Shown here piece after piece: positions 1-64,000 of a DNA stretch of 64,000 nucleotides. The notes beneath the pieces are model-generated. The model was not told the DNA's origin. It did no database searches and saw nothing but the letters and a program-made list of their open reading frames with translations. How positions within the stretch are numbered: position 1 is the stretch's first letter; each line of letters starts with the position of its first letter. The position numbers were made by a program, and so were the translations under genes. The stretch is from Salinimicrobium catena. Lineage in GTDB: Bacteria > Bacteroidota > Bacteroidia > Flavobacteriales > Flavobacteriaceae. The stretch is from the NCBI RefSeq assembly GCF_900102915.1, contig NZ_FNGG01000002.1, positions 647,097 to 711,096 on the forward strand. The letters are read 5' to 3'.

Positions 1-525
1 ATGCACATGGGGTTAAGAATTCCCTCGGGCAAGCTTATTGAAATGCATATTATTCATCCTACTCCACCCATGCCGCCACATGACGCATCTTCTACCGACA
101 GGGATGCGCAGATGATGATGGTGGCGAAAATGGCAAGGAATTCCCCTAATCCTGTTATTGTGGCCGGAGATTTCAATGATGTGGCCTGGTCTGAGTCTAC
201 TTCGCTGTTTCAGAATGTGAGCGAGCTGCTTGATCCGCGGGTGGGAAGAGGTTTTTACAATACCTTCAACGCCAACAGCTGGCTCATGCGCTGGCCACTG
301 GATCATCTTTTTGTTTCTGAAGAGTTCCGGGTGATGGACCTGCGTCTTGGTAATGACGTGGAATCAGATCACTTTCCCCTCTATGTCAAACTTAGCCTGG
401 AACCAACGGGTGCGCCGGAACAGGAAAGGGAGCCCGCTACCAAAGAGGAATTAAAAGAAGCTGAAAAGCAAATAGAAAAAGAAGAGAAAAAAGATCAAAA
501 AGAAAAGACTGAAGGAAAGTCTTAA
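1..525 (+). CDS. Endonuclease/exonuclease/phosphatase family protein, 3' part
   Basis: This is the C-terminal part of a metal-dependent EEP-superfamily hydrolase (DNase I / sphingomyelinase / phosphatase fold). The reading frame is open from the first base, so the true start lies outside the window and the first Met here is probably internal. Visible motifs are GDFND at residues 56-60, DH at 101-102 and SDHFP at 122-126, which are the usual Asp/Asn and Asp-His metal and catalytic residues of the family. After about residue 135 the protein becomes a Lys/Glu-rich, probably disordered tail. The substrate cannot be told from sequence. It converges with the thioesterase gene and the two overlap by 4 nt. 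Confidence 0.85.
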   Translation: MHMGLRIPSGKLIEMHIIHPTPPMPPHDASSTDRDAQMMMVAKMARNSPNPVIVAGDFNDVAWSESTSLFQNVSELLDPRVGRGFYNTFNANSWLMRWPLDHLFVSEEFRVMDLRLGNDVESDHFPLYVKLSLEPTGAPEQEREPATKEELKEAEKQIEKEEKKDQKEKTEGKS

Positions 526-911
526 TCTCCCAACCTGTCCTTAACGTATTCTATCCGGGTTTTCCCGTGAGGTTTAGCCTTTCCTTCCTCATCAAGGCTT
601 ACCATTACGATCCTGTCAACCACAATAATACTCTCCCGGGTCATTTTGTTACGCACCTCGCAGGTAAGGGTTAGAGAGGCTCTTCCAAAGGTCACCACGT
701 CCATTCCTATTTCAATAATATCCCCTTGTCGCGCAGAACTGCGGAAATCTATTTCACTCATGTATTTTGTCACCGTCTTGGGATTTTCAAGCTGAATGAT
801 GGCGTAGAGCGCTGCTTCTTCGTCTATCCATTCCAAAAGGCGTCCACCGAACAAGGTGCCGTTGGGATTAAGATCTTCGGGTTTGACCCATTTTCTTGTG
901 TGAAATCTCAT
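522..911 (-). CDS. Acyl-CoA thioesterase, hotdog fold (YciA-like)
   Basis: A 129-residue single hotdog-domain protein, the usual length for YciA/BACH-type acyl-CoA hydrolases, which release free fatty acid and CoA in the cytoplasm. The N-terminal stretch with GGRLLEWIDEEAAL (about residues 22-35) is the hotdog helix carrying the catalytic Asp/Glu. It is followed by the expected beta strands (DFRSSARQGDIIEIG). It lies 7 nt downstream of the Nudix gene on the same strand, and the aldehyde dehydrogenase lies just upstream of that, so the three probably share a transcript. Chain-length specificity is not predictable. Confidence 0.85.
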   Translation of the reverse strand: MRFHTRKWVKPEDLNPNGTLFGGRLLEWIDEEAALYAIIQLENPKTVTKYMSEIDFRSSARQGDIIEIGMDVVTFGRASLTLTCEVRNKMTRESIIVVDRIVMVSLDEEGKAKPHGKTRIEYVKDRLGD

Positions 912-918
912 ATTTAAA

Positions 919-1341
919 TTATTTTGAGCGATATTGTTCTATAGCGGTTCTGACTATTTCATCATGATCAAAAGCCAGTACGGGCAGTTCATTTATCGGG
1001 ATCCACTTAGCCTCGGCCGCGTCATCTTTACCTTCTACTTTTTCTTCTGAAGGGATCTTTCCCCAAAAAGCAATACTGATGGTTCGTCCACGAGGGTCCC
1101 TACCAGGGTCTCCAAAAGCCCGGATCTGATGCAACTTTTCAACCTTTAGTCCTGTTTCCTCTTCCAGCTCCCGCATCGCCCCTACTACAAGAGGTTCGTC
1201 ATTCTCCAGAAACCCTCCCGGGATAGCCCATTGATCTTTGAACGGATCTTTTTTTCGCCTTACCAGCAAAATTTTTTCCTCTCCGCTCTTTCCGCAGAAG
1301 ATCACGGCATCTGTAGTTACGGCTATTTCCTGTTTCGGCAT
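919..1341 (-). CDS. Nudix hydrolase
   Basis: A 140-residue Nudix-domain protein. The full box G-x5-E-x7-R-E-U-x-E-E-x-G-U is intact: G43, E49, R57-E58, E61-E62 and G64. Family members hydrolyse nucleoside diphosphates linked to another group, using Mg2+ bound by the box glutamates. The loop before the box (QWAIPGGFLENDE) resembles the ADP-ribose pyrophosphatase / NUDIX-DR group, but the substrate is not assignable. It starts 1 nt after the stop of the aldehyde dehydrogenase, consistent with translational coupling. Confidence 0.85.
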   Translation of the reverse strand: MPKQEIAVTTDAVIFCGKSGEEKILLVRRKKDPFKDQWAIPGGFLENDEPLVVGAMRELEEETGLKVEKLHQIRAFGDPGRDPRGRTISIAFWGKIPSEEKVEGKDDAAEAKWIPINELPVLAFDHDEIVRTAIEQYRSK

Positions 1342-1342
1342 C

Positions 1343-2701
1343 TTAAAATTGATTTATGTAGACGGTTTTGATATTCACGAACTCTTTGATCCCCACAAAA
1401 GAAAGTTCCCTGCCATAGCCGGAATTCTTTGTTCCCCCGAAAGGCAACCGCGGATCACTCTTTACCAGCTCGTTGACAAAGACTGCCCCGTCCTCTATTT
1501 GCCCTGCAAGTTCTTTGGCTTTGGCAAGATCTTTAGTAAAAAGGGAAACTCCCAGGCCATATTGAGAGGCGTTCACCAGGTCTATGGCTTCATTCTCGTC
1601 CTTAAAAGTGGTGACTCCAATGGCAGGTCCAAAGGTTTCTTCTTTAAAAACGGGCATTTCGGGGGTAACCCCTGTAAGGATCGTCGGTTCATAATAGGCG
1701 TCTTTCCTTTTCCCGCCCATGAGAATTTCAGCTCCCATTTTTACTGATTCCTGCACCTGTTTGTCGAGGTCTTTTGCTAGATCTTCCCTGGCCTGCACCC
1801 CCACATAAGTATCCTCGTCCATAGGGTCGCCGCTTTTGAGGTTCTCAACTTCGTTCTTAAAGAGCTTCAGGAATTCATCGGCGACAGATTCTTGTAATAA
1901 CAGTCTTTTCCCGGCTATACAACTTTGTCCGGTATTCTGAAAACGGGCCTGCACGCACACCTTCACGGTTTTCTCAAGATTGGCATCTTTGAACACGACC
2001 AGGGCATTACTGCCTCCCAGTTCCAGAACGGTCTTCTTGATCTCCTTGCCTGCGGTGGCGGCCACTGCACTCCCTGCCGGGCCGCTGCCGGTAAGGGTTA
2101 CCGCCTTCACCCGTGCATCTTTAATCACTTCTTCGACCTTGTCGCTGCCTATTACCAGGTTCTTAAAACAACCTTCAGGAAAACCGGCCTTTTTAAAGAT
2201 CTCTTCCAGGTTAGCAGCGCACATCATAACATTGCTGGCGTGCTTGAGCACACATACATTCCCGGCCATCAATGCAGGCGCGGCAAATCTGAAGACCTGC
2301 CAGAAAGGGTAATTCCAGGGCATCACTGCCAGAATCACCCCCAAAGGATCATACCTTATAAAACTCTCTTTTGCATCGGTCGTTATTTGCTCTTCTGAAA
2401 GTTGCTTTTCAGCATTTTCAGCATAATATTCACACACCCAGGCACACTTCTCCACTTCTGCCAGGGATTGAGAAATGGGTTTTCCCATCTCTTTTGTCAT
2501 GGTCTCAGCATATTCCTGCTTATTTTCCTTCAGTACCTTGGCTACCTTCAGCAGAAGCCGGGAACGTTCTTCAAAAGAGGTTTTACGCCAGTCTTTGAAG
2601 GCTGTGTCGGCTTTGCTCAGCGCCTTGATGATATCTTCGGAAGAAAATTCTTTATGTTCTGCCAGAACTTTCCCGTTATAAGGATTTTTGGAAACGATCA
2701 T
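1343..2701 (-). CDS. NAD(P)-dependent succinate-semialdehyde dehydrogenase-like aldehyde dehydrogenase
   Basis: A 452-residue aldehyde dehydrogenase, the typical length for the short GabD/Sad group. It oxidises an aldehyde to the acid with NAD(P)+. Catalytic residues visible are N130 (PWNYP), the general base E227 (LELGG) and the nucleophile C261 (GQSC). The GxGxxG-like region TGSGPAGSAV near residues 204-213 marks the coenzyme site. The C-terminal LPFGGTKNSGYGRE motif is intact. It is the first gene of a likely three-gene unit with the Nudix and thioesterase genes. Succinate semialdehyde is the most common substrate for this subgroup, but that is inference. A palindrome overlaps the upstream promoter region. 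Confidence 0.88.
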   Translation of the reverse strand: MIVSKNPYNGKVLAEHKEFSSEDIIKALSKADTAFKDWRKTSFEERSRLLLKVAKVLKENKQEYAETMTKEMGKPISQSLAEVEKCAWVCEYYAENAEKQLSEEQITTDAKESFIRYDPLGVILAVMPWNYPFWQVFRFAAPALMAGNVCVLKHASNVMMCAANLEEIFKKAGFPEGCFKNLVIGSDKVEEVIKDARVKAVTLTGSGPAGSAVAATAGKEIKKTVLELGGSNALVVFKDANLEKTVKVCVQARFQNTGQSCIAGKRLLLQESVADEFLKLFKNEVENLKSGDPMDEDTYVGVQAREDLAKDLDKQVQESVKMGAEILMGGKRKDAYYEPTILTGVTPEMPVFKEETFGPAIGVTTFKDENEAIDLVNASQYGLGVSLFTKDLAKAKELAGQIEDGAVFVNELVKSDPRLPFGGTKNSGYGRELSFVGIKEFVNIKTVYINQF

Positions 2702-2711
2702 TGTGTAAAGC

Positions 2712-2727
2712 TTTACCTAAAGGTAAA
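2712..2727. promoter_or_regulatory. Candidate operator palindrome upstream of the aldehyde dehydrogenase
   Basis: The sequence TTTACCT-AA-AGGTAAA is a 7-bp inverted repeat with a 2-bp centre, about 10 nt upstream of the minus-strand aldehyde dehydrogenase start. Read on the minus strand it contains TACCTTTA, one base off the -7 consensus TAnnTTTG. The palindrome could therefore be a repressor site lying on the promoter. No regulator gene is adjacent. Confidence 0.3.
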
Positions 2728-2862
2728 AAGAAGGCTAAAGCTATTAAAACTATTTCAATGAAATTAACGGAAGCGGACCCTGTTTATAAGCAGTTTATAA
2801 ATCTTCCATAAAAGAGTGCCAGAGTCCTGTTTAATTAATTACATTTAAGAAAACCCAAAGCC

Positions 2863-3270
2863 ATGAAAAAGAGAGACCAACAGCTTTTAGAGATGAGGCC
2901 CGAAGTTCCGGGAGCACATGCCGGAAGCAATCAGCAACCAGATAGCCTTTTTCAGAACAATACTTTAAGGCCAGTGGTTAAGCTTCAAAATGACCTTTTG
3001 GTGGAGGCCTTCAGAAATTACCTTGAGAAGCATAAAGTTGATTTCGCCGAAATTTCTGTAGAAAAAAGATTGAAGGTCATTGAAAATGCCATTCAGAAGG
3101 ACATGAAGTTCAGGAACAGCCTTAAAGGAATGATCATTGGCCAGTTCACCATTGAAGAGTACAGGCAATACATCACCAATTCTTCAGCTTTGAACAAGCG
3201 AATGATGCACCTGGTCACCGAAAGACTAAAGAGCAACATCCAGCTGTTCGACCCGCTGTCGGCGGTTTAG
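2863..3270 (+). CDS. Conserved hypothetical protein (135 aa)
   Basis: A 135-residue soluble protein with no signal peptide or membrane segment. The N-terminal 30 residues are polar and low in structure. The remainder is predicted helical, with a distinctive stretch around EKRLKVIENAIQKDMKFRNSLKG and NSSALNKRMMHLV. I recall similar flavobacterial proteins sometimes labelled glyoxalase, but nothing here resembles the glyoxalase/VOC fold or its metal ligands, so I would not carry that name over. The ATG at 2863 follows TACATTTA, a weak -7 box. The neighbour downstream is a GreA-like gene in the same direction, 110 nt away. Confidence 0.7.
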   Translation: MKKRDQQLLEMRPEVPGAHAGSNQQPDSLFQNNTLRPVVKLQNDLLVEAFRNYLEKHKVDFAEISVEKRLKVIENAIQKDMKFRNSLKGMIIGQFTIEEYRQYITNSSALNKRMMHLVTERLKSNIQLFDPLSAV

Positions 3271-3380
3271 AATCAGAGGTTTTACCTGATTTTCTTCCGA
3301 AGAAAAGCAATTATTAAACTTTTGCTAATTGTTCTTTTTTCGCATTTCTGTTCTCTAATTTTAAAGGAAAACACTAAGAA

Positions 3381-3833
3381 ATGAGCTTTAATAAGGAAGA
3401 ACTGTACAACAAATGCCTGGATGAGATCAATAAAAGGATAGAACAGTATAATGAGAAACTCGAAACCATTAGTGGAGAGGATTCAGAAAACAACTTTCAT
3501 CCCGATTTTGACGAGTATGGGAACAAGGGCGAAATGCTCACGGAATACGAAAAAAATGCCGCTTATCTTGACCGCGTGCAAAGCATGAAAGAAACCCTGG
3601 CCAACCTTGACCACAGCCACAGAAGTGAGACTGTAAGGCCGGGAAGCATCGTGGAAACCAGGAACAGTTATTACTTTATCTCTGTTCCCTTAGGGGAAAT
3701 AGACATGGACAGCGGGCGAAAAGTCTATGCGATCTCAACCGAAGCTCCTATTTACCAACACCTGGAAGGGAAAAAAGCAGGAGACAAATTCACCTTTAAC
3801 GACAGCGATGTAGAGGTAGTGCAGGTACTGTGA
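3381..3833 (+). CDS. GreA/GreB-family transcription elongation factor-like protein
   Basis: A 150-residue protein with a helical, probably coiled-coil N-terminal half (residues 5-80) and a C-terminal domain. That domain (GSIVETRNSYYFISVPLGEI and STEAPIYQHLEGKKAGDKFTF) matches the GreA/GreB C-terminal FKBP-like fold that docks on RNA polymerase. Canonical Gre factors rescue backtracked polymerase with an acidic tip on the coiled coil. The segment GEDSENNFHPDFDEYGN is acidic and lies where a loop might be, but the arrangement differs from GreA, so it may be a Gre-fold homologue with another role. It ends next to the convergent 7TMR-HD gene with no spacer. Confidence 0.75.
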   Translation: MSFNKEELYNKCLDEINKRIEQYNEKLETISGEDSENNFHPDFDEYGNKGEMLTEYEKNAAYLDRVQSMKETLANLDHSHRSETVRPGSIVETRNSYYFISVPLGEIDMDSGRKVYAISTEAPIYQHLEGKKAGDKFTFNDSDVEVVQVL

Positions 3834-5879
3834 TCATTCGGGATATTCTATTCTCAAGTGATAGATGTTCTTGAGTTTGCGCTTTAGAACCTTCTTCACC
3901 AGCTGAATTTCCATAAACGTAATATTGGAATTAAGAAACTGCCCCTCCTCCATCTGTTTGTTGATTATTTTCTCTACAAAGTCATCGATGAGTCTGGAGG
4001 TAGGCTCCTTTATGCTTTTACTGGCTGCCTCCACACTGTCACACATCATGAGGATAGCTGTTTCCTTGCTAAATGGCGTGGGCCCGGGATAGCGGAAATC
4101 ATCTGGATCTGCATGCTGGTTTATCTCCTTTTCCTTCTTGAAGAAGTAATATACCGTGGTAGTACCATGATGAGTGCGGATGAAATCTATAACTCTGTCG
4201 GGCAGATTTCTTTTCTTGGCGATCTCAATTCCGTTGATCACGTGTTCTATGATGATCTCTGCGCTTTCTTTTGGCGAAAGCTCATCATGAGAATTCACCG
4301 AGGTAGTCTGGTTTTCGGTAAAGTAGGTCGGATTCTTCATTTTTCCGATGTCATGATAGAGAGCCCCAACCCGCGCGAGCATAGAATTGGCACCGATCTC
4401 ATTGGCGGCAGCTTCGGCCAAATTAGCCACGTTGAGGGAATGGTGAAAGGTTCCCGGGGCTTTATCTGAAAGCTCTTTAAGCAGTTTAGAATTGGTGTCT
4501 GAAAGTTCCAGCAGGGACATGTCAGAGATCAACCCGAAGACCTTTTCATAGGCATAGATAAGCGGCTGCACGAACAAAGTAGCCACTCCGCCGAAAAGGA
4601 ACATTAGAAAGGTTTCAGGTTCCACCTCATATATGGAGCCTTCCTGGATCACCGTAAAAGCAAAGTATGAGACGATATATACCAAAGTTATCTGCCCCAC
4701 GGTAATGAAGAGGTTCGCTCTTTTGTAGAGTTCTGAAACAGTTAGTATGGTCACAATCCCGGCTATGATCTGCAGGAACATATACTCGTAACTGTCTGGC
4801 ACGATAAATCCTAAAAGCAACACGGTGATCACATGGGTGAACAGCCCCAGCCTCGAGTCAAAAAAGCCTTTTATTGTCAGTGGCAAAATACACAGCGGCA
4901 CCACATATACATATTTAACGTTGAACTTGATCACCAGTACGGTGAGCAGCACCATGAGGAGCAGGTTGAAAAAGATGAAGGTGACCTTGATGTTGTTCTG
5001 AAAAATGTCAAACCTGTACTTCTTTATGAACAGCATCAGCATCAATAAGGCCAGGAAGACAAGCAGGCTGTAACCCAGGATCATCCAGTTGTAATTGGCC
5101 TGGCTCCATACCTGCGATTCATATTCGGCCTTTAAGGAATTAAGCACCTGGAGTTTATTACCTTCAACTACTTCACCTTTGGCTACTATGATGGTCCCAC
5201 GTTCGATATTTCCACGAGTGTACGAGATCTGGTCGTACCTGCTTTGCAGTTCATCCTGGGTCAATTTTTCATTGAATGAGACATTCGGCCTAAGGGTATC
5301 AAAAAAGAGCCCTACCAATTCTTCCCTAAATAATTGCAATTGGGATTCATCGATCTCCTTATTAAGGAAATCCCGCAACTCATTTTGTTTGATTATCCTT
5401 TCATAAGGGATCTCGCTTGCCACGTTTCCTTTTTTGAGAAACACCAGCTGATCCGGATCTCGCGGAACGATCTCCTGGATAAGTCCGTACTCATAGATAT
5501 CCTCCACGGTTTGATCCACAAACGTCTCCAGTTGGTTTAGTTGATTTGGCGTCAGGGTATCAGGAAAAGTTTCTGAAAAACGCTCTTCCAGGTCTGCAGT
5601 CACCTCGGCGGCAACCTGGTCCTTATATTCGTAATATGGAATGTGCTCCTGATTGATCCTTTCTTTTTCCGCAGCGATCTCTTCGGGAGATTTCAGAATG
5701 GCAAAATCAAAAGGGGCATAAAGATTTTCGTACTGCCAGGGTTTACCTTTGGGAATCTCGTATTGGAATTTTCCTCCTTTCGGGAAAAGGTAAACGATCA
5801 AAAAGGTTGTAAGAAGAAATAAAAATACTTTATAAAAAAGATCCTGATTTTTATAAAGATAACTCACAAATGATTTCAT
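3834..5879 (-). CDS. 7TMR-HD family membrane HD phosphohydrolase (PgpH-like)
   Basis: A 681-residue membrane protein. It has one N-terminal transmembrane helix (about residues 15-31), a large 7TMR-HD extracytoplasmic domain (about 35-265), seven closely spaced hydrophobic helices (about 265-455) and a cytoplasmic HD domain (about 480-640). The HD motif is visible as FHHSLNVANLAEAAA...LYHDIGKMKNP, with a further metal-binding HH at THHGT. The architecture is that of PgpH/YqfF, a cyclic-di-AMP phosphodiesterase in Firmicutes; the same function here is inference. TACATTTG at 5897-5904 on the minus strand is a good -7 box. Confidence 0.88.
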   Translation of the reverse strand: MKSFVSYLYKNQDLFYKVFLFLLTTFLIVYLFPKGGKFQYEIPKGKPWQYENLYAPFDFAILKSPEEIAAEKERINQEHIPYYEYKDQVAAEVTADLEERFSETFPDTLTPNQLNQLETFVDQTVEDIYEYGLIQEIVPRDPDQLVFLKKGNVASEIPYERIIKQNELRDFLNKEIDESQLQLFREELVGLFFDTLRPNVSFNEKLTQDELQSRYDQISYTRGNIERGTIIVAKGEVVEGNKLQVLNSLKAEYESQVWSQANYNWMILGYSLLVFLALLMLMLFIKKYRFDIFQNNIKVTFIFFNLLLMVLLTVLVIKFNVKYVYVVPLCILPLTIKGFFDSRLGLFTHVITVLLLGFIVPDSYEYMFLQIIAGIVTILTVSELYKRANLFITVGQITLVYIVSYFAFTVIQEGSIYEVEPETFLMFLFGGVATLFVQPLIYAYEKVFGLISDMSLLELSDTNSKLLKELSDKAPGTFHHSLNVANLAEAAANEIGANSMLARVGALYHDIGKMKNPTYFTENQTTSVNSHDELSPKESAEIIIEHVINGIEIAKKRNLPDRVIDFIRTHHGTTTVYYFFKKEKEINQHADPDDFRYPGPTPFSKETAILMMCDSVEAASKSIKEPTSRLIDDFVEKIINKQMEEGQFLNSNITFMEIQLVKKVLKRKLKNIYHLRIEYPE

Positions 5880-5896
5880 AAAGACTAATCTCTTTT

Positions 5897-5904
5897 CAAA
5901 TGTA
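5897..5904 (-). promoter_or_regulatory. -7 promoter box for the 7TMR-HD gene
   Basis: TACATTTG on the minus strand matches the Bacteroidota TAnnTTTG element and lies 17 nt before the start codon at 5879. No clear -33 TTG is seen. Confidence 0.5.
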
Positions 5905-5992
5905 GTAAAAAAAGACGGCTGAAGGCGATGTGGTTGGTTTGTTCCTTATAAAATGATTAAATTCGCAATACTAAAATTTAAAACCACAAACA

Positions 5993-7171
5993 ATGAATAA
6001 GGAAGTAGTAATAGTGAGCGCTGCGAGAACTCCCATTGGAAGTTTCCTGGGCAGCCTGTCGACTGTTCCCGCCACAAAATTGGGATCAATAGCCATAAAA
6101 GGAGCTTTAGATAAGATCAAGTTAAAGCCCGAAATGGTAGATGAGGTCTTAATGGGGAATGTAGTCCAGGCGGGAGTTGGACAGGCACCGGCAAGGCAGG
6201 CCGCTTTAGGTGCGGGAATTCCAACGAACGTTCCCTGTACTACTGTAAATAAAGTGTGCGCCAGTGGAATGAAAGCGGTAATGCAGGCTGCACAGGCAAT
6301 TAGTCTTGGAGATGCCAATATCGTGGTTGCCGGTGGTATGGAAAACATGAGCCTTATCCCGCATTACCTGCACCTTAGAAATGGTCAGAAATTCGGCCCT
6401 GCACAAATGATAGACGGAATGCAGAAAGATGGTTTGGTAGATGCCTATGATCACAACGCCATGGGGGTTGCTGCGGACCACTGCGCCAAAGAACATAACT
6501 TTAGCCGTGAAGAGCAGGATAAATTTGCCATTCAGTCTTACAACCGTTCAAAAAAGGCCTGGGAAGAAGGCAAATTCAATGATGAAGTAGTTCCCGTAGA
6601 AGTACCACAAAGAAAGGGAGATCCTGTAGTTGTAAAAGAGGATGAAGAATACAGGAACGTGAAAATGGATAAAATTTCGGCTCTAAGACCAGCCTTCGGA
6701 AAAGAAGGAACTGTTACGGCCGCAAACGCTTCCACCATCAATGACGGTGCTGCTGCACTAGTTCTTATGAGCAGGGAAAAAGCCGAAGAACTTGGGCTGG
6801 AAGTAATGGCATCTATTAAGAGCTTTGCCGATGCTGCTACAGACCCAATCTGGTTTACAACGGCTCCTTCAAAAGCGCTTCCTAAAGCAGTTGATAAAGC
6901 GGGAATTTCTATGGACAAGGTTGATTACTTCGAGTTCAACGAAGCCTTCTCTGTTGTAGGTCTTGTCAATATGAAGATCCTTGGATTAAAAGATGAAAAA
7001 GTGAATGTGAACGGTGGTGCTGTTTCTTTGGGTCACCCACTGGGATGTTCCGGAGCGAGGATCATTGTTACCCTTCTAAATGTGTTAAAGCAAAATAATG
7101 CTAAAATAGGTGCGGCTGCGATCTGTAATGGCGGTGGAGGTGCATCGGCCATGATCCTGGAACGCGCATAA
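5993..7171 (+). CDS. Acetyl-CoA C-acyltransferase (thiolase)
   Basis: A 392-residue thiolase of normal length. It performs the reversible Claisen condensation of acyl-CoA with acetyl-CoA, or thiolytic cleavage in beta-oxidation. The nucleophilic Cys is C89 in VNKVCASGMKA. The NEAF motif, the GHPLGCSGAR His motif and the C-terminal CNGGGGAS Cys motif are all intact. The sequence is closest in style to biosynthetic/degradative acetoacetyl-CoA thiolase, but chain-length preference is not certain. The C40 peptidase-like gene follows 17 nt after the stop and is probably co-transcribed. Confidence 0.92.
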   Translation: MNKEVVIVSAARTPIGSFLGSLSTVPATKLGSIAIKGALDKIKLKPEMVDEVLMGNVVQAGVGQAPARQAALGAGIPTNVPCTTVNKVCASGMKAVMQAAQAISLGDANIVVAGGMENMSLIPHYLHLRNGQKFGPAQMIDGMQKDGLVDAYDHNAMGVAADHCAKEHNFSREEQDKFAIQSYNRSKKAWEEGKFNDEVVPVEVPQRKGDPVVVKEDEEYRNVKMDKISALRPAFGKEGTVTAANASTINDGAAALVLMSREKAEELGLEVMASIKSFADAATDPIWFTTAPSKALPKAVDKAGISMDKVDYFEFNEAFSVVGLVNMKILGLKDEKVNVNGGAVSLGHPLGCSGARIIVTLLNVLKQNNAKIGAAAICNGGGGASAMILERA

Positions 7172-7188
7172 TCGTTATTTAAAATCGA

Positions 7189-7938
7189 ATGCAATACGCC
7201 ATCTGCAACTTAGGCATTGTCCCGCTTAGGTTAGAACCTACCAACACCAGTGAGATGGTGAGCCAGATGCTGTACGGTGAGTACTTTAAGATCCTTGAAG
7301 AAAGAGGAAAATGGTCTCGCATTCGTACAGCATTTGATTCCTGTGAGGCCTGGGTAGATAACAAACAGTACCACAAGATCTCTGAAGAAGACTACAACAG
7401 GTTTGAAACAGAGGAAGCTGTATTATCTGCTGACCTTATAGAATTTATAAGCGGTGAAAATCAGAATTTAATGCCGGTCCCATTAGGATCGGTATTGAAT
7501 TTTACCTCTGTTCTGAATCATTCCCATGGTGGAAACCAGATCTCGGGGAAACAGGATAAGAGCAATCTTATTGAAACCGCCTTTTTGTATCTGAACGCTC
7601 CTTTTCTTTGGGGTGGCAAAACTCCTTTTGGAATAGATTCCAGCGGCTTCACCCAAATGGTCTATAAGCTGAACGGCCATAAGTTGTGCCGCAATGCTGC
7701 CGACCAGGCAAAACAGGGGGAGTCATTAAGTTTCATAGAAGAAAGCGAGCCGGGAGACCTGGCGTTCTTTGACGATAAGGACGGGGTCATCACCCATGTG
7801 GGTATCATGATGAATGACAATTACATCATTCACGCCGACGGAAAGGTAAGGCTTGACCGTATTGATCATTCGGGAATATATAATGCAGACCTACGACGGC
7901 ACACCCACAAGCTCAGGGTCATCAAAAAGATCATATAA
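7189..7938 (+). CDS. NlpC/P60 (C40) family protein with Ser in place of the catalytic Cys
   Basis: A 249-residue protein with an N-terminal bacterial SH3-like region (about residues 1-65) and a C-terminal NlpC/P60 domain (about 125-249). These domains normally cleave peptidoglycan stem peptides with a Cys-His-polar triad. The His residues fit (ITHVGI, H203; IIHADG, H215). The nucleophile motif, usually D-C-S-G, reads D-S-S-G with Ser at residue 151 (codon TCC at 7639-7641, one base from TGC). There is no signal peptide, so it may be cytoplasmic or leave by another route. It may be an inactive binding protein, a serine variant, or hold a sequencing error. It ends in a strong terminator. Confidence 0.85.
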   Translation: MQYAICNLGIVPLRLEPTNTSEMVSQMLYGEYFKILEERGKWSRIRTAFDSCEAWVDNKQYHKISEEDYNRFETEEAVLSADLIEFISGENQNLMPVPLGSVLNFTSVLNHSHGGNQISGKQDKSNLIETAFLYLNAPFLWGGKTPFGIDSSGFTQMVYKLNGHKLCRNAADQAKQGESLSFIEESEPGDLAFFDDKDGVITHVGIMMNDNYIIHADGKVRLDRIDHSGIYNADLRRHTHKLRVIKKII

Positions 7939-7940
7939 CA

Positions 7941-7969
7941 AAAAACCCGCTCAAATGAGCGGGTTTTTT
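7941..7969. terminator. Bidirectional intrinsic terminator
   Basis: A CCCGCTC / GAGCGGG stem (7946-7952 and 7957-7963) is flanked by an A-run on the left and a T-run on the right. It can therefore terminate both the C40 gene and the convergent TPR gene. Confidence 0.9.
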
Positions 7970-7985
7970 TATCCTGTAAATTTTA

Positions 7986-9242
7986 TTACTGCTGTGCTTC
8001 AATTTCAGCAACCTTTTGCTTCATTTCTTCAGCTTTTGCGGTTTCATTCAATTGATAGTACATGTTCATCATAGTTCTTGCAGCTTCAACGTTGTTGGGA
8101 TCTTTCTCCAATACCTTCTCAAGGTGTGGCAGAGCATCCCTGTATAACTGGTTACGTTGCTCAGCAAGCTGGTCGTATTTCTTTTGATCGGCTTTGCTCA
8201 TTCCAAGGCTGTTCATTTCATCTACAATAGGACGTTCTTTAGCCAGGATAACGTATGCAAGGTTAATTCGAGCATTGTGCATTGAAGGGTCAAGCTCAAT
8301 AGCTCTTTTATAGTAGTCCATTGCACGGTCATTCTCGCCCATTTGAGCAGCGCTTACACCAAGGTTATAATATAGTACAGCGTCATCTGGGTTCTGCTCT
8401 ACGATCTTCTCCATGATCTCACGGTACTTCGCCATGTTATCCATGCGGTAGTACATATCGGCTTCAGCCTGCATAAGACTTACATCACCAGGATTTTCTT
8501 CCTTGGCATTTTCGATGGCCGCAATAGCTTTTTCATCTTCACCTTTTTCAATATAGATAAGGGCGATGTTCTTGGCAATCTCTCCTTTTTTAGATTCTGA
8601 AACTTCGTCTTTCGGGTTGGTATAGTTCCCAGATTTTACGAAAAGATCTCTCTGCTCTTTATTAGCCATTCTTTCAACCTCTCCGGTTTCTTTATTTACA
8701 GCCGTGTAAACTGTTTCTTCTCCTGTAAAACCAAGATCTCTAAGCTCCTCGTAATATTCTAGAGCTTTCCCATAGTCCTTGGCGTTCACAGCGTTTGAAG
8801 CCGCGTAGTAAAGATAAACGGTATCCTGTTTGTTAAGCTGGTAACCGGTGAACAATTTGTCAGCCGCTTCAGAAAATTTCTGAGCATTCTGATCTGCGAT
8901 CGCACCATTTACCAATGCGTTACTCGCTGCCATCATTCCCTGCTGAGCATCATCGTGTCCAAGTTCAGCTGCTTTCTGAAATGCATCGGCAGCTGCCATA
9001 AGGTCAGCTGTAGGAACGTTTTCCCCTGTTCCAATCAATGCGTATCCTTTATAAAGATAAAAATCTGCTTTTTCATCCTCATCTGCATTGGTTAATTGTG
9101 CCTCTGCCTGCTGAAGATAATTTTTAGCTTCCTTATATTCACCTTTTTCGACTGCTTTACCTGCACGTCTTATTTCTTTTTTCTGGCCAAATGCCACTAC
9201 TGTGAACATGGCTAAGGCTGCTGTCAGTATTCTTGTTTTCAT
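7986..9242 (-). CDS. Exported tetratricopeptide-repeat protein
   Basis: A 418-residue protein starting with a typical signal peptide (MKTRILTAALAMFTVVAFG, cleavage near Q20) and then almost wholly helical TPR units. Clear repeats include DDAVLYYNLGVSAAQMGEND with DRAMDYYKRAIELDPS, the latter near residue 310. Such proteins are periplasmic or envelope-associated scaffolds; the partner is unknown. The gene lies 17 nt downstream of gyrA on the same strand, so it is likely co-transcribed with it and ends at the 7941-7969 terminator. Confidence 0.85.
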   Translation of the reverse strand: MKTRILTAALAMFTVVAFGQKKEIRRAGKAVEKGEYKEAKNYLQQAEAQLTNADEDEKADFYLYKGYALIGTGENVPTADLMAAADAFQKAAELGHDDAQQGMMAASNALVNGAIADQNAQKFSEAADKLFTGYQLNKQDTVYLYYAASNAVNAKDYGKALEYYEELRDLGFTGEETVYTAVNKETGEVERMANKEQRDLFVKSGNYTNPKDEVSESKKGEIAKNIALIYIEKGEDEKAIAAIENAKEENPGDVSLMQAEADMYYRMDNMAKYREIMEKIVEQNPDDAVLYYNLGVSAAQMGENDRAMDYYKRAIELDPSMHNARINLAYVILAKERPIVDEMNSLGMSKADQKKYDQLAEQRNQLYRDALPHLEKVLEKDPNNVEAARTMMNMYYQLNETAKAEEMKQKVAEIEAQQ

Positions 9243-9259
9243 TTTTAGGGTTTATTTAA

Positions 9260-11836
9260 TTATTCTTCACTATCATTTGCAATAGTTGTGCCATCGTTGG
9301 AATCACCTGTATTATCAAGGTTTCCATCAATTCCATCTTCCTCTAAACTGTCCGCGATTTCCTCAACATCCTCTTCTTCTTTCATCACTTTAGCCACAGC
9401 CGCGATGGAATCATTGCCCTTGAGGTTGATCAATCTCACCCCCTGGGTGGCACGTCCCATAACTCTTAAACTGTCTACTGAAGTTCTAATCGCAAGACCA
9501 GATTTATTGATGATCATAAGATCATCCCCGTCTTTCACATTTTTAATGGCTACAAGATTTCCGGTCTTATCTGTGATAGAAATGGTCTTTACACCTTTTC
9601 CGCCACGGTTGGTGATCCTGTAGATAGGCTCCCCGTCTTCAGGGTCATCTATATAAGTACGTTTTCCATAACCGTTTTCAGAAACCACCAGCACCGTTTC
9701 TTCCTGAGGGTCCTGGATTGCGATCATTCCTACTACCTCATCGTTATCATCGGCAAGAGTGATACCTCTTACCCCCGAAGCGTTCCTTCCCATTGGGCGG
9801 GTCTTGCTCTCCTCGAATCGGATGGCTTTGCCGCTTTTCAGCGCCAGCATTACCTGGCTGTTTCCGGTAGTAAGTCTTGCCTCGAGCAGCTCATCCCCTT
9901 CCCTAATGGTGATCGCGTTGATCCCGTTAGTTCTTGGTCTGGAGTACTGCTCAAGAGAGGTCTTTTTCACCTGACCTTTTTTAGTAGCCATTATCACATA
10001 GTGGCTGTTGATGTATTCTTCGTCCTTAAGGTCCTGAGTACAGATGAACGCTTTCAGTTTGTCATCCGGCTCCAGGTTGATAAGGTTCTGGATCGCTCTT
10101 CCTTTAGAAGTCTTGCTTCCTTCAGGGATCTCAAAAACCCTCATCCAGAAACATTTTCCTTTTTCAGTAAAGAACAACATGTACTGGTGGTTTGTTCCTA
10201 CGAACAAATTCTCAAGGAAATCTTCATTCCTGGTGGTAGAACCTTTTTGGCCTACTCCTCCCCTGTTCTGAGTCTTGTATTCGGTAAGGGAAGTCCTTTT
10301 TATATAACCCGCGTGAGAAATGGTAATTACCACCTGCTCATCGGGGATCATATCTTCCATGCTTAGATCTCCTCCGGAATATTCTATAGTAGAGCGTCTT
10401 TCGTCACCATACTTTTCTTTCACCTCGATCATCTCATCTTTGATGACCTGCATTCTGCGCTCTTTTCTGGCAAGGATATCCTTAAGGTCTTCTATGGTAG
10501 CCATCAATTCTTCGTACTCGGCTCTTAACTTATCCTGCTCCAGACCGGTTAACTGTCTCAAGCGCATTTCCACGATCGCCTTCGCCTGCACTTCAGTCAG
10601 TTCAAAACGCTCGATCAATTTGGCTCTGGCCTCATCAGCATTGTTTGAAGCCCTTATCAGCGCGATCACCTCATCAATATTATCAGAAGCGATGATCAAC
10701 CCTTCAAGAATGTGTGCTCTTTCTTCAGCCTTTCTTAATTCATATTCGGTCCTTCTCACTACCACCTCATGCCTGTGCTCCACGAAATAGTGGATCATAT
10801 CCTTCAGGTTAAGCATTTGAGGACGTCCTCCAACCAGAGCGATATTGTTTACGCTAAATGAGCTTTGTAAAGCGGTATGCTTATATAGGGTGTTAAGTAC
10901 AATATTTGGGATCGCATCTCTCTTCAGAATATAAACGATGCGCATACCATTCCTGTCTGACTCGTCCCTGATGAGGGAAATACCTTCGATCTTCTTGTCA
11001 TTTACCAGCTCGGCTGTCTTCTTGATCATTTCGGCCTTGTTCACCTGGTAAGGGATCTCTGTAACAACAATGGCTTCTTTGCCGTTCACCTCTTCGGTAT
11101 GAGCTTTTGCCCGAAGTACCACGCGGCCTCTACCTGTTTTGAATGCTTCCCTTACTCCGTCGTATCCGTAGATTATACCTCCTGTTGGAAAATCGGGAGC
11201 TTTGATATGTTCGATAAGTTCATCAACCTCTATATCGTGGTTATCGATGTAGGCTACTACTCCGTCAACAACTTCCGAAAGGTTGTGCGGAGGCATATTT
11301 GTGGCCATACCTACCGCGATACCACTGGCCCCGTTCACCAAAAGGTTCGGGATCCTGGTTGGCAGCACCACCGGCTCATGAATGGTATCGTCAAAGTTAA
11401 GTTGGGTATCTACAGTCTCCTTGTCGATATCGGCCAGCATGTCCTCACTTATCTTGCGCATTCTTGCTTCTGTATATCGCATCGCTGCAGGGCTGTCACC
11501 GTCAATGGAACCGAAGTTACCCTGACCATCGACCAGCATATAACGCAGGCTCCATTCCTGGGCCATACGCACCATAGTATCGTAAACTGAAGAATCTCCG
11601 TGCGGGTGGAACTTACCTAAAACTTCCCCTACAATCCTCGCTGATTTTTTATGTGCCCGGTTAGAAAGAACACCCAGCTCATACATTCCATATAAAACCC
11701 TTCTGTGCACAGGCTTTAAACCATCACGTACATCTGGCAGGGCACGTGACACAATGACCGACATCGAATAATCAATGTAGGCCGACTTCATTTCATCTTC
11801 AATGTTGATAGGAATTAACTTTTCTCCTTCAGCCAT
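9260..11836 (-). CDS. gyrA: DNA gyrase subunit A
   Basis: A complete 858-residue GyrA. With GyrB it forms the A2B2 gyrase that negatively supercoils DNA. The N-terminal breakage-reunion domain carries the active-site Tyr at residue 121 ([10 protein letters not shown]). The quinolone-resistance region reads [10 protein letters not shown], with S82 and D86 at the positions of E. coli S83 and D87, so no classic resistance substitution is visible. The GyrA-box appears as Q-R-G-G-V-G-Q-K-G-like [10 protein letters not shown] near residue 535, followed by the six-bladed C-terminal wrapping domain. The last 40 residues are strongly acidic. A TPR gene follows 17 nt downstream. Confidence 0.97.
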
Positions 11837-12093
11837 AAATTCGTTTATTTTGGTTTAAAAATCTAACGTGCCAATTTACGCATTTTACCTAACCCACCTA
11901 GCATATTAATTGAGGTTTTCTTGCATTTTATTAACAAATTTTTAGTTGTCCTTCGTTAATAAGTTCATTACATTCTTCTTTGTTTTATAAATCCAATTTT
12001 GTCAATTAGCTTTAACTCACAATGACTCCCCTAATAATCGGGTACGGTTTTTGAAAACATGAGTTGAGAATAACCAGAGAGAAAGGAAATAAC
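11837..12093. other. Divergent gyrA-clpC intergenic region
   Basis: This 257-nt AT-rich spacer must hold the promoters of gyrA (minus) and clpC (plus). I see only imperfect -7 boxes: TAGATTTT about 30 nt before gyrA, and TAGCTTTA about 85 nt before clpC. There is no clear operator, no CtsR-like tandem repeat and no RNA gene. Confidence 0.4.
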
Positions 12094-14643
12094 ATGGATG
12101 ATAATTTTTCACCAAGAGTAAAAGATGTAATTGCCTACAGCAAGGAAGAAGCCTTGAGGTTAGGCCACGATTTCATAGGAACAGAACATTTGATGCTTGG
12201 GTTGTTGAGAGATGGAGACGGGAAAGCAATTAATATCCTGAACGCTCTCGATGTGGATCTTAGTCACTTAAGAAGAAAAGTAGAGATATTAAGCCCCGCC
12301 AATCCTAACGTAACGGCAGAAACCAACGAGAAAAGAAACCTGCACCTAACAAGGCAGGCAGAAAGAGCCCTAAAAACCACATTTTTAGAGGCCAAACTTT
12401 TTCAGAGTTCTTCTATCAACACGGCGCATTTATTATTGTGTATCTTAAGAAACGAAAACGACCCCACTACCAAGCTTTTGAACAAACTGAAGGTAGATTA
12501 TGACGGGGTAAAAGACCAATTTAAATATATGATCACAAACGATGACGATTATATAGAATCTCCTTCTGCGGAATCTTTCTCAGATGAAGATGCTACTTCA
12601 GATGATACCGGAAAAAGCAATCCTTTTGCCGGAAGTCCTGGAAAATCCAACAAGAAGTCCAAAACCCCTGTTTTGGATAACTTCGGAAGGGATCTTACTG
12701 CCCTGGCCGAATTGGATAAACTCGACCCGGTAGTGGGAAGGGAAAAGGAGATCGAGAGAGTATCCCAGATACTTAGCCGTAGAAAGAAGAACAACCCGCT
12801 CCTTATTGGAGAACCGGGAGTTGGCAAATCAGCTATTGCTGAAGGGCTTGCCCTTCGTATCGTTAAAAGGAAGGTTTCAAGAATACTTTTTGACAAGAGA
12901 GTGGTAACCCTTGACCTTGCAAGTCTTGTTGCCGGTACAAAGTACCGCGGACAATTCGAGGAAAGGATGAAAGCGGTGATGAACGAGCTTGAAAAGAATG
13001 ACGATATCATTCTGTTCATTGATGAGATCCACACCATTGTAGGTGCCGGTGGCGCCACGGGAAGCCTGGATGCCAGCAACATGTTCAAACCCGCTCTTGC
13101 AAGAGGTGAAATTCAATGTATTGGAGCTACCACGCTTGACGAATACAGACAGTATATTGAAAAGGACGGGGCGTTGGAAAGACGTTTCCAAAAAGTGATC
13201 GTAGAACCTACCACGATCGAGGAAACCATCCAGATCCTGAACAATATCAAAGACAGGTATGAGGAACACCACCATGTGACTTATACTCCCGAGGCCATCG
13301 ATGCCTGTGTAAAGCTTACCAGCAGGTATATGACCGACAGGTTTTTGCCAGACAAGGCTATTGACGCCCTGGATGAAGCCGGGTCCCGGGTGCACATCAC
13401 CAACATCGATGTTCCAAAGCAGATCCTGGAACTTGAGAGAAAACTTGAGGAAGTAAGGGAGCTGAAGAATACTGTTGTTAAGAAACAGAAGTATGAAGAG
13501 GCTGCCAAGTTAAGGGACGATGAAAAGAACATCGAAAAAGAACTTGCCAAAGCCCAGGAGCGTTGGGAAGAAGAATCTAAACTGCACAGGGAGACCGTTA
13601 CAGAAGATAACGTGGCCGATGTGGTTTCTATGATGACCGGAGTTCCGGTGAACAGAATTGCACAGACAGAGATAAACAAACTGGCTAAATTACCAGACCT
13701 TATCAAAGGTAAAGTTATTGGTCAGGATGAAGCCGTAGGAAAAGTGGTGAAGGCCATTCAGCGTAACCGCGCCGGATTGAAAGATCCAAACAAGCCTATT
13801 GGCTCTTTCATCTTCCTTGGTCAAACCGGAGTTGGGAAGACCCAGCTGGCGAAGATCCTGTCAAGAGAACTTTTTGACAGCGAAGATGCACTCATCAGGA
13901 TCGACATGAGCGAGTACATGGAAAAATTCGCCGTGAGCCGATTAATAGGTGCACCTCCGGGATATGTTGGATATGAAGAAGGCGGTCAATTAACCGAAAA
14001 GGTTAGAAGAAAACCGTACGCGGTGATCTTGCTTGACGAGGTTGAGAAAGCCCACCCGGATGTATTCAATATGCTCCTGCAAGTTTTGGATGACGGGTAT
14101 CTCACTGACAGTCTGGGTCGCAAGATCGACTTCAGGAACACCATCATCATCATGACCTCTAACATTGGAGCAAGAAAGCTGAAAGACTTTGGACAAGGTG
14201 TCGGATTCGGTACCGCAGCCAAAAAATCACAGGTTGATGAGAATGCCCGCGGAGTGATAGAAAGCGCATTGAAAAAGGCTTTTGCTCCCGAATTCCTTAA
14301 CCGTGTAGATGACGTGGTGATCTTCAACCCGCTTGAGCAGGAAGACATTTACAAGATCATTGATATTGAACTTGAGAAATTGTTTAAGAGAATTGGTGCC
14401 CTTGGTTACGACCTGAAGCTGACGAAGAAAGCCAAAGACTTCATTGCTGAAAAAGGTTTTGATAAACAATACGGTGCCCGTCCGTTGAACAGGGCTATAC
14501 AGAAGTATATTGAAGATGCCCTTGCCGAAGAGATCATTACTTCTCACATTACCGAAGGTGATAAGATCTTCATGGATTTCGACGAAGACAAGAAAGAGTT
14601 GACCATTAAGGTTGAAAAGGCCAAAAAGGAAACGAATTCTTAA
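12094..14643 (+). CDS. clpC: ATP-dependent Clp protease ATP-binding subunit ClpC
   Basis: An 849-residue AAA+ unfoldase that feeds substrates to ClpP. Domains in order: Clp N-repeat domain (1-145), an acidic linker, and D1 with Walker A GEPGVGKS at 239-246 and Walker B ILFIDEIHT. A UVR-containing middle region follows (KYEEAAKLRDDEKNIEKEL), then D2 with Walker A GQTGVGKT and ILLDEVEKAHPDV. The UVR motif and short middle domain identify ClpC rather than ClpB. I start at the ATG at 12094, preceded by GAAAGGAAATAAC; an in-frame TTG at 12064 would add ten polar residues unlike the family N-terminus. It ends at a terminator shared with hisIE. Confidence 0.95.
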   Translation: MDDNFSPRVKDVIAYSKEEALRLGHDFIGTEHLMLGLLRDGDGKAINILNALDVDLSHLRRKVEILSPANPNVTAETNEKRNLHLTRQAERALKTTFLEAKLFQSSSINTAHLLLCILRNENDPTTKLLNKLKVDYDGVKDQFKYMITNDDDYIESPSAESFSDEDATSDDTGKSNPFAGSPGKSNKKSKTPVLDNFGRDLTALAELDKLDPVVGREKEIERVSQILSRRKKNNPLLIGEPGVGKSAIAEGLALRIVKRKVSRILFDKRVVTLDLASLVAGTKYRGQFEERMKAVMNELEKNDDIILFIDEIHTIVGAGGATGSLDASNMFKPALARGEIQCIGATTLDEYRQYIEKDGALERRFQKVIVEPTTIEETIQILNNIKDRYEEHHHVTYTPEAIDACVKLTSRYMTDRFLPDKAIDALDEAGSRVHITNIDVPKQILELERKLEEVRELKNTVVKKQKYEEAAKLRDDEKNIEKELAKAQERWEEESKLHRETVTEDNVADVVSMMTGVPVNRIAQTEINKLAKLPDLIKGKVIGQDEAVGKVVKAIQRNRAGLKDPNKPIGSFIFLGQTGVGKTQLAKILSRELFDSEDALIRIDMSEYMEKFAVSRLIGAPPGYVGYEEGGQLTEKVRRKPYAVILLDEVEKAHPDVFNMLLQVLDDGYLTDSLGRKIDFRNTIIIMTSNIGARKLKDFGQGVGFGTAAKKSQVDENARGVIESALKKAFAPEFLNRVDDVVIFNPLEQEDIYKIIDIELEKLFKRIGALGYDLKLTKKAKDFIAEKGFDKQYGARPLNRAIQKYIEDALAEEIITSHITEGDKIFMDFDEDKKELTIKVEKAKKETNS

Positions 14644-14670
14644 TTTGAGTGATTAAATATAAATTGCAAA

Positions 14671-14699
14671 GCCTGTGATCTTCATCACAGGCTTTTTTT
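14671..14699. terminator. Intrinsic terminator shared by clpC and the his operon
   Basis: A 9-bp stem GCCTGTGAT / ATCACAGGC (14671-14679 and 14684-14692) with a CTTC loop is followed by a T-run on the plus strand. The T-run for the minus direction is weaker. The right arm and T-run overlap the last five codons of hisIE (stop at 14685-14687), so the signal is partly coding. Confidence 0.85.
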
Positions 14700-15314
14700 A
14701 TGACTAGAATTGGGTCTTTGATGTCTTTCCTCCAAAACTCTAATAACGTCCTTCAGCGAATTACCTTTGGCCTGCAACAGGATCAAATAGTGAAATAGCA
14801 GATCTGCGCTTTCATTCAGAAACAGCTCCTCATTATCATCTTTGGCTTCGATCACCACTTCAACCGCCTCCTCTCCTACTTTTTGAGCGATCTTGTTTAA
14901 CCCGCTCCTGAAAAGTGAGGCTACATAGCTTTTTTGATCTTCAGGATCAGATTTCCGCTGTGAAATGATCTTTTCCAGGTCTCCCAAAAATCCGGGAATT
15001 TTATCATTTTCATCACCCCAGCAAGTGTCGGTTCCTGTATGGCATACAGGTCCTTCCGGTTTTGCAAAAACGAGCAGGGCATCATTGTCGCAGTCGATCT
15101 TCATGTCTACCAGGTTCAGGAAATTGCCGCTCTCTTCTCCTTTTGTCCAAAGCCGTTGCTTGCTGCGGCTGAAAAAAGTGACTTTTTGAAGTTCCTGGGT
15201 TTTCTTAAAGGCATCTTCATTCATGTACCCCAGCATGAGCACATTTTTAGTCTCTGAATCCTGCACGATCGCCGGCACTAGACCATTACTGTTTTTTCCA
15301 AAATCAATTTTCAT
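14685..15314 (-). CDS. hisIE: Bifunctional phosphoribosyl-AMP cyclohydrolase / phosphoribosyl-ATP pyrophosphatase
   Basis: A 209-residue fusion catalysing steps 2 and 3 of histidine synthesis. The HisI part (about 1-115) has the Zn/Mg motifs SRSKQRLWTKGEESGN, DCDNDALL and HTGTDTCW. The HisE part (about 118-205) is an all-alpha NTP-pyrophosphatase with KVGEEAVEVVIEA and E-x2-DLLFH. I choose the ATG at 15314; an in-frame ATG at 15368 would overlap hisF and add 18 Lys-rich residues absent from the family. It is the last gene of the his operon, 37 nt after hisF. Confidence 0.93.
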   Translation of the reverse strand: MKIDFGKNSNGLVPAIVQDSETKNVLMLGYMNEDAFKKTQELQKVTFFSRSKQRLWTKGEESGNFLNLVDMKIDCDNDALLVFAKPEGPVCHTGTDTCWGDENDKIPGFLGDLEKIISQRKSDPEDQKSYVASLFRSGLNKIAQKVGEEAVEVVIEAKDDNEELFLNESADLLFHYLILLQAKGNSLKDVIRVLEERHQRPNSSHKKSL

Positions 15315-15351
15315 AGATCTCTTTTCTATTCTCTTTATTTTATACTCCTCC

Positions 15352-16107
15352 TTAAAGTCTAACCTCAATTCCTTTAATTTTCATTTCCTCCTTAAGATCT
15401 TTTATCTCGATCTCCTTGAAATGAAAAACACTTGCCGCCAGGGCAGCATCGGCTTTCCCCTTTGAAAAAGCTTCACAAAAATGCTCAATATTTCCCGCCC
15501 CGCCTGAAGCGATCACCGGGATGGTCAATTCATGGGATAGCTGTGCCAGGGCTTCATTTGCAAACCCGGCTTTTGTACCGTCATGGTCCATGGAAGTGAA
15601 CAGGATTTCTCCCGCTCCTCTTGCCTCGACTTCTTTTGCCCATTTGAAAAGGTTGATCTCCGTGGGCACTTTTCCCCCAACCAGATGCACCTTCCATTCG
15701 TTGTTCACCTTACGGGCATCAATAGCCACCACGATACATTGCTTCCCAAATTTCGCCGAGAGATCATTGATCAAGTGCGGATTCTTTACCGCAGATGAAT
15801 TGATAGCGACCTTATCTGCGCCATTTTGAAGCAGGATATCTACATCTTCTACGGAAGAAATTCCGCCTCCCACAGTAAAAGGTATGTTCACTTTGGCCGC
15901 TACTTTCCGAACCAGTTCGGCGAGGGTTTTCCTTTTTTCTTCGGTGGCTGAAATGTCCAAGAAGACGAGCTCATCTGCCCCCGTCCTGGAATAGATCTCC
16001 GCCAGTTCTACCGGATCCCCGGCATCCCGAAGATCCACAAAATTGACTCCTTTGACCGTTCTTCCGTTCTTGATATCCAGGCAGGGTATTATTCTTTTTG
16101 TCAACAT
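15352..16107 (-). CDS. hisF: Imidazole glycerol phosphate synthase subunit HisF
   Basis: A 251-residue (beta-alpha)8 barrel, the cyclase half of IGP synthase. With ammonia from HisH it converts PRFAR to IGP and AICAR. The catalytic aspartates are D11 ([10 protein letters not shown]) and the second in VVAIDARK near residue 130. The phosphate-binding TVGGGI and IASGGAGN motifs are present. It lies between hisA and hisIE, in the operon order typical for Bacteroidota. Confidence 0.96.
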
Positions 16108-16135
16108 AGTAGTGAGTATTGAGTAGTGAGTATTG
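16108..16135. repeat. 14-bp tandem duplication in the hisA-hisF spacer
   Basis: AGTAGTGAGTATTG occurs twice head to tail (16108-16121 and 16122-16135), directly upstream of hisF. The surrounding hisA-hisF and hisH-hisA spacers are simple-sequence-like (runs such as TATTCTCTATTTTCTC), unlike the compact junctions earlier in the operon. Confidence 0.8.
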
Positions 16136-16197
16136 AGAAATTCGGATTTCTCTTTTCTCTGTTATCTGCTCTTTTTTTAGTTTTTGGTTCCTGGCTT

Positions 16198-16917
16198 TTA
16201 TAGAATAAATTCCTCCAATTGTTTTAAACTTATTTTGTTCTCGTATATAGCCTTTCCAATGATCACTCCCTCACATCCTATCTCCTGAAGTTGTGGTAGA
16301 TCATCAAATTCAGCCACTCCGCCTGAAGCGATCAATTTTAAGCTGTTTTCCTCCTTCAGTATCTCTTTGTATAGATCAACTGAAGGTCCCTCGAGCATTC
16401 CGTCTTTGGAAATGTCGGTGCAGATCACATATTCTACTCCTTTTTCGAAGTACTTTTTAATAAAAGGAAGCAAGTGTTCGGTTGATTCTTCTGTCCAGCC
16501 ACTTACAGCCACTTTTCTGTTTTTTGCATCGGCTCCAAGAATGATCTTTTCACTTCCGAACTTTTCCAGCCAGGAAAAGAAGGTTTCCGGTTCTTTGACA
16601 GCGATACTTCCGCCGGTTATTTGATTTGCCCCACATTCAAAAGCGATTCGCAGGTCGTTATCAGATTTAAGGCCACCTCCAAAATCTATTTTAAGAGAGG
16701 TCTTCCCTGCGATCTTTTCCAAAATTTTATGGTTCACTATGTGTTTTGACTTCGCGCCATCCAGATCTACCAGGTGCAAAAATTCGATTCCGTGATCTTC
16801 AAATTCTTTCGCTACCTCCAGCGGATCCTCATTGTAGATCTTTTTAGAATTATAGTCTCCCTGTGAAAGGCGAACGCATTTACCGTCTATAATATCTATT
16901 GCTGGTATTATTCTCAT
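16198..16917 (-). CDS. hisA: Phosphoribosylformimino-5-aminoimidazole carboxamide ribotide isomerase
   Basis: A 239-residue barrel that isomerises ProFAR to PRFAR (step 4). D8 ([10 protein letters not shown]) and the Asp of [10 protein letters not shown] are the expected acid/base pair, and the phosphate sites FGGGL and ASGGV are intact. About 100 nt of low-complexity spacer separates it from hisH and 90 nt from hisF, both without a good promoter or hairpin. Confidence 0.96.
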
Positions 16918-17019
16918 TTTGAATTGGTATAATTTTAATTGTATTGTTATTACAGATGAAAGACCAGAGAATAGAGAGCAAAGACTTTCTATTTTCTCTA
17001 TTCTTTTCTCTCTCCTCTT

Positions 17020-17631
17020 TTACGAATTAATTGATAAAAAGTTTTCGAGAATTTTTTCTCCCGCCGCACTGCTCTTTTCCGGGTGAAACTGGACACCATA
17101 GAAATTATCCTTTTTCAATGCCGAAGAATACTCTACTCCATAATCGCATTTGGCAATGGTTTCTTCACAAACCGGGGCATAAAAACTATGGACCAGATAC
17201 ATAAATTCTCTTTCCTGAACATCCTTAAAAAGCGAAGTTTTTAGATCAGTTATTCGGTTCCAGCCAATATGCGGCACCTTCAATCCTTTCTCAAAATGCA
17301 CAACATCTACGTCAAATATTCCCAAGCTTTCAGTATTTCCCTCTTCAGAATAATTGCACATAAGCTGCATTCCCAAACAAATTCCCAAAACCGGCTGCTT
17401 TAACTGCGGGATCATTTTATCCAAACCGGTGCTCTTTAGCTTTTTCATGGCTGAACTCGCTTCCCCCACTCCCGGAAAAATAACCCTATCAGCCATTCTT
17501 ATTTCTTCAGCATTACTGCTCAATATTCCGTTGTAACCGAGTCGTTCCAGCGCAAATTTTATGCTTTGAATGTTGCCCGCACCGTAATCAATAATTACAA
17601 TTTTTTGTAGTCCCATTTTTTTAATTGTCAT
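17020..17631 (-). CDS. hisH: Imidazole glycerol phosphate synthase subunit HisH
   Basis: A 203-residue class I glutamine amidotransferase that supplies ammonia to HisF. The nucleophile Cys lies in LGICLGMQLM, and the His-Glu pair in QFHPEKSS. PGVGEA near the N-terminus is the usual oxyanion-strand motif. Starts at 17631 or at the in-frame ATG at 17616 are both possible. The second gives a protein beginning GLQKIVIIDYGAGN, closer to family N-termini, so the first five residues are uncertain. Confidence 0.94.
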   Translation of the reverse strand: MTIKKMGLQKIVIIDYGAGNIQSIKFALERLGYNGILSSNAEEIRMADRVIFPGVGEASSAMKKLKSTGLDKMIPQLKQPVLGICLGMQLMCNYSEEGNTESLGIFDVDVVHFEKGLKVPHIGWNRITDLKTSLFKDVQEREFMYLVHSFYAPVCEETIAKCDYGVEYSSALKKDNFYGVQFHPEKSSAAGEKILENFLSINS

Positions 17632-17661
17632 TTCTAAAATCTCAAATCTAAAGTCTCACGT

Positions 17662-18798
17662 CTAGAGCATTCCTTTAGTGCTGGGCAGGATCATCTTCTC
17701 CGGGTCCTGCTTTACCGCTGCTTTTATAGCTTTGGCGAAACTCTTAAAAATAGCTTCTATCTTGTGGTGCTCGTTCTTACCTTCAGCCTTGATGTTGAGA
17801 TTTGCTCTCGCACCATCTGTGAACGATTTAAAAAAGTGATAGAACATTTCGGTAGGCATTTGCCCTATCATCTCCCGGTTGAATTCTGCATTCCATACCA
17901 GCCAGTTTCGACCTCCAAAATCAATGGCGACCTGGGCAAGGCAGTCATCCATTGGCAGGCAGAATCCGTAGCGCTCAATTCCCATTTTATTACCTAAAGC
18001 TTTTGAAAACACCTCTCCCAGGGCGATCGCGGTGTCTTCGATCGTATGGTGTTCGTCCACCTCAAGATCTCCAGAAACCTTGATCTCCAGATCCATTTGA
18101 CCGTGCCTGGCGATCTGGTCCAGCATATGATCAAAGAATTTTATTCCGGTAGAAATATCGCTTTTTCCGGTCCCATCAAGGTTCAGCCTGATATAAATAT
18201 CGGTTTCATTGGTCTTACGTTTTATCTCACCGGTGCGCTCATTCTTTTTCAGGAATTCATAGATCTCTTTCCAGCTAGCAGTTTCCAGTTTGATAATTCT
18301 TTCCAGTTCATCTCGCTTCACGGAAAGCTCTCCACTTCCCAGATCTTCATGCCCGATAAGAAAAATACCGTTCGCCTGAAGGTTTTTAGCCAGTTCCATA
18401 TCGGTTAACCTGTCCCCGATCACGAACGAGCTGCTCATGTCATATTCCGAAGTATTCAAAAAATGACTTACCAGCCCTGTACCGGGTTTACGCGTATCTG
18501 CTTTTTCTTCGGGAAAGGTCCTGTCAATTATAATTTCCCTGAACTCCACACCTTCATTTTCAAAAGCCTTCAGGATGAAATTCTGTACCGGCCAAAAGGT
18601 GTCTTCCGGAAAAGATTCGGTGCCCAAACCATCCTGGTTAGTCACCATGACCATTTCAAAATCCAGCTCCCGGGCAATTCTCGCCAGGTATTGAAAAGCG
18701 TCCTTATAAAATTCCAGTTTTTCAAAACTGTCCAGTTGGTAATCTTCCGGCTCCAGCACGAGGGTTCCATCTCTGTCTATAAAAAGTACTTTTTTCAT
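17662..18798 (-). CDS. hisB: Bifunctional histidinol-phosphatase / imidazoleglycerol-phosphate dehydratase
   Basis: A 378-residue fusion. The N-terminal HAD phosphatase (about 1-165) has the DxDGT motif with D8 and D10 and removes phosphate from histidinol phosphate (step 8). The C-terminal dehydratase (about 185-378) has the two metal-binding motifs DHHTIEDT and EHHKIEA with [11 protein letters not shown] and converts IGP to imidazole acetol phosphate (step 6). Because both domains are present, no separate HisN is needed. The start overlaps the end of hisC by 4 nt, so the two are probably translationally coupled. Confidence 0.96.
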
Positions 18799-19844
18799 CC
18801 TGCTATTTCATTTAAAGCATTTATCAGTCTGTTATTTTCCGTTTTGGTCCCCACTGTGAATCGTATGGTGTTTTCGCAAAGCGGCTGATTACTGCGATTT
18901 CTTACAACAATGCCCTTTTCAAGAAGCTGTGAGTAGCGCAGATCGGCGTTATCCACCCGCACCAGTAAAAAATTGGTTTTTGAAGGATAAATCTTCTTTA
19001 CAAAATCCACTTTTTGAAGCTCTTTTTCCAAATACTCTCGTTGCTCCAGGATTTGCTTGATCTCAAATTCAACCTCTTCCGGGTTCCGCAGTCTTTCCGC
19101 AGCCTTTTGCTGGGTAAGTTCGTTCACATTGTATGGCGGCTTGATCTTGTTCAGGATCTCAATGATCTCTTCGGAAGCATAACCAATTCCCAGGCGGATC
19201 CCGGCAAGGCCATATGCTTTGGAAAGGGTTTGAGTAACGACCAGGTTTGGAAAATCCTCCAGCGCCTGAAGCCATCCCGGTTCATTTGAGAAATCTATAT
19301 AGGCCTCATCGATCACCACAAGTCCGTTAAAGCCATTTAATAGCTTCTCCACCAATGTCATTGAAAAGACATTCCCGGTCGGGTTATTTGGCGAACATAG
19401 AAAGATCAGTTTCGTATTGTCATCAACTGTGTTCAGGATCTCTTCAACATTCGGCTGAAAATCTACCTTCAAAAGCACTTCTCTATCCTCAATCTGATTA
19501 AGCTCTGCAAGGACCTTATACATTCCGTAGGTAGGCGGAAGACTGATCATGTTATCCTGGCTGGGCTCACAAAAGGCCCGAAAGATCAGGTCCAGAACCT
19601 CATCGCTTCCGTTTCCTAATAGGATCTTTGAAGTGGAAATTCCTTTAAGCTCAGCGATTTTTGATTTTAATGTTGCCTGTTGTGGATCGGGATAACGATT
19701 CACCCCATTCTCGAACGGATTTTCGTTGGCATCCAGGAATGTCATTTTCCGCCCGTCTGCTTTAAATTCATCCCTGGCAGAAGAATAAGGCTTCATCTTC
19801 GCGACATTAGTGCGAACCAGATTTTCTATTTTAAAACTATTCAT
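18795..19844 (-). CDS. hisC: Histidinol-phosphate aminotransferase
   Basis: A 349-residue fold-type I PLP aminotransferase (step 7, glutamate-dependent). The PLP lysine is in [14 protein letters not shown]. The DEAYIDF motif and the N-terminal DANENPF substrate motif are intact. It lies 1 nt after hisD and overlaps hisB by 4 nt. Confidence 0.95.
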
Positions 19845-19845
19845 T

Positions 19846-21138
19846 TTATTCCGTCTTTTTGAAAGATTCCAGTCGTAATGAGACCGCTTTTTTGTGCGCT
19901 CTCAAACCTTCAGCTTCTGCCATTAGTTCAATAGCCGGGCCAATATTCCGGATACCTTCTTCCGAAATTTTCTGAAAACTAATTGTCTTCAAAAAGCTGT
20001 CCAGGTTCACCCCGCTGTACTGTTTCGCATATCCATTGGTAGGCAGCGTGTGGTTAGTACCCGAAGCATAATCCCCGGCACTTTCAGGGGTATTGTTCCC
20101 TATGAACACCGATCCCGCATTTTCGATTCCGCTGACAAAAAAGTCAGTATCCTCTGTACAGACAATAAAGTGTTCCGGAGCGTAATCATTAATGATCTCA
20201 AGCGCCCTCTCCTTGCTACCTATATAGATGAGTCGGGAATTTTCAATTGCTGCCTTGGCGATGTCTTTCCGCGGAAGGTCCTCCAGCTGTTTCTGTAATT
20301 CGGTTTCAACTTCTTCCATTAAGGCTTCAGAAAGAGAGATCAGGATCACCTGGCTATCCCCGCCGTGTTCTGCCTGTGACAACAGATCTGAAGCCACAAA
20401 GGCTGCATTAGCAGAATCATCGGCCACCACCAGCAATTCCGAAGGTCCCGCGGGCATATCAATAGAAACATTGTATTTAGTTGCCATTTGTTTGGCTACT
20501 GTCACGAACTGATTTCCGGGACCAAATATCTTATACACTTTTGGAATACTTTCTGTCCCGAAAGTCATCCCGGCAATGGCCTGTATTCCTCCAACTTTAA
20601 GAATTTTATCCACTCCGCAAAGTTTGGCTGTATAAATGATAACGGGGTTGATCCTGCCTTCCTTATTGGGAGGGGTACAAAGCACCAGTTCCCGACAGCC
20701 CGCAATTTGTGCAGGGACCGCAAGCATGAGAATGGTCGAAAATAAAGGAGCGCTTCCTCCAGGAATGTACAACCCGACTTTTTGAATGGGTCTTTTTTCC
20801 TGCCAGCATTCCACTCCGGCAACTGTTTCAACCGAAACGCTCTGAGTTTTCTGTGCAGTATGGAATTTCTGGATATTGGACTTAGCTAGAAAAATCGCCT
20901 TTTTAAGCTCTTCAGAAACCGAATTTTCAGCTTCCCTGATCTCTTCCTCGGTCACATGAATTTTATCAGGTACAGCACCATCAAACAGGCTGGTATATTT
21001 CTTTACTGCCTCATCACCCCTATAACTCACCTCACCAAAGATCTGATTTACGGTTCGCTCCACATCTTCCATATTTTTTGAAGGACGTAAAAGAATTGAG
21101 TTCAATTCATCTTTTTCGGGATTATATACTTTTTTCAT
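19846..21138 (-). CDS. hisD: Histidinol dehydrogenase
   Basis: A 430-residue zinc enzyme that oxidises histidinol to histidine in two NAD-dependent steps. Zn and catalytic motifs are present: SQAEHGGDSQ, DYAPEHFIV, and the C-terminal ASGTNHTLPTNG with its catalytic His. The PAGPSELLVVAD motif is intact. It follows hisG by 11 nt and precedes hisC by 1 nt. Confidence 0.96.
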   Translation of the reverse strand: MKKVYNPEKDELNSILLRPSKNMEDVERTVNQIFGEVSYRGDEAVKKYTSLFDGAVPDKIHVTEEEIREAENSVSEELKKAIFLAKSNIQKFHTAQKTQSVSVETVAGVECWQEKRPIQKVGLYIPGGSAPLFSTILMLAVPAQIAGCRELVLCTPPNKEGRINPVIIYTAKLCGVDKILKVGGIQAIAGMTFGTESIPKVYKIFGPGNQFVTVAKQMATKYNVSIDMPAGPSELLVVADDSANAAFVASDLLSQAEHGGDSQVILISLSEALMEEVETELQKQLEDLPRKDIAKAAIENSRLIYIGSKERALEIINDYAPEHFIVCTEDTDFFVSGIENAGSVFIGNNTPESAGDYASGTNHTLPTNGYAKQYSGVNLDSFLKTISFQKISEEGIRNIGPAIELMAEAEGLRAHKKAVSLRLESFKKTE

Positions 21139-21149
21139 TGCTAAGATTT

Positions 21150-22007
21150 TTACAGAACCATTTTTTCAATTGAGGCGACCAGAATTCCTTCAGCCCCATT
21201 CTCTTTCAGCTCATCGATCACTTCCCAGAACCTTTCTTCAGAAATCACTGTGTGCAGAGAGCTCCATCCTTCTTCAGCTAAAGGCAACACCGTGGGGCTT
21301 CGCATTCCGGGAAGCAGCTTCACCACATCATCAATTTTTGAATTGGGAACGTTCATTAGAATGTACTTTGATTTTCGTGCCCGCAATACAGACTGTATCC
21401 TGAACTGCAATTTTGAAAGGATCTCTTTTCTTTCCGAAGAGATCAAGGGAGAAACAGCTAATACAGCTTCGCTTTGCAGCATTACCTCCACCTCTTTAAG
21501 GTTGTTCTTGAAAAGGGTGCTCCCGCTCGAAACAATATCGCAGATCGCATCGGCAAGGCCAATATTCGGTGCGATCTCAACAGAACCGTTGATAATATGA
21601 AGGTCAGCAGAAATTCCATTTTTGGTCAGAAATTCAGTAACCGTGTTGGGGTAAGAGGTCGCGATCTTTTTCCCCTGAAAATCCTCTATACCATTGTATC
21701 TAGCGGATTTTGGTACGGCAAGAGAAACACGGCACTTTGAAAAAGCGAGTTTTTCAGCAATTATAATGTCTTTCCCTTTTTCGACGAGCACATTCTCACC
21801 TATGATGGCCACATCAACCACTCCATCTCTAAGATACTGCGGAATATCCCCATTTCTAAGGTAGAGCACTTCCAGTGGGAAATTGCCTGATGCGGCCTTT
21901 AGCTGCTCCTTCCCATTATCAATGGAAATGCCAGCATCTTTAAGAAGCCTGAGAGAATCTTCATTAAGTCGTCCTGATTTTTGGACTGCTACTCGTAATC
22001 TTTTCAT
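21150..22007 (-). CDS. hisG: ATP phosphoribosyltransferase, long form
   Basis: A 285-residue HisG of the long type. Two periplasmic-binding-like catalytic lobes (1-210) are followed by the C-terminal ACT-like regulatory domain (about 212-285) that binds histidine for feedback inhibition, so no HisZ partner is expected. The PRPP-binding loop is visible as IVSSGSTLFKNNL. It is the first structural gene of the operon and starts about 40 nt after the attenuator terminator. A segment just before the start codon is complementary to part of that terminator. Confidence 0.95.
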   Translation of the reverse strand: MKRLRVAVQKSGRLNEDSLRLLKDAGISIDNGKEQLKAASGNFPLEVLYLRNGDIPQYLRDGVVDVAIIGENVLVEKGKDIIIAEKLAFSKCRVSLAVPKSARYNGIEDFQGKKIATSYPNTVTEFLTKNGISADLHIINGSVEIAPNIGLADAICDIVSSGSTLFKNNLKEVEVMLQSEAVLAVSPLISSERKEILSKLQFRIQSVLRARKSKYILMNVPNSKIDDVVKLLPGMRSPTVLPLAEEGWSSLHTVISEERFWEVIDELKENGAEGILVASIEKMVL

Positions 22008-22021
22008 TGATTAAATTTTTA

Positions 22022-22031
22022 GTTTGAGCAG
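22022..22031 (-). promoter_or_regulatory. Element complementary to the his attenuator, just before hisG
   Basis: On the minus-strand RNA this reads CUGCUCAAAC, an exact 10-nt complement of GUUUGAGCAG in the left arm of the attenuator hairpin. It lies 14 nt before the hisG start. It could pair with that arm in read-through transcripts and so affect hisG translation or mRNA stability. Confidence 0.35.
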
Positions 22032-22042
22032 TCCGAAAGGGA

Positions 22043-22078
22043 AATAAAAAAACCCGTTTGAGCTGCTCAAACGGGTTT
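22043..22078 (-). terminator. Intrinsic terminator of the his leader (attenuator)
   Basis: On the minus strand a 12-13 bp near-perfect stem (AACCCGTTTGAGC against GCTCAAACGGGTT, with almost no loop) is followed by about seven U residues. It lies 30 nt after the leader-peptide stop and before hisG, so it must be bypassed for operon expression. Confidence 0.9.
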
Positions 22079-22083
22079 AAAAA

Positions 22084-22135
22084 TATATGATTTATACACA
22101 TATCAATCTCACCTCGCAAGAGCGAACGAATGAGA
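22084..22135 (-). promoter_or_regulatory. Leader-RNA hairpins between the His codons and the terminator
   Basis: Two small hairpins lie here. One pairs TCTCA with TGAGA (22107-22111 with 22131-22135), enclosing a TCGC-AAGA-GCGA hairpin, and it covers the fourth His codon and the leader stop. The second pairs ATATG with CATAT (22085-22089 with 22099-22103). A ribosome stalled at the His codons would block the first. I could not identify a convincing antiterminator by eye. Confidence 0.4.
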
Positions 22136-22165
22136 ATGATGATGATCTAATTGTTTTGCTTTCAT
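22109..22165 (-). CDS. hisL: Histidine operon leader peptide
   Basis: An 18-codon reading frame reading MKAKQLDHHHSHSFALAR followed by TGA. Four of five consecutive codons specify histidine (three CAT in a row, TCT, CAT). It lies 101 nt upstream of hisG and is followed by a strong intrinsic terminator. This is the defining layout of ribosome-mediated transcription attenuation: when charged tRNA-His is scarce the ribosome stalls at the His run and the terminator fails to form. The start sits 6 nt after a good -7 box, so the mRNA may be nearly leaderless. Confidence 0.9.
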   Translation of the reverse strand: MKAKQLDHHHSHSFALAR

Positions 22166-22171
22166 TTGAAG

Positions 22172-22200
22172 CAAAAGTAGAAATTAATTTATAAAACCAA
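22172..22200 (-). promoter_or_regulatory. his operon promoter (-33 TTG, -7 TACTTTTG)
   Basis: On the minus strand TTG (22198-22200) and TACTTTTG (22172-22179) are separated by 18 nt, a good match to the Bacteroidota primary-sigma promoter. The predicted transcription start falls at or a few bases before the leader-peptide ATG at 22165. Confidence 0.7.
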
Positions 22201-22215
22201 ACAATTATTTATAAA

Positions 22216-23031
22216 TTAATTGTTACCCAGGATCAATGGCATTCCATCTTCCCCAGATCCAATAACCACGACTTTAGCATTCGGAGACCGTGCCAGCTCA
22301 AGCGTGGCCTGGATTCCTTTCTCCTGTAGTACCTTATCTGTAAGGGATGCTGCAAGGATCTGGTTAGCTCGTGCTTTACCTTCGGCATCGATTCGCTGAC
22401 GTTCGGCTTCCTGTTCTGCCTTGGTCAATCTAAATTCATATTCCAAAGACTCTTGTTCCTGTCTTAATTTACGCTCAATAGCCTCTTTAATGGTTGGCGG
22501 AAGCGATACGTCACGTACCAATACTTCATTGATCTGCACATACTGATCTTTCAACAACAGCTGTGTTTCATCAAAGATCTCTTTCTGAATAGCCTCTCTT
22601 TTGCTCGCGTAAAGCTGCTCAGGGTTGTAACGACCTACCACGGCACGGGCTGCAGATCTAACCGCAGGCTGAAGAACACGTTGTACGTATGCCTCTCCTT
22701 TCTCCTTGTGCAGGGCACCCAGGTCTTCGTAATCTGGCTGGTACCATACCGAAGCGTCCAATTTGATCTCCAGTCCGTTTGAAGAAAGCACCTGCATCTT
22801 TTCATCTAACGACTGTTGACGTACTTCATAAACGTAAACCTTATTCCAGGGCGCAACGAAATGAAAACCTTCTCCCAAAGGAGGTTCATCGGTCACGACC
22901 CCGCCACCAAAGGTCTGATATAAAACTCCGGCCTCTCCGGAATCAATAGTAATTGTGGATTTAGCAATAATGATAATGAGAATGATACCTACGAATAATA
23001 GCGGTAATCCAATTTTGGGGAGTCTGTCCAT
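22216..23031 (-). CDS. Prohibitin / SPFH (band 7) family membrane protein
   Basis: A 271-residue protein with one N-terminal transmembrane helix (about residues 7-25), an SPFH domain (about 28-195) with typical GEAGVLYQTFGG and RSAARAVVGRYNPEQLY motifs, and a charged helical region (about 195-245) rich in Glu/Arg/Ala. Such proteins oligomerise into large membrane rings that organise membrane proteases and microdomains. It lies 21 nt downstream of the VWA-domain gene on the same strand. Substrate or partner protease is unknown. Confidence 0.88.
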   Translation of the reverse strand: MDRLPKIGLPLLFVGIILIIIIAKSTITIDSGEAGVLYQTFGGGVVTDEPPLGEGFHFVAPWNKVYVYEVRQQSLDEKMQVLSSNGLEIKLDASVWYQPDYEDLGALHKEKGEAYVQRVLQPAVRSAARAVVGRYNPEQLYASKREAIQKEIFDETQLLLKDQYVQINEVLVRDVSLPPTIKEAIERKLRQEQESLEYEFRLTKAEQEAERQRIDAEGKARANQILAASLTDKVLQEKGIQATLELARSPNAKVVVIGSGEDGMPLILGNN

Positions 23032-23052
23032 AATTTGAAAAAGTTATAAATT

Positions 23053-25083
23053 TTAAATATACCCGTAATATTTTCTAAGGAACCATTCCCCGCTCAAGGC
23101 AAGAATGATGATTCCCAGCAAATAATACCAGTCGATCAAAGGTACGTTGTTTTCACGGCTTTTCTGTACCGGCAGGTATGTTTTAGATGACAAAAGCTGT
23201 TCTTTTAGCACTTCAGGTTTATTCAAAAAGTACAGCTGCTGATCCTTTTTTGCTGCAACAGCTTTCAAATTTTCTGTGTTGGCACCGCTGAACTGCTCCT
23301 CCACATCAAAGGATAACAACCTGAACGTTCCCGATCTTCTAAGGTCTTCACCCGCCACTTTCACTGTAAAATCATACTGTCCCGGGGGCAGGTTGCCAAG
23401 ATCAACCTCATAGTTATTGTTCCGCAGTAAAAAAGGTATTTCGCGCTCCTCTCCACTCTTGGGCTTAAGCCGAAGGCTGAGCTTTGCCTCACTGTCAAAA
23501 ACATAGTTGCGATCAAAATACCTGGCCGAGATCAGCAGTTCCTCAGTTCCCTGGTACAGATTTTCATAAGAAACTGTAAGGCGTTCTTTGCGGCTACCCG
23601 AAGAAAGGAACTGCACCAGTTTTCCGAAGAAGCTGTCAAAGTCCTCAAAATTCCCATTTTCAAGATAGGAAGCACTGCGCCACTTCCAGATATCGGCACC
23701 GAACAAAAACGCCCTTTTGAAGTCCTTATCTTCAGAAATGGCTAGCAATGGCTCAGTTGTTTCAACTCCCTGCACTTCTTTGAAAAGCAGAATCTCATTA
23801 ATGTCTTCGGAAGAAAGGCTTCCAAAACTCCCCAGCAATGGTGGCATTTTTGAAAAGCCAATGTCCTCAACCTGGAAAAGACTGAAATTGGGATTAAAAA
23901 TAGGAAGAAATTCTTCGGTCTGCCCCGTTATCTCCTGCCGAAAAAGTTCCTGCTGCTCATTCAGGCTTCGCCAGTTGGTTTGAGGGCCGGTCATGATCCA
24001 GTGATTCTTTTTCTTCTCCTGAAGCTGATCCATTATAGGGATCATTCGGTTTTCAGGCTGATAAAGGATCACCAGCTGAAACTTTTCCAGGTCAGCAACT
24101 CCTTCCGAAGCATTTTTTAGGATAACCTCCCGCTGTTCATTGGATTCAATGGTCTTCTTTATGGCTCCAAGATCGGGATGCAGGGTTTCATACATCAACA
24201 AAATGGAAGAGCGTTCATCGATCACCTCAATGGCAAAATCCTGTTGGTTGTTCTGAACATTCTTTTCTTCGGAAAATGGTTTCAGTTTAACTGAATAAGT
24301 ATGCACTCCTACCGAAGAAGCAGGCAGTTCGGCCAATATCACTGCTGAATTTTCATTTTTGCCTAAGCTAAGGCTCTTGGAAAATACTGTACTCTGCCCT
24401 GAGGTGATCTCAACCTCCGTGTTCACATCACCCTCACCCACGTATCTCACCATTATTTCCACCGGAAATCGATTGTTTCTGAAGGCATACCGGTTCACAT
24501 TCACCCGTGAGACCGCTAGGTCCCTGTAAGAAGTGGTGTCTCCCACCGCCACCGGGTACAGGGGTTGCCCGTACTTCCCGGCAGAATATAAAAGGTCTTC
24601 TCCGTAAGTCTGATTTCCGTCGGTAATGAGGATGGTAGGTGCAGTGGATCCTTCGGTCAAAGGCTCTAGTTCCTTCAATGCACCGGATATGTTGGATTGA
24701 TCTCCTGAAAAATCGAATTCTGATGCCTGTTCAAGCTCTTTTCCGAAGCCATAGACATTCAGGTCAAAGCGTTCCTGAAGTTCTGGATCATTGCTAAGAT
24801 CATCTACGAAATTTCGAACCTCTCCTGCTTTTTCAAAATGGGAAATAGAAGCGGAATTATCTACCGCCAGGATGAGCCGGGGTTTTTCTGTATAGTAGTC
24901 AGTGTTTCTGATCTTTGGATTGATGAGCAGTAAAAAAACTGAAAAGTACGTGATGAATCGAAGCGCCGCAAAAATTGTATTTTGAAGGCGGCTTCCTTTG
25001 GCCTTGTAAAAATACTGAAAAGCTGCCAGTGCCAGGGCAGTCAAAAACGCGAGCGTGATCAGTAAAACAGTAGTTAACGGCAT
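23053..25083 (-). CDS. VWA-domain membrane protein
   Basis: A 676-residue protein with two N-terminal transmembrane helices (about 4-24 and 37-55), a von Willebrand A domain (about 68-190) and a C-terminal helix (about 652-670). The VWA metal site DxSxS is intact as DNSAS at 75-79, with the later Thr/Asp in ILITDGNQTYG. Between them lies a long beta-rich region that probably includes Ig-like and glutamine-amidotransferase-like modules. The protein is anchored in the inner membrane, and the loops are probably periplasmic. Function is unknown; similar proteins occur singly in many Bacteroidota. The following SPFH gene is likely co-transcribed. Confidence 0.8.
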   Translation of the reverse strand: MPLTTVLLITLAFLTALALAAFQYFYKAKGSRLQNTIFAALRFITYFSVFLLLINPKIRNTDYYTEKPRLILAVDNSASISHFEKAGEVRNFVDDLSNDPELQERFDLNVYGFGKELEQASEFDFSGDQSNISGALKELEPLTEGSTAPTILITDGNQTYGEDLLYSAGKYGQPLYPVAVGDTTSYRDLAVSRVNVNRYAFRNNRFPVEIMVRYVGEGDVNTEVEITSGQSTVFSKSLSLGKNENSAVILAELPASSVGVHTYSVKLKPFSEEKNVQNNQQDFAIEVIDERSSILLMYETLHPDLGAIKKTIESNEQREVILKNASEGVADLEKFQLVILYQPENRMIPIMDQLQEKKKNHWIMTGPQTNWRSLNEQQELFRQEITGQTEEFLPIFNPNFSLFQVEDIGFSKMPPLLGSFGSLSSEDINEILLFKEVQGVETTEPLLAISEDKDFKRAFLFGADIWKWRSASYLENGNFEDFDSFFGKLVQFLSSGSRKERLTVSYENLYQGTEELLISARYFDRNYVFDSEAKLSLRLKPKSGEEREIPFLLRNNNYEVDLGNLPPGQYDFTVKVAGEDLRRSGTFRLLSFDVEEQFSGANTENLKAVAAKKDQQLYFLNKPEVLKEQLLSSKTYLPVQKSRENNVPLIDWYYLLGIIILALSGEWFLRKYYGYI

Positions 25084-25123
25084 CAGGATGTTGTAAAAGA
25101 CTAATATCCTGAAAAAATGCCAT

Positions 25124-25156
25124 AAAAAAAACCGCCTTTACAAAAGCAAAGGCGGT
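25124..25156 (-). terminator. Intrinsic terminator downstream of fabG
   Basis: On the minus strand a 9-bp stem ACCGCCTTT / AAAGGCGGT (25131-25139 with 25148-25156) is followed by seven T residues. It separates fabG from the VWA gene. Confidence 0.9.
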
Positions 25157-25165
25157 AAATGTATC

Positions 25166-25912
25166 TTAGGTTAGCATTCCCCCGTCAACGTTCAGCACCT
25201 GGCCGGTAACATAGGCGCTCAGGTCGCTTCCAAAGAAGACACAGGCATTGGCTATATCTTCGGGCGTACCTCCTCTTTTCAAAGGAATAGCCTCTCTCCA
25301 GCCTTCCACAACTTTCTCGTCAAGCTTTCCGGTCATTTCGGTTTCAATGAATCCGGGAGCGATGACGTTGGTCCTGATGTTCCTGGAACCTAATTCCAAA
25401 GCCATAGACTTGGAGAAGCCTATCATTCCGGCCTTGGAAGCAGCGTAATTCGCCTGCCCCGCATTTCCTTTGACTCCCACCACACTGCTCATGTTGATGA
25501 TGCTTCCGTGGCGCTGCTTAAGCATAGTGCGTTGTACCGCCTTGGTCATGTTGAAAATAGATTTTAGGTTCACCTCTATCACCTTGTCAAAATCTTCCTC
25601 GCTCATGCGCATCAAAAGATTGTCTTTAGTAATACCGGCGTTGTTCACCAGAATATCTATGCTTCCGAAATCTTCAACCACGTTCTTCACCAAATCCTGG
25701 GCTTCTTCAAAATCGGCCGCGTTAGATTTATATCCTTTAGCCTTTACTCCCAATTGCTGAAGTTCTTTTTCAAGCTCATTGGCCGCCTCTACAGACGAGC
25801 TGTATGTAAAAGCCACATTGGCTCCATGTTTGGCATATACTTCTGCGATACCTTTACCAATCCCTCTGCTGGCACCGGTAATAATGGCGTTTTTTCCTTC
25901 TAGTAATTTCAT
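25166..25912 (-). CDS. fabG: 3-oxoacyl-[acyl-carrier-protein] reductase
   Basis: A 248-residue short-chain dehydrogenase that reduces 3-oxoacyl-ACP with NADPH in fatty-acid elongation. It has the Rossmann motif TGASRGIG (12-19), NNAG (90-93), the catalytic Ser in INMSSV (142-143), Y156 and K160 (YAASK). The VNVDGGM C-terminus is typical of FabG. A complete promoter (TTG, 17 nt, TATATTTG) is present upstream and a terminator downstream, so it is a single-gene unit. Confidence 0.95.
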   Translation of the reverse strand: MKLLEGKNAIITGASRGIGKGIAEVYAKHGANVAFTYSSSVEAANELEKELQQLGVKAKGYKSNAADFEEAQDLVKNVVEDFGSIDILVNNAGITKDNLLMRMSEEDFDKVIEVNLKSIFNMTKAVQRTMLKQRHGSIINMSSVVGVKGNAGQANYAASKAGMIGFSKSMALELGSRNIRTNVIAPGFIETEMTGKLDEKVVEGWREAIPLKRGGTPEDIANACVFFGSDLSAYVTGQVLNVDGGMLT

Positions 25913-25953
25913 AATGTAGGATTCTGTTTTCCTGGTCAGGTTTATTTTAAGAT

Positions 25954-25981
25954 CAAATATACTAAAACAGGAGTTTTACAA
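25954..25981 (-). promoter_or_regulatory. fabG promoter (-33 TTG, -7 TATATTTG)
   Basis: TTG at 25979-25981 and TATATTTG at 25954-25961 on the minus strand, 17 nt apart, lie about 42 nt before the fabG start. Confidence 0.65.
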
Positions 25982-25983
25982 TG

Positions 25984-26036
25984 AAAAAACCTCCGGAAGT
26001 TCCCGATCTTTTGATCGCAGACCCACAGAGGTTTTT
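25984..26036 (-). terminator. Probable terminator downstream of sucD
   Basis: On the minus strand AAACCTC pairs with GAGGTTT at the base, and GATC-AAAA-GATC forms the tip, with imperfect pairing between; a T-run follows. It is a long, bulged but plausible terminator between sucD and fabG. Confidence 0.6.
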
Positions 26037-26057
26037 ATTTATAGAACAGGGTTTAAA

Positions 26058-26930
26058 TTAACCCATCACTTCTTTTACTTTTTTACCGATCTCTGCAGGA
26101 GAATCAACCACGTTGATCCCACACTCGCGCATGATGGCTTTTTTAGCTTCGGCAGTATCGTCGCTTCCACCAACAATAGCTCCGGCGTGACCCATGGTTC
26201 TACCTTTTGGCGCAGTTTCACCGGCGATGAAGCCTACAACAGGTTTTCTGTTACCGTTTTCTTTGATCCATTTTGCGGCATCGGCTTCCAGTTGTCCACC
26301 TATCTCACCGATCATTACGATACATTCTGTTTCGTCATCGTTCATCAACAACTCTACAGCTTCCTTGGTAGTGGTCCCAATGATTGGATCTCCTCCAATG
26401 CCAATGGCTGTTGTAATTCCCAAACCTTGTTTTACAACCTGGTCTGCCGCTTCATAAGTAAGGGTTCCTGATTTAGAAACGATCCCTACTTTACCTTTTT
26501 TGAAAACGAAACCTGGCATGATCCCAACTTTAGCTTCTTCTGGAGTGATCACCCCTGGACAGTTAGGTCCAACCAAACGGCAGTCTTTATCTTTAATATA
26601 ATCTGTAGCCTTGATCATATCGGCTACTGGAATTCCTTCAGTAATAGTGATGATCACCTTGATCCCTGCGTTGGCAGCTTCCATGATAGCATCGGCAGCG
26701 AAAGCCGGCGGAACGAAAATGATGGAAACATCGGCACCGGTTTCTTTTACTGCATCTTCCACAGTATTGAAAACAGGCTTATCAAGGTGTTTTTGACCAC
26801 CTTTTCCAGGAGTCACCCCACCTACTACGTTTGTTCCGTATTCTATCATTTGTCCGGCATGAAAAGTACCTTCACTTCCGGTAAATCCCTGAACAATTAT
26901 TTTCGAATCTTTATTAACTAAAACGCTCAT
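26058..26930 (-). CDS. sucD: Succinate-CoA ligase subunit alpha
   Basis: A 290-residue alpha subunit of succinyl-CoA synthetase, the TCA enzyme that makes ATP or GTP from succinyl-CoA. It has the N-terminal CoA-binding Rossmann domain ([27 protein letters not shown]) and the C-terminal ligase domain. The phosphohistidine is in [13 protein letters not shown]. The beta subunit gene sucC is not adjacent. It has its own -7 box upstream (TATTTTTG). Confidence 0.96.
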
Positions 26931-26954
26931 AGTTGATTTTTGAATTTTGTGTTA

Positions 26955-26962
26955 CAAAAATA
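26955..26962 (-). promoter_or_regulatory. -7 promoter box for sucD
   Basis: TATTTTTG on the minus strand, 24 nt before the sucD start, fits TAnnTTTG. Confidence 0.5.
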
Positions 26963-26994
26963 GGTTTTTATTAAGGAAAACCTATAGGTATTTT

Positions 26995-27405
26995 CTAATT
27001 AATTGGGAGGAAAGAATCGAGATTTTCAGGGCTGTCATCGGCCTGCTGACTTATTTGGTGCCCCTTGAACATTTTCCCGTCCCTCATTTCCCAAATGGCG
27101 ATGAAATGGGCCATGGGAAGTTCTTCATCGGGATTCTCAATTGTTCTCACGTGATAGGTAAACCTGATGGTGATGGTATCGTTATCGTCCAACAGGTGAC
27201 TGATATCTGCTCTTAGCGACTCAAAAGACCTGGTAAGTTCCTTAGACATGTCACAGATCTCCTGATACTTCAACTTATGGAAACCTGCACTGCTGTTCCA
27301 AAACAACTGGGCATCGGGATGAAGGTAATCCTTGATGGTTTCCGGGTTTTTGTAAAAATCTGACGTGTAAAACTTTTCAACGCATTCTTTTGCTTCTAAG
27401 CTCAT
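26995..27405 (-). CDS. NTF2/SnoaL-like fold protein
   Basis: A 136-residue single-domain protein with the alpha+beta-barrel pattern of the NTF2/SnoaL group: an N-terminal helical segment followed by strands ending MAHFIAIWEMRDGKMFKGHQISQQ. The pocket-type residues cannot be tied to a reaction. Members include isomerases, dehydrases and binding proteins. It starts 1 nt after the stop of the LpxD-like gene, indicating tight coupling with that gene. Confidence 0.75.
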   Translation of the reverse strand: MSLEAKECVEKFYTSDFYKNPETIKDYLHPDAQLFWNSSAGFHKLKYQEICDMSKELTRSFESLRADISHLLDDNDTITIRFTYHVRTIENPDEELPMAHFIAIWEMRDGKMFKGHQISQQADDSPENLDSFLPIN

Positions 27406-27406
27406 A

Positions 27407-28339
27407 TCAACCTTTTAAATTTTGGATCAATTTAGGCAATTGCCGTAAAAGTGCCAACTCTTTGAGTTTTGCTCTTGATTCCATCGCCGGGTTGCCGGTA
27501 TAGATAGTATTTTCTTTGGTAGATTTCGTGATCCCGGCCTGGCCCATCATGACGCCGCCTTTTTTTACGGTAATTCCGCTGCGGAATCCAACCTGTCCCC
27601 AAACAGTTACTTCATCTTCAATGACCACCGCACCTGCGATCCCTACCTGTGAGGCGATAAGACATTTTTCACCAATTACGGTATCGTGCCCCACCTGGAT
27701 CAGGTTATCCAGCTTCGTACCCTTCCCAATTGTAGTATCGCCGGTCACGCCTTTGTCAATGGTACAATTTGCACCTATTTCCACGTCGTCTTTAACGACC
27801 ACTCTTCCGCCGGAGATCAACTTATCAAAACCTTCAGGGCGGTTCTTGTAGTAGAAAGCGTCCCCGCCCAACACGGTTCCCGCGTGGATGATCACATTGT
27901 TCCCTATAACCGTATTGTCATACAAACTCACGTTGGAGTGGATAAGACAGTTCTTCCCTATCTTCACATTGTTCCCCACAAAAACGTTGGGCTGCAGCAC
28001 GGTACCTTCTCCTATTTCTGCGGAAGCAGCTATTGCTTCGGAAGCCTTTTCAAAAGGTTTGAAGTATTTAGTAAGCTTGTTGAAATCCCTGAAGGGATCA
28101 TCTGAAATAAGCAGCGCCTTCCCTTCCGGACAGTCTACTTTCTTGTTGATGAGGACCACGGTCGCAGCCGAATTCAAAGCCTTGTCATAATACTTCGGAT
28201 GGTCTACAAACACGATATCTCCCGGTGTCACCACATGGATCTCGTTCATTCCGTAGACGGGAAAATCGGCAGCTCCCACAAATTCCGAAGAAATAATAGT
28301 AGCGATCTGCTCAAGCGTATATTTTTGAGGAAACTTCAT
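27407..28339 (-). CDS. Second LpxD-like acyltransferase (left-handed beta-helix)
   Basis: A 310-residue protein with an N-terminal LpxD-type uridine-binding domain (about 1-100) and a hexapeptide-repeat left-handed beta-helix (about 105-280). The acyl-transfer His of LpxD is conserved in [11 protein letters not shown]. The usual GADGFGF strand before it is replaced by GGDAFYYK, and the chain is about 30 residues shorter than LpxD encoded 3 kb upstream. It is therefore a paralogue, perhaps using a different sugar or acyl chain. It lies downstream of efp, beyond a terminator. Confidence 0.82.
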
Positions 28340-28361
28340 TTATTGCCGTAAAATTAAAAAG

Positions 28362-28392
28362 CATGAAAAAAGGCATTTTTCAATGCCCTTTT
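28362..28392 (-). terminator. Intrinsic terminator downstream of efp
   Basis: On the minus strand GGGCATT-GAAA-AATGCC forms a short stem followed by six T residues, between efp and the second LpxD-like gene. Confidence 0.7.
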
Positions 28393-28394
28393 CT

Positions 28395-28961
28395 TTACTC
28401 CTTGATCCTTTCTTTATATGTGCCTTTTTCCGTCTCGATCTTGATCTTGTCGCCTTCATTGATGAACAAAGGAACGTTGACCTCTGCCCCTGTTTCAACA
28501 GTAGCAGGTTTGGTGGCGTTTGTAGCGGTGTTACCTTTCACTCCCGGCTCTGTATGGGTCACTTCCAGGATCACACTTGCAGGCATCTCCACAGAAAGCG
28601 GCATTTGATCTTCGGTATTGATCAAAATGGTCACCACTTCTCCTTCTTTTAAAAGACCCGGAGCGTCCAAAGCGCTTTCGGTAAGTCTGATCTGGGTGTA
28701 ATCTTCAGTATTCATAAAATGATAGAATTCCCCATCATTATATAAGAACTGGAATTTGTGGGTTTCTACCCTTACATCGTCGATCTTGTGACCTGCAGAA
28801 AAAGTGTTGTCGATCACCTTTCCGGTGGTAACGCTTTTAAGTTTGGTACGAACAAAAGCAGGACCTTTTCCCGGCTTTACGTGTAAGAATTCAATGATCT
28901 TGTAAATATCGTGGTTGTAACGAATGCAAAGACCGTTTCTAATATCACTTGTACTTGCCAT
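28395..28961 (-). CDS. efp: Elongation factor P
   Basis: A 188-residue, three-domain EF-P that relieves ribosome stalling at polyproline. The KOW-like N-domain carries the tip loop HVKPGKGPAFV with Lys at residue 32, the position that is modified in many bacteria. OB domains II and III follow (TYMSEIDF-like strands are absent and the TEKGTYKERI end is typical). It starts 10 nt after lpxA and sits within the lipid A gene cluster, an order common in Flavobacteria. Confidence 0.96.
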   Translation of the reverse strand: MASTSDIRNGLCIRYNHDIYKIIEFLHVKPGKGPAFVRTKLKSVTTGKVIDNTFSAGHKIDDVRVETHKFQFLYNDGEFYHFMNTEDYTQIRLTESALDAPGLLKEGEVVTILINTEDQMPLSVEMPASVILEVTHTEPGVKGNTATNATKPATVETGAEVNVPLFINEGDKIKIETEKGTYKERIKE

Positions 28962-28971
28962 TATCTCTTAA

Positions 28972-29757
28972 TTAATTTGAACTAAAATATCCTTTCATGA
29001 TCCCTCGTTGGGAATTCTTGATAAATTCTAAAATATCGTCTCTTTCGGGAGTAGCTTCCATTTCAGCTTCAATGATGGCTACTGCCTGGGAATTGTTGTA
29101 ATTCTTTTGATAAAGGATTCGGTAAATATCCTGTATCTCACGGATCTTTTCTGTAGAAAAACCTCTTCTTCGCAACCCGATGGAATTTACACCTACATAT
29201 GAAAGCGGCTCACGCCCGGCCTTAACGAAGGGAGGCACGTCTTTACGCACCAATGACCCGCCGGTCACGAAAGCGTGGCTACCTATGCTGCAAAATTGCT
29301 GAATGGCAGCCATTCCTGCCAGTACCACGTGGTCACCCACATTGATGTGGCCTGCAAGGGTACTGTTGTTTGAGAAGATACAGTTATCGCCAACCACACA
29401 ATCATGCGCTATGTGGCAATAAGCCATGATCCAGCAGTTCTTCCCGATCTTGGTTGTCATACGATCTGTAGTACCACGATTGATGGTCACACATTCCCTG
29501 ATCGTAGTATTGTCGCCGATCTCTGTAGTTGTGTCTTCGTCATTAAATTTTTTATCCTGAGGGATAGCAGAAATAACGGCTCCCGGAAAAATATTACAAT
29601 TTTTTCCAATTCGTGCCCCTTCCATAATCGTCACATTCGATCCTATCCAGGTACCCTCTCCTATCACCACATTGTTATGGATTGTGGTAAAGGGCTCAAT
29701 CACCACATTTTTTGCAATCTTGGCACCGGGATGTACGTATGCTAAGGGTTGATTCAT
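28972..29757 (-). CDS. lpxA: UDP-N-acetylglucosamine O-acyltransferase
   Basis: A 261-residue LpxA, a trimeric left-handed beta-helix enzyme that transfers 3-hydroxyacyl from ACP to UDP-GlcNAc in the first step of lipid A synthesis. Hexapeptide repeats fill residues 5-190, with the catalytic His in MAYCHIAHDCVVG. The C-terminal helical domain (GLRRRGFSTEKIREIQDIYRI) is typical. It lies 5 nt after lpxC-fabZ and 10 nt before efp. Confidence 0.95.
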   Translation of the reverse strand: MNQPLAYVHPGAKIAKNVVIEPFTTIHNNVVIGEGTWIGSNVTIMEGARIGKNCNIFPGAVISAIPQDKKFNDEDTTTEIGDNTTIRECVTINRGTTDRMTTKIGKNCWIMAYCHIAHDCVVGDNCIFSNNSTLAGHINVGDHVVLAGMAAIQQFCSIGSHAFVTGGSLVRKDVPPFVKAGREPLSYVGVNSIGLRRRGFSTEKIREIQDIYRILYQKNYNNSQAVAIIEAEMEATPERDDILEFIKNSQRGIMKGYFSSN

Positions 29758-29762
29758 AGTAT

Positions 29763-31151
29763 TTATTTTTGTTTTACGATTTGTGCCATTAAAATGGCTT
29801 CGGTAACCAGCTTACCGTTTGCATAGGCATAAGCCTGCATCTGACATATTCCTCTTCTTATTGGAGCCATTAGCTCAAGTTTGAAGATCAGAGTATCTCC
29901 GGGAACTACCTGGCGTTTGAACTTCACATTGTCGATCTTCATGAAGAAAGTAAGGTAGTTCTCAGGATCTGGAACAGATTTTAACGCAAGAATTCCTCCG
30001 GTCTGGGCCATCGCCTCCACCTGAAGAACTCCCGGCATAACCGGTTTACCTGGGAAATGCCCTACGAAGAAAGGTTCGTTCATAGTGACATTTTTCACGC
30101 CTACCACAGTGTCTTCGGTAAGCTCAATGATCTTGTCGACCAGCACGAATGGCGGACGGTGCGGCAATATGTTCATGATCTCGTTGATGTCCATTAAAGG
30201 CTCTTTTTCAAGATCATAATGAGGAATATTGTTTCTTTTTTCGGCCTTAATGATCTTGGACAGTTTTTTAGCAAACTCAGTGTTTACAAAATGGCCGGGT
30301 TTGTTGGCGATCACCTTTCCGCGAATTCGGGTACCTATTAAGGCAAGATCTCCAATTACGTCAAGCAACTTGTGACGTGCCGCTTCATTAGGATGGTGCA
30401 AAGTTAGATTATCAAGGATCCCGTTTGGTTTTACGGAAATATTGTCTTTTTTAAAAGCTCCCCTCAACTTTTCCATGGTGTCAGGACTAAGCTCTTTGTC
30501 TACATAAACAATGGCGTTGTTGAGATCTCCTCCTTTTATAAGTCCATGCTCCAATAAGGTTTCCAGTTCATGAAGAAAGCTGAAAGTGCGGGAATCGGCA
30601 ATTTCAGTCTTAAAATCGGATATTTTATGTAGAGAAGCATTTTGAGTTCCCAGCACTTTGGTCTCAAAATCAACCATGGTGGTCACCTGGTATTCGTCTG
30701 CAGGCATCACCAGGATCTCACTTCCTGTTTCCTCATTAGTATACTTGATCACTTCCTTGACCACGTATTCTTCGCGATCACACTCCTGCTCTTCAATACC
30801 GGCCTCTTCAAGTGCTTCCACAAAGAATTTGGAAGAACCGTCCATGATGGGAGGTTCTGCTGCATCGAGCTCTATGATCAGGTTGTCGATCTCCAGCCCA
30901 ACGCAGGCTGCCAAAACGTGTTCACTGGTCTGGATACTAACTCCATCTTTTTCAAGGTTGGTTCCCCTCTGGGTGTTCACCACGTAAGCCACATCGGCCT
31001 CAATAGCCGGATGCCCTTCAAGGTCTGTTCTTACAAATGTGTACCCGCTGTTGTTGGGAGCAGGTTTAAAGGTAAGTGTCACCTCTTTTCCGGTGTGAAG
31101 CCCTACTCCCTTTAAGGAAACTTCTTTGCGAATGGTTTGTTGTTTAGCCAT
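29763..31151 (-). CDS. lpxC-fabZ: Bifunctional UDP-3-O-acyl-GlcNAc deacetylase / 3-hydroxyacyl-ACP dehydratase
   Basis: A 462-residue fusion. The LpxC half (about 1-305) is the zinc deacetylase committing to lipid A, with zinc ligands in SEHVLAA and LTLHHPNEAARHKLLDVIGDLAL. The FabZ half (about 318-462) is a hotdog dehydratase with PHRPPFVLVDKI, the catalytic His of VGHFPGKPVMPGV and the Glu of QVEAMAQTGG. This fusion is characteristic of Bacteroidota and ties fatty-acid and lipid A synthesis. The start overlaps the end of lpxD by 8 nt. Confidence 0.96.
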   Translation of the reverse strand: MAKQQTIRKEVSLKGVGLHTGKEVTLTFKPAPNNSGYTFVRTDLEGHPAIEADVAYVVNTQRGTNLEKDGVSIQTSEHVLAACVGLEIDNLIIELDAAEPPIMDGSSKFFVEALEEAGIEEQECDREEYVVKEVIKYTNEETGSEILVMPADEYQVTTMVDFETKVLGTQNASLHKISDFKTEIADSRTFSFLHELETLLEHGLIKGGDLNNAIVYVDKELSPDTMEKLRGAFKKDNISVKPNGILDNLTLHHPNEAARHKLLDVIGDLALIGTRIRGKVIANKPGHFVNTEFAKKLSKIIKAEKRNNIPHYDLEKEPLMDINEIMNILPHRPPFVLVDKIIELTEDTVVGVKNVTMNEPFFVGHFPGKPVMPGVLQVEAMAQTGGILALKSVPDPENYLTFFMKIDNVKFKRQVVPGDTLIFKLELMAPIRRGICQMQAYAYANGKLVTEAILMAQIVKQK

Positions 31152-32172
31152 TATCCGATATTTTTTTTTCTAGTTGGGTTAAGCGATCTTCTATCTTCGG
31201 TAAATTCCTAAAATGTACGTAAGCTTTGTTCCAGTCATTGTATCCAAAGGCCGGAGAACCCTGGATCACTTCATCATCCTTGATATTTCTTCCAATTCCT
31301 GACTGGGCCTGGATCTTCACCCGGTCCCCTATCTGGATGTGCCCTGCGATTCCTACCTGCCCGCCAATAAGGCAATTCTTTCCTATCTTGGAAGAACCTG
31401 CAACCCCGGTTTGAGCTGCGATGGCAGTATGTTCTCCCACTTCAACATTATGGGCGATCTGGATCTGGTTATCTAGTTTGACCCCTTTTCTTATTATGGT
31501 AGAACCAAGGGTAGCACGATCTATGGTCGTTCCCGCTCCAACATCAACATGATCTTCAATGATCACATTTCCTATCTGCGGCACCTTCGAATAGACTCCC
31601 TGCTGGTCTGGCGAAAAACCAAACCCGTCTGCTCCCACTATGGCTCCCCCGTGGATCACACAGTTGTTACCTATCACGGTCTCCGAATAGATCTTGGCGC
31701 CCGGAAAGATCATCACATTATCCCCTATCTGTACATTGTCTCCAATAAATGCGTTCGGGTAGATCTTTACATTATCCCCTAGCTTAACATTATCTCCCAA
31801 ATAGGAAAACGCGCCCAGGTACAGGTTTTCGCCATAGCTAGCGGTTTCTGAAATATAACTCGGGTTTTCAATTCCCGATTTGTTCAATTTCACCTGATTA
31901 TAATATTCCAGAAGCTTCGAAAATGCTTTATAAGGATCGTCTACCTTAATTAGTGTGGTAGAAAGATCATCCTCCGGCTCAAAACTCTTGCTAACTATAG
32001 TAATGGAAGCCTTTGTAGAATATATATAGGATGTATATTTAGGATTGGCTAAAAAAGTGATCGCTCCTTCTGTCCCTTCTTCGATCTTTGACAACTTATC
32101 GACCCCTACATTGGGATCTCCCACAATGTCACCTTCTAATATACCTGCTATTTGCTCTGCTGTGAATTTCAT
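31144..32172 (-). CDS. lpxD: UDP-3-O-(3-hydroxyacyl)glucosamine N-acyltransferase
   Basis: A 342-residue LpxD performing the third lipid A step. It has an N-terminal uridine-binding domain (1-100), a left-handed beta-helix (about 105-290) and a C-terminal helix. GADGFGF and the catalytic His in QIQIAHNVEVG are intact. It is the first of a tight block lpxD, lpxC-fabZ, lpxA, efp. TACTTTTG lies only 5 nt before the ATG, so the message may be leaderless. Confidence 0.95.
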   Translation of the reverse strand: MKFTAEQIAGILEGDIVGDPNVGVDKLSKIEEGTEGAITFLANPKYTSYIYSTKASITIVSKSFEPEDDLSTTLIKVDDPYKAFSKLLEYYNQVKLNKSGIENPSYISETASYGENLYLGAFSYLGDNVKLGDNVKIYPNAFIGDNVQIGDNVMIFPGAKIYSETVIGNNCVIHGGAIVGADGFGFSPDQQGVYSKVPQIGNVIIEDHVDVGAGTTIDRATLGSTIIRKGVKLDNQIQIAHNVEVGEHTAIAAQTGVAGSSKIGKNCLIGGQVGIAGHIQIGDRVKIQAQSGIGRNIKDDEVIQGSPAFGYNDWNKAYVHFRNLPKIEDRLTQLEKKISDNG

Positions 32173-32177
32173 TCTGG

Positions 32178-32185
32178 CAAAAGTA
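32178..32185 (-). promoter_or_regulatory. -7 promoter box immediately before lpxD
   Basis: TACTTTTG on the minus strand ends 5 nt before the lpxD start codon, within the 24-nt gap behind the HD gene. Transcription from here would begin at or next to the ATG. Confidence 0.5.
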
Positions 32186-32196
32186 AAAAAAATGGA

Positions 32197-33426
32197 TTAA
32201 TCTTTCTGTTTCGGGTAGCAGATATAAAATTTGGTCACGGGTTTGGACAGGGCCTTGAGATTGAAATGATCTGAAGCCTTTACCACATCTGTCACTTTTC
32301 CGCTCTTATACAATACATGTATCTTCTCATCCTCCTTTTTATAGGCGAGGTTGGAGATCTCTCCGGAAAATACGAAGTAACGCGCCTCTTCTTCGGAAAT
32401 ATCATGTCGCTCCTTTAATTTTTCGATATGCTTCTGAAGTTTATCCTTTTTAATAGGCCTCTTCTTCAGTTTGATCTTTAGAAGGTCCCGATTGATGATC
32501 ATTTCACTCAGGTTTCTAAGTACAAAATCCTCATTATGCACCCATTCCTTCATGGCCGAAAGTATATCGTAATCATCCAGCTGTGAAAACACCCGAAGGG
32601 TTTCCTTAGAAAAATTTTCAGCAGTGATCTGCCTGGACAGAAAATATTGCAGGGCAGTACTGCCGTAAAGCTGTTTTCCTTCATCCACCAGTTCTTTTGC
32701 CCTTTTCAACACCCTTATCAATAACTGCTCTGCCACGACCCCGGTCTTGTGCAGGTACACCTGCCAGTACATGAGGCGACGGGCCAGCAGGAACTTTTCT
32801 ACGGAATAGATGCCCTTTTCCTCTACCATCAGTTCATTGTCCACTACGGTAAGCATGCTGATGAGACGCTCACTGTTGATGTTGCCTTCTGCCACACCTG
32901 TGTAGAAACTGTCCCTTTTCAGGTAGTCCAGCCTGTCCATATCCAGCTGACTGGAGATCAACTGACACATGAACTTGCGTTCATACCTGCCACTGAATAT
33001 CTCTATCGCTAAAGTTAATCTTTGGTTAAATTTTTCGTTCATTTCCTTCATAAATAAGGAGGAAATGGTTTCGTGACTCACCCCTTCCACAATACTATGC
33101 TCCATGGCATGCGAATAAGGTCCATGCCCAATATCGTGCAGTAAAATAGCGATTTGCAGGGCTTCTGCCTCTTCCTCAGAGATCTCCACTCCCTTTAACC
33201 TTAGCACACTAATGGCCTTTTGCATTAGATGCATACATCCTAAAGCATGGTGAAAACGGGTGTGATGCGCCCCGGGATAGACCAGGTAGGACAACCCCAT
33301 TTGGGAAATTCGGCGTAATCTTTGAAAGTACCTGTGTTCGATGATATCGAACACCAGCTCGTTAGGTATGGTGATAAATCCGTAAATTGGATCATTAAGG
33401 ATCTTGAGTTTGTTTCTGGAGATCAA
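32197..33426 (-). CDS. HD-domain phosphohydrolase (dGTPase-like)
   Basis: A 409-residue soluble HD-superfamily protein related to SAMHD1/dGTPase-like enzymes. The metal-binding series is present: RRISQMGLSYLVYPGAHHTRFHH, then LLHDIGHGPYSH, then a later Asp in QLDMDRLDYLKRDSFYTG. Family members hydrolyse dNTPs to nucleoside and triphosphate; the substrate here is not proven. A good -7 box (TATCTTTG) lies upstream, divergent from porX. The lpxD gene follows 24 nt downstream. Confidence 0.85.
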   Translation of the reverse strand: MISRNKLKILNDPIYGFITIPNELVFDIIEHRYFQRLRRISQMGLSYLVYPGAHHTRFHHALGCMHLMQKAISVLRLKGVEISEEEAEALQIAILLHDIGHGPYSHAMEHSIVEGVSHETISSLFMKEMNEKFNQRLTLAIEIFSGRYERKFMCQLISSQLDMDRLDYLKRDSFYTGVAEGNINSERLISMLTVVDNELMVEEKGIYSVEKFLLARRLMYWQVYLHKTGVVAEQLLIRVLKRAKELVDEGKQLYGSTALQYFLSRQITAENFSKETLRVFSQLDDYDILSAMKEWVHNEDFVLRNLSEMIINRDLLKIKLKKRPIKKDKLQKHIEKLKERHDISEEEARYFVFSGEISNLAYKKEDEKIHVLYKSGKVTDVVKASDHFNLKALSKPVTKFYICYPKQKD

Positions 33427-33454
33427 GCGATTTTTTTTAAATTATTAATCTGAA

Positions 33455-33462
33455 CAAAGATA
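33455..33462 (-). promoter_or_regulatory. -7 promoter box for the HD hydrolase
   Basis: TATCTTTG on the minus strand, 28 nt before the start at 33426 and just ahead of the porX start on the other strand. Confidence 0.5.
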
Positions 33463-33467
33463 CATAT

Positions 33468-35018
33468 ATGAACGACATCAAAATACTATGGGTAGATGAT
33501 GAGATCGACCTGTTAAAGCCCCACATATTATTCCTGGAAGGAAAGAACTACCAGGTCTCTACCTGCCAGAGCGGAACCGAAGCCTTGGAGGAGGTGGAAA
33601 AGGAAAATTTCGACATCATTTTTCTTGATGAAAATATGCCCGGACTTACCGGTCTGGAAACCCTTGCCGAGATCAAAGAAAAGCAGGCCAACGTGCCGGT
33701 GGTGATGATAACGAAGAGTGAAGAGGAGTATATTATGGAAGAAGCCATCGGTTCCAAGATCGCAGATTACCTTATAAAACCCGTAAACCCGAACCAGATC
33801 CTGCTAAGCATTAAAAAGAACCTTGATCACTCGAGGTTGGTTTCAGAAAAGACCACTTCCAGCTATCAGCAGGAATTCCGAAAGATCGCCATGGACATGG
33901 CCATGATCAATTCTTTTGAAGGTTGGGCAGAATTATATCAGAAATTGATCTATTGGGAACTGGAGCTGGAAAACATCGAGGATACAGGAATGTTCGAGAT
34001 CCTGGAATCCCAAAAGACCGAAGCGAATTCCCAGTTCTGCAAGTTCATTGACAAGAACTACCCCAAGTGGTTCGAGAAAAATGCAGATTCCCCGGTAATG
34101 TCCCATACCTTATTTAAGGAAAAGATTATCCCTGAACTCAGCAAAGAGCAACCCACCCTGCTCGTGGTTATAGATAATATGAGATATGATCAGTGGAAAG
34201 CATTTGAACCGGTGATCAACAACTATTATAAGAAGGAGTCAGAAATACCTTTTTACAGCATCCTGCCTACTGCAACCCAATATGCCAGGAACGCTATTTT
34301 CTCCGGATTGATGCCTAGTGATATGGAAAAACTTTATCCGCAGTTTTGGAAAAACGATACAGATGAAGGCGGAAAGAACCTGCATGAAGATGATTTTCTG
34401 CAGGCACAGTTAAAAAGACTGGGAGTTGACATCAAACATGAGTATCATAAGATAAGCAGCTTAAAGGCCGGGAAGAAACTGGTAGAAAACTTTAGAAGTC
34501 AGAAGGAGAACGATCTTACCGTGGTGGTCTACAATTTTGTGGACATGCTCTCTCACTCCAAGACCGAAATGGAAGTGATCAAGGAACTCGCCTCTACAAA
34601 TAAATCTTACAGGTCCCTTACTCAAAGCTGGTTCAAGAACTCACCATTACTGGAGATCATTCAGCAGGCACAGAATTTAGGGTTTAAGCTTATCCTCACC
34701 ACAGACCATGGAACCATCAACGTGAAGAACCCATCCAAGGTTATTGGAGATAAACAAACCAGTTTAAACCTAAGATATAAAACAGGAAAAAGCCTTACCT
34801 ATGAAGATAAGGATGTTTTGGCTGCGCCCAATCCTAAGACCATTCATCTTCCTACTATTAATATGAGTAGTTCTTTTATTTTCGCCAAGGGGGATCTGTT
34901 CTTTGCCTATCCTAATAATTACAATCATTATGTGAGCTATTACAGGAACACTTTTCAGCACGGAGGGGTGTCTATGGAGGAAATGATCATTCCATTCACG
35001 GTCTTATCTCCTCGTTAA
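33468..35018 (+). CDS. porX: Response regulator PorX with PglZ domain
   Basis: A 516-residue orphan two-component regulator. The N-terminal receiver (1-120) has the acidic pocket DDE (10-12), the phosphoacceptor D54 (FLDENMPG) and Lys of LIKPVNP. It is followed by a helical linker and a C-terminal PglZ/alkaline-phosphatase-like domain (about 205-510) with VVIDNMRYDQW, LTTDHGT and GGVSMEE metal motifs. In Porphyromonas PorX with PorY controls type IX secretion and binds the ECF factor SigP. No PorY kinase or T9SS structural gene is adjacent. An ECF sigma gene lies 4.4 kb downstream. Confidence 0.94.
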   Translation: MNDIKILWVDDEIDLLKPHILFLEGKNYQVSTCQSGTEALEEVEKENFDIIFLDENMPGLTGLETLAEIKEKQANVPVVMITKSEEEYIMEEAIGSKIADYLIKPVNPNQILLSIKKNLDHSRLVSEKTTSSYQQEFRKIAMDMAMINSFEGWAELYQKLIYWELELENIEDTGMFEILESQKTEANSQFCKFIDKNYPKWFEKNADSPVMSHTLFKEKIIPELSKEQPTLLVVIDNMRYDQWKAFEPVINNYYKKESEIPFYSILPTATQYARNAIFSGLMPSDMEKLYPQFWKNDTDEGGKNLHEDDFLQAQLKRLGVDIKHEYHKISSLKAGKKLVENFRSQKENDLTVVVYNFVDMLSHSKTEMEVIKELASTNKSYRSLTQSWFKNSPLLEIIQQAQNLGFKLILTTDHGTINVKNPSKVIGDKQTSLNLRYKTGKSLTYEDKDVLAAPNPKTIHLPTINMSSSFIFAKGDLFFAYPNNYNHYVSYYRNTFQHGGVSMEEMIIPFTVLSPR

Positions 35019-35066
35019 CACTATTTTATATATATTTACAATCCCAAATCTATATATAAGTCTTCA

Positions 35067-35471
35067 ATGGAAAGAACTTACCTTCTGTCTGAAATTGACG
35101 CAGTTGCGAAGGAACTTCTGCAAAATTCGCGTAGCAAAACCATCCTGTTCTATGGCGAAATGGGTGCAGGAAAGACAACTTTGATCAATTCTATCCTTAA
35201 AATTCTGGGAGCAGAAGATGCCGGTTCAAGTCCCACGTTCTCTTTGGTGAACGTTTACGAGACAGAGAACGGTACGGTTAACCATTTTGATTTTTATAGG
35301 ATCAAGGACGAATCTGAAGCCTGGGATTTGGGATTTGAGGAATATCTGGAAAGCAATGCCTGGAATTTGATAGAATGGCCTGAAAAAATTCAGAATTTTA
35401 TTGAAGAGGAGTACCAAAAAGTGCAGATCATAACATTGGATTCCGAGGAAAGAATGTTAAAGTTTTGTTAA
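35067..35471 (+). CDS. tsaE: tRNA threonylcarbamoyladenosine synthesis ATPase TsaE
   Basis: A 134-residue P-loop ATPase needed with TsaB and TsaD for the t6A37 modification of ANN-decoding tRNAs. The Walker A is GEMGAGKTT (about residues 32-40), Walker B-like HFDFYRI follows, and the C-terminal LIEWPEKI motif is typical. It starts 48 nt after porX and is probably co-transcribed with it. Confidence 0.94.
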   Translation: MERTYLLSEIDAVAKELLQNSRSKTILFYGEMGAGKTTLINSILKILGAEDAGSSPTFSLVNVYETENGTVNHFDFYRIKDESEAWDLGFEEYLESNAWNLIEWPEKIQNFIEEEYQKVQIITLDSEERMLKFC

Positions 35472-35749
35472 TTTAAAAATAATTTTTCTTGATCATCTGG
35501 AAAGGCGGTGTAAGATTTATCCTTCAAATTCTATAGATTTCCTCAAGAAATGAGGATGAGAGCAGTAGATTATCGAAAAAACATTTTTTTTTAACTATTT
35601 TTGATTTAATATAATATTTTAAGAAAAGGAAGATTTTTCTTTCAAAAAGGGCGCAAAAGTACGAATAATGTATTAATTATTAGCGGATTAGTTTTTTATA
35701 GGTTTGCTTCAGTAAACAAAACGAAACACAACCTTTAAAAAACATAATC
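35472..35749. other. AT-rich intergenic region
   Basis: This 278-nt very AT-rich stretch holds no reading frame of note. Two -7-like boxes lie in it on the plus strand: TATTTTTG at 35596-35603 and TAGGTTTG at 35699-35706. A weak CCTC/GAGG hairpin lies near 35547. I see no RNA gene. Confidence 0.5.
35699..35706 (+). promoter_or_regulatory. -7 promoter box for the 47-residue secreted peptide
   Basis: TAGGTTTG, 43 nt before the ATG at 35750; no clear -33 element. Confidence 0.4.
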
Positions 35750-35893
35750 ATGAAAATCAAAGCTATCTTATTCGCAGTATCTATTTTTGGAGCCACTTTA
35801 TTTGTAACTTCCAACCAGGATAATGACAACAAAAATGAGATCAAAAAACAAGCCGTTGACACAAGAACGATCAAAGTTCCTACTAACGGGTAG
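35750..35893 (+). CDS. Small secreted peptide ending in KVPTNG (47 aa)
   Basis: A 47-codon gene with a clear signal-peptide-like start (MKIKAILFAVSIFGATLFVT) and a polar mature part of about 26 residues ending DTRTIKVPTNG. I recall similar short proteins with a C-terminal KVPTNG in other Flavobacteriaceae, but the function is not known to me. The final 71 nt overlap, in another frame, the start of the downstream membrane protein. A -7 box lies 43 nt upstream. The mature sequence has no Cys and no evident enzyme motif, so a signalling, toxin-like or structural peptide are all open. Confidence 0.65.
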   Translation: MKIKAILFAVSIFGATLFVTSNQDNDNKNEIKKQAVDTRTIKVPTNG

Positions 35894-36425
35894 TATAATT
35901 GCTATTTGTATAGCTTTTTCACCATATTTATTTTATTTATACGAAATTTTCCCAAGCGGTCCTGTTTGGGAAAATTCTTTTTTTACATACGAGAGTAAGT
36001 ACTATGAAAACGTTCTGACAGCTGCTTGGACATTCCTCGGAAAACTTACTCCACTTCTCCTCCTATTGATCTGGTTCTTTACCTGCAAACACTGGTGGTA
36101 TCATGCCATTCTTGTACCAATTATAATGTATTCTTACCAGTTAGCCTCAGCTTTATATGAAGATTTATATTTAGGTGGAGTTGTTATTGACACAAATCAA
36201 TTAATATACTTAGCTCCTGCCTTTATCATTATTCTTTCACTTGTTTATTTAATCAGAATCAAAATCTTTGACCGTATCTACGGAATAGACCTCAGCGAGA
36301 TAGAACGGGAAAATCTTTCCCCTTTCTCACCATTGTCAGATAAAGATTATAAAGAGATTAAATCTTTCCAGCAAGAAACAAAACCAGAGGACGAGATAAG
36401 GGAAGACTACTACGTGAAGTTATGA
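35823..36425 (+). CDS. Four-helix integral membrane protein, unknown function
   Basis: A 200-residue protein with four predicted membrane helices, roughly residues 19-42, 63-86, 92-112 and 127-147, and a charged cytoplasmic C-terminus with many Glu/Lys. I recognise no family. Possible starts are the ATGs at 35823 and 35835. Both overlap the secreted-peptide gene in a different frame (71 or 59 nt), and no later Met exists before the first helix, so the overlap seems real and could couple translation. Alanine dehydrogenase follows about 50 nt later. Confidence 0.65.
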   Translation: MTTKMRSKNKPLTQERSKFLLTGSIIAICIAFSPYLFYLYEIFPSGPVWENSFFTYESKYYENVLTAAWTFLGKLTPLLLLLIWFFTCKHWWYHAILVPIIMYSYQLASALYEDLYLGGVVIDTNQLIYLAPAFIIILSLVYLIRIKIFDRIYGIDLSEIERENLSPFSPLSDKDYKEIKSFQQETKPEDEIREDYYVKL

Positions 36426-36478
36426 TTTTGTGTATCTGTCAAAAAAAGTCGTAATTTAATTTCTGTTATTCCAAAATT

Positions 36479-37678
36479 ATGACCGAGCACGTTTCCCCTT
36501 TCACCAAGGAACAATTGATCCCTCAGGAAGAGACCCTGGAGGTTTATAAGCATAAAGGTCAGTTGTTCATTGGTATCCCAAAGGAGAATGCTTACCAGGA
36601 AAAAAGGGTATGCCTTAGCCCCGATGCCGTTGCAGCTCTCACAGCTCACGGACACAGGGTGATCATAGAAGCCGGGGCCGGAGACGGCGCTAAGTTCAGC
36701 GATAAAGATTATTCTGAAGCAGGAGCCAAAATAACAGCCGACACTAAAAAAGTCTTTTCCTGCCCAATGATCCTTAAGGTTGAGCCGGCAACTCTTGCCG
36801 AACTCGAAATGATCAACCCGCAGACGACCATAATTTCTGCCCTGCAATTAAAGACCCAGAAAAAATCCTATTTTCAAAAACTTGCTGCCAAACGCATTAC
36901 GGCCCTGGCTTTTGAATTTATCAAAGACGATGACGGCACCTATCCTGCTGTCCGAGCCCTTAGCGAAATAGCAGGAACAGCTTCCATTCTTATCGCTTCA
37001 GAGATCATGAGCAACAATCCGGCAGGAAACGGACTCATGTTCGGGAACATCAGCGGGGTACCACCCATTGAAGTGGTCATTTTAGGAGCCGGAACAGTTG
37101 GAGAATTCGCGGCACGCTCTGCACTCGGACTTGGCGCTAACATTAAAATATTCGACAATTCCCTTACCCGACTTAGAGCCGTACAGGCTAATCTAAGTCG
37201 GCCATTACATACTTCGACAGTGCAGCCCAAGAACCTCATCAAGGCATTAAAACGATGTGATGTGGCCATTGGCGCAGTAAGGGGACAAAACCGGTCGCCC
37301 GTTCTTGTTACAGAGACCATGGTTGAAAACATGAAAAAAGGGGCCGTGATCATTGACGTGAGCATTGACATGGGCGGTTGTTTCGAGAGCAGTGAAGTGA
37401 CGACTCACGAAAAGCCAACCTTTGTAAAGCACGGGGTGGTACATTATTGCGTACCTAATATCCCGGCGAGATATGCCCGCACCTCTTCGCTTTCGATAAG
37501 CAACATCTTCACTCCTTACCTGCTGCACATCGCTGAACAGGGCGGACTTGAAAATACCCTGAGATTTGATAAAGGTTTACGAAATGGTTTGTACTTTTAC
37601 CACGGAATTTTAACCAACAAATCTATAGCAGATTGGTTTGATCTTTCTTATAGAGATATCAACTTGCTCATTTTTTAA
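36479..37678 (+). CDS. ald: Alanine dehydrogenase
   Basis: A 399-residue NAD-dependent alanine dehydrogenase interconverting alanine and pyruvate plus ammonia. The alanine dehydrogenase/PNT N-terminal signature appears as GIPKENAYQEKRVCLSPDAV, and the NAD site as VVILGAGTVGEFAA near residue 200. It is somewhat longer than classical Ald because of about 25 extra N-terminal residues, a form common in Bacteroidota. The small membrane-anchored protein after it starts 7 nt later. Confidence 0.9.
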   Translation: MTEHVSPFTKEQLIPQEETLEVYKHKGQLFIGIPKENAYQEKRVCLSPDAVAALTAHGHRVIIEAGAGDGAKFSDKDYSEAGAKITADTKKVFSCPMILKVEPATLAELEMINPQTTIISALQLKTQKKSYFQKLAAKRITALAFEFIKDDDGTYPAVRALSEIAGTASILIASEIMSNNPAGNGLMFGNISGVPPIEVVILGAGTVGEFAARSALGLGANIKIFDNSLTRLRAVQANLSRPLHTSTVQPKNLIKALKRCDVAIGAVRGQNRSPVLVTETMVENMKKGAVIIDVSIDMGGCFESSEVTTHEKPTFVKHGVVHYCVPNIPARYARTSSLSISNIFTPYLLHIAEQGGLENTLRFDKGLRNGLYFYHGILTNKSIADWFDLSYRDINLLIF

Positions 37679-37684
37679 ATCTAC

Positions 37685-38059
37685 ATGAAATTCATTCACC
37701 GTCTTGGTTACTACCTTGGAGGATTTTCCATTGGTCTTGTTATACTTGCTTTCTTTTTAAGCGGAAAGAAAACATCCTGCGACTATACTCCCGATGCCCG
37801 GGTGCTTAAAAATATCAGGATAAAAGAAAGGGCTTACACTGAACAAGCCCTTGAAAGAATGGAAATGTATCAGGTCGACACTTCCGATATTTCTACTATT
37901 CTTAAAAAAGGAGATGTTGACTTCAGCCGAAGCAACACCAAACTCGATTCGTGTAAAACCTATCTGGTTACCGGCCGAAGTCAGATCCACAACCTGGAAC
38001 TGCTTTTTGAGAACTGCGACAGTGTTGCAACCCTGCAAAAAGTAGATGTCGTGAATTAA
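37685..38059 (+). CDS. Membrane-anchored protein of unknown function (possibly DUF4258)
   Basis: A 124-residue protein with one N-terminal hydrophobic segment (about residues 8-26, YYLGGFSIGLVILAFFLSG) and then a soluble part with three Cys (CDYTP, SCKTY, ENCDS). I believe relatives next to ald are sometimes assigned to DUF4258, but I cannot confirm that here. It sits 7 nt after ald, so is likely co-expressed with it, and overlaps the convergent bcp gene by 4 nt. Confidence 0.7.
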   Translation: MKFIHRLGYYLGGFSIGLVILAFFLSGKKTSCDYTPDARVLKNIRIKERAYTEQALERMEMYQVDTSDISTILKKGDVDFSRSNTKLDSCKTYLVTGRSQIHNLELLFENCDSVATLQKVDVVN

Positions 38060-38505
38060 AGGATCTGTGAAGCGTGCTCTTTGGTCTTTACTTTTGAAAT
38101 AACGTCAAAGATCTTCCCTTCCTCATCTATGACAAATGTAGTACGGTGGATCCCCTCGTACTCCTTTCCCATGAATTTCTTTGGACCCCAAACTCCGAAG
38201 GCATTGATGACCTCCTTGTCCTCATCGGCCAATAAAGGGAAAGGCAGCTCATATTTTTGCTTGAAATTCTGTTGCCTTTTTTGCGAGTCGGCGCTTACAC
38301 CCAGGATCTCATAACCTTCAGCCTGGAATTTCTCCCAGTTATCCCGCAGATTGCATGCCTCGGCCGTACACCCTGGAGTGCTGGCTTTTGGGTAAAAGAA
38401 GACCACCAGTTTCTTTCCTTTATAATCTTTCAGGCTGTGAACATTTCCGTCCTGATCTTTTGCTGAAAATTCAGGGGCCTTATCCCCTACCTTTAATGTC
38501 GTCAT
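38056..38505 (-). CDS. bcp: Thioredoxin-dependent thiol peroxidase (BCP/PrxQ)
   Basis: A 149-residue peroxiredoxin that reduces peroxides with thioredoxin. The peroxidatic Cys is C46 and the resolving Cys C51 in STPGCTAEACNLRD, the classic atypical 2-Cys spacing of PrxQ. I start at the ATG at 38505 (TTLKVGDKAPEF). An in-frame ATG at 38544 would run into the divergent nth gene and add an unusual Cys-containing tail. The -7 box TAACTTTG lies 17 nt upstream. Confidence 0.94.
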   Translation of the reverse strand: MTTLKVGDKAPEFSAKDQDGNVHSLKDYKGKKLVVFFYPKASTPGCTAEACNLRDNWEKFQAEGYEILGVSADSQKRQQNFKQKYELPFPLLADEDKEVINAFGVWGPKKFMGKEYEGIHRTTFVIDEEGKIFDVISKVKTKEHASQIL

Positions 38506-38511
38506 AATACT

Positions 38512-38530
38512 TACTTTTGTCTCAAAGTTA
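38512..38530. promoter_or_regulatory. Back-to-back bcp and nth promoter boxes
   Basis: TACTTTTG (38512-38519, plus, for nth) and TAACTTTG (38523-38530, minus, for bcp) lie within 19 bp. Each fits TAnnTTTG and sits 17 nt from its own start codon. The two promoters must compete or be coordinated. Confidence 0.6.
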
Positions 38531-38536
38531 CATAAA

Positions 38537-39199
38537 ATGACCAAGCAGGAAAAAGTTCAATTCGTTATAGACACTTTAAATGAGATCTACCCACACGTTC
38601 CAATTCCCTTAGACCACAAAGACCCCTATACTCTTCTCATAGCCGTTTTGCTTTCGGCACAAAGCACCGATGTGAAGGTCAACCAGATCACCCCACTGCT
38701 TTTTGCCAAAGCAGATAATCCTTATGCCATGGTGAAACTTTCCGTGGAAGAGATAAGGGAGATCATTAAACCTGTTGGGCTTTCCCCTATGAAATCCAAA
38801 GGAATTCACGGACTTTCAAAGATCCTGATAGAAAAACATGACGGAAAGGTGCCGGCCGATATTGATGCCCTTGAAGAATTACCTGCCGTGGGTCATAAGA
38901 CCGCCAGCGTGGTCATGTCTCAGGCTTTTGATGTACCCGCTTTTCCGGTTGACACACATATTCACAGGCTAATGTACAGGTGGAACCTCTCGAATGGCAA
39001 AAACGTGGTACAGACCGAAAAGGATGCAAAAAGGTTATTTCCGAAGGAACTTTGGAATGAGCTTCACCTGCAGATCATTTGGTATGGCAGGGAATATTCT
39101 CCTGCCCGCGGCTGGGACCTAGAGAAAGATATCATCACGAAAACCATCGGAAGAAAGACAGTTCTGAACGAATATCATAAAAAGAAGACCCGGCGTTAA
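38537..39199 (+). CDS. nth: Endonuclease III homologue lacking the iron-sulfur cluster
   Basis: A 220-residue HhH-GPD DNA glycosylase/AP lyase that removes oxidised pyrimidines. The helix-hairpin-helix LPAVGHKTA includes the catalytic K121, and D139 (VDTHIHR) is in place. The protein contains no cysteine at all: the C-terminal C-x6-C-x2-C-x5-C that holds the 4Fe-4S cluster in E. coli Nth is replaced by GREYSPARGWDLEKDIITKT. It shares a divergent promoter region with the peroxidase bcp, a pairing that suits an oxidative-damage role. Confidence 0.93.
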   Translation: MTKQEKVQFVIDTLNEIYPHVPIPLDHKDPYTLLIAVLLSAQSTDVKVNQITPLLFAKADNPYAMVKLSVEEIREIIKPVGLSPMKSKGIHGLSKILIEKHDGKVPADIDALEELPAVGHKTASVVMSQAFDVPAFPVDTHIHRLMYRWNLSNGKNVVQTEKDAKRLFPKELWNELHLQIIWYGREYSPARGWDLEKDIITKTIGRKTVLNEYHKKKTRR

Positions 39200-39208
39200 C
39201 CGGGTCTT
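39185..39208. terminator. Hairpin terminator between nth and the small minus-strand gene
   Basis: A 9-bp stem AAGACCCGG / CCGGGTCTT (39185-39193 with 39200-39208) overlaps the nth stop. The T-run is better on the minus strand (CTTCTTTTTT), so it mainly ends the sigma factor transcript. Confidence 0.8.
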
Positions 39209-39214
39209 GTTGTG

Positions 39215-39358
39215 TTAGTTCAAAATACTTTCGAAAGGCATTTTGTTATAGGTCTCTACCTTCAAAGCTTTTGAATAGTTCAAAAGAAAATCAATGGTTT
39301 CCTTTTTTGGGGTCATTTTTGTCACCTTTTCAGGAGAAGCGGAGTAAAGTTTTGCCAT
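39215..39358 (-). CDS. Small conserved-looking protein downstream of the ECF sigma factor (47 aa)
   Basis: A 47-codon gene starting MAKLYSASPEKVTKM and ending NKMPFESILN. It is basic in the first half (several Lys) and helical in the middle (TIDFLLNYSKALKVE). There is no signal peptide or membrane segment. It lies 52 nt after the sigma factor on the same strand, with a terminator just beyond its stop, so the two probably form one transcript. I know no function. Its position suggests a regulator or target of the sigma factor, but this is inference. Confidence 0.65.
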   Translation of the reverse strand: MAKLYSASPEKVTKMTPKKETIDFLLNYSKALKVETYNKMPFESILN

Positions 39359-39410
39359 TATCACTTGTTTTGGTTTCAATTGAATAACGGCAAAAAAAAA
39401 AGTTTATTGT

Positions 39411-39995
39411 TTAGTTGGTAAGCACCAGGTTATGTTTGTCTATCACCTTACGCAAATTAATGAGTGCATACCGCATTCTGCCTAACGCTGTATTGATGCT
39501 CACTCCTGTTCTTTCTGAAATTTCCTTAAAGCTCATATTCTTATAGATCCTCATCACCAGCACTTCCAGCTGGTCTTCGGGAAGTTCTTTGATCAACTCC
39601 TTTACGTCGTTCTCGATCTGATCTTTAATGATCTGTTTTTCCGCGTTAAGGCCTGAATCGCTCAAGACTGAAAAAATGTTGAAATCGCCGCTGTTCTCGA
39701 ACTTGGGCATTCTTTTGTTCTTTCTGAAATGATCGATCACCAGGTTGTGAGCGATCCGCATTACCCAGGGCAAGAATTTGCCTTCTTCATTGTATTTCCC
39801 CCTCTTTAAGGTCCTTATAACCTTGATAAAGGTATCCTGAAAGATATCTTCGGCAACATCTTTGTCAAAGACCTTGGAAAAGATAAAACTGTAAATTCTG
39901 TGTTGGTGCCGGTTGATCAAAATGGAAAGGGATTGCTCATTTCCATCAATGTAGCTTTTCACCAGAAAAGCATCATTTGCCTCAATGTGTTCCAT
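39411..39995 (-). CDS. ECF-type RNA polymerase sigma factor
   Basis: A 194-residue sigma-70 family protein with only regions 2 and 4. Region 2 includes DVAEDIFQDTFIKVIRTL and PWVMRIAHNLVIDHFRK (about residues 43-95). Region 4 is a helix-turn-helix around LEVLVMRIYKNMSFKEISERTGVSINTALGRMRYAL (about 145-180). No anti-sigma factor is adjacent. The 5' untranslated region is long and contains a 10-bp inverted repeat ending next to the start codon. A TATATTTG box lies at 40097-40104. In Porphyromonas an ECF factor (SigP) works with PorX; whether this is that orthologue is not shown. Confidence 0.9.
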   Translation of the reverse strand: MEHIEANDAFLVKSYIDGNEQSLSILINRHQHRIYSFIFSKVFDKDVAEDIFQDTFIKVIRTLKRGKYNEEGKFLPWVMRIAHNLVIDHFRKNKRMPKFENSGDFNIFSVLSDSGLNAEKQIIKDQIENDVKELIKELPEDQLEVLVMRIYKNMSFKEISERTGVSINTALGRMRYALINLRKVIDKHNLVLTN

Positions 39996-39998
39996 AAG

Positions 39999-40059
39999 AG
40001 TTACTTTTAGTCAGGCTGTTGGGGTGGGCCTGGAGGTTAGTTAATGGTTAAAAGTAACT
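39999..40059 (-). promoter_or_regulatory. Inverted repeat in the sigma factor 5' UTR
   Basis: AGTTACTTTT (39999-40008) and AAAAGTAACT (40050-40059) are perfect 10-bp complements separated by 41 nt, and one arm ends 3 nt from the sigma start codon. In RNA they could form a stem controlling translation; in DNA they could be a paired binding site. Confidence 0.4.
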
Positions 40060-40096
40060 TTATGCTATAGGCAAAAAATTTTGAAGTGCTTATACA

Positions 40097-40104
40097 CAAA
40101 TATA
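40097..40104 (-). promoter_or_regulatory. -7 promoter box for the ECF sigma factor
   Basis: TATATTTG on the minus strand predicts transcription starting near 40090 and a 5' UTR of about 95 nt. Confidence 0.5.
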
Positions 40105-40211
40105 AAAGGAAAATTTTCACATAAACAAATAAAAGGTTAATATTTTTAACAGGCTTATTTACAATAAGTTACTCTGTTCTAAAACCGCCTGTTCAAAAGA
40201 ATGACTTTAAG

Positions 40212-40219
40212 TATCTTTG
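40212..40219 (+). promoter_or_regulatory. -7 promoter box for uvrA
   Basis: TATCTTTG, 22 nt before the uvrA ATG at 40242; no clear -33 TTG. Confidence 0.5.
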
Positions 40220-40241
40220 CATTCTTACATAGATTTAGACC

Positions 40242-43031
40242 ATGATAGTAGACGTTTCTAATGTAGATCCAAAACAAAATATAATCATAAAGGGAGCCAA
40301 GCTCCACAACCTTAAGAACATCAACGCGATCATTCCGCGGAACAAGCTGGTAGTGCTAACCGGCCTTTCCGGCTCCGGGAAATCCTCCCTCGCCTTTGAC
40401 ACTTTATATGCTGAAGGTCAGCGTCGATACGTGGAGAGTTTGTCATCATATGCCCGACAGTTCCTCGGAAGGCTGAACAAGCCGCAGGTAGACTCCATAA
40501 AAGGGATCGCGCCGGCCATTGCCATAGAACAAAAGGTAAATTCCACCAACCCCCGGTCTACGGTGGGTACTTCTACGGAAATATATGATTACCTGAAATT
40601 GCTTTTCGCCCGCATTGGCAGGACCTACTCCCCTGTTTCGGGTGAGGAGGTGAAGAAAGATACGGTTACCGATGTGGTGGATTATGTGAAGTCTTTTCCT
40701 GAAGGTTCAAAAATGCTGCTCCTGGCTCCCGTTCATGTAGAGGAAAGCCGTACAGCCGAAGAGAAACTCAAAGTACTGCTCCAGCAGGGATACAGCCGTA
40801 TCAAAACCGGCAAAGATGTGCTTAGGATAGATGAAGCCGATCTGTCTAAAGTCGGAAAAAAAGATCTTTTCCTGGTTGTTGACAGGATCGTGACCAAAAC
40901 AGAGGATGAAGATTTTCTGAACCGCCTTGCCGATGCTGTACAAACCGCCTTTTTTGAAGGAAAGGGAGAACTTTTTATAGAAACACTTGCAGACGGAAAA
41001 GTAAGACAGTTCAGCAATAAGTTTGAGCTGGATGGCATGAGCTTTCTGGAGCCGAACGTGCACCTCTTCAGTTTCAACAATCCGTATGGCGCCTGTCCAA
41101 AATGTGAAGGTTACGGGGATGTTATCGGCATAGATGAAGACCTGGTGATCCCCAACACCGCCCTCTCTGTTTATGAAAACGCCATTTTTCCGTGGCGCGG
41201 CGAGAGCATGAGCTGGTACCGCGACCAACTGGTAAACAACAGTCATAAATTCAATTTTCCGATACATAAACCTTATTACGACCTTACCCAGGAACAAAAA
41301 GATCTTATCTGGAACGGAAACCAATATTTTGAAGGACTGAATGAATTTTTCGCTTTCCTGGAATCCAAGGCATATAAGATCCAGAACCGGGTGATGCTAT
41401 CCCGTTACCGCGGAAAGACCCGCTGCCCTATTTGCAAAGGAAAAAGATTAAGGCCAGAAGCCAATTATGTGAAAATAGGTGGCGCTACGATCACCGAACT
41501 GGTGGAAATGCCTATCAATAAAGTGGCTCAATTCTTTGATGAACTTAAGCTGAATGAATATGATGCGGCCATAGCCAAAAGATTGCTTACCGAAATTCAG
41601 AACCGTTTGCATTTTTTGACCCGGGTAGGCCTCGAATACCTCACCCTGAACCGAAAATCGAACACGCTTTCGGGTGGGGAGTCACAGCGTATTAACCTGG
41701 CTACTTCTCTTGGGAGCAGCCTCGTGGGCTCTATGTACATCCTGGATGAACCTTCAATAGGATTGCATCCACGGGATACTCAAAAATTGATCGGAGTATT
41801 GCAATCCTTGCGAGATTTGGGCAATACAGTGATCGTGGTGGAACACGACGAGGACATCATGAAGGCGGCCGATGAGATCATTGACATTGGCCCCGAAGCC
41901 GGAACAAACGGTGGAGAGGTCGTTGCCGCCGGAACTTTTGAAGACATTCTTGTGTCTGACTCCCTTACCGCTAAATACCTGAACAATTCGCTACAGATCG
42001 AAGTTCCGGAAAAACGAAGAACTTCGAAATATTATGTGGATATCATAGGGGCCCGCGAGAACAATCTTAAAAATATTGATGTGCGTTTTCCTCTTGGGGT
42101 TTTTACGGCAGTTACGGGAGTTTCCGGGAGCGGAAAAAGTACCCTTGTCAAAAGGATCCTGTACCCAGCCATGCTTAAAGAAGTGGGTGGCTATGGCGAG
42201 AAAGCTGGGCAATTCACGGGGATCGAGGGCAGTTTCAGCAACATTGCTTCGGTTGAATTTGTAGATCAAAATCCAATTGGCCGTTCCTCCAGGTCAAATC
42301 CGGTCACATATATCAAAGCCTATGATGATATCAGGAACCTGTTTTCAAATCAGAAGCTCAGCAACATCCGTGGGTATAAACCCAAGCATTTTTCATTCAA
42401 TGTAGACGGCGGGCGGTGTGAAACCTGTAAGGGAGAAGGCGAAGTAACCATCGAGATGCAGTTCATGGCCGATGTTCACCTGGTTTGCGAGACCTGTAAC
42501 GGAAAAAGGTTCAAAAAAGAGATCCTGGAAGTCACTTTTGCCGACAAGAACATAGACGACATCCTGAATATGACCATAGATGATGCCGTGGACTTTTTCA
42601 AAGCATACGGCGAAGATAAGATCACTTCAAAACTGAAGCCTTTGCAGGATGTGGGACTGGGATATGTGCAGTTGGGGCAGAGCTCCTCTACTCTTTCGGG
42701 CGGGGAAGCACAGCGGATAAAACTGGCTTCCTTCCTGGTTAAAGGAACCACAAAGGAAAAGGCATTGTTCATTTTTGACGAACCTACTACCGGATTGCAT
42801 TTTCATGATATTCAGAAGCTGCTGAAATCTTTCAATGCACTTCTTAAGAAGGGCCATTCGGTTATTGTGATCGAACATAACATGGACCTGGTGAAGTGTG
42901 CAGATCATGTGATAGATCTTGGCCCAGAAGGCGGCGAAGCCGGCGGAAAGCTGGTTGGATTCGGGACTCCCGAAGAAGTCGCCGAAATCCCTGATTCCTA
43001 TACGGCTCCTTTCCTCAAAGAGAAACTTTAA
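40242..43031 (+). CDS. uvrA: Excinuclease ABC subunit A
   Basis: A 929-residue UvrA, the damage-recognition ATPase of nucleotide excision repair. Two ABC modules are present: Walker [10 protein letters not shown] near residue 45 with signature LSGGESQRI, and Walker [10 protein letters not shown] near residue 628 with LSGGEAQRI. Zinc-finger cysteine pairs are seen at [26 protein letters not shown] and CETCNGKR. The length and insertion pattern fit a full UvrA; Bacteroidota often carry two, and I cannot tell whether this is the only copy. A sigma-54-like sequence begins 23 nt after its stop. Confidence 0.94.
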
Positions 43032-43051
43032 AAATAAAACCGCTTTTAAAC

Positions 43052-43071
43052 TTTTGGCACAACCTTTGAAT
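43052..43071 (+). promoter_or_regulatory. Sigma-54-like promoter, copy 1
   Basis: TTTTGGCACAACCTTTGAAT fits the -24/-12 pattern TGGCAC-N5-TTG-C/A-A, with exactly 10 nt between GG (43056-43057) and the -12 GA. It matches the second copy 141 nt downstream at 18 of 20 positions. The predicted start is about 43081. Confidence 0.55.
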
Positions 43072-43125
43072 TATTTTGATCAAGTTGCAAGATTAAGTTA
43101 TACATAATTTAAGTTGTAATTAATA

Positions 43126-43147
43126 ATTTTTTGGTTGGTTAGTTTGA
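43126..43147 (+). repeat. 22-bp repeat before a terminator, copy 1
   Basis: A 22-bp sequence (ATTTTTTGGTTGG followed by TTAGTTTGA) is identical to 44393-44414. Here it is followed directly by the 43148-43182 terminator. Confidence 0.9.
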
Positions 43148-43182
43148 GAACCCCGTGGTGCATTTTGCCCCGGGGTTTTCTT
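43148..43182 (+). terminator. Intrinsic terminator after uvrA / putative sRNA
   Basis: AACCCCG and CGGGGTT (43149-43155 with 43171-43177) pair with extra inner G-C pairs, followed by TTTC and TT. It separates the two sigma-54-like promoters. Confidence 0.85.
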
Positions 43183-43192
43183 ATTAACATAG

Positions 43193-43212
43193 TTTTGGCA
43201 CAGCTTTTGAAT
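43193..43212 (+). promoter_or_regulatory. Sigma-54-like promoter, copy 2
   Basis: TTTTGGCACAGCTTTTGAAT, with GG at 43197-43198 and GA 10 nt further on. The predicted start near 43222 leaves a 41-nt leader before the ATG at 43263. No TAnnTTTG box is better placed. Confidence 0.6.
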
Positions 43213-43262
43213 CTGCTTCTACAACTACCAATCACTTGTTTAACCTAAATTCCCCTTATACC

Positions 43263-44378
43263 ATGAAAAAAATCTATGCATTTTTTGCTTTTTTAGTGAT
43301 TGGTTTCTCTGCGAAGGCTGCGGTAGCCGACAATTACCGTAACTCATACGGAGAGGCCTTTATCTTTGTTGAAGGCGGAGTTGAGTTTGCCGTTTATCCA
43401 GATGGGCAGTTCGATTTCTATTTTAACCCTCGCCACACGGGCTACAGTGTGAATATTGCCACTCCTCATGTGAATTTCAGCTATAACTCCGGGTATAATT
43501 ATGATCCGTTTGTACAGTATGACGACTTTGGCGCAGTGATCCAGATCGAAAATGTTCCTATCTATTATGATTACTACGGAAGGATCATCCAGGCAGGGCA
43601 TGTGAACATCTCTTACAATCATTTCGGAAGATTGTCAAGAGTGGGGCATCTGTACCTGCACTATAACCATCACAATCACTTTACTCATTATACGGGATAT
43701 ATTAACAGGTATAACCGCCACTATGTATACCGTCCATGGCACAGGCATTATGTACGGCCACAGGCGCATTTCGCGATCGTGTACCACCAGCCATACAGGG
43801 CGCATTACCACCCAGAAAGGATGGGATATGGTCTTTACAAGAATTATTACAAAAAGCACCATAAGAAGAACTTTAAACGCAGTTATTACAGGCCCGGTGA
43901 CCGCGTCGCTACTTATCACAGAGGAAGAAGATCTACTGCTCAACGTGATCTTCGTGAAACGAACAGGTATTCAGAACCTGCGGCAACCAGAACCCGAAGC
44001 AATGTGAATACAACCCGTGACAGAAGACCTTACCAGCTTCGTGATACAGAGCGTTCCGCGACCCGAAAAGCCCAGGTACAGCGAAGGGAAAGTACTCAGC
44101 GTCGTAGTACGCACTATAGAAAAGAGAGAGCCACGGTTGGTCGTGATGAGACAAGGTCCAGAAGGGCCTCTGCAAGAGAAGTAAAAAGAAGCTCGAGACA
44201 GGATGCCCGAAGGAGTACTGAAGCCAGAAGAGGTTCTGCTGTAACTTCTAAGAGAGAGACAGTAAAAAGAAACAGCCGCGCAAGAGGAGCTCAGCGTGCA
44301 GAACGTGCGCAGGCAGATTCAAGAGCCGAGGCTTCATCTTCCAGGGGAAATAAAAGAAGTTCCCGCGGAAGAGGATAA
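43263..44378 (+). CDS. Secreted Tyr/His-rich protein with long Arg/Ser-rich tail
   Basis: A 371-residue protein with a signal peptide (MKKIYAFFAFLVIGFSAKA). Residues 24-215 are strikingly rich in Tyr, His and Asn, in short strand-like repeats such as YYDYYGRIIQAGHVNISYN and RVGHLYLHYNHHNHF. Residues 220-371 are almost all Arg, Ser, Thr, Ala and Glu (RRSTEARRGSAVTSKRE) and must be disordered and highly basic. I know no function; extracellular metal, polysaccharide or nucleic-acid binding would suit the composition. I start at the ATG at 43263 because the signal peptide begins there. The gene has a sigma-54-like promoter and its own terminator. Confidence 0.8.
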   Translation: MKKIYAFFAFLVIGFSAKAAVADNYRNSYGEAFIFVEGGVEFAVYPDGQFDFYFNPRHTGYSVNIATPHVNFSYNSGYNYDPFVQYDDFGAVIQIENVPIYYDYYGRIIQAGHVNISYNHFGRLSRVGHLYLHYNHHNHFTHYTGYINRYNRHYVYRPWHRHYVRPQAHFAIVYHQPYRAHYHPERMGYGLYKNYYKKHHKKNFKRSYYRPGDRVATYHRGRRSTAQRDLRETNRYSEPAATRTRSNVNTTRDRRPYQLRDTERSATRKAQVQRRESTQRRSTHYRKERATVGRDETRSRRASAREVKRSSRQDARRSTEARRGSAVTSKRETVKRNSRARGAQRAERAQADSRAEASSSRGNKRSSRGRG

Positions 44379-44392
44379 TATTATCATAGTTG

Positions 44393-44414
44393 ATTTTTTG
44401 GTTGGTTAGTTTGA
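44393..44414 (+). repeat. 22-bp repeat before a terminator, copy 2
   Basis: Identical to 43126-43147 and, as there, immediately followed by a terminator stem. The stems themselves differ in sequence. Confidence 0.9.
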
Positions 44415-44456
44415 AAATTCCCGAAAGTCTTAAAAAGCTTTCGGGAATTTCTTTTT
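44415..44456. terminator. Bidirectional intrinsic terminator
   Basis: A perfect 13-bp stem AAATTCCCGAAAG / CTTTCGGGAATTT (44415-44427 with 44438-44450) is followed by C-TTTTTT. It ends the secreted-protein gene and faces the convergent flippase gene. Confidence 0.9.
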
Positions 44457-44460
44457 TCAG

Positions 44461-45918
44461 CTAGCGCCTGCGGCTATACTTTTCTATAAGACGATTGATA
44501 TCGGGAGAAAACTTCAGCAAATAGATGACCGCAAGATATCCTGTTCCAATCATTACCGACTTCAGCAAAATGTTCACTACCGGATTGATACTGAAATCCC
44601 AGAAATAGAATAACAAGCTAAACACCAGGATCAGAAAAAGGCTGTAGAAGGTCTCTTTCGTAAAAGGCTGTATGCCGAACTTCTTATAGACGATAACCAG
44701 TTTGGAGGTGTTGTACATGGCAAAGGCCAAAAAGGTCGCCAAAGCCGCTCCAAAGATCCCGTACATGGGAATGAAAACCAGGTTGAGCACAAAAGCCAGC
44801 AGGGCTAAAAAAATTCCGATCGCCAGTACTAACCGGTAATAATCTGAATTGAACAATATACTGTTGTTATTTCCCAGCAAATTGTCGTAGAGTTTGACAC
44901 AGCTCAAGATCACCACTATTGAAAAACTGATCTGGTAGGCATCCGGTATGAGTTCATATAACTCCCTGATGTTGGTTACGATCAGCAGAAAAATGAGTCC
45001 GCTGATGATCAGGAGGGTCAGGGAGCTTTTTTCATACAGGTCCAAAAGTCCCTTTTTGTCCTTTTTGTTCAGCAGCGAGGCGGTCATGGGGTAAGTGATC
45101 TGGTGCATGGCCCTTGAGGGAACCGCGATCACAGAAGAGATATATACAGCTATTCCATAGACCGCCACCATCTCAATGGGCAAAAAACGTTCTATCATCA
45201 CCTTGTCCAGGTCTAGCAGGACCATGGCCACAGAGCCCGCGATCAAAATAAGTCCGGAATATTTCAGGATAAAAGAACGGTTGTGCGGAAAGCCAAACGT
45301 GATCTTCGGAAAATACAGCCTGAACGCATAGAGTTTCATGGCAATTGTCCTTAGAATAAAAACTCCGGTAAGGGAGTAAACAAAGCCTTCCACCGTAAGC
45401 ACGTCAAAATAAACGACAACCAATAACAGCGAAACACAGGCCCGATGGAACACCTCTTTCATGAAATTTCCGAAAACGCTCTGAAAATGGATCTTTGACC
45501 AGGAGAAGAAAATCTCAAAATAAGCCGTGGCAACCGCGATCACAAAGATCATCCAGATATACGGCTGCACCAGGGCGTTTCCTTCAGAAAAATAATCCAG
45601 CAGCAGGTCATAAGAGAAAAATCCGATGCTTCCCAGGATCAAGGCGATCCCCAGCGGCAAAAAAAGGATCACGCTCAACAATTTATCCTGCTCTTGTTTG
45701 GTATCGTAAGATGAATAGAATTTTACCAGCGTGTTATGCACCCCAAAGGCCATCAACGGCCAGATCAAATTGGCTGCCGAAAGCAGGAATCCAACCAGCC
45801 CGTAATATTCCGGCGTCAGGAAATTGGTGTAAAGGAACAAAGTATTGATCGCCCCTATACCAAACCCCAGATAGGTAGTCACCAGATTCTTTGCCGATTG
45901 ATTGATGATGACTCCCAT
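44461..45918 (-). CDS. Polysaccharide/O-antigen flippase (MOP superfamily)
   Basis: A 485-residue integral membrane protein with about 12-14 hydrophobic helices spread over its length, the pattern of Wzx-type flippases that move lipid-linked sugars across the inner membrane. No catalytic motif is expected. The start overlaps the stop of the glycosyltransferase by 1 nt (TAATG), so translation is coupled. With the glycosyltransferase and YfhO it suggests a surface-polysaccharide function. Confidence 0.85.
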   Translation of the reverse strand: MGVIINQSAKNLVTTYLGFGIGAINTLFLYTNFLTPEYYGLVGFLLSAANLIWPLMAFGVHNTLVKFYSSYDTKQEQDKLLSVILFLPLGIALILGSIGFFSYDLLLDYFSEGNALVQPYIWMIFVIAVATAYFEIFFSWSKIHFQSVFGNFMKEVFHRACVSLLLVVVYFDVLTVEGFVYSLTGVFILRTIAMKLYAFRLYFPKITFGFPHNRSFILKYSGLILIAGSVAMVLLDLDKVMIERFLPIEMVAVYGIAVYISSVIAVPSRAMHQITYPMTASLLNKKDKKGLLDLYEKSSLTLLIISGLIFLLIVTNIRELYELIPDAYQISFSIVVILSCVKLYDNLLGNNNSILFNSDYYRLVLAIGIFLALLAFVLNLVFIPMYGIFGAALATFLAFAMYNTSKLVIVYKKFGIQPFTKETFYSLFLILVFSLLFYFWDFSINPVVNILLKSVMIGTGYLAVIYLLKFSPDINRLIEKYSRRR

Positions 45919-47204
45919 TAAACCATCTCCTTTATAAGTTTTGCCAGTTCCCCGGTTAAGGCTTCCCGGCTGTATTTCTGCAAACCAATGGGGTGAGATC
46001 TCAGATCACCTGCCTTGAACTTCCTGTAGAGCTCAAGGATATGAGCCTTTATTTCTTCCTTTTCAGCATACAGGAAATAGGCGCCGGTATTGGTCTCCCG
46101 GATTATCTTCTGAATATCGGCTTTTTCGGGACCTACCGCTAAAATAGGTCGGTTACTCACCATGTACTCGAAAAGTTTTCCCGGAATGATCCCACGGGTG
46201 TCTTCTATGTTTATTTCTATCAATAGCAGCACCTGCGAACTTCTTTGCAGCTGCAGGGCCTCGGTATGAGAAACATAACCTTGTACTGAAAGCCATTTTT
46301 CCAGCCCGGCCTGCTTGATGCTTTCCAGGACAGGCTCCCCTACCGCACCCACCAACTTCAGCTGGAGATCTTTGGCAAAATCCTCGTTTTCTAAAGTAAG
46401 TTCCTTCAAAGCGGCCCAGAGATTCTTCGGATTCCTTCCTGAAAGCAACGAGCCGATGTGTGCCAGACTGAATTTCTCATCAAGGACAACAGCTTCCACT
46501 TTTTCATGATCGTAGCCATTAGTGATCACTTTAATGGGTGTTAAAGTAATTTTCTGAAATTCCTCCCGGGTAGTAAAACTGGTGGTGATCAAGTGATCGG
46601 CCCCATCTAAGATCGCTTTCTCCAGTTTCTTATGTTTTTGCTGTGATCTTTGGAGCAGTTTCAGTTTTTTGTGGTAGCCAATCTGGGTCCAGGGATCCCG
46701 AAAATCGGCTATCCAAAAAATATTCAATTTCTTCTTCAGTTTCAGTCCCATCAAGTGCATGCTGTGCGGCGGCCCCGTGGTGATAATGGCATCTACAGGG
46801 TTTTCCTGAAGGTATTTTGTAAGGAACTTCACCGAAGGTTTTATCCAGAATTTCCGCGCATCGGGAATGAAGAAATTTCCGCGAACAAAAAGCATGAGCT
46901 TCTGAATGAATCCCTGCTGTTCTTCTTCAGGAATGATGCCCGAGCTTATCTTCTGCGTGTCTTTGCCAGAGAGCAGTTCGGCTAAAGAATAAGGCTCGAA
47001 AATGGGTTTTTTGATCACCTTTATATTTTCAGGAACTTTTTCCTCAAGTCCCGGATCTTTCAGAGGATAATGGGCATTCTCTGGAACATATATGACAGGC
47101 TCAACATCATACTTGGGCAGGTACTTGGCGAACTTCAGCCACCTTTGTACTCCGGGTCCACCCGCGGGCGGCCAATAATATGAAATGATAAGCACTTTTT
47201 TCAC
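45918..47204 (-). CDS. Glycosyltransferase family 4-like protein
   Basis: A 428-residue GT-B glycosyltransferase. The N-terminal domain begins MKKVLIISYYWPPAGGPGVQRW, a glycine-rich acceptor-side loop typical of GT4 enzymes. The C-terminal nucleotide-sugar site includes IIPGKLFEYMVSNRPILAVGPE. Donor and acceptor sugars are unknown. It lies 9 nt after yfhO-like and is coupled to the flippase. Confidence 0.88.
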   Translation of the reverse strand: MKKVLIISYYWPPAGGPGVQRWLKFAKYLPKYDVEPVIYVPENAHYPLKDPGLEEKVPENIKVIKKPIFEPYSLAELLSGKDTQKISSGIIPEEEQQGFIQKLMLFVRGNFFIPDARKFWIKPSVKFLTKYLQENPVDAIITTGPPHSMHLMGLKLKKKLNIFWIADFRDPWTQIGYHKKLKLLQRSQQKHKKLEKAILDGADHLITTSFTTREEFQKITLTPIKVITNGYDHEKVEAVVLDEKFSLAHIGSLLSGRNPKNLWAALKELTLENEDFAKDLQLKLVGAVGEPVLESIKQAGLEKWLSVQGYVSHTEALQLQRSSQVLLLIEINIEDTRGIIPGKLFEYMVSNRPILAVGPEKADIQKIIRETNTGAYFLYAEKEEIKAHILELYRKFKAGDLRSHPIGLQKYSREALTGELAKLIKEMV

Positions 47205-47212
47205 GCCTCTGG

Positions 47213-49642
47213 TTAAAAGGTGTTCCTGTTTCTTTTCATTTTATAGAAGATCCCGCCAATGATCAGCAGAGCAAGAGCCCCGGTGCTGGCCAGCGCTATG
47301 CTGCTTCCGGTCTTCACCACCTGCGGTTCAAATTTGAAGGTCACTTCATGCTCCCCGGCAGGAACTACCATAGCCCGAAGCACGTAATTCGCCCTGAAGT
47401 GCGGCATTTCCTCTCCGTCAACATAAGCCTGCCACCCATGCGGGTAATAAATTTCAGAGAACAAAGCCAGTTGTTCATTTTCTGCGGAATAGCGGTATTT
47501 CAGTTCATTCGGTTGATAGGAAACCAATTCAATGTTCGCCAGCGAGTCGGTCGAAAATTCTGTTTTTGAAAGGTATTCCCTGAACTTGCTGTGGACCACC
47601 GCAGTCTTTTTGGTGTTCAATCCTTTAAGACCAAGGAGCTCTTCATTAGCATTCTGCACCAGCTTTACATTTTCCACGAACCAGGCATTGCCGTTAGTTT
47701 CAGGATTTTGCTGCGCTACAACTCCTTCTTCTGTAGGAATGATGAAATATTTCGTGTTCAGCATGTTGAGCACCTGCAGGTTGTTCTGTGAAAGGTAGAA
47801 ATCATAAAGTTCCTGCATTCTTCCGGGCTTGGCGGCATGATATCCTCCCACAGAATTATGAAAATAAGAAGTCCTGGCGGTGTTGAAAGGATTCCCCGAA
47901 AGGTCAAAAACCCTGTAGTGTCCGTTATCTTTCATGATCTCCCTGTCTGCCGCGTTTGGCTGAAACGGAGTATTCACCACGCTGGATCTCACAAAATCAT
48001 CGCTGTCCACATATCGTTTGTCTACCACCACCAGGTCGAAAAGGATCAATACCCCCAAGACGATGATGACCACATTCCTGCGGAATTTTCCCTGTAGGTA
48101 CAGCCAAAGAGCTCCGGCCACCAATACCACCAGTATCAGGGATCGGATCGTATCAGAAGTAAAAACGGCTTTTCTGTCCTCTTTTAAAGCTCTTAGGAAA
48201 TCCATTCCCAGTTGCTGTATGATGGCGCTGTCTGTATCGCTTGAGAAACTGAACAGTACCGATTTGAACAGCAGGAAGATCAGCGCCAGTCCTCCTACTA
48301 TGATGCTCGCCCATTTTAAAGCGTGCATTTTCTTTTCTCTGCTTTCTTCGGAATAAAGGAATCGTGATAACCCTACAATGGCCAGGATAGGCACACAAAG
48401 TTCCAGGATCACCTGTATTGAAGAAACCGCCCTGAACTTGTTGTACAGAGGCACATAATCGATGAAGAATTCGGTAAGAAAACCGAAGTTCTTACCCCAT
48501 GATAGCAGCAAAGCCAGGAGAGAACCTCCCACGATCCACCATTTAAGCCTTCCGCGGATAAGAAATAGCGCGAACACGAACAGGAAGATCACCGTGGCTC
48601 CAATATAGGCAGGCGCTCCAACAAAGGGCTGGTCTCCCCAATAGGTTGGGGCCGATTGCGCAAACTGACGGGCCTGCACTGGGGATGCTCCCATTTTCAG
48701 CAGCTCCTGGTAAATATTTGATTCAGTACCCACATCTTCAGCACTGGAACCACCCATGAACCGGGGAATAAAGAGATTGAAACTCTCCAGGATCCCGTAG
48801 CTGTATTCGGTGATATAATTATAATCCAAGCCTTCGGTCTTAACAGCAGCCCCTTCCGGAGTGATCGTAAGGCCGGTATCGCCTCGGGTACTAAAGTCGG
48901 CATATTGTTTTGTGGCCAGTAAATTCGTCGCGTTGGTCCCTATCGCCAGGATCACTGCCACCACCATAACACCGACAGCTTTAAAAAAGTGAGGTAATTC
49001 TTTCTTTTTAAAGGCGTCATAAAGATAGACCAGGCCTAAGACCAGTACCAGCAACAGCAGGTAAAAGGTCATCTGAAAGTGATTGGCACTGATCTCCAGC
49101 GCCATTCCCAACGCCAAAAGAATGAAACCGGTGATGTATTTCCTGTTAAAACAGAGCAAAATGCCTCCTAGCACCCACGGCATATAGGCAATGGCATGCG
49201 CCTTGGCGTTGTGTCCCACCCCCAGAATGATAATGAGATAGGTGGAAAAACCGAATGCCAGTGCACCCAAAAAGGCCAGTTTATAATCGATCTTCAGGAC
49301 CAGTAAAAGAATGTACAGCCCAATGAAATACAGGAAAAGATAATCTGCGGGCCGTGGCAGGAAACGCAGGGCCCGGTCGAATTCTTTAATGTAGTTATGA
49401 GGATAATTGGCCCCTAACTGGTAGGTAGGCATGCCCCCAAAAGCGGCATCGGTCCAGTAGGGTTCCTCGCCGGTCTCGGCCCTGAACTCGTTCTGCTGTC
49501 TTGCCATCCCGATATATTGCGCGATATCACTTTGAAAGATCTCCTTTCCCTGAAGGACTGGATAAAAATAAGCCAGCGCAATAACTATAAAACCAAGAAA
49601 TACAAAAAGATGAGGAAGGGATTTCTTCAGAAAACCGGTCAT
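47213..49642 (-). CDS. YfhO-family membrane protein
   Basis: An 809-residue protein with about 12-13 transmembrane helices and a soluble region near residues 545-770, the architecture of YfhO/GT-C-like proteins. An early Asp lies in EIFQSDIAQY, resembling the catalytic loop of GT-C transferases. In Gram-positives YfhO glycosylates lipoteichoic acid; in Bacteroidota its substrate is unknown. It heads the flippase/glycosyltransferase unit. Confidence 0.88.
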   Translation of the reverse strand: MTGFLKKSLPHLFVFLGFIVIALAYFYPVLQGKEIFQSDIAQYIGMARQQNEFRAETGEEPYWTDAAFGGMPTYQLGANYPHNYIKEFDRALRFLPRPADYLFLYFIGLYILLLVLKIDYKLAFLGALAFGFSTYLIIILGVGHNAKAHAIAYMPWVLGGILLCFNRKYITGFILLALGMALEISANHFQMTFYLLLLVLVLGLVYLYDAFKKKELPHFFKAVGVMVVAVILAIGTNATNLLATKQYADFSTRGDTGLTITPEGAAVKTEGLDYNYITEYSYGILESFNLFIPRFMGGSSAEDVGTESNIYQELLKMGASPVQARQFAQSAPTYWGDQPFVGAPAYIGATVIFLFVFALFLIRGRLKWWIVGGSLLALLLSWGKNFGFLTEFFIDYVPLYNKFRAVSSIQVILELCVPILAIVGLSRFLYSEESREKKMHALKWASIIVGGLALIFLLFKSVLFSFSSDTDSAIIQQLGMDFLRALKEDRKAVFTSDTIRSLILVVLVAGALWLYLQGKFRRNVVIIVLGVLILFDLVVVDKRYVDSDDFVRSSVVNTPFQPNAADREIMKDNGHYRVFDLSGNPFNTARTSYFHNSVGGYHAAKPGRMQELYDFYLSQNNLQVLNMLNTKYFIIPTEEGVVAQQNPETNGNAWFVENVKLVQNANEELLGLKGLNTKKTAVVHSKFREYLSKTEFSTDSLANIELVSYQPNELKYRYSAENEQLALFSEIYYPHGWQAYVDGEEMPHFRANYVLRAMVVPAGEHEVTFKFEPQVVKTGSSIALASTGALALLIIGGIFYKMKRNRNTF

Positions 49643-49666
49643 AAAATGTGGATTTTGGAGTGGAAA

Positions 49667-49942
49667 TTAGTCAATTTCTTCATAATCGATGTATTCTCCT
49701 ACATCTTTCTTTGACTTGCGGGTATTTTTCGGTTTTTTATCTATGCTTACTTCCCCCTCTTTTTTCTTTTCTGCGGAAGGATCAAAACCCTGGAATTGCT
49801 GCCCAAATTTCTTCCCTACCCTTCTCAGAATATATTTCAGAAGAAGGGGTCCAAACCACCGTATAATAAGTTTAAATCCGAAGTAGATCAACAGGATGAT
49901 CAACACCACCCTGATCACTTCAGAAAACGAAGCCTCGTACAT
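49667..49942 (-). CDS. DUF4834-like small membrane protein
   Basis: A 91-residue protein with one hydrophobic helix (about residues 10-33), an amphipathic basic segment and a charged C-terminal tail ending in acidic residues. This matches the Bacteroidota family DUF4834 as I remember it. Function is unknown. It lies 24 nt upstream of the YfhO-like gene and is probably its co-transcribed partner. Confidence 0.75.
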   Translation of the reverse strand: MYEASFSEVIRVVLIILLIYFGFKLIIRWFGPLLLKYILRRVGKKFGQQFQGFDPSAEKKKEGEVSIDKKPKNTRKSKKDVGEYIDYEEID

Positions 49943-50016
49943 TTTTCAAGTTTTTGTAAAATTACTATTCTGCCCAAAGAAAACCAGCATGCCGCTTTAA
50001 AAAAAGATAAAATATC

Positions 50017-50024
50017 TATATTTG
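50017..50024 (+). promoter_or_regulatory. -7 promoter box for the transporter-like gene
   Basis: TATATTTG, 20 nt before the ATG at 50045. Confidence 0.5.
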
Positions 50025-50044
50025 ATTTCACCAATCCAACCTTT

Positions 50045-50947
50045 ATGAAGATCCTGAAAACGTTATTCCTTTTTCTGTGCATCGGAATTCTTCCTGTACA
50101 TGCCCAATATACCGAAACCATTAATTCCAACAGACCGGGAAGTTCACAGGGAGCCTTCGCGGTTGGCCCGGGGGTGCTGCAGTTTGAAACCGGCGGGAAG
50201 TATGGCGGACAGGAACATATTCTGCTGGACACCAAATCAGACCTCTGGGGGATCGATTACATGGTGCGGTACGGATTTTTACTTGAAGAACTGGAGGTAA
50301 ATCTCATGGGCTCCTTTCTTAATACGAGTATAGATTATGAACGGGGAGCTTCTATAGAAACAAGGGAGATCAGGAACTTTGAATTTAACAGCATAGGACT
50401 GAAATACCTGGTGTACGATCCATACAAATATGCCAAGGAGAAAAAGCCAAACCTCTACAGTTGGAATGCCGCGCCCGAGTTCTACTGGTCAGATCTTATC
50501 CCGGCCGTGGCTGTATACGCCGGCGCTAATGTTTCATTCGGAGATAACCCTTACCTCTACGAAGGCGAAGGAAAGTTCTCCCCCCGCCTGGCCGTCATCA
50601 CTCAAAACAACTGGGGTGCCTGGGTGCTCGTTCTAAACCTGATCGCAGATAAACTGGGGCAGGAATATCCTACTTATGCGGGGATCGCTACCCTCACCCA
50701 CTCTTTCAACCAAAGGTTCGCGGTGTTTACCGAGTTCCAGGAGATCATCAGCGATGTTTACAGCGATGAAATAGTTCGGGCGGGACTGGCCTATCTTTTT
50801 CACCAGGACCTGCAGGCAGATCTTTCAGGTCTGTACAACTTCAAACACACTCCTTCCCGCTGGGAAGTGGCCCTGGGCCTCTCCTACCGCTTTGACTGGC
50901 ACAAGCAGGACCAGTTCCTGGAAAGAGCTGAAGACCTGCAAAAATAA
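50045..50947 (+). CDS. Outer-membrane transporter-like beta-barrel protein
   Basis: A 300-residue protein with a signal peptide (MKILKTLFLFLCIGILPVHA) followed by alternating hydrophobic strands, ending in an aromatic strand (ALGLSYRFDW). It resembles the family annotated as a transporter or phenol-degradation meta-pathway outer-membrane protein (PF13557). The frame is open further upstream to 49796, but the signal peptide and TATATTTG at 50017-50024 support the ATG at 50045. It precedes pncB-pncA by 75 nt; a link to nicotinate or nicotinamide uptake is possible but unproven. Confidence 0.75.
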   Translation: MKILKTLFLFLCIGILPVHAQYTETINSNRPGSSQGAFAVGPGVLQFETGGKYGGQEHILLDTKSDLWGIDYMVRYGFLLEELEVNLMGSFLNTSIDYERGASIETREIRNFEFNSIGLKYLVYDPYKYAKEKKPNLYSWNAAPEFYWSDLIPAVAVYAGANVSFGDNPYLYEGEGKFSPRLAVITQNNWGAWVLVLNLIADKLGQEYPTYAGIATLTHSFNQRFAVFTEFQEIISDVYSDEIVRAGLAYLFHQDLQADLSGLYNFKHTPSRWEVALGLSYRFDWHKQDQFLERAEDLQK

Positions 50948-50974
50948 CATCACAATTTTCGTAAATTAGTAGAA

Positions 50975-50997
50975 GCCGCTCTTGTAAAGAGGCGGGG
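50975..50997 (+). other. Hairpin before pncB
   Basis: GCCGCTCTT-GTA-AAGAGGCGG forms a GC-rich stem with one bulge, 26 nt before the pncB ATG. There is no T-run, so it is either a weak transcript end for the transporter gene or a 5' UTR control element. Confidence 0.35.
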
Positions 50998-51022
50998 GCA
51001 TGAACATTAAACCATACCAACT

Positions 51023-52429
51023 ATGCTGGATTTTACCGGTACCTATACAGATCAATACCAGCTCACCATGGGGCAGGTCTATTTTTTGAAAGGCCACACC
51101 CACCACACCGCAGTCTTTGATTATTTCTTCCGGAAGTTGCCTTTTGAAGGCGGTTATGCTGTCTTTGCCGGACTCGAGAATCTCCTGGAGATACTGAAGG
51201 ATCTAAGGTTCGACGAAAAGGATATCCAATTTCTGAAGCAGCTTGGTTTAAACAAGGATTATATCGAATACCTGAAGGATTTCCGCTTTACCGGCACTGT
51301 TTACAGCATGCGTGAGGGGGAAGTCGTCTTTCCCACAGAACCTGTGGTTAGAATAGAGGCCAACATCATTGAAGCTCAGATCATAGAAACCCTGCTCCTG
51401 AACATCCTTAATTTCCAGACACTTATCGCTACCAAAGCCAGCAGGATGCGGCTGCAGGCAAAAGGAAAAATGCTGATCGATTTCGGACTAAGGCGTGCCC
51501 AGGGCGCGGGAGGGTATCACGCCAGCCGCGCAGCGGTGATAGGCGGTTTTGAAGCCACTAGCAATACCAGGGCGGGCCGAGATTTTGATCTCCCGGTTTC
51601 GGGTACCATGGCTCACTCATACATCCAGAGTTACGAAGACGAGTTAAGCGCTTTCAGGGATTTTGCTGAAGCTCATCCCGAAAATACCGTTTTACTCGTC
51701 GACACCTACAACACCTTAAAAAGCGGCATTCCCAATGCGATCAAGGTAGGGAAAGAAATGGAGCAAAAAGGCCAAAAGCTCAAAGGCATTCGGCTTGACA
51801 GCGGCGACCTCGCTTACCTATCAAGAAGATCAAGGGAAATGCTCGATGAAGCCGGATTGGATTATGTGAAGATCGCTGCTTCCAATCAGTTGGATGAGCA
51901 CCTAATAAAAAGTTTACTGGACCAGGAGGCGCCTATCGATATCTTTGGAGTAGGCACCAGCCTGGTAACGGGACAGCCCGATGCCGCTCTTGACGGAGTG
52001 TACAAACTGGCATTTTTCAAGGAGGAACCAAGGATCAAACTTTCGGAAACCATTTCAAAGATCACCCTGCCTCATAAAAAGCAGGTTTTTCGGGTGCTGG
52101 ACAAACATGGAAATTTCGCAGGCTCAGACGTAGTTGCTCTTTCTGAGGAAGAAAATCCGCAGATGATGTTCCACCCTTCAGACCCTTTAAAACATCTTTC
52201 TGTTGGCGGACATCAAAAAGAACCACTGCTTCAAAAAGTGATGGAAAACGGAAAGATCCTTAACGATTCAAGGTCTCTTAAAGAGATAGAGGCCTTCAGC
52301 AGGGAACGACTGGATAAGCTGCCAAAAGAATATAAACGTTTCTTTAATCCGCATATTTACAAGGTGGGGCTCAGCGAAGACCTTAAACGGGAAAGAGACC
52401 GGTTAATAGATGAACATAAAGTAAAATAG
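51023..52429 (+). CDS. pncB: Nicotinate phosphoribosyltransferase
   Basis: A 468-residue type II enzyme that makes nicotinate mononucleotide from nicotinate and PRPP with ATP, for NAD salvage. The phosphorylated His is in SGTMAHSYIQSY, and the N-terminal LTDQYQLTMGQVYF-like substrate motif and GIRLDSGDLAYLS are intact. pncA follows 7 nt later, so the two make a salvage operon. Confidence 0.95.
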   Translation: MLDFTGTYTDQYQLTMGQVYFLKGHTHHTAVFDYFFRKLPFEGGYAVFAGLENLLEILKDLRFDEKDIQFLKQLGLNKDYIEYLKDFRFTGTVYSMREGEVVFPTEPVVRIEANIIEAQIIETLLLNILNFQTLIATKASRMRLQAKGKMLIDFGLRRAQGAGGYHASRAAVIGGFEATSNTRAGRDFDLPVSGTMAHSYIQSYEDELSAFRDFAEAHPENTVLLVDTYNTLKSGIPNAIKVGKEMEQKGQKLKGIRLDSGDLAYLSRRSREMLDEAGLDYVKIAASNQLDEHLIKSLLDQEAPIDIFGVGTSLVTGQPDAALDGVYKLAFFKEEPRIKLSETISKITLPHKKQVFRVLDKHGNFAGSDVVALSEEENPQMMFHPSDPLKHLSVGGHQKEPLLQKVMENGKILNDSRSLKEIEAFSRERLDKLPKEYKRFFNPHIYKVGLSEDLKRERDRLIDEHKVK

Positions 52430-52436
52430 ACGCGTT

Positions 52437-53042
52437 ATGAAAACACTGATCATAGTAGATGCCCAGAATGATTTTATGCCGGGAGGCGCTCTTGAAGTGC
52501 GTGAAGGCGACCGTATTGTACCGGTGATCAACAAGATCATACCAAAGTTTGAACTGGTACTGGCCACCCAGGACTGGCATCCGGCCGAACATAAAAGTTT
52601 TGCCATAAATCATCCGAACCGGAAGGAATACGAGATCATTGATCTTAACGGAATAGAACAGAAATTATGGCCGCCCCATTGTATCCAGGGAACTCCGGGA
52701 GCTGACTTCCATCCAGACCTGCAACTCAATTCTGTTGAAGCTATTTTTAGAAGCGCGATGGATGTGGAGGTAGACAGTTATAGCGGATTTTATGATAATG
52801 CGCATTTGAAAAGTACGGGACTTGCAGGCTTCCTCCGTGAAAAAGGAGCAGATGATCTCTACTTCTGTGGCCTGGCCGCCGATATTTGTGTTTATTACAC
52901 CATAAAAGATGCGCTTGCAGAAGGATTTAAAGCCACCCTCATTGAAGATGCTACCGTACCGCTGATCCAGGAAGATTACGAGAAGGTGCGTAAAGATATA
53001 CTCGCCAGGGGAGGAAAAATAATAACTTCAGAAGAGCTGTAG
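52437..53042 (+). CDS. pncA: Nicotinamidase (pyrazinamidase)
   Basis: A 201-residue cysteine hydrolase that deamidates nicotinamide to nicotinate, feeding PncB directly. The catalytic Asp (IIVDAQNDFMPGG), metal-binding TQDWHPAEHKSF and nucleophilic Cys in FCGLAADICV are intact. It is the second gene of the pncB-pncA pair. Confidence 0.95.
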   Translation: MKTLIIVDAQNDFMPGGALEVREGDRIVPVINKIIPKFELVLATQDWHPAEHKSFAINHPNRKEYEIIDLNGIEQKLWPPHCIQGTPGADFHPDLQLNSVEAIFRSAMDVEVDSYSGFYDNAHLKSTGLAGFLREKGADDLYFCGLAADICVYYTIKDALAEGFKATLIEDATVPLIQEDYEKVRKDILARGGKIITSEEL

Positions 53043-53056
53043 GTTTTCGGAAAGAT

Positions 53057-53485
53057 TCATCTGCGATGCCACCTGCGGGTGAACCACCAAACAGCAGCTT
53101 GTAGCAGTGCAGTAAGAACAAAGGAAACCACCAGGTTCTGCAGGGTCACCACCACCCCCAGGGTATAACTATCTTCAAATGGAGATGGAAGGTCATAAGC
53201 ATTGACCAGGCTCTGGTGAAAATACCCGAAGACAGAACAACTTACCAGCAAAAATCCGTAGGTGAAATAGAAGAAAAAGTTCCTTTTTTCAGACCATTTA
53301 TAGTAGATGGAAACTACTGAAAGAAGCACCCAGCTTATCCAGATGCTTACCTGGTAATTCAATACACTGTTCCGCGCTTGTTGTACATCCTGCAAATCCA
53401 AAGCATTTCCGGCTTTGAACAACATGTAGACCGGATACAACAGCACTAAAATGACCAGGGTTCGTAAAATGGCCTTTTTACTCAT
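53057..53485 (-). CDS. Small four-helix membrane protein, unknown function
   Basis: A 142-residue protein with four predicted membrane helices (about 6-25, 48-64, 70-90 and 105-135) and a basic C-terminal end (FTRRWHRR). I recognise no family. It sits alone between the convergent pncA and the rny terminator. Confidence 0.65.
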   Translation of the reverse strand: MSKKAILRTLVILVLLYPVYMLFKAGNALDLQDVQQARNSVLNYQVSIWISWVLLSVVSIYYKWSEKRNFFFYFTYGFLLVSCSVFGYFHQSLVNAYDLPSPFEDSYTLGVVVTLQNLVVSFVLTALLQAAVWWFTRRWHRR

Positions 53486-53517
53486 AATACTAAGTTACTA
53501 AAAAGCAGCTGGAACCA

Positions 53518-53556
53518 TAAAAAAAGACCCTGCTTCCAAAAGAAGCAGGGTCTTAC
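53518..53556 (-). terminator. Intrinsic terminator downstream of rny
   Basis: A 13-bp stem AAGACCCTGCTTC / GAAGCAGGGTCTT (53524-53536 with 53542-53554) is followed by a T-run on the minus strand. Confidence 0.9.
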
Positions 53557-53574
53557 AATCTATGTTTTTCAAAT

Positions 53575-55143
53575 TTACTTGGCGATGTTCACCGCACGGG
53601 TTTCCCTTATCACGGTAACCTTTACCTGCCCGGGATAGGTCATATCTGTCTGGATCTTTTGAGAGATCTCAAAGGACAGGTTAGAAGCCTTGTCATCGCT
53701 TACTTTTTCACTTTCCACGATCACACGCAACTCTCTACCCGCCTGGATAGCGTAAGCTTTCTTCACTCCGTTAAAGCCGAAGGCGATATCTTCAAGATCC
53801 TTTAAGCGCTGAATGTAAGAATCCAGCACCTGGCGTCTTGCCCCTGGTCTTGCCCCGCTTATCGCGTCACAAACCTGCACAATAGGAGACAACAGGGAGT
53901 TCATTTCTATCTCATCGTGGTGAGCTCCAATCGCGTTACACACATCGGGTTTCTCACCATATTTTTCGGCCCACTGCATACCAAGGATAGCGTGAGGCAC
54001 TTCGGTTTCAGAATCAGGCACTTTCCCGATATCGTGAAGCAGTCCGGCACGTTTTGCCAGTTTTGGGTTCAATCCCAGTTCAGCTGCCATCACGCCACAC
54101 AATTTGGCCACTTCGCGCGAGTGCTGCAACAGGTTTTGTCCGTAAGAAGAACGGTATTTCATTCTACCCACTATCCTGATCAATTCAGGGTGCAGGCCGT
54201 GAATACCAAGATCAATAACTGTTCTCTTTCCTACTTCAATGATCTCTTCCTCGATCTGCTTGGTGGTCTTTTTCACCACTTCCTCGATCCTTGCCGGGTG
54301 TATTCTTCCGTCGGTAACCAGCTTGTGAAGTGACAACCTTGCCACCTCTCTTCTTACTGAATCAAAACAAGAAAGAATAATGGCCTCGGGAGTATCATCT
54401 ACGATGATCTCTACCCCGGTCGCAGCTTCGATCGCCCGGATGTTACGACCTTCCCTACCAATGATACGTCCTTTAACGTCATCGCTTTCAAGGTTGAAGA
54501 CAGACACACAGTTGTCAATGGCCTCTTCTGTTCCTATTCTCTGGATGGTGTTGATAATGATCTTTTTGGCCTCCTGTTGTGCGGTAAGCTTGGCTTCTTC
54601 GATGGTATCCTGTACCAGCGCCATGGCATCGGCTTTTGCGGTGTCTTTCAAGGATTCTACCAGTTGAGCCTTGGCTTCTTCGGCTGAAAGTCCGGAGATC
54701 ACCTCTAACTGCTGCACCTGGTTGTTGTGCATTTTGTCTACCTCTTCCTGTTTCTTTTCAAGGACCTCGTTGCGGTGATCATAGTCGGCGATCTTGCTTT
54801 CAAGCTCCTTGTTCAGGTTCTTGTTCTTAGCCAGTTCGCTGGATACCTGTGATTCTTTATCCCTGACCCTTTTTTCGGCATCAGCGATCTTCTTATCGCG
54901 TGCCAGGATCACCTTTTCATGCTCAGACTTAAGCTCTATAAACTTTTCTTTTGCCTGCAGGATCTTATCCTTTTTGATCCCTTCGGCCTCCTGTTTGGCT
55001 TCCTTAAGGATACCTGCAGCAGATTTCTTCGCTCTTTGAACGATCTTGGAAGCATTCTTCCTTTCCAGGAATTTTGCGATCCCATAGCCTATTGCCAGGC
55101 CTATGATCACAGATAAAATAATCGATATAGTCAGTGTTTCCAT
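53575..55143 (-). CDS. rny: Ribonuclease Y
   Basis: A 522-residue membrane-bound endoribonuclease starting mRNA decay. It has an N-terminal transmembrane helix (about 5-24), a long coiled coil (30-200), a KH domain with [17 protein letters not shown] (about 230-290), and an HD domain with [15 protein letters not shown] and [11 protein letters not shown]. Length and domain order match family norms. The 6S RNA lies directly upstream on the same strand. Confidence 0.96.
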
Positions 55144-55159
55144 TAGATAGTTTTATGTA

Positions 55160-55330
55160 AAAAAAAAGCCTGTATTAGTAGTGGTTTTGTATAAACTCTT
55201 TAAAATCACGTTTAGGGCTAACAAGCTGATCAAGAATCCGTTCAAAGACGGCCCGCTTTTACAACTTAAACTCACCCTTTTTAAAGAATTGGTGTTGAGT
55301 TTATCAAAAAAAATAACTAATACAGGCAGT
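55160..55330 (-). ncRNA. ssrS: 6S RNA
   Basis: On the minus strand a 12-bp perfect closing stem (GCCTGTATTAGT, complement of 55316-55327, with its partner at 55168-55179) brackets about 135 nt. It is followed by a T-run ending near 55160. Inside, GATAAACTC pairs with GAGTTTATaC, leaving asymmetric internal loops and a long central part that can form the bubble used by 6S RNA to mimic an open promoter. Its place right after zapA is the classic 6S location. The exact ends are estimates. Confidence 0.85.
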
Positions 55331-55361
55331 AACCTTTATTTCTTTTCAAATCAAAGAACAG

Positions 55362-55652
55362 CTAACCTAAATGCTTCTCAAGCAGGTCATTCAGAGCTTT
55401 CAATTTATCCTCAGCCAAATGTATCTCGCTGTCATTATCAATTGTTTTCTGCTCGGTCTGGGCTGCAAATTGTAGGGCACACATGGCCAGTACATCCTGC
55501 TTATCCCTAACGGCATAACTCTGTTCAAATTGCTTAATCATAGCTTCTATTTTCTTGGCAGCCTTGCGGAGACCTTCCTCCTGCTGCGGCTGAATGCTTA
55601 GGGGATAGACCCTGTCTGCAATAGAAAGCTTTATTTTAAGCTGATTTGACAT
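55362..55652 (-). CDS. zapA: Cell division protein ZapA
   Basis: A 96-residue ZapA, which bundles FtsZ filaments at the division site. The N-terminal globular part (IKLSIADRVYPLSIQPQQEE-like) precedes a C-terminal coiled coil. It starts 8 nt after the upstream coiled-coil gene, and the 6S RNA follows, probably released by processing or a separate promoter. Confidence 0.9.
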   Translation of the reverse strand: MSNQLKIKLSIADRVYPLSIQPQQEEGLRKAAKKIEAMIKQFEQSYAVRDKQDVLAMCALQFAAQTEQKTIDNDSEIHLAEDKLKALNDLLEKHLG

Positions 55653-55660
55653 TTATTGTT

Positions 55661-55951
55661 CTATTCAGAAAGTTGAACAATACATTGATCAATCTCCCTA
55701 ATCAAGCCATTGATTTTTAGCTTGGTTTCCTTTTTATAATCATTACTGCCAAGCAACGCATTAGCAGCTTTTAGAGTTTGTACCCGATTTTCAGAAGCCT
55801 GAAGGTCATTTTGTAATTGCTCTTTTTCCGCCCTCAGTTTCATCAGCTCTTCCTGCAAATCTTCTTGCTTCTGCTCCAGTTTCTTGTGGTTCTGAAGCAA
55901 CTTTGCAATCCTATTTTCAAGAACGCCAACTATTTCTGTTAAATCACTCAT
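55661..55951 (-). CDS. Coiled-coil protein, ZapB-like
   Basis: A 96-residue protein, mostly one coiled coil (residues 5-75) rich in Leu, Glu, Lys and Gln, ending INGLIREIDQCIVQLSE. Position directly upstream of zapA and size suggest a division-site partner like ZapB, but coiled coils give little sequence proof. The promoter is clear: TTG at 56007-56009 and TAACTTTG at 55979-55986. Confidence 0.75.
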   Translation of the reverse strand: MSDLTEIVGVLENRIAKLLQNHKKLEQKQEDLQEELMKLRAEKEQLQNDLQASENRVQTLKAANALLGSNDYKKETKLKINGLIREIDQCIVQLSE

Positions 55952-55978
55952 TAAAGCTATTCCTGCTGCTTACCAATA

Positions 55979-56009
55979 CAAAGTTAACATACCATCCGAA
56001 ATATCCCAA
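55979..56009 (-). promoter_or_regulatory. Promoter of the coiled-coil/zapA unit
   Basis: TTG (56007-56009) and TAACTTTG (55979-55986) on the minus strand, 20 nt apart, 27 nt before the start codon. Confidence 0.6.
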
Positions 56010-56136
56010 TATTTTGAAGTCTATTTTCCGGGCCGCATTAAAATAATTTTAACACCCTCAGAAATAACGGTTTAATTTTTGAAATGGGTTTTCTATCTTT
56101 AACCCGCTATAAAAAAGTAAAATTTTCCATCTTTCT

Positions 56137-57825
56137 ATGAGATCCGTCTTTACCGCTGTTTTTCTTGTTTTTTCATTTGTCTCAACCGCCCAGTATAATC
56201 TTCCCGAAGATTATTTTGATGACCCGTTGCAGGTACCCCTGGCTCTTGCGGGAACTTTTGGCGAGTTACGTTCCAATCACTTTCACAGCGGGCTTGACCT
56301 TAAGACCCAGCAAAGGGAAGGTTTACCCATACATTCTTCTGCGGAAGGCTTTATAAGCCGCATTAATATTTCTCATTACGGCTACGGAAAAGCCCTGTAC
56401 GTGCAACACCCAAATGGTTTTACAACTGTTTACGCGCACCTGAAGAATTTTTCTCCAAGAATAGAAAAGTACATCAAAGACCTACAGTATAAAAAGGAAA
56501 GTTACGAGATCGAAGTTTTTCCTTCGGCCGAAGAACTGCCGGTGGAACGTGGAGAGTTGATCGCCAGCAGCGGTAATACGGGGGGCAGCGGCGGCCCGCA
56601 CCTGCACTTCGAGATCCGCGATGAGCAGCAGCGGCCTATGAATCCGCTCATGTTCGGAATTGAGATCAAGGATACCCGCGCCCCTTTAGTTGACGGGTTC
56701 TACGTTTACCCGCAGGGAGAAGACGCGCACGTCAACGGTTCCGCAAAAAGACAGAAACTAAGACTCATTCCGCAAAATGACGGCTCCTATAAGACCGAGG
56801 AGATCAATGCCTGCGGCGATATTGGCTTTGGGGTTTCCACCATAGACCAGCAGGATGCCGCCTATAACCGTAATGGGGTCTTCAGAATAGAAGCCAGCGC
56901 TAATGGGGACAAGATCTTCCAGGCGAATTTTGAAAAGTTCTCCTTTGCCGAAACCCGGCATCTTAACCAACTTATCGACTACGGCTATTATACCGAAAAC
57001 AATCGCCGCATCCAGAAGCTTTTTATAGAACCTTCAAATCCTTTGAGCATCTACGGCCCGGTAAAAAATGAAGGATACCTTCATGTAAAGGACAGCCTTT
57101 CTTATGACTATGTAGTAAGGATCACTGACTTTTCAGGGAATGAGCGCATTGTGAGGGTACCTATAGAAGGAAAGTTTGCTGAAAATATTACCCCAAAAGA
57201 GGACAAATCCACACAATACTTTGTACCCGCCAATGAGCCTACTCTTTTTGAGGATAAAGGTATAGATGTTTACATTCCAAAGAACAGCCTGTATAAAGAC
57301 ACTCACCTTGACGTCACTTTTGAAGATGAAAAAATTAAACTTCATGAAGATATTATTCCCATTCACAGCAGTATCACCATTGGTTTTGATGTGAGCAAAT
57401 ATAAGCCCGAAGACCGCGAGCAGCTATTCATTGCCGAGCTGAACAAGTGGGGAAAACCGAATTACTCCACCACTTATAAAGATGGAGACAGATTCACTAC
57501 CAAAACCCGGACTTTTGGCACCTATACTTTAGCCAGCGACCTAAAAGCACCTACGGTTACACCTGTGAATTTCAGGGACGGGCAATGGATCTCCAATAAT
57601 AAGGATCTAAAAGTGAAGATCTCTGATGACCTTTCAGGGATAAAGAGCTATCGCGCAACAGTGAACGGAAAGTTCATCCTGATGGAATACGAATACAAGC
57701 AAAACCTCCTCACACATGATTTCTCTGACGGAGTGGTAAATGAGACCGAAAACCATCTGAAAATTGAAGTAGTTGATAATGTAGGAAATACCACTATATT
57801 TGAGAGTACCTTTTTCAGAAAATAA
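56137..57825 (+). CDS. M23-family metallopeptidase (LytM-like), secreted
   Basis: A 562-residue protein with a signal peptide (MRSVFTAVFLVFSFVSTA), an M23 domain at about 30-210 and a long beta-rich C-terminal part (about 215-562). The zinc ligands are present: H50 and D54 in HFHSGLD, and HLHFE near residue 164. M23 enzymes cleave peptidoglycan cross-bridges or stem peptides in the periplasm. The C-terminal part looks like Ig-type modules. It ends 6 nt before the TonB receptor gene, so the two are co-transcribed. Confidence 0.9.
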   Translation: MRSVFTAVFLVFSFVSTAQYNLPEDYFDDPLQVPLALAGTFGELRSNHFHSGLDLKTQQREGLPIHSSAEGFISRINISHYGYGKALYVQHPNGFTTVYAHLKNFSPRIEKYIKDLQYKKESYEIEVFPSAEELPVERGELIASSGNTGGSGGPHLHFEIRDEQQRPMNPLMFGIEIKDTRAPLVDGFYVYPQGEDAHVNGSAKRQKLRLIPQNDGSYKTEEINACGDIGFGVSTIDQQDAAYNRNGVFRIEASANGDKIFQANFEKFSFAETRHLNQLIDYGYYTENNRRIQKLFIEPSNPLSIYGPVKNEGYLHVKDSLSYDYVVRITDFSGNERIVRVPIEGKFAENITPKEDKSTQYFVPANEPTLFEDKGIDVYIPKNSLYKDTHLDVTFEDEKIKLHEDIIPIHSSITIGFDVSKYKPEDREQLFIAELNKWGKPNYSTTYKDGDRFTTKTRTFGTYTLASDLKAPTVTPVNFRDGQWISNNKDLKVKISDDLSGIKSYRATVNGKFILMEYEYKQNLLTHDFSDGVVNETENHLKIEVVDNVGNTTIFESTFFRK

Positions 57826-57831
57826 CCTCGG

Positions 57832-60294
57832 TTGAAAGCACCTCATTTATTCCTTTTTTGCGCCTTTCTCATTTGGAACAGTTCATTTTCCCAGGAAGCC
57901 GTGGTGAAGGGAATCATCCTGAATGAGGAGCAACACCCGGTTTCTTCCGCGAACATCAATGTTTCTGATGGTCGCGGTACCCAAACAAATTCCAGCGGGT
58001 TTTTTGAGGTGATCATTCCCGCTAACAAAGAAGTGGAGATCAGGATCTCCCATATAAACTACCGCAACTTTATTTTCAGGATCAGACTGGCCGAAGGCGA
58101 AACTTACGAGATCAATCCTGTACTTAAAACTTCCGTAGAACAGATCTCTGAAGTGACGCTTTCAACCCAAAAACAGGAACAGCTGCAGGGTTTAACGGTC
58201 ATTGACCCGGAAGTGATTAGGAAGATTCCCGGCGCCAATGCGGGAGTAGAAAACCTGCTCAAGACCCTGCCAGGTGTCAATTCCAATAACGAGCTCAGCA
58301 CCCAGTATTCGGTGCGGGGTGGGAGTTATGACGAAAACCTCGTCTATGTCAACGGTATCCAGGTTTACAGGCCATTCCTAATACGATCTGGTCAGCAGGA
58401 AGGATTAAGCTTTGTGAATCAGGACCTGGTGCGAAAAGTCTATTTTTCGGCAGGCGGATTTCAGGCAAAGTACGGCGATAAACTCTCTTCGGTGCTTGAC
58501 ATCACCTACAGAAGACCTGTAGGATTTGCCGCGTCCTTTGATGCCAGCCTTTTAGGCGGAAGCATCAGCCTGGAAGGAACTTCTGCAGACAAAAAATTCA
58601 CCGCTCTTGGAGGAATAAGATACAGAGACAACAGCCTTTTTGTAGAAGCAAAACAAACCGAAACCAATTTTCACCCGATTTTCGCCGATGCCCAGGCGAA
58701 CCTTACGTACAAGTTTTCAGACAAGCTGGAAGTGAGCTTCCTTGGAAATATTTCGCTGAACGATTACGATTACGAACCCACCACAAGACAGACCAATTTT
58801 GGCACTTTGCAGGACCCAAAGGCGCTGATCATCTATTACAACGGCCAGGAAGAGGACTCTTACCGCACCTGGTTTGGAGCTTTTAAAACCTCTTACCTGG
58901 TAAACCCTAATTTCACTACACATTTTACCCTTTCCACGTACAACACCCGTGAACAGGAATATTTTGATATAGTGGCAGCCTATAGGATGGGTGAGGTAAA
59001 TACAGACATTGGCGGGAATGACTTCGGAAAAGTGGAATACTCTGAAGGGATCGGCGGACAGCTCTCCCATGCCCGCAACAAACTGGACGCCTTTTTCGTT
59101 AACGCCGAACATACCGGAAACCTGCGACTGGACGCCCACCAGATAGATTACGGGATCACCTACACCCACGAGGACATCCGGGACAGAATAAGGGAGTATG
59201 AGATCGTGGATTCTGCCGGATTCTCATTAAGACCTCCCCTGCCCGATTTTAAAAATAATGAACCTTACGAACCTTTTGAAGCTCCGCTAGCACCATTCAC
59301 CTCCATCAGGTCATTCAATGAAACCCAGATCAACAGGATAAAAGCTTTTGTGCAGTGGAGCAAACGCAGTAACTGGGGCGCACATGAAGTGTGGTATAAT
59401 CTTGGTGTGCGAAGCCATTTTTGGGATCTTTCGGCTAAAGATGTTTCAGGATCAAATCAAATCGTAATTAGTCCCCGCGGCCAGTTTGCCATCAAACCCG
59501 ACTGGAATAAGGACATGATCTTCAGGTTAGCAGGAGGTGTCTACCATCAGCCGCCCTTTTATCGCGAACTCCGCGATCACAGTGGACAACTCAATCCGGA
59601 AGTTGAGGCGCAGCGTGCAATTCACCTCGTAATAGGTCATGATTACAGTTTCAAACTACTTTCAAGGCCATTTACCCTTACTTCGGAAGCCTACCTGAAA
59701 GAGATGGACAATGTCAACCCCTACACCCTTGAAAATGTGAGAATTCGTTATGCTGCCGAAAATAACGCCGAAGCCTTCGCTTATGGACTGGATCTTCGGC
59801 TTAACGGAGAATTCGTACCGGGCACAGAAAGCTGGCTGAGCTTTGGATATTTAAAAACAGAAGAAAATATTGACAACCGCGGCTATATTGCCCGCCCTAC
59901 AGACCAGCGTCTCAAGTTCGGCCTGCTTTTTCAGGATTACGTGCCCAAATTTCCAGATCTGAAGATGTATCTCAACCTGGTCTATAACACAGGATTACCG
60001 GGAGGCTCCCCCGCTTACGCCGATCCCTACCTCTATCAGACCCGCCTGCCCGATTATAGAAGAGCAGATCTCGGCCTTTCTTACCTGTTGAAAAGTGAAT
60101 ATTCCGAAGAAAATTCTGAACGATTAAAAGCTTTTAAAGAGATATCTGTAGGCTTTGAGATCTTCAACATTTTCGACACCCAAAACTCCATTACCAATAC
60201 CTTTGTGAGGGACGTTTACACAAAGACGCAGTATGCTGTACCTAATTACCTCAGTCCACGAGTATACAACCTAAAGATCGGGGTCAGGTTATGA
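57832..60294 (+). CDS. TonB-dependent receptor with CarboxypepD_reg-like domain
   Basis: An 820-residue outer-membrane receptor. It has a signal peptide (MKAPHLFLFCAFLIWNSSFS), a CarboxypepD_reg-like domain (about 22-100), a plug (about 115-225) with YSVRGGSYDENLVYVNGI, and a 22-strand-type barrel to the C-terminal aromatic-rich end. The only start giving this signal peptide is TTG at 57832, 6 nt after the M23 gene. No SusD partner follows, so it is more likely an ion, siderophore or peptide transporter than a glycan uptake pair; the ligand is unknown. Confidence 0.88.
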   Translation: MKAPHLFLFCAFLIWNSSFSQEAVVKGIILNEEQHPVSSANINVSDGRGTQTNSSGFFEVIIPANKEVEIRISHINYRNFIFRIRLAEGETYEINPVLKTSVEQISEVTLSTQKQEQLQGLTVIDPEVIRKIPGANAGVENLLKTLPGVNSNNELSTQYSVRGGSYDENLVYVNGIQVYRPFLIRSGQQEGLSFVNQDLVRKVYFSAGGFQAKYGDKLSSVLDITYRRPVGFAASFDASLLGGSISLEGTSADKKFTALGGIRYRDNSLFVEAKQTETNFHPIFADAQANLTYKFSDKLEVSFLGNISLNDYDYEPTTRQTNFGTLQDPKALIIYYNGQEEDSYRTWFGAFKTSYLVNPNFTTHFTLSTYNTREQEYFDIVAAYRMGEVNTDIGGNDFGKVEYSEGIGGQLSHARNKLDAFFVNAEHTGNLRLDAHQIDYGITYTHEDIRDRIREYEIVDSAGFSLRPPLPDFKNNEPYEPFEAPLAPFTSIRSFNETQINRIKAFVQWSKRSNWGAHEVWYNLGVRSHFWDLSAKDVSGSNQIVISPRGQFAIKPDWNKDMIFRLAGGVYHQPPFYRELRDHSGQLNPEVEAQRAIHLVIGHDYSFKLLSRPFTLTSEAYLKEMDNVNPYTLENVRIRYAAENNAEAFAYGLDLRLNGEFVPGTESWLSFGYLKTEENIDNRGYIARPTDQRLKFGLLFQDYVPKFPDLKMYLNLVYNTGLPGGSPAYADPYLYQTRLPDYRRADLGLSYLLKSEYSEENSERLKAFKEISVGFEIFNIFDTQNSITNTFVRDVYTKTQYAVPNYLSPRVYNLKIGVRL

Positions 60295-60326
60295 TCTAAA
60301 AAAGCTTCAGAAATATTAATTGGGCA

Positions 60327-61475
60327 TTATCCTTCGATGAAATCCTTCAGCACCTTCACCACGTAATCTACCTCTTCTTTAGTGTTGTACATGGAAAAAG
60401 AGAAACGTAAAGAAGGTTTTTTCAGGTCTTCTTCAGAAAGAAAAGCGTTTAGAACATGAGAACCTTTGTCGCTTCCGCTTTGACAGGCGCTGCCTTTTGA
60501 ACATGCAATGCCATTTAGGTCCAGCTGGAATAACAACATAAGGGCTTTTTCCTGGGAAACAGGCAGGCAAACATTGATCAGGGTATAAGTGCTGTGCTCA
60601 AAATCATCACACTCGCCATTGAATTTCACTCCGGGAATTTCCTTTTGAAGCTGATCGATGAAATATTTTTTCAGGTTACTGATATACTCCCGCTCCTCAT
60701 CAAGATGTTCATAGGCCAGTTTCAGGGACATTTCGAGCCCCACAATATTGTGGACAGATTCTGTTCCTGCACGAAAACCTCTTTCCTGCTCTCCTCCAAA
60801 GATCAAAGGCTGCAGTCCACTGTTCTTCCTTATGTAGGCAAAACCAACCCCTTTAGGGCCATGGAACTTATGGGCGCTGACCGCGGTAAAATCTACCGGA
60901 ATCTCAGAAAGATCCAGCTCATAATGCCCTACGGATTGAACGGTATCTGAATGAAAAAGCGCGTTGTGACTCCTGCACATCTCGCCTACTTTTTTGATAT
61001 CAAGAAGATTCCCCACTTCATTGTTGACATGCATCAGGCTTACCAGTGTTTTTTCATCTGAAGATGATAAAAGTTCCTCCAAATTCTCCAAATCTACCCT
61101 TCCGCAGTCATCCAGCTTCACATATTCGATCTCTGCATTATGCACTTCGTGAAGTTTGTTCAGGGTGTACAGAACGGCGTGATGTTCAATTTTGGAAGTG
61201 ATTATCCTTTTCACCCCAAGGTCCCTCACGGCACTGTTGAGAATAAGATTATCGGCCTCTGTCCCGCCACTGGTAAAAATGATCTCAGAAGCAGCGACAT
61301 ATAATATTTTCGCGACCGTTTTACGGGCCTGCTCAATAAGGGTCTTGGCCGAACGGCCATAGGCATGAGTTGAAGAAGGGTTTCCATATACCGTTTTCAT
61401 GACCTCGGCCATGCGGTTCACCACTTCCTCCCGCATTTGGGTAGTTGCGGCATTATCAAAGTAGACTTGTTTCAT
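60327..61475 (-). CDS. Cysteine desulfurase (NifS/IscS type)
   Basis: A 382-residue PLP enzyme that takes sulfur from cysteine for iron-sulfur clusters or thio-modified tRNA. The PLP lysine is in AVSAHKFHGPKG, and the active-site Cys in GIACSKGSACQSGS. The ATG at 61475 (KQVYFDNAATT) matches the family N-terminus. The frame continues open about 500 nt further upstream, but there it overlaps the divergent lipoprotein and has no family resemblance. No isc or suf genes are adjacent. Confidence 0.94.
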   Translation of the reverse strand: MKQVYFDNAATTQMREEVVNRMAEVMKTVYGNPSSTHAYGRSAKTLIEQARKTVAKILYVAASEIIFTSGGTEADNLILNSAVRDLGVKRIITSKIEHHAVLYTLNKLHEVHNAEIEYVKLDDCGRVDLENLEELLSSSDEKTLVSLMHVNNEVGNLLDIKKVGEMCRSHNALFHSDTVQSVGHYELDLSEIPVDFTAVSAHKFHGPKGVGFAYIRKNSGLQPLIFGGEQERGFRAGTESVHNIVGLEMSLKLAYEHLDEEREYISNLKKYFIDQLQKEIPGVKFNGECDDFEHSTYTLINVCLPVSQEKALMLLFQLDLNGIACSKGSACQSGSDKGSHVLNAFLSEEDLKKPSLRFSFSMYNTKEEVDYVVKVLKDFIEG

Positions 61476-61565
61476 GGAAAGCAAAAATAAGGGTTTTGAA
61501 ATAAATTCTGGGAAGACTCTGTTTAAATTATATATTACTTTTAATTTTGCTGAAAACCCGGAATA

Positions 61566-62504
61566 ATGAAAAGATCCTTTTACCTGTTTTTGACCACTTT
61601 GCTGTTTGTTTCCTGTGATGACGGGGATCTTATCGTGACCGACTTTAATTTTGAGAACAAACAACTTCAATGGTGCGGCGATACTGAAGACCAGGTGCTT
61701 TTCAACATCAACAATGACCAGGTGCACGAAGCCATCGCCTTCAGATTTAGCCTTGAAACCCCTACTCCCCAATTCTTTTCTACGGAAACCGGGGAAATGA
61801 CCATACCTTTGAATTCTGAAAACCAGGTGGTCTACAGGGTCTTTAACGGGGAAGTAGATGACTCTTATTTTTGCAACGCGATCCCTCCTGTTTCCCCGGG
61901 AGTGACCGAAGAATACCGCAGCACCAGCGGCGGGGAGATGATCATTACCACTACCCTGCAAAACGCTACAGATCATGACGGCGACGGGGTGCCTTCAGAA
62001 ACAGAAGGCATGGCCTCAGAACGGGATACTGACCAGGATGGGATTCCCGATTACCTGGATATAGATGATGACCAGGACAACATTCTTACCCGGGTAGAAA
62101 TAGCCGTGGAAGCCGATAATATGGTAGGCAGTTTCCCCGATTCAGATAATGACGGCACTCCGAACCACCTGGATGCCGACGATGACGATGACGGGGTACC
62201 AACGAGAAATGAGGATTGGAACATGAACAACAACCCTGCAGATGATCGTGATGACGCAGGGCTGCCATATTATCTGAATCCTGAGATCGTGGATTCTTTT
62301 GATGTGACCACGGTTCGCGAGAACGTGATCTCGCAAAGCTTCAGGTATCTTTTCACTGCGGAAAATCTCACTCTGCTCAAACAGGGTGGAGATGGAGAAC
62401 AAATAAGACTTGAAGATTTTGAACTGGGTTACTATGATTCTCCTGTAGAGCAGATCACCATTGATCCTTCTGAAGAAGAGGAGCAACCAGCAGAAGGTCA
62501 GTAA
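61566..62504 (+). CDS. Lipoprotein with thrombospondin type 3-like Ca-binding repeats
   Basis: A 312-residue lipoprotein with lipobox LLFVSC (Cys 17). The middle (about residues 137-230) has repeats of the calcium-binding pattern DxDxDGxxD: HDGDGVPSE, DTDQDGIPDY, DSDNDGTPNH and DADDDDDGVPT. The C-terminus is acidic. Such domains bind several Ca2+ ions and act as spacers or adhesion modules at the cell surface. It overlaps the convergent Smr gene by 7 nt. Confidence 0.82.
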   Translation: MKRSFYLFLTTLLFVSCDDGDLIVTDFNFENKQLQWCGDTEDQVLFNINNDQVHEAIAFRFSLETPTPQFFSTETGEMTIPLNSENQVVYRVFNGEVDDSYFCNAIPPVSPGVTEEYRSTSGGEMIITTTLQNATDHDGDGVPSETEGMASERDTDQDGIPDYLDIDDDQDNILTRVEIAVEADNMVGSFPDSDNDGTPNHLDADDDDDGVPTRNEDWNMNNNPADDRDDAGLPYYLNPEIVDSFDVTTVRENVISQSFRYLFTAENLTLLKQGGDGEQIRLEDFELGYYDSPVEQITIDPSEEEEQPAEGQ

Positions 62505-63037
62505 TTCTGAAAAATATAGACTTCGGTCGCACCCAGGCCGTATTTCTGGTAATCGGCATCATAATATTTCAGGTTCTCGTACCTGTTGAAAAGGGTTTCC
62601 AGTTCGGCTCTTAGGACGCCTTCGCCAACTCCGTGAATAAAAACCACTTTCTGAATACGCTTTTTCATGGCAAACTCCAGCTGACGTTTAGCTGTTTCCA
62701 CCTGCAGTGTTAGGATCTCAAAATTATTCATGCCGCCGCTCTTTGGAACCAGCTTATGGATGTGCAGATCCACTTCCATTGGTGGCAGATTGCGTTCTTT
62801 GGGTTTGACCCTTGCCGACCTCTTTTTCTTAAAAGATTCTTTTTGTTTAATGACTTCGGAAAGATCTTCAACGCCAACATCGGGAAAGTCCCCGTCGGTT
62901 TTAATAAGGTCCTTTTCAGGAAAACTCAGCACAAAACCTTCCTTGGTCCTTATCTCCACCTCTCCTCCATCCACAGAAAGCACTTTGCCCTCAAGGTCTT
63001 CGTCAAGCACTTCTACTTTATCCCCGGGTTTCAGCAT
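62498..63037 (-). CDS. Smr-domain protein with DUF2027-like N-terminus
   Basis: A 179-residue protein. An N-terminal SH3-like segment (about 1-55, GDKVEVLDEDLEGKVLSV) precedes a basic linker and a C-terminal Smr domain (about 85-179) with the VDLHIH and HGVGEGVLR motifs. Smr domains of this type are nucleases acting on RNA or branched DNA, as in MutS2. It is probably a stand-alone Smr nuclease; the substrate is unknown. It follows the small membrane protein gene by 3 nt. Confidence 0.85.
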   Translation of the reverse strand: MLKPGDKVEVLDEDLEGKVLSVDGGEVEIRTKEGFVLSFPEKDLIKTDGDFPDVGVEDLSEVIKQKESFKKKRSARVKPKERNLPPMEVDLHIHKLVPKSGGMNNFEILTLQVETAKRQLEFAMKKRIQKVVFIHGVGEGVLRAELETLFNRYENLKYYDADYQKYGLGATEVYIFQNY

Positions 63038-63040
63038 TAC

Positions 63041-63253
63041 CTAAATATTTTCATCAGATTCGTTCTCCTGCTTATGGTCATCTTTGGTATATACCCAGTG
63101 ATTTGTCGCGCGATAAAGGCCAAACATCAGCAGGATGATTCCCACAATTAGAATGTATACATTTTTCTCATCTCCAGAGATCTCGAACAGCAGCATGGCA
63201 CCCCCTAAAATGATGAAAAAAGTGTTGAGCACCTGAGAATTTATTTTTTTCAT
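63041..63253 (-). CDS. Small two-helix membrane protein (70 aa)
   Basis: A 70-residue protein with two hydrophobic helices (about 9-25 and 32-47) and a charged C-terminus. I recognise no family. The Smr gene follows after 3 nt, so they are probably translated from one mRNA. Confidence 0.65.
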   Translation of the reverse strand: MKKINSQVLNTFFIILGGAMLLFEISGDEKNVYILIVGIILLMFGLYRATNHWVYTKDDHKQENESDENI

Positions 63254-63337
63254 AATTATTTGTTTATCAGTGTTCTGTGAATTGAAAACTATAGTATCTT
63301 CATTTAAAATTACAGACCCGGGACAAATTTCGGCAAA

Positions 63338-64000
63338 ATGAGAAGATTTTTACCTTTAACGGCGGTTTTATTTATTAGCCACCTGTGCACCGCCCAATTT
63401 TTTGTTGGGCCTTCTGCCAAAAAAGAAGATCACTTCGTATATGTGAAGAACGCCGTACTCTTCGTTGCAGATAACATTCACCTGAACAAGAATCACAGCA
63501 GCGAAACCGAGGCCAGTCTATACCTTCGGAAAGAAGGGCAATTGATCCAGGGTAAAGAGCAGAAGACACCGAACACCGGGAACGGCGAACTTTCTGTATT
63601 TCAGACCGGTACTGCCGGGGCTTACGATTACGATTACTGGGCAGCGCCTGTGGGAAACAGCGCCGACAAGAACGGGCTTTTTGGAATTGGCATGTTCCAT
63701 CAGCCCCAAACGCTGACCTTCAGCAAACAGGCTTCACATACCTCCGGCCTTAACGGCAGCTCTAATCCGCTCAACATTTCCAATCGGTGGATCTACACCT
63801 TCTCTGGGATAAATTATTACGGCTGGCACTTTGTTGGGGAGGAAACGACGATAAAACCCGGCTACGGCTTCAGCATGAAAGGCGTGCAGGGCAGTGACGC
63901 AACTATGGTGGACGACCTGCCGAATAACCCCGGAAATGCGCAGAGGTATGATCTCAGAGGCAGGCCAAACTCAGGAAATATTGAGGTACCAATTGCTGCT
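63338..64000 (+). CDS. Secreted protein of unknown function, 5' part
   Basis: At least 221 residues, open to the last base of the window; it was missed by stop-to-stop scanning because no stop lies inside. A signal peptide (MRRFLPLTAVLFISHLCTA) leads into a beta-rich, Asn/Gly/Tyr-rich sequence including FQTGTAGAYDYDYWAAPVGN and INYYGWHFVGEETTIKPGYGF. The style resembles surface proteins that end in a type IX secretion sorting domain, but the C-terminus lies outside the window, so that is inference. Confidence 0.7.
   Translation, partial: MRRFLPLTAVLFISHLCTAQFFVGPSAKKEDHFVYVKNAVLFVADNIHLNKNHSSETEASLYLRKEGQLIQGKEQKTPNTGNGELSVFQTGTAGAYDYDYWAAPVGNSADKNGLFGIGMFHQPQTLTFSKQASHTSGLNGSSNPLNISNRWIYTFSGINYYGWHFVGEETTIKPGYGFSMKGVQGSDATMVDDLPNNPGNAQRYDLRGRPNSGNIEVPIAA

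What the first reader, a model, noticed from the sequence alone, without database searches (positions are those of the whole stretch)
43052..43182. Sigma-54-driven small RNA next to a gene with the same promoter and 3' end
Two sequences, 43052-43071 and 43193-43212, match at 18 of 20 bases and fit the sigma-54 -24/-12 pattern with the required 10-nt GG-to-GA spacing. The first is followed by about 100 nt with no reading frame, a 22-bp repeat and a strong terminator. The second drives a secreted-protein gene that ends in the same 22-bp repeat and another terminator. The first unit looks like a gene-less copy of the second. The shared 3' segment could let an RNA compete for whatever acts on the mRNA 3' end.
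Basis: partly seen in the sequence, partly recalled or inferred. Interest (0 to 1): 0.72.

Follow-up and report, generated by a model that had tools for sequence, protein, structure and literature searches.

The report
Sigma-54 small RNA sharing mRNA tail
Next to a gene for a secreted protein, this flavobacterium has what looks like a small RNA gene with the same kind of promoter and the same end sequence as its neighbour; relatives keep it and it matches no catalogued RNA family, so it may well control other RNAs through the shared sequence, but no expression has been tested.

Summary
At 43052-43182 lie a sigma-54-type promoter, a ~100-nt unit without a reading frame (two hairpins flanking single-stranded UUUUUUGGUUGGUUAGUUU) and a terminator. 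The next gene (43263-44378, secreted, no Pfam match) has a near-identical promoter and the same 22-bp segment at its 3' end. Promoter, motif and second promoter recur in 11 of 11 congeners. 'Sigma-54 site, short gap, GGTTGGTTAGT' hits 58 of 397 genomes of the family (63 places; reversed pattern 0) and 0 of 206 of other families. Of 79 distinct units, 34 have the secreted gene directly downstream; 22 others lie beside a Band-7-like gene. So this is an independent RNA family, not merely a gene-less copy. No Rfam family matches above threshold. The motif also follows the secreted gene in 70 of 80 named relatives. In one large clade the neighbour's 5' mRNA end carries long complements of the motif; in the window it does not convincingly, and phylogenetic correction leaves modest support. 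Best reading: a sigma-54-driven trans-acting sRNA working through this GU-rich module, most likely by base pairing. Expression, target and mechanism are untested.

The parts
40242..43031 (+). uvrA-type gene upstream (UvrA_inter, UvrA_DNA-bind)
   Evidence: a uvrA-like C-terminus precedes many of the units that have the secreted gene downstream (by eye)
43052..43071 (+). sigma-54-type -24/-12 promoter of the sRNA (core 43055-43068); predicted start near 43080
   Evidence: such a site precedes the motif in 11 of 11 congeners
43079..43182 (+). predicted sRNA, about 104 nt, no reading frame of its own
   Evidence: no transcript data
43083..43121 (+). 5' hairpin of the sRNA
   Evidence: fold; leaders fold better than shuffles, mean z -2.31 over 79 units
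43126..43147 (+). module ATTTTTTGGTTGGTTAGTTTGA, single-stranded in the fold (core GGTTGGTTAGTT 43133-43144)
   Evidence: the three T before GGTTGGTTAGT are kept in 76, 79 and 78 of 79 units (GGTTGGTTAGT itself was the selection criterion)
43146..43180 (+). intrinsic terminator of the sRNA (stem with a bulge, then T run)
   Evidence: missed by the simple scan
43193..43212 (+). sigma-54-type promoter of the secreted-protein gene (core 43196-43209)
   Evidence: a site of this type lies within 600 nt upstream of the gene in 80 of 80 named relatives
43263..44378 (+). secreted-protein gene, 371 aa, signal-peptide-like start (by eye), Arg-rich C-terminus, no Pfam or NCBIfam family
   Evidence: relatives in 159 of 199 family genomes
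44393..44414 (+). second copy of the 22-bp module, 14 nt after the stop codon
   Evidence: motif within 250 nt after the stop in 70 of 80 named relatives, five spellings allowed
44415..44450 (+). intrinsic terminator of the gene

Best explanation
The unit is a gene for a sigma-54-dependent trans-acting small RNA of about 100 nt: 5' hairpin, single-stranded (U)6GGUUGGUUAGUU, intrinsic terminator. It belongs to a family found so far only in one bacterial family, Flavobacteriaceae. When sigma-54 and its activator respond (in F. psychrophilum such promoters drive chaperone, gliding and exported-protein genes, PMC9723704), the sRNA and the secreted-protein mRNA would be made together. The GU-rich module is the working part and most likely acts as a base-pairing seed on C/A-rich sites in mRNAs; in one large clade, and perhaps a few other lineages, one such site is the first ~20 nt of the neighbour's own mRNA. 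The mRNA's 3' UTR carries the same module and so could act on the same targets or compete for the same partner. Shown by sequence: promoter-like sites, architecture, predicted structure, conservation, two genomic settings, shared module. Inferred: transcription, sigma-54 control, seed function, targets.
For: Repeats and promoter-like sites. 11 of 11 congeners. 58 of 397 family genomes, 63 places, reversed pattern 0; 0 of 206 genomes of other families. In 79 distinct units: terminator-like fold below -8 kcal/mol in 78 of 79; module unpaired probability 0.65 on average against 0.39 for the whole RNA (78 units); leader z below -1 in 63 of 79. Two genomic settings. RpoN in the genome. Pairing: 40 sRNA-adjacent leaders pair better with the core than 122 others (-11.4 vs -5.5 kcal/mol, MWU 7.7e-13; 15 of 40 vs 4 of 122 at p up to 0.05 against permuted cores; 13 of 40 vs 3 of 122 in a second run, z -1.41 vs 0.34). 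The 27 adjacent leaders at -10 or better have sites starting at +1 to +13 of the assumed start. With the extended module, forward beats reversed in the adjacent group (p 0.006) and helices of 14 bp or more are 11 forward vs 2 reversed.
Against: No expression data. The -12 element is GA rather than GC. Over 80 named relatives there is no general leader complementarity (mean z +0.10, 7 of 80 below 0.05). The pairing signal comes mainly from one clade: adjacency changes about 9 times on the gene tree, and contrasts leave r -0.18, p 0.012 on energy and p 0.031 on z. The reversed core gives almost the same group difference (-10.65 vs -5.70), and forward beats reversed only at p 0.063 with the core; GGUUGG reads the same both ways. 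In the window forward and reversed modules pair equally (-12.4 vs -12.7), and most congeners examined have weak sites. Beside the Band-7-like gene there is no overall signal (mean z +0.36, 22 loci, two below -2). After the LuxE-type gene the module is often predicted paired. A calculation running past the terminator gave module unpaired 0.45.
Confidence: 0.5

Rival explanations
1. Decoy or mimic: the sRNA is a free-standing copy of the mRNA 3' module and titrates an unknown protein or RNase that acts on GGUUGGUUAGU ends.
For: The same strand, not the complement, is shared by sRNA and mRNA; the module is kept at the gene's 3' end whether or not an sRNA is adjacent (32 of 40 and 109 of 122 with at most one mismatch); it also precedes terminators of other transcripts.
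Against: No candidate protein: Hfq found in 0 of 21 genomes, RRM_1 not found in this genome; other RNA-binding families were not searched. Leader complements in one clade suggest pairing.
Confidence: 0.27
2. The module is only a 3'-end or terminator-associated element that aids termination or 3' stability; the sRNA is a by-product of a duplicated promoter-terminator unit with no trans function.
For: The module lies directly before terminators in several unrelated transcripts.
Against: Units of the same layout occur in two genomic settings in many genera, with leaders that fold better than shuffles; four tandem copies in one genome (L207). The module is rare: 4 to 8 exact copies of GGTTGGTTAGTT per congener genome at least 90% complete, so it is not a general terminator part.
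Confidence: 0.18
3. A chance sigma-54-like match in an intergenic region; the unit is transcribed, if at all, by read-through from uvrA or from another promoter.
For: Short promoter consensus with GA at -12; no expression data. One weak sigma-70-type match lies inside the unit, at chance level (2 found in the stretch, 2.7 expected).
Against: 11 of 11 congeners; reversed pattern 0 in 397 genomes.
Confidence: 0.05

Closest known systems
FopS sRNA family of Bacteroides thetaiotaomicron (Rfam RF04319; PMC11697453, passages seen)
   Same: Same phylum; paralogous sRNAs sharing one single-stranded sequence plus a Rho-independent terminator; intergenic (9), antisense (4) and 3'-UTR-derived (1) members; the shared sequence pairs with the 5' part of target mRNAs.
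   Different: FopS uses canonical housekeeping promoters, has its seed at the 5' end and associates with RbpB (an RRM protein, recalled). Here the promoter is sigma-54 type, the module lies between two hairpins, no RRM_1 protein was found in the genome, and the FopS model gave only E 4.5 on the other strand.
Rfp36, putative regulatory RNA with a sigma-54 (SM4) promoter in Flavobacterium psychrophilum (PMC9723704; abstract, passages and part 1 of section 15 seen)
   Same: Flavobacterial sRNA downstream of a -24/-12 promoter, in a regulon that includes exported proteins of unknown function.
Sigma-54-dependent sRNAs of proteobacteria: GlmY, Qrr, CrcZ (sigma-54 control recalled; GlmY as decoy seen only in the abstract start listed)
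   Same: sRNA made from a sigma-54 promoter; GlmY (and CrcZ, recalled) act as decoys for a protein.
   Different: No sequence comparison made beyond the Rfam scan; they work with Hfq or RapZ (recalled), and Hfq was found in 0 of 21 genomes here.
GcvB (recalled)
   Same: GU-rich single-stranded seed acting on C/A-rich mRNA leaders.
   Different: Hfq-dependent and gammaproteobacterial (recalled); not compared in sequence beyond the Rfam scan.

Membership tests
sigma-54 (RpoN) promoter | -24 element TGGCA(C/T) and 10-nt spacing to a TTG-type -12 element | tested here: met
   RpoN DNA-binding domain in the genome
sigma-54 (RpoN) promoter | GC at -12 (classical consensus, recalled) | tested here: inconclusive
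   both window sites have GA; the base after TTG is A in 38 of 79 family units
sigma-54 (RpoN) promoter | rpoN-dependent transcription start about 12 nt downstream of -12 | not testable with these tools
   no RNA data
bacterial trans-acting sRNA | own promoter and terminator, no reading frame, conserved structure | tested here: met
   within the genus set covariation is thin, 4 of 21 pairs with a double change
bacterial trans-acting sRNA | acts on an RNA encoded elsewhere | tested here: inconclusive
   leader complementarity in some clades only
FopS sRNA family (RF04319) | match to the Rfam model | tested here: not met
any Rfam 15 family | match above the family's gathering score | tested here: not met
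   only 6S-Flavo, elsewhere in the window. Below threshold: six weak hits up to E 1 on nine relative loci and nine up to E 5 at the window locus, one of them (PyrR site, E 0.68, 25.5 of 54 bits) over the unit
Rfp36 | sequence homology | not tested
   sequence not available; lookups in supplementary files are capped at 0
Hfq-dependent sRNA | Hfq in the organism | tested here: not met
   0 of 21 genomes, found in 5 of 14 control genomes including E. coli
decoy sRNA (GlmY/CrcZ-like) | binds and titrates a specific protein | not testable with these tools
   no binding data

The most novel reading that the evidence does not exclude
GGUUGGUUAGU plus terminator is a general 3' module of flavobacteria without Hfq, placed on sRNAs and on selected mRNA 3' UTRs, that recruits an unknown RNA partner or matchmaker; the sigma-54 sRNA is the module in free form, so the signal that makes the mRNA also makes its soluble competitor, and in some clades that competitor also pairs with the mRNA's 5' end.
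Probability: 0.25. Interest if true: 0.8.

Novelty: new variant of a known kind. Interest (0 to 1): 0.58.

Why it matters
sRNA regulation in flavobacteria is little known, and no Hfq was found in the 21 genomes searched. A conserved, compact, sigma-54-type sRNA family with one 11-nt module gives a direct handle: delete or scramble 11 nt and ask what changes. The sharing of that module between an sRNA and the 3' end of its neighbour bears on how sRNAs and mRNA 3' ends are linked in bacteria without known RNA chaperones.

Tried and rejected
Chance or artefact: rejected and the zero control.

Plain tandem copy of the neighbour: rejected by the second setting and the separate 5' hairpin.

General pairing of the module with the neighbour's leader: tested and not found over 80 relatives. 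Kept only as a clade-limited signal after permuted-core, reversed-core and phylogenetic checks. Versions that included the T run against shuffled leaders are prone to A-rich matches.

Pairing with the Band-7-like neighbour at the second locus: no overall signal, 22 loci, mean z +0.36; two loci (L193, L235) are individually below -2.

Other sigma-54 genes with the complement: 99 of 397 genomes have a hit to TGGCAYN5TTG-(5-35 nt)-YTRACCAA, and the reversed control also hits a number of genomes; judged by eye from the matched strings only, the clear cluster is the secreted gene. I did not classify the hits one by one.

Protein function: no Pfam or NCBIfam match for the window protein; 24 relatives gave four families with one weak member each; no PDB relative up to E 0.1; the structure model was too poor for a fold search (mean pLDDT 44.5), so none was run.

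Known RNA: Rfam. Literature, listings only unless said: 'GGTTGGTTAGTT' anywhere in text (9 papers, by their titles none about this element); RpoN/sigma 54/flavobacteria/sRNA (50 papers, 20 listed); F. psychrophilum transcriptome (2); RbpB (102, 8 listed); Bacteroidetes sRNA and Hfq (20, 15 listed); sigma-54 sRNAs (6). None of the listings or passages that I saw described this RNA. Passages of PMC12316311 (a sigma-54 regulon survey) did not mention it. The library holds open-licence PMC papers only.

Full report
Setting. The window is G000:C14:647097-711096 of a 3.26-Mb genome. The nearest named relative of the secreted gene is a Salinimicrobium MAG. RpoN is present.

Observation. TGGCAYN5TTG occurs 5 times in 64 kb against 1.13 expected; two of these are 141 bp apart. 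The -12 element is GA, not GC. From the predicted start the unit folds into two hairpins with the module single-stranded between them, z -4.7. It has no reading frame of its own.

Conservation. In 11 of 11 congeners the order promoter, GGTTGGTTAGT, second promoter is kept (first seen by similarity). In an alignment of ten units (window and nine relatives) TTTTTGGTTGGTTAGTTT is invariant and the leader varies; RNAalifold gives a 5' stem and the terminator stem, 4 of 21 pairs with at least one double change, so covariation within this set is thin. Among 80 named relatives of the gene a sigma-54-type site lies within 600 nt upstream in 80 of 80, and a GGTTGGTTAGT-type motif (five spellings) follows the stop codon within 250 nt in 70 of 80; 16 of 80 have the motif upstream too, 15 of those with a sigma-54 site before it. 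The call that fetched them kept the best 80 of 543, so they lean to close relatives.

An sRNA family. Sigma-54 site, 16-76 nt, GGTTGGTTAGT was found in 58 of 397 genomes of the family, 63 places, 43 of 237 genera; the reversed pattern gave none. In an order-wide draw of 246 genomes it was found in 2 of 40 of the family (one being this genome) and 0 of 206 outside it. Leaders fold better than shuffles: mean z -2.31, 63 of 79 below -1, 40 below -2. A terminator-like fold follows in 78 of 79; the module's mean unpaired probability is 0.65, above 0.5 in 56 of 78; an earlier calculation running past the terminator gave 0.45. 34 of 79 have the secreted gene directly downstream. 22 others lie divergent from a gene with a common start (about 286 aa where whole); the one tested is Band_7 (E 2.8e-23). 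The remaining units have other or unclear neighbours. One genome has four tandem copies (L207). No Rfam family matches above threshold.

The module elsewhere. GGTTGGTTAGTT occurs 4-8 times per congener genome at least 90% complete, the reversed control 0-1. Besides the two copies here it precedes terminators after a LuxE-type gene (PF04443 in L071), after a small exported protein without a Pfam family (L069), in a gpsA/nadD-type intergenic region, and after a ClpB-type gene in two other genera (gene names other than LuxE by eye, from recall). Many of the copies in ten genomes are not followed by a terminator that my simple test could see (the test also misses some visible ones), so the motif alone is not diagnostic.

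Mechanism tests. Hfq: 0 of 21 genomes, 12 of them of this genus; found in 5 of 14 control genomes. RRM_1: none in this genome, found in 2 of 14 controls. Pairing with the neighbour's leader: over 80 named loci no overall signal (mean z +0.10, 7 of 80 below 0.05). Of 34 sRNA-adjacent loci several show 14-19 contiguous pairs, but only 6 of 34 reach p 0.05 by shuffles (mean z -0.78). A wider set had 179 loci; 4 without a start codon near the expected place were dropped, leaving 175 and 162 distinct leaders. sRNA-adjacent leaders (40; adjacency meant GGTTGGTTA(A/G)T within 450 nt upstream of the gene's promoter, no sigma-54 site required) pair better with the core than the other 122: -11.4 vs -5.5 kcal/mol; z against permuted cores -1.41 vs 0.34. 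Against this: adjacency changes about 9 times on the gene tree; contrasts give r -0.18, p 0.012 on energy and p 0.031 on z; permuted cores as a group also pair better with adjacent leaders (-8.30 vs -6.15), which are richer in C (0.20 vs 0.15); and the reversed core gives nearly the same group difference (all). Forward beats reversed only at p 0.063 with the core. With the T run included forward is better in the adjacent group (p 0.006; difference between groups p 0.0009), helices of 14 bp or more being 11 forward vs 2 reversed there and 2 vs 0 elsewhere. The window shows no preference (-12.4 vs -12.7), and most congener leaders pair weakly. So leader pairing is likely in one big clade (Aequorivita and relatives), possible in a few other lineages, and unproven here.

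Literature. In F. psychrophilum, SM4 (-24/-12) promoters drive chaperone, gliding and exported-protein genes and one putative sRNA, Rfp36 (PMC9723704; abstract, passages and part 1 of section 15). Whether Rfp36 is related could not be checked. A heavily sampled genus of the family (g127) had no hit; if that is Flavobacterium, which I cannot confirm, Rfp36 is probably a different RNA. The closest kind in the phylum is FopS (PMC11697453, passages).

Verdict. A conserved, uncatalogued sigma-54-type sRNA family with a module shared with mRNA 3' ends. That it is an sRNA gene I hold at about 0.9; that it acts by pairing through the module, 0.5.

Noticed in passing
window 55193-55300 (-): 6S-Flavo RNA (RF01685, 106.4 bits), the only Rfam match in the window at gathering score.
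   Followed up: no
window 9280-9293 (-): A sigma-54-type site (TGGCACAACTATTG) inside the end of a gyrA-like gene (name by eye), about 38 nt upstream of a 418-aa exported-protein-like gene (7986-9242 -); possibly its promoter.
   Followed up: no
L071 1456-1548 and equivalents in L003, L087, L088, L089, L090, L094, L098, L251, L255, L293: 3' UTR of a LuxE-type gene: small hairpin, GGTTGGTTAGTT and in most a terminator; in several an upstream CCGACTTA/CCGACCAAA/CCGACTAAC segment is predicted to pair with the module, possibly a switch.
   Followed up: partly
L073, L075, L080, L083, L294: TTTTTTGGTTGGTTAGTTAG plus terminator, with a hairpin before it in at least four, in the region between gpsA-like and nadD-like genes: a possible second sRNA with the same module; no sigma-54 site and no strict housekeeping-promoter match in the 230 nt scanned.
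   Followed up: partly
L207 (G385) and L199 (G123): Tandem copies of the sRNA unit: four in one genome, about 200-280 nt apart, and two in another.
   Followed up: no
leaders of the Band-7-like gene at the second sRNA locus, e.g. L193, L195, L212: A recurring element like ATATCTTTATGATATCATTTTAATATCA upstream of the start codon, possibly an operator (by eye).
   Followed up: no
L070, L072, L091: The exact complement AACTAACCAACC lies just before a start codon in the same sequence context in three congeners: a candidate sRNA target, perhaps on a mobile element.
   Followed up: no
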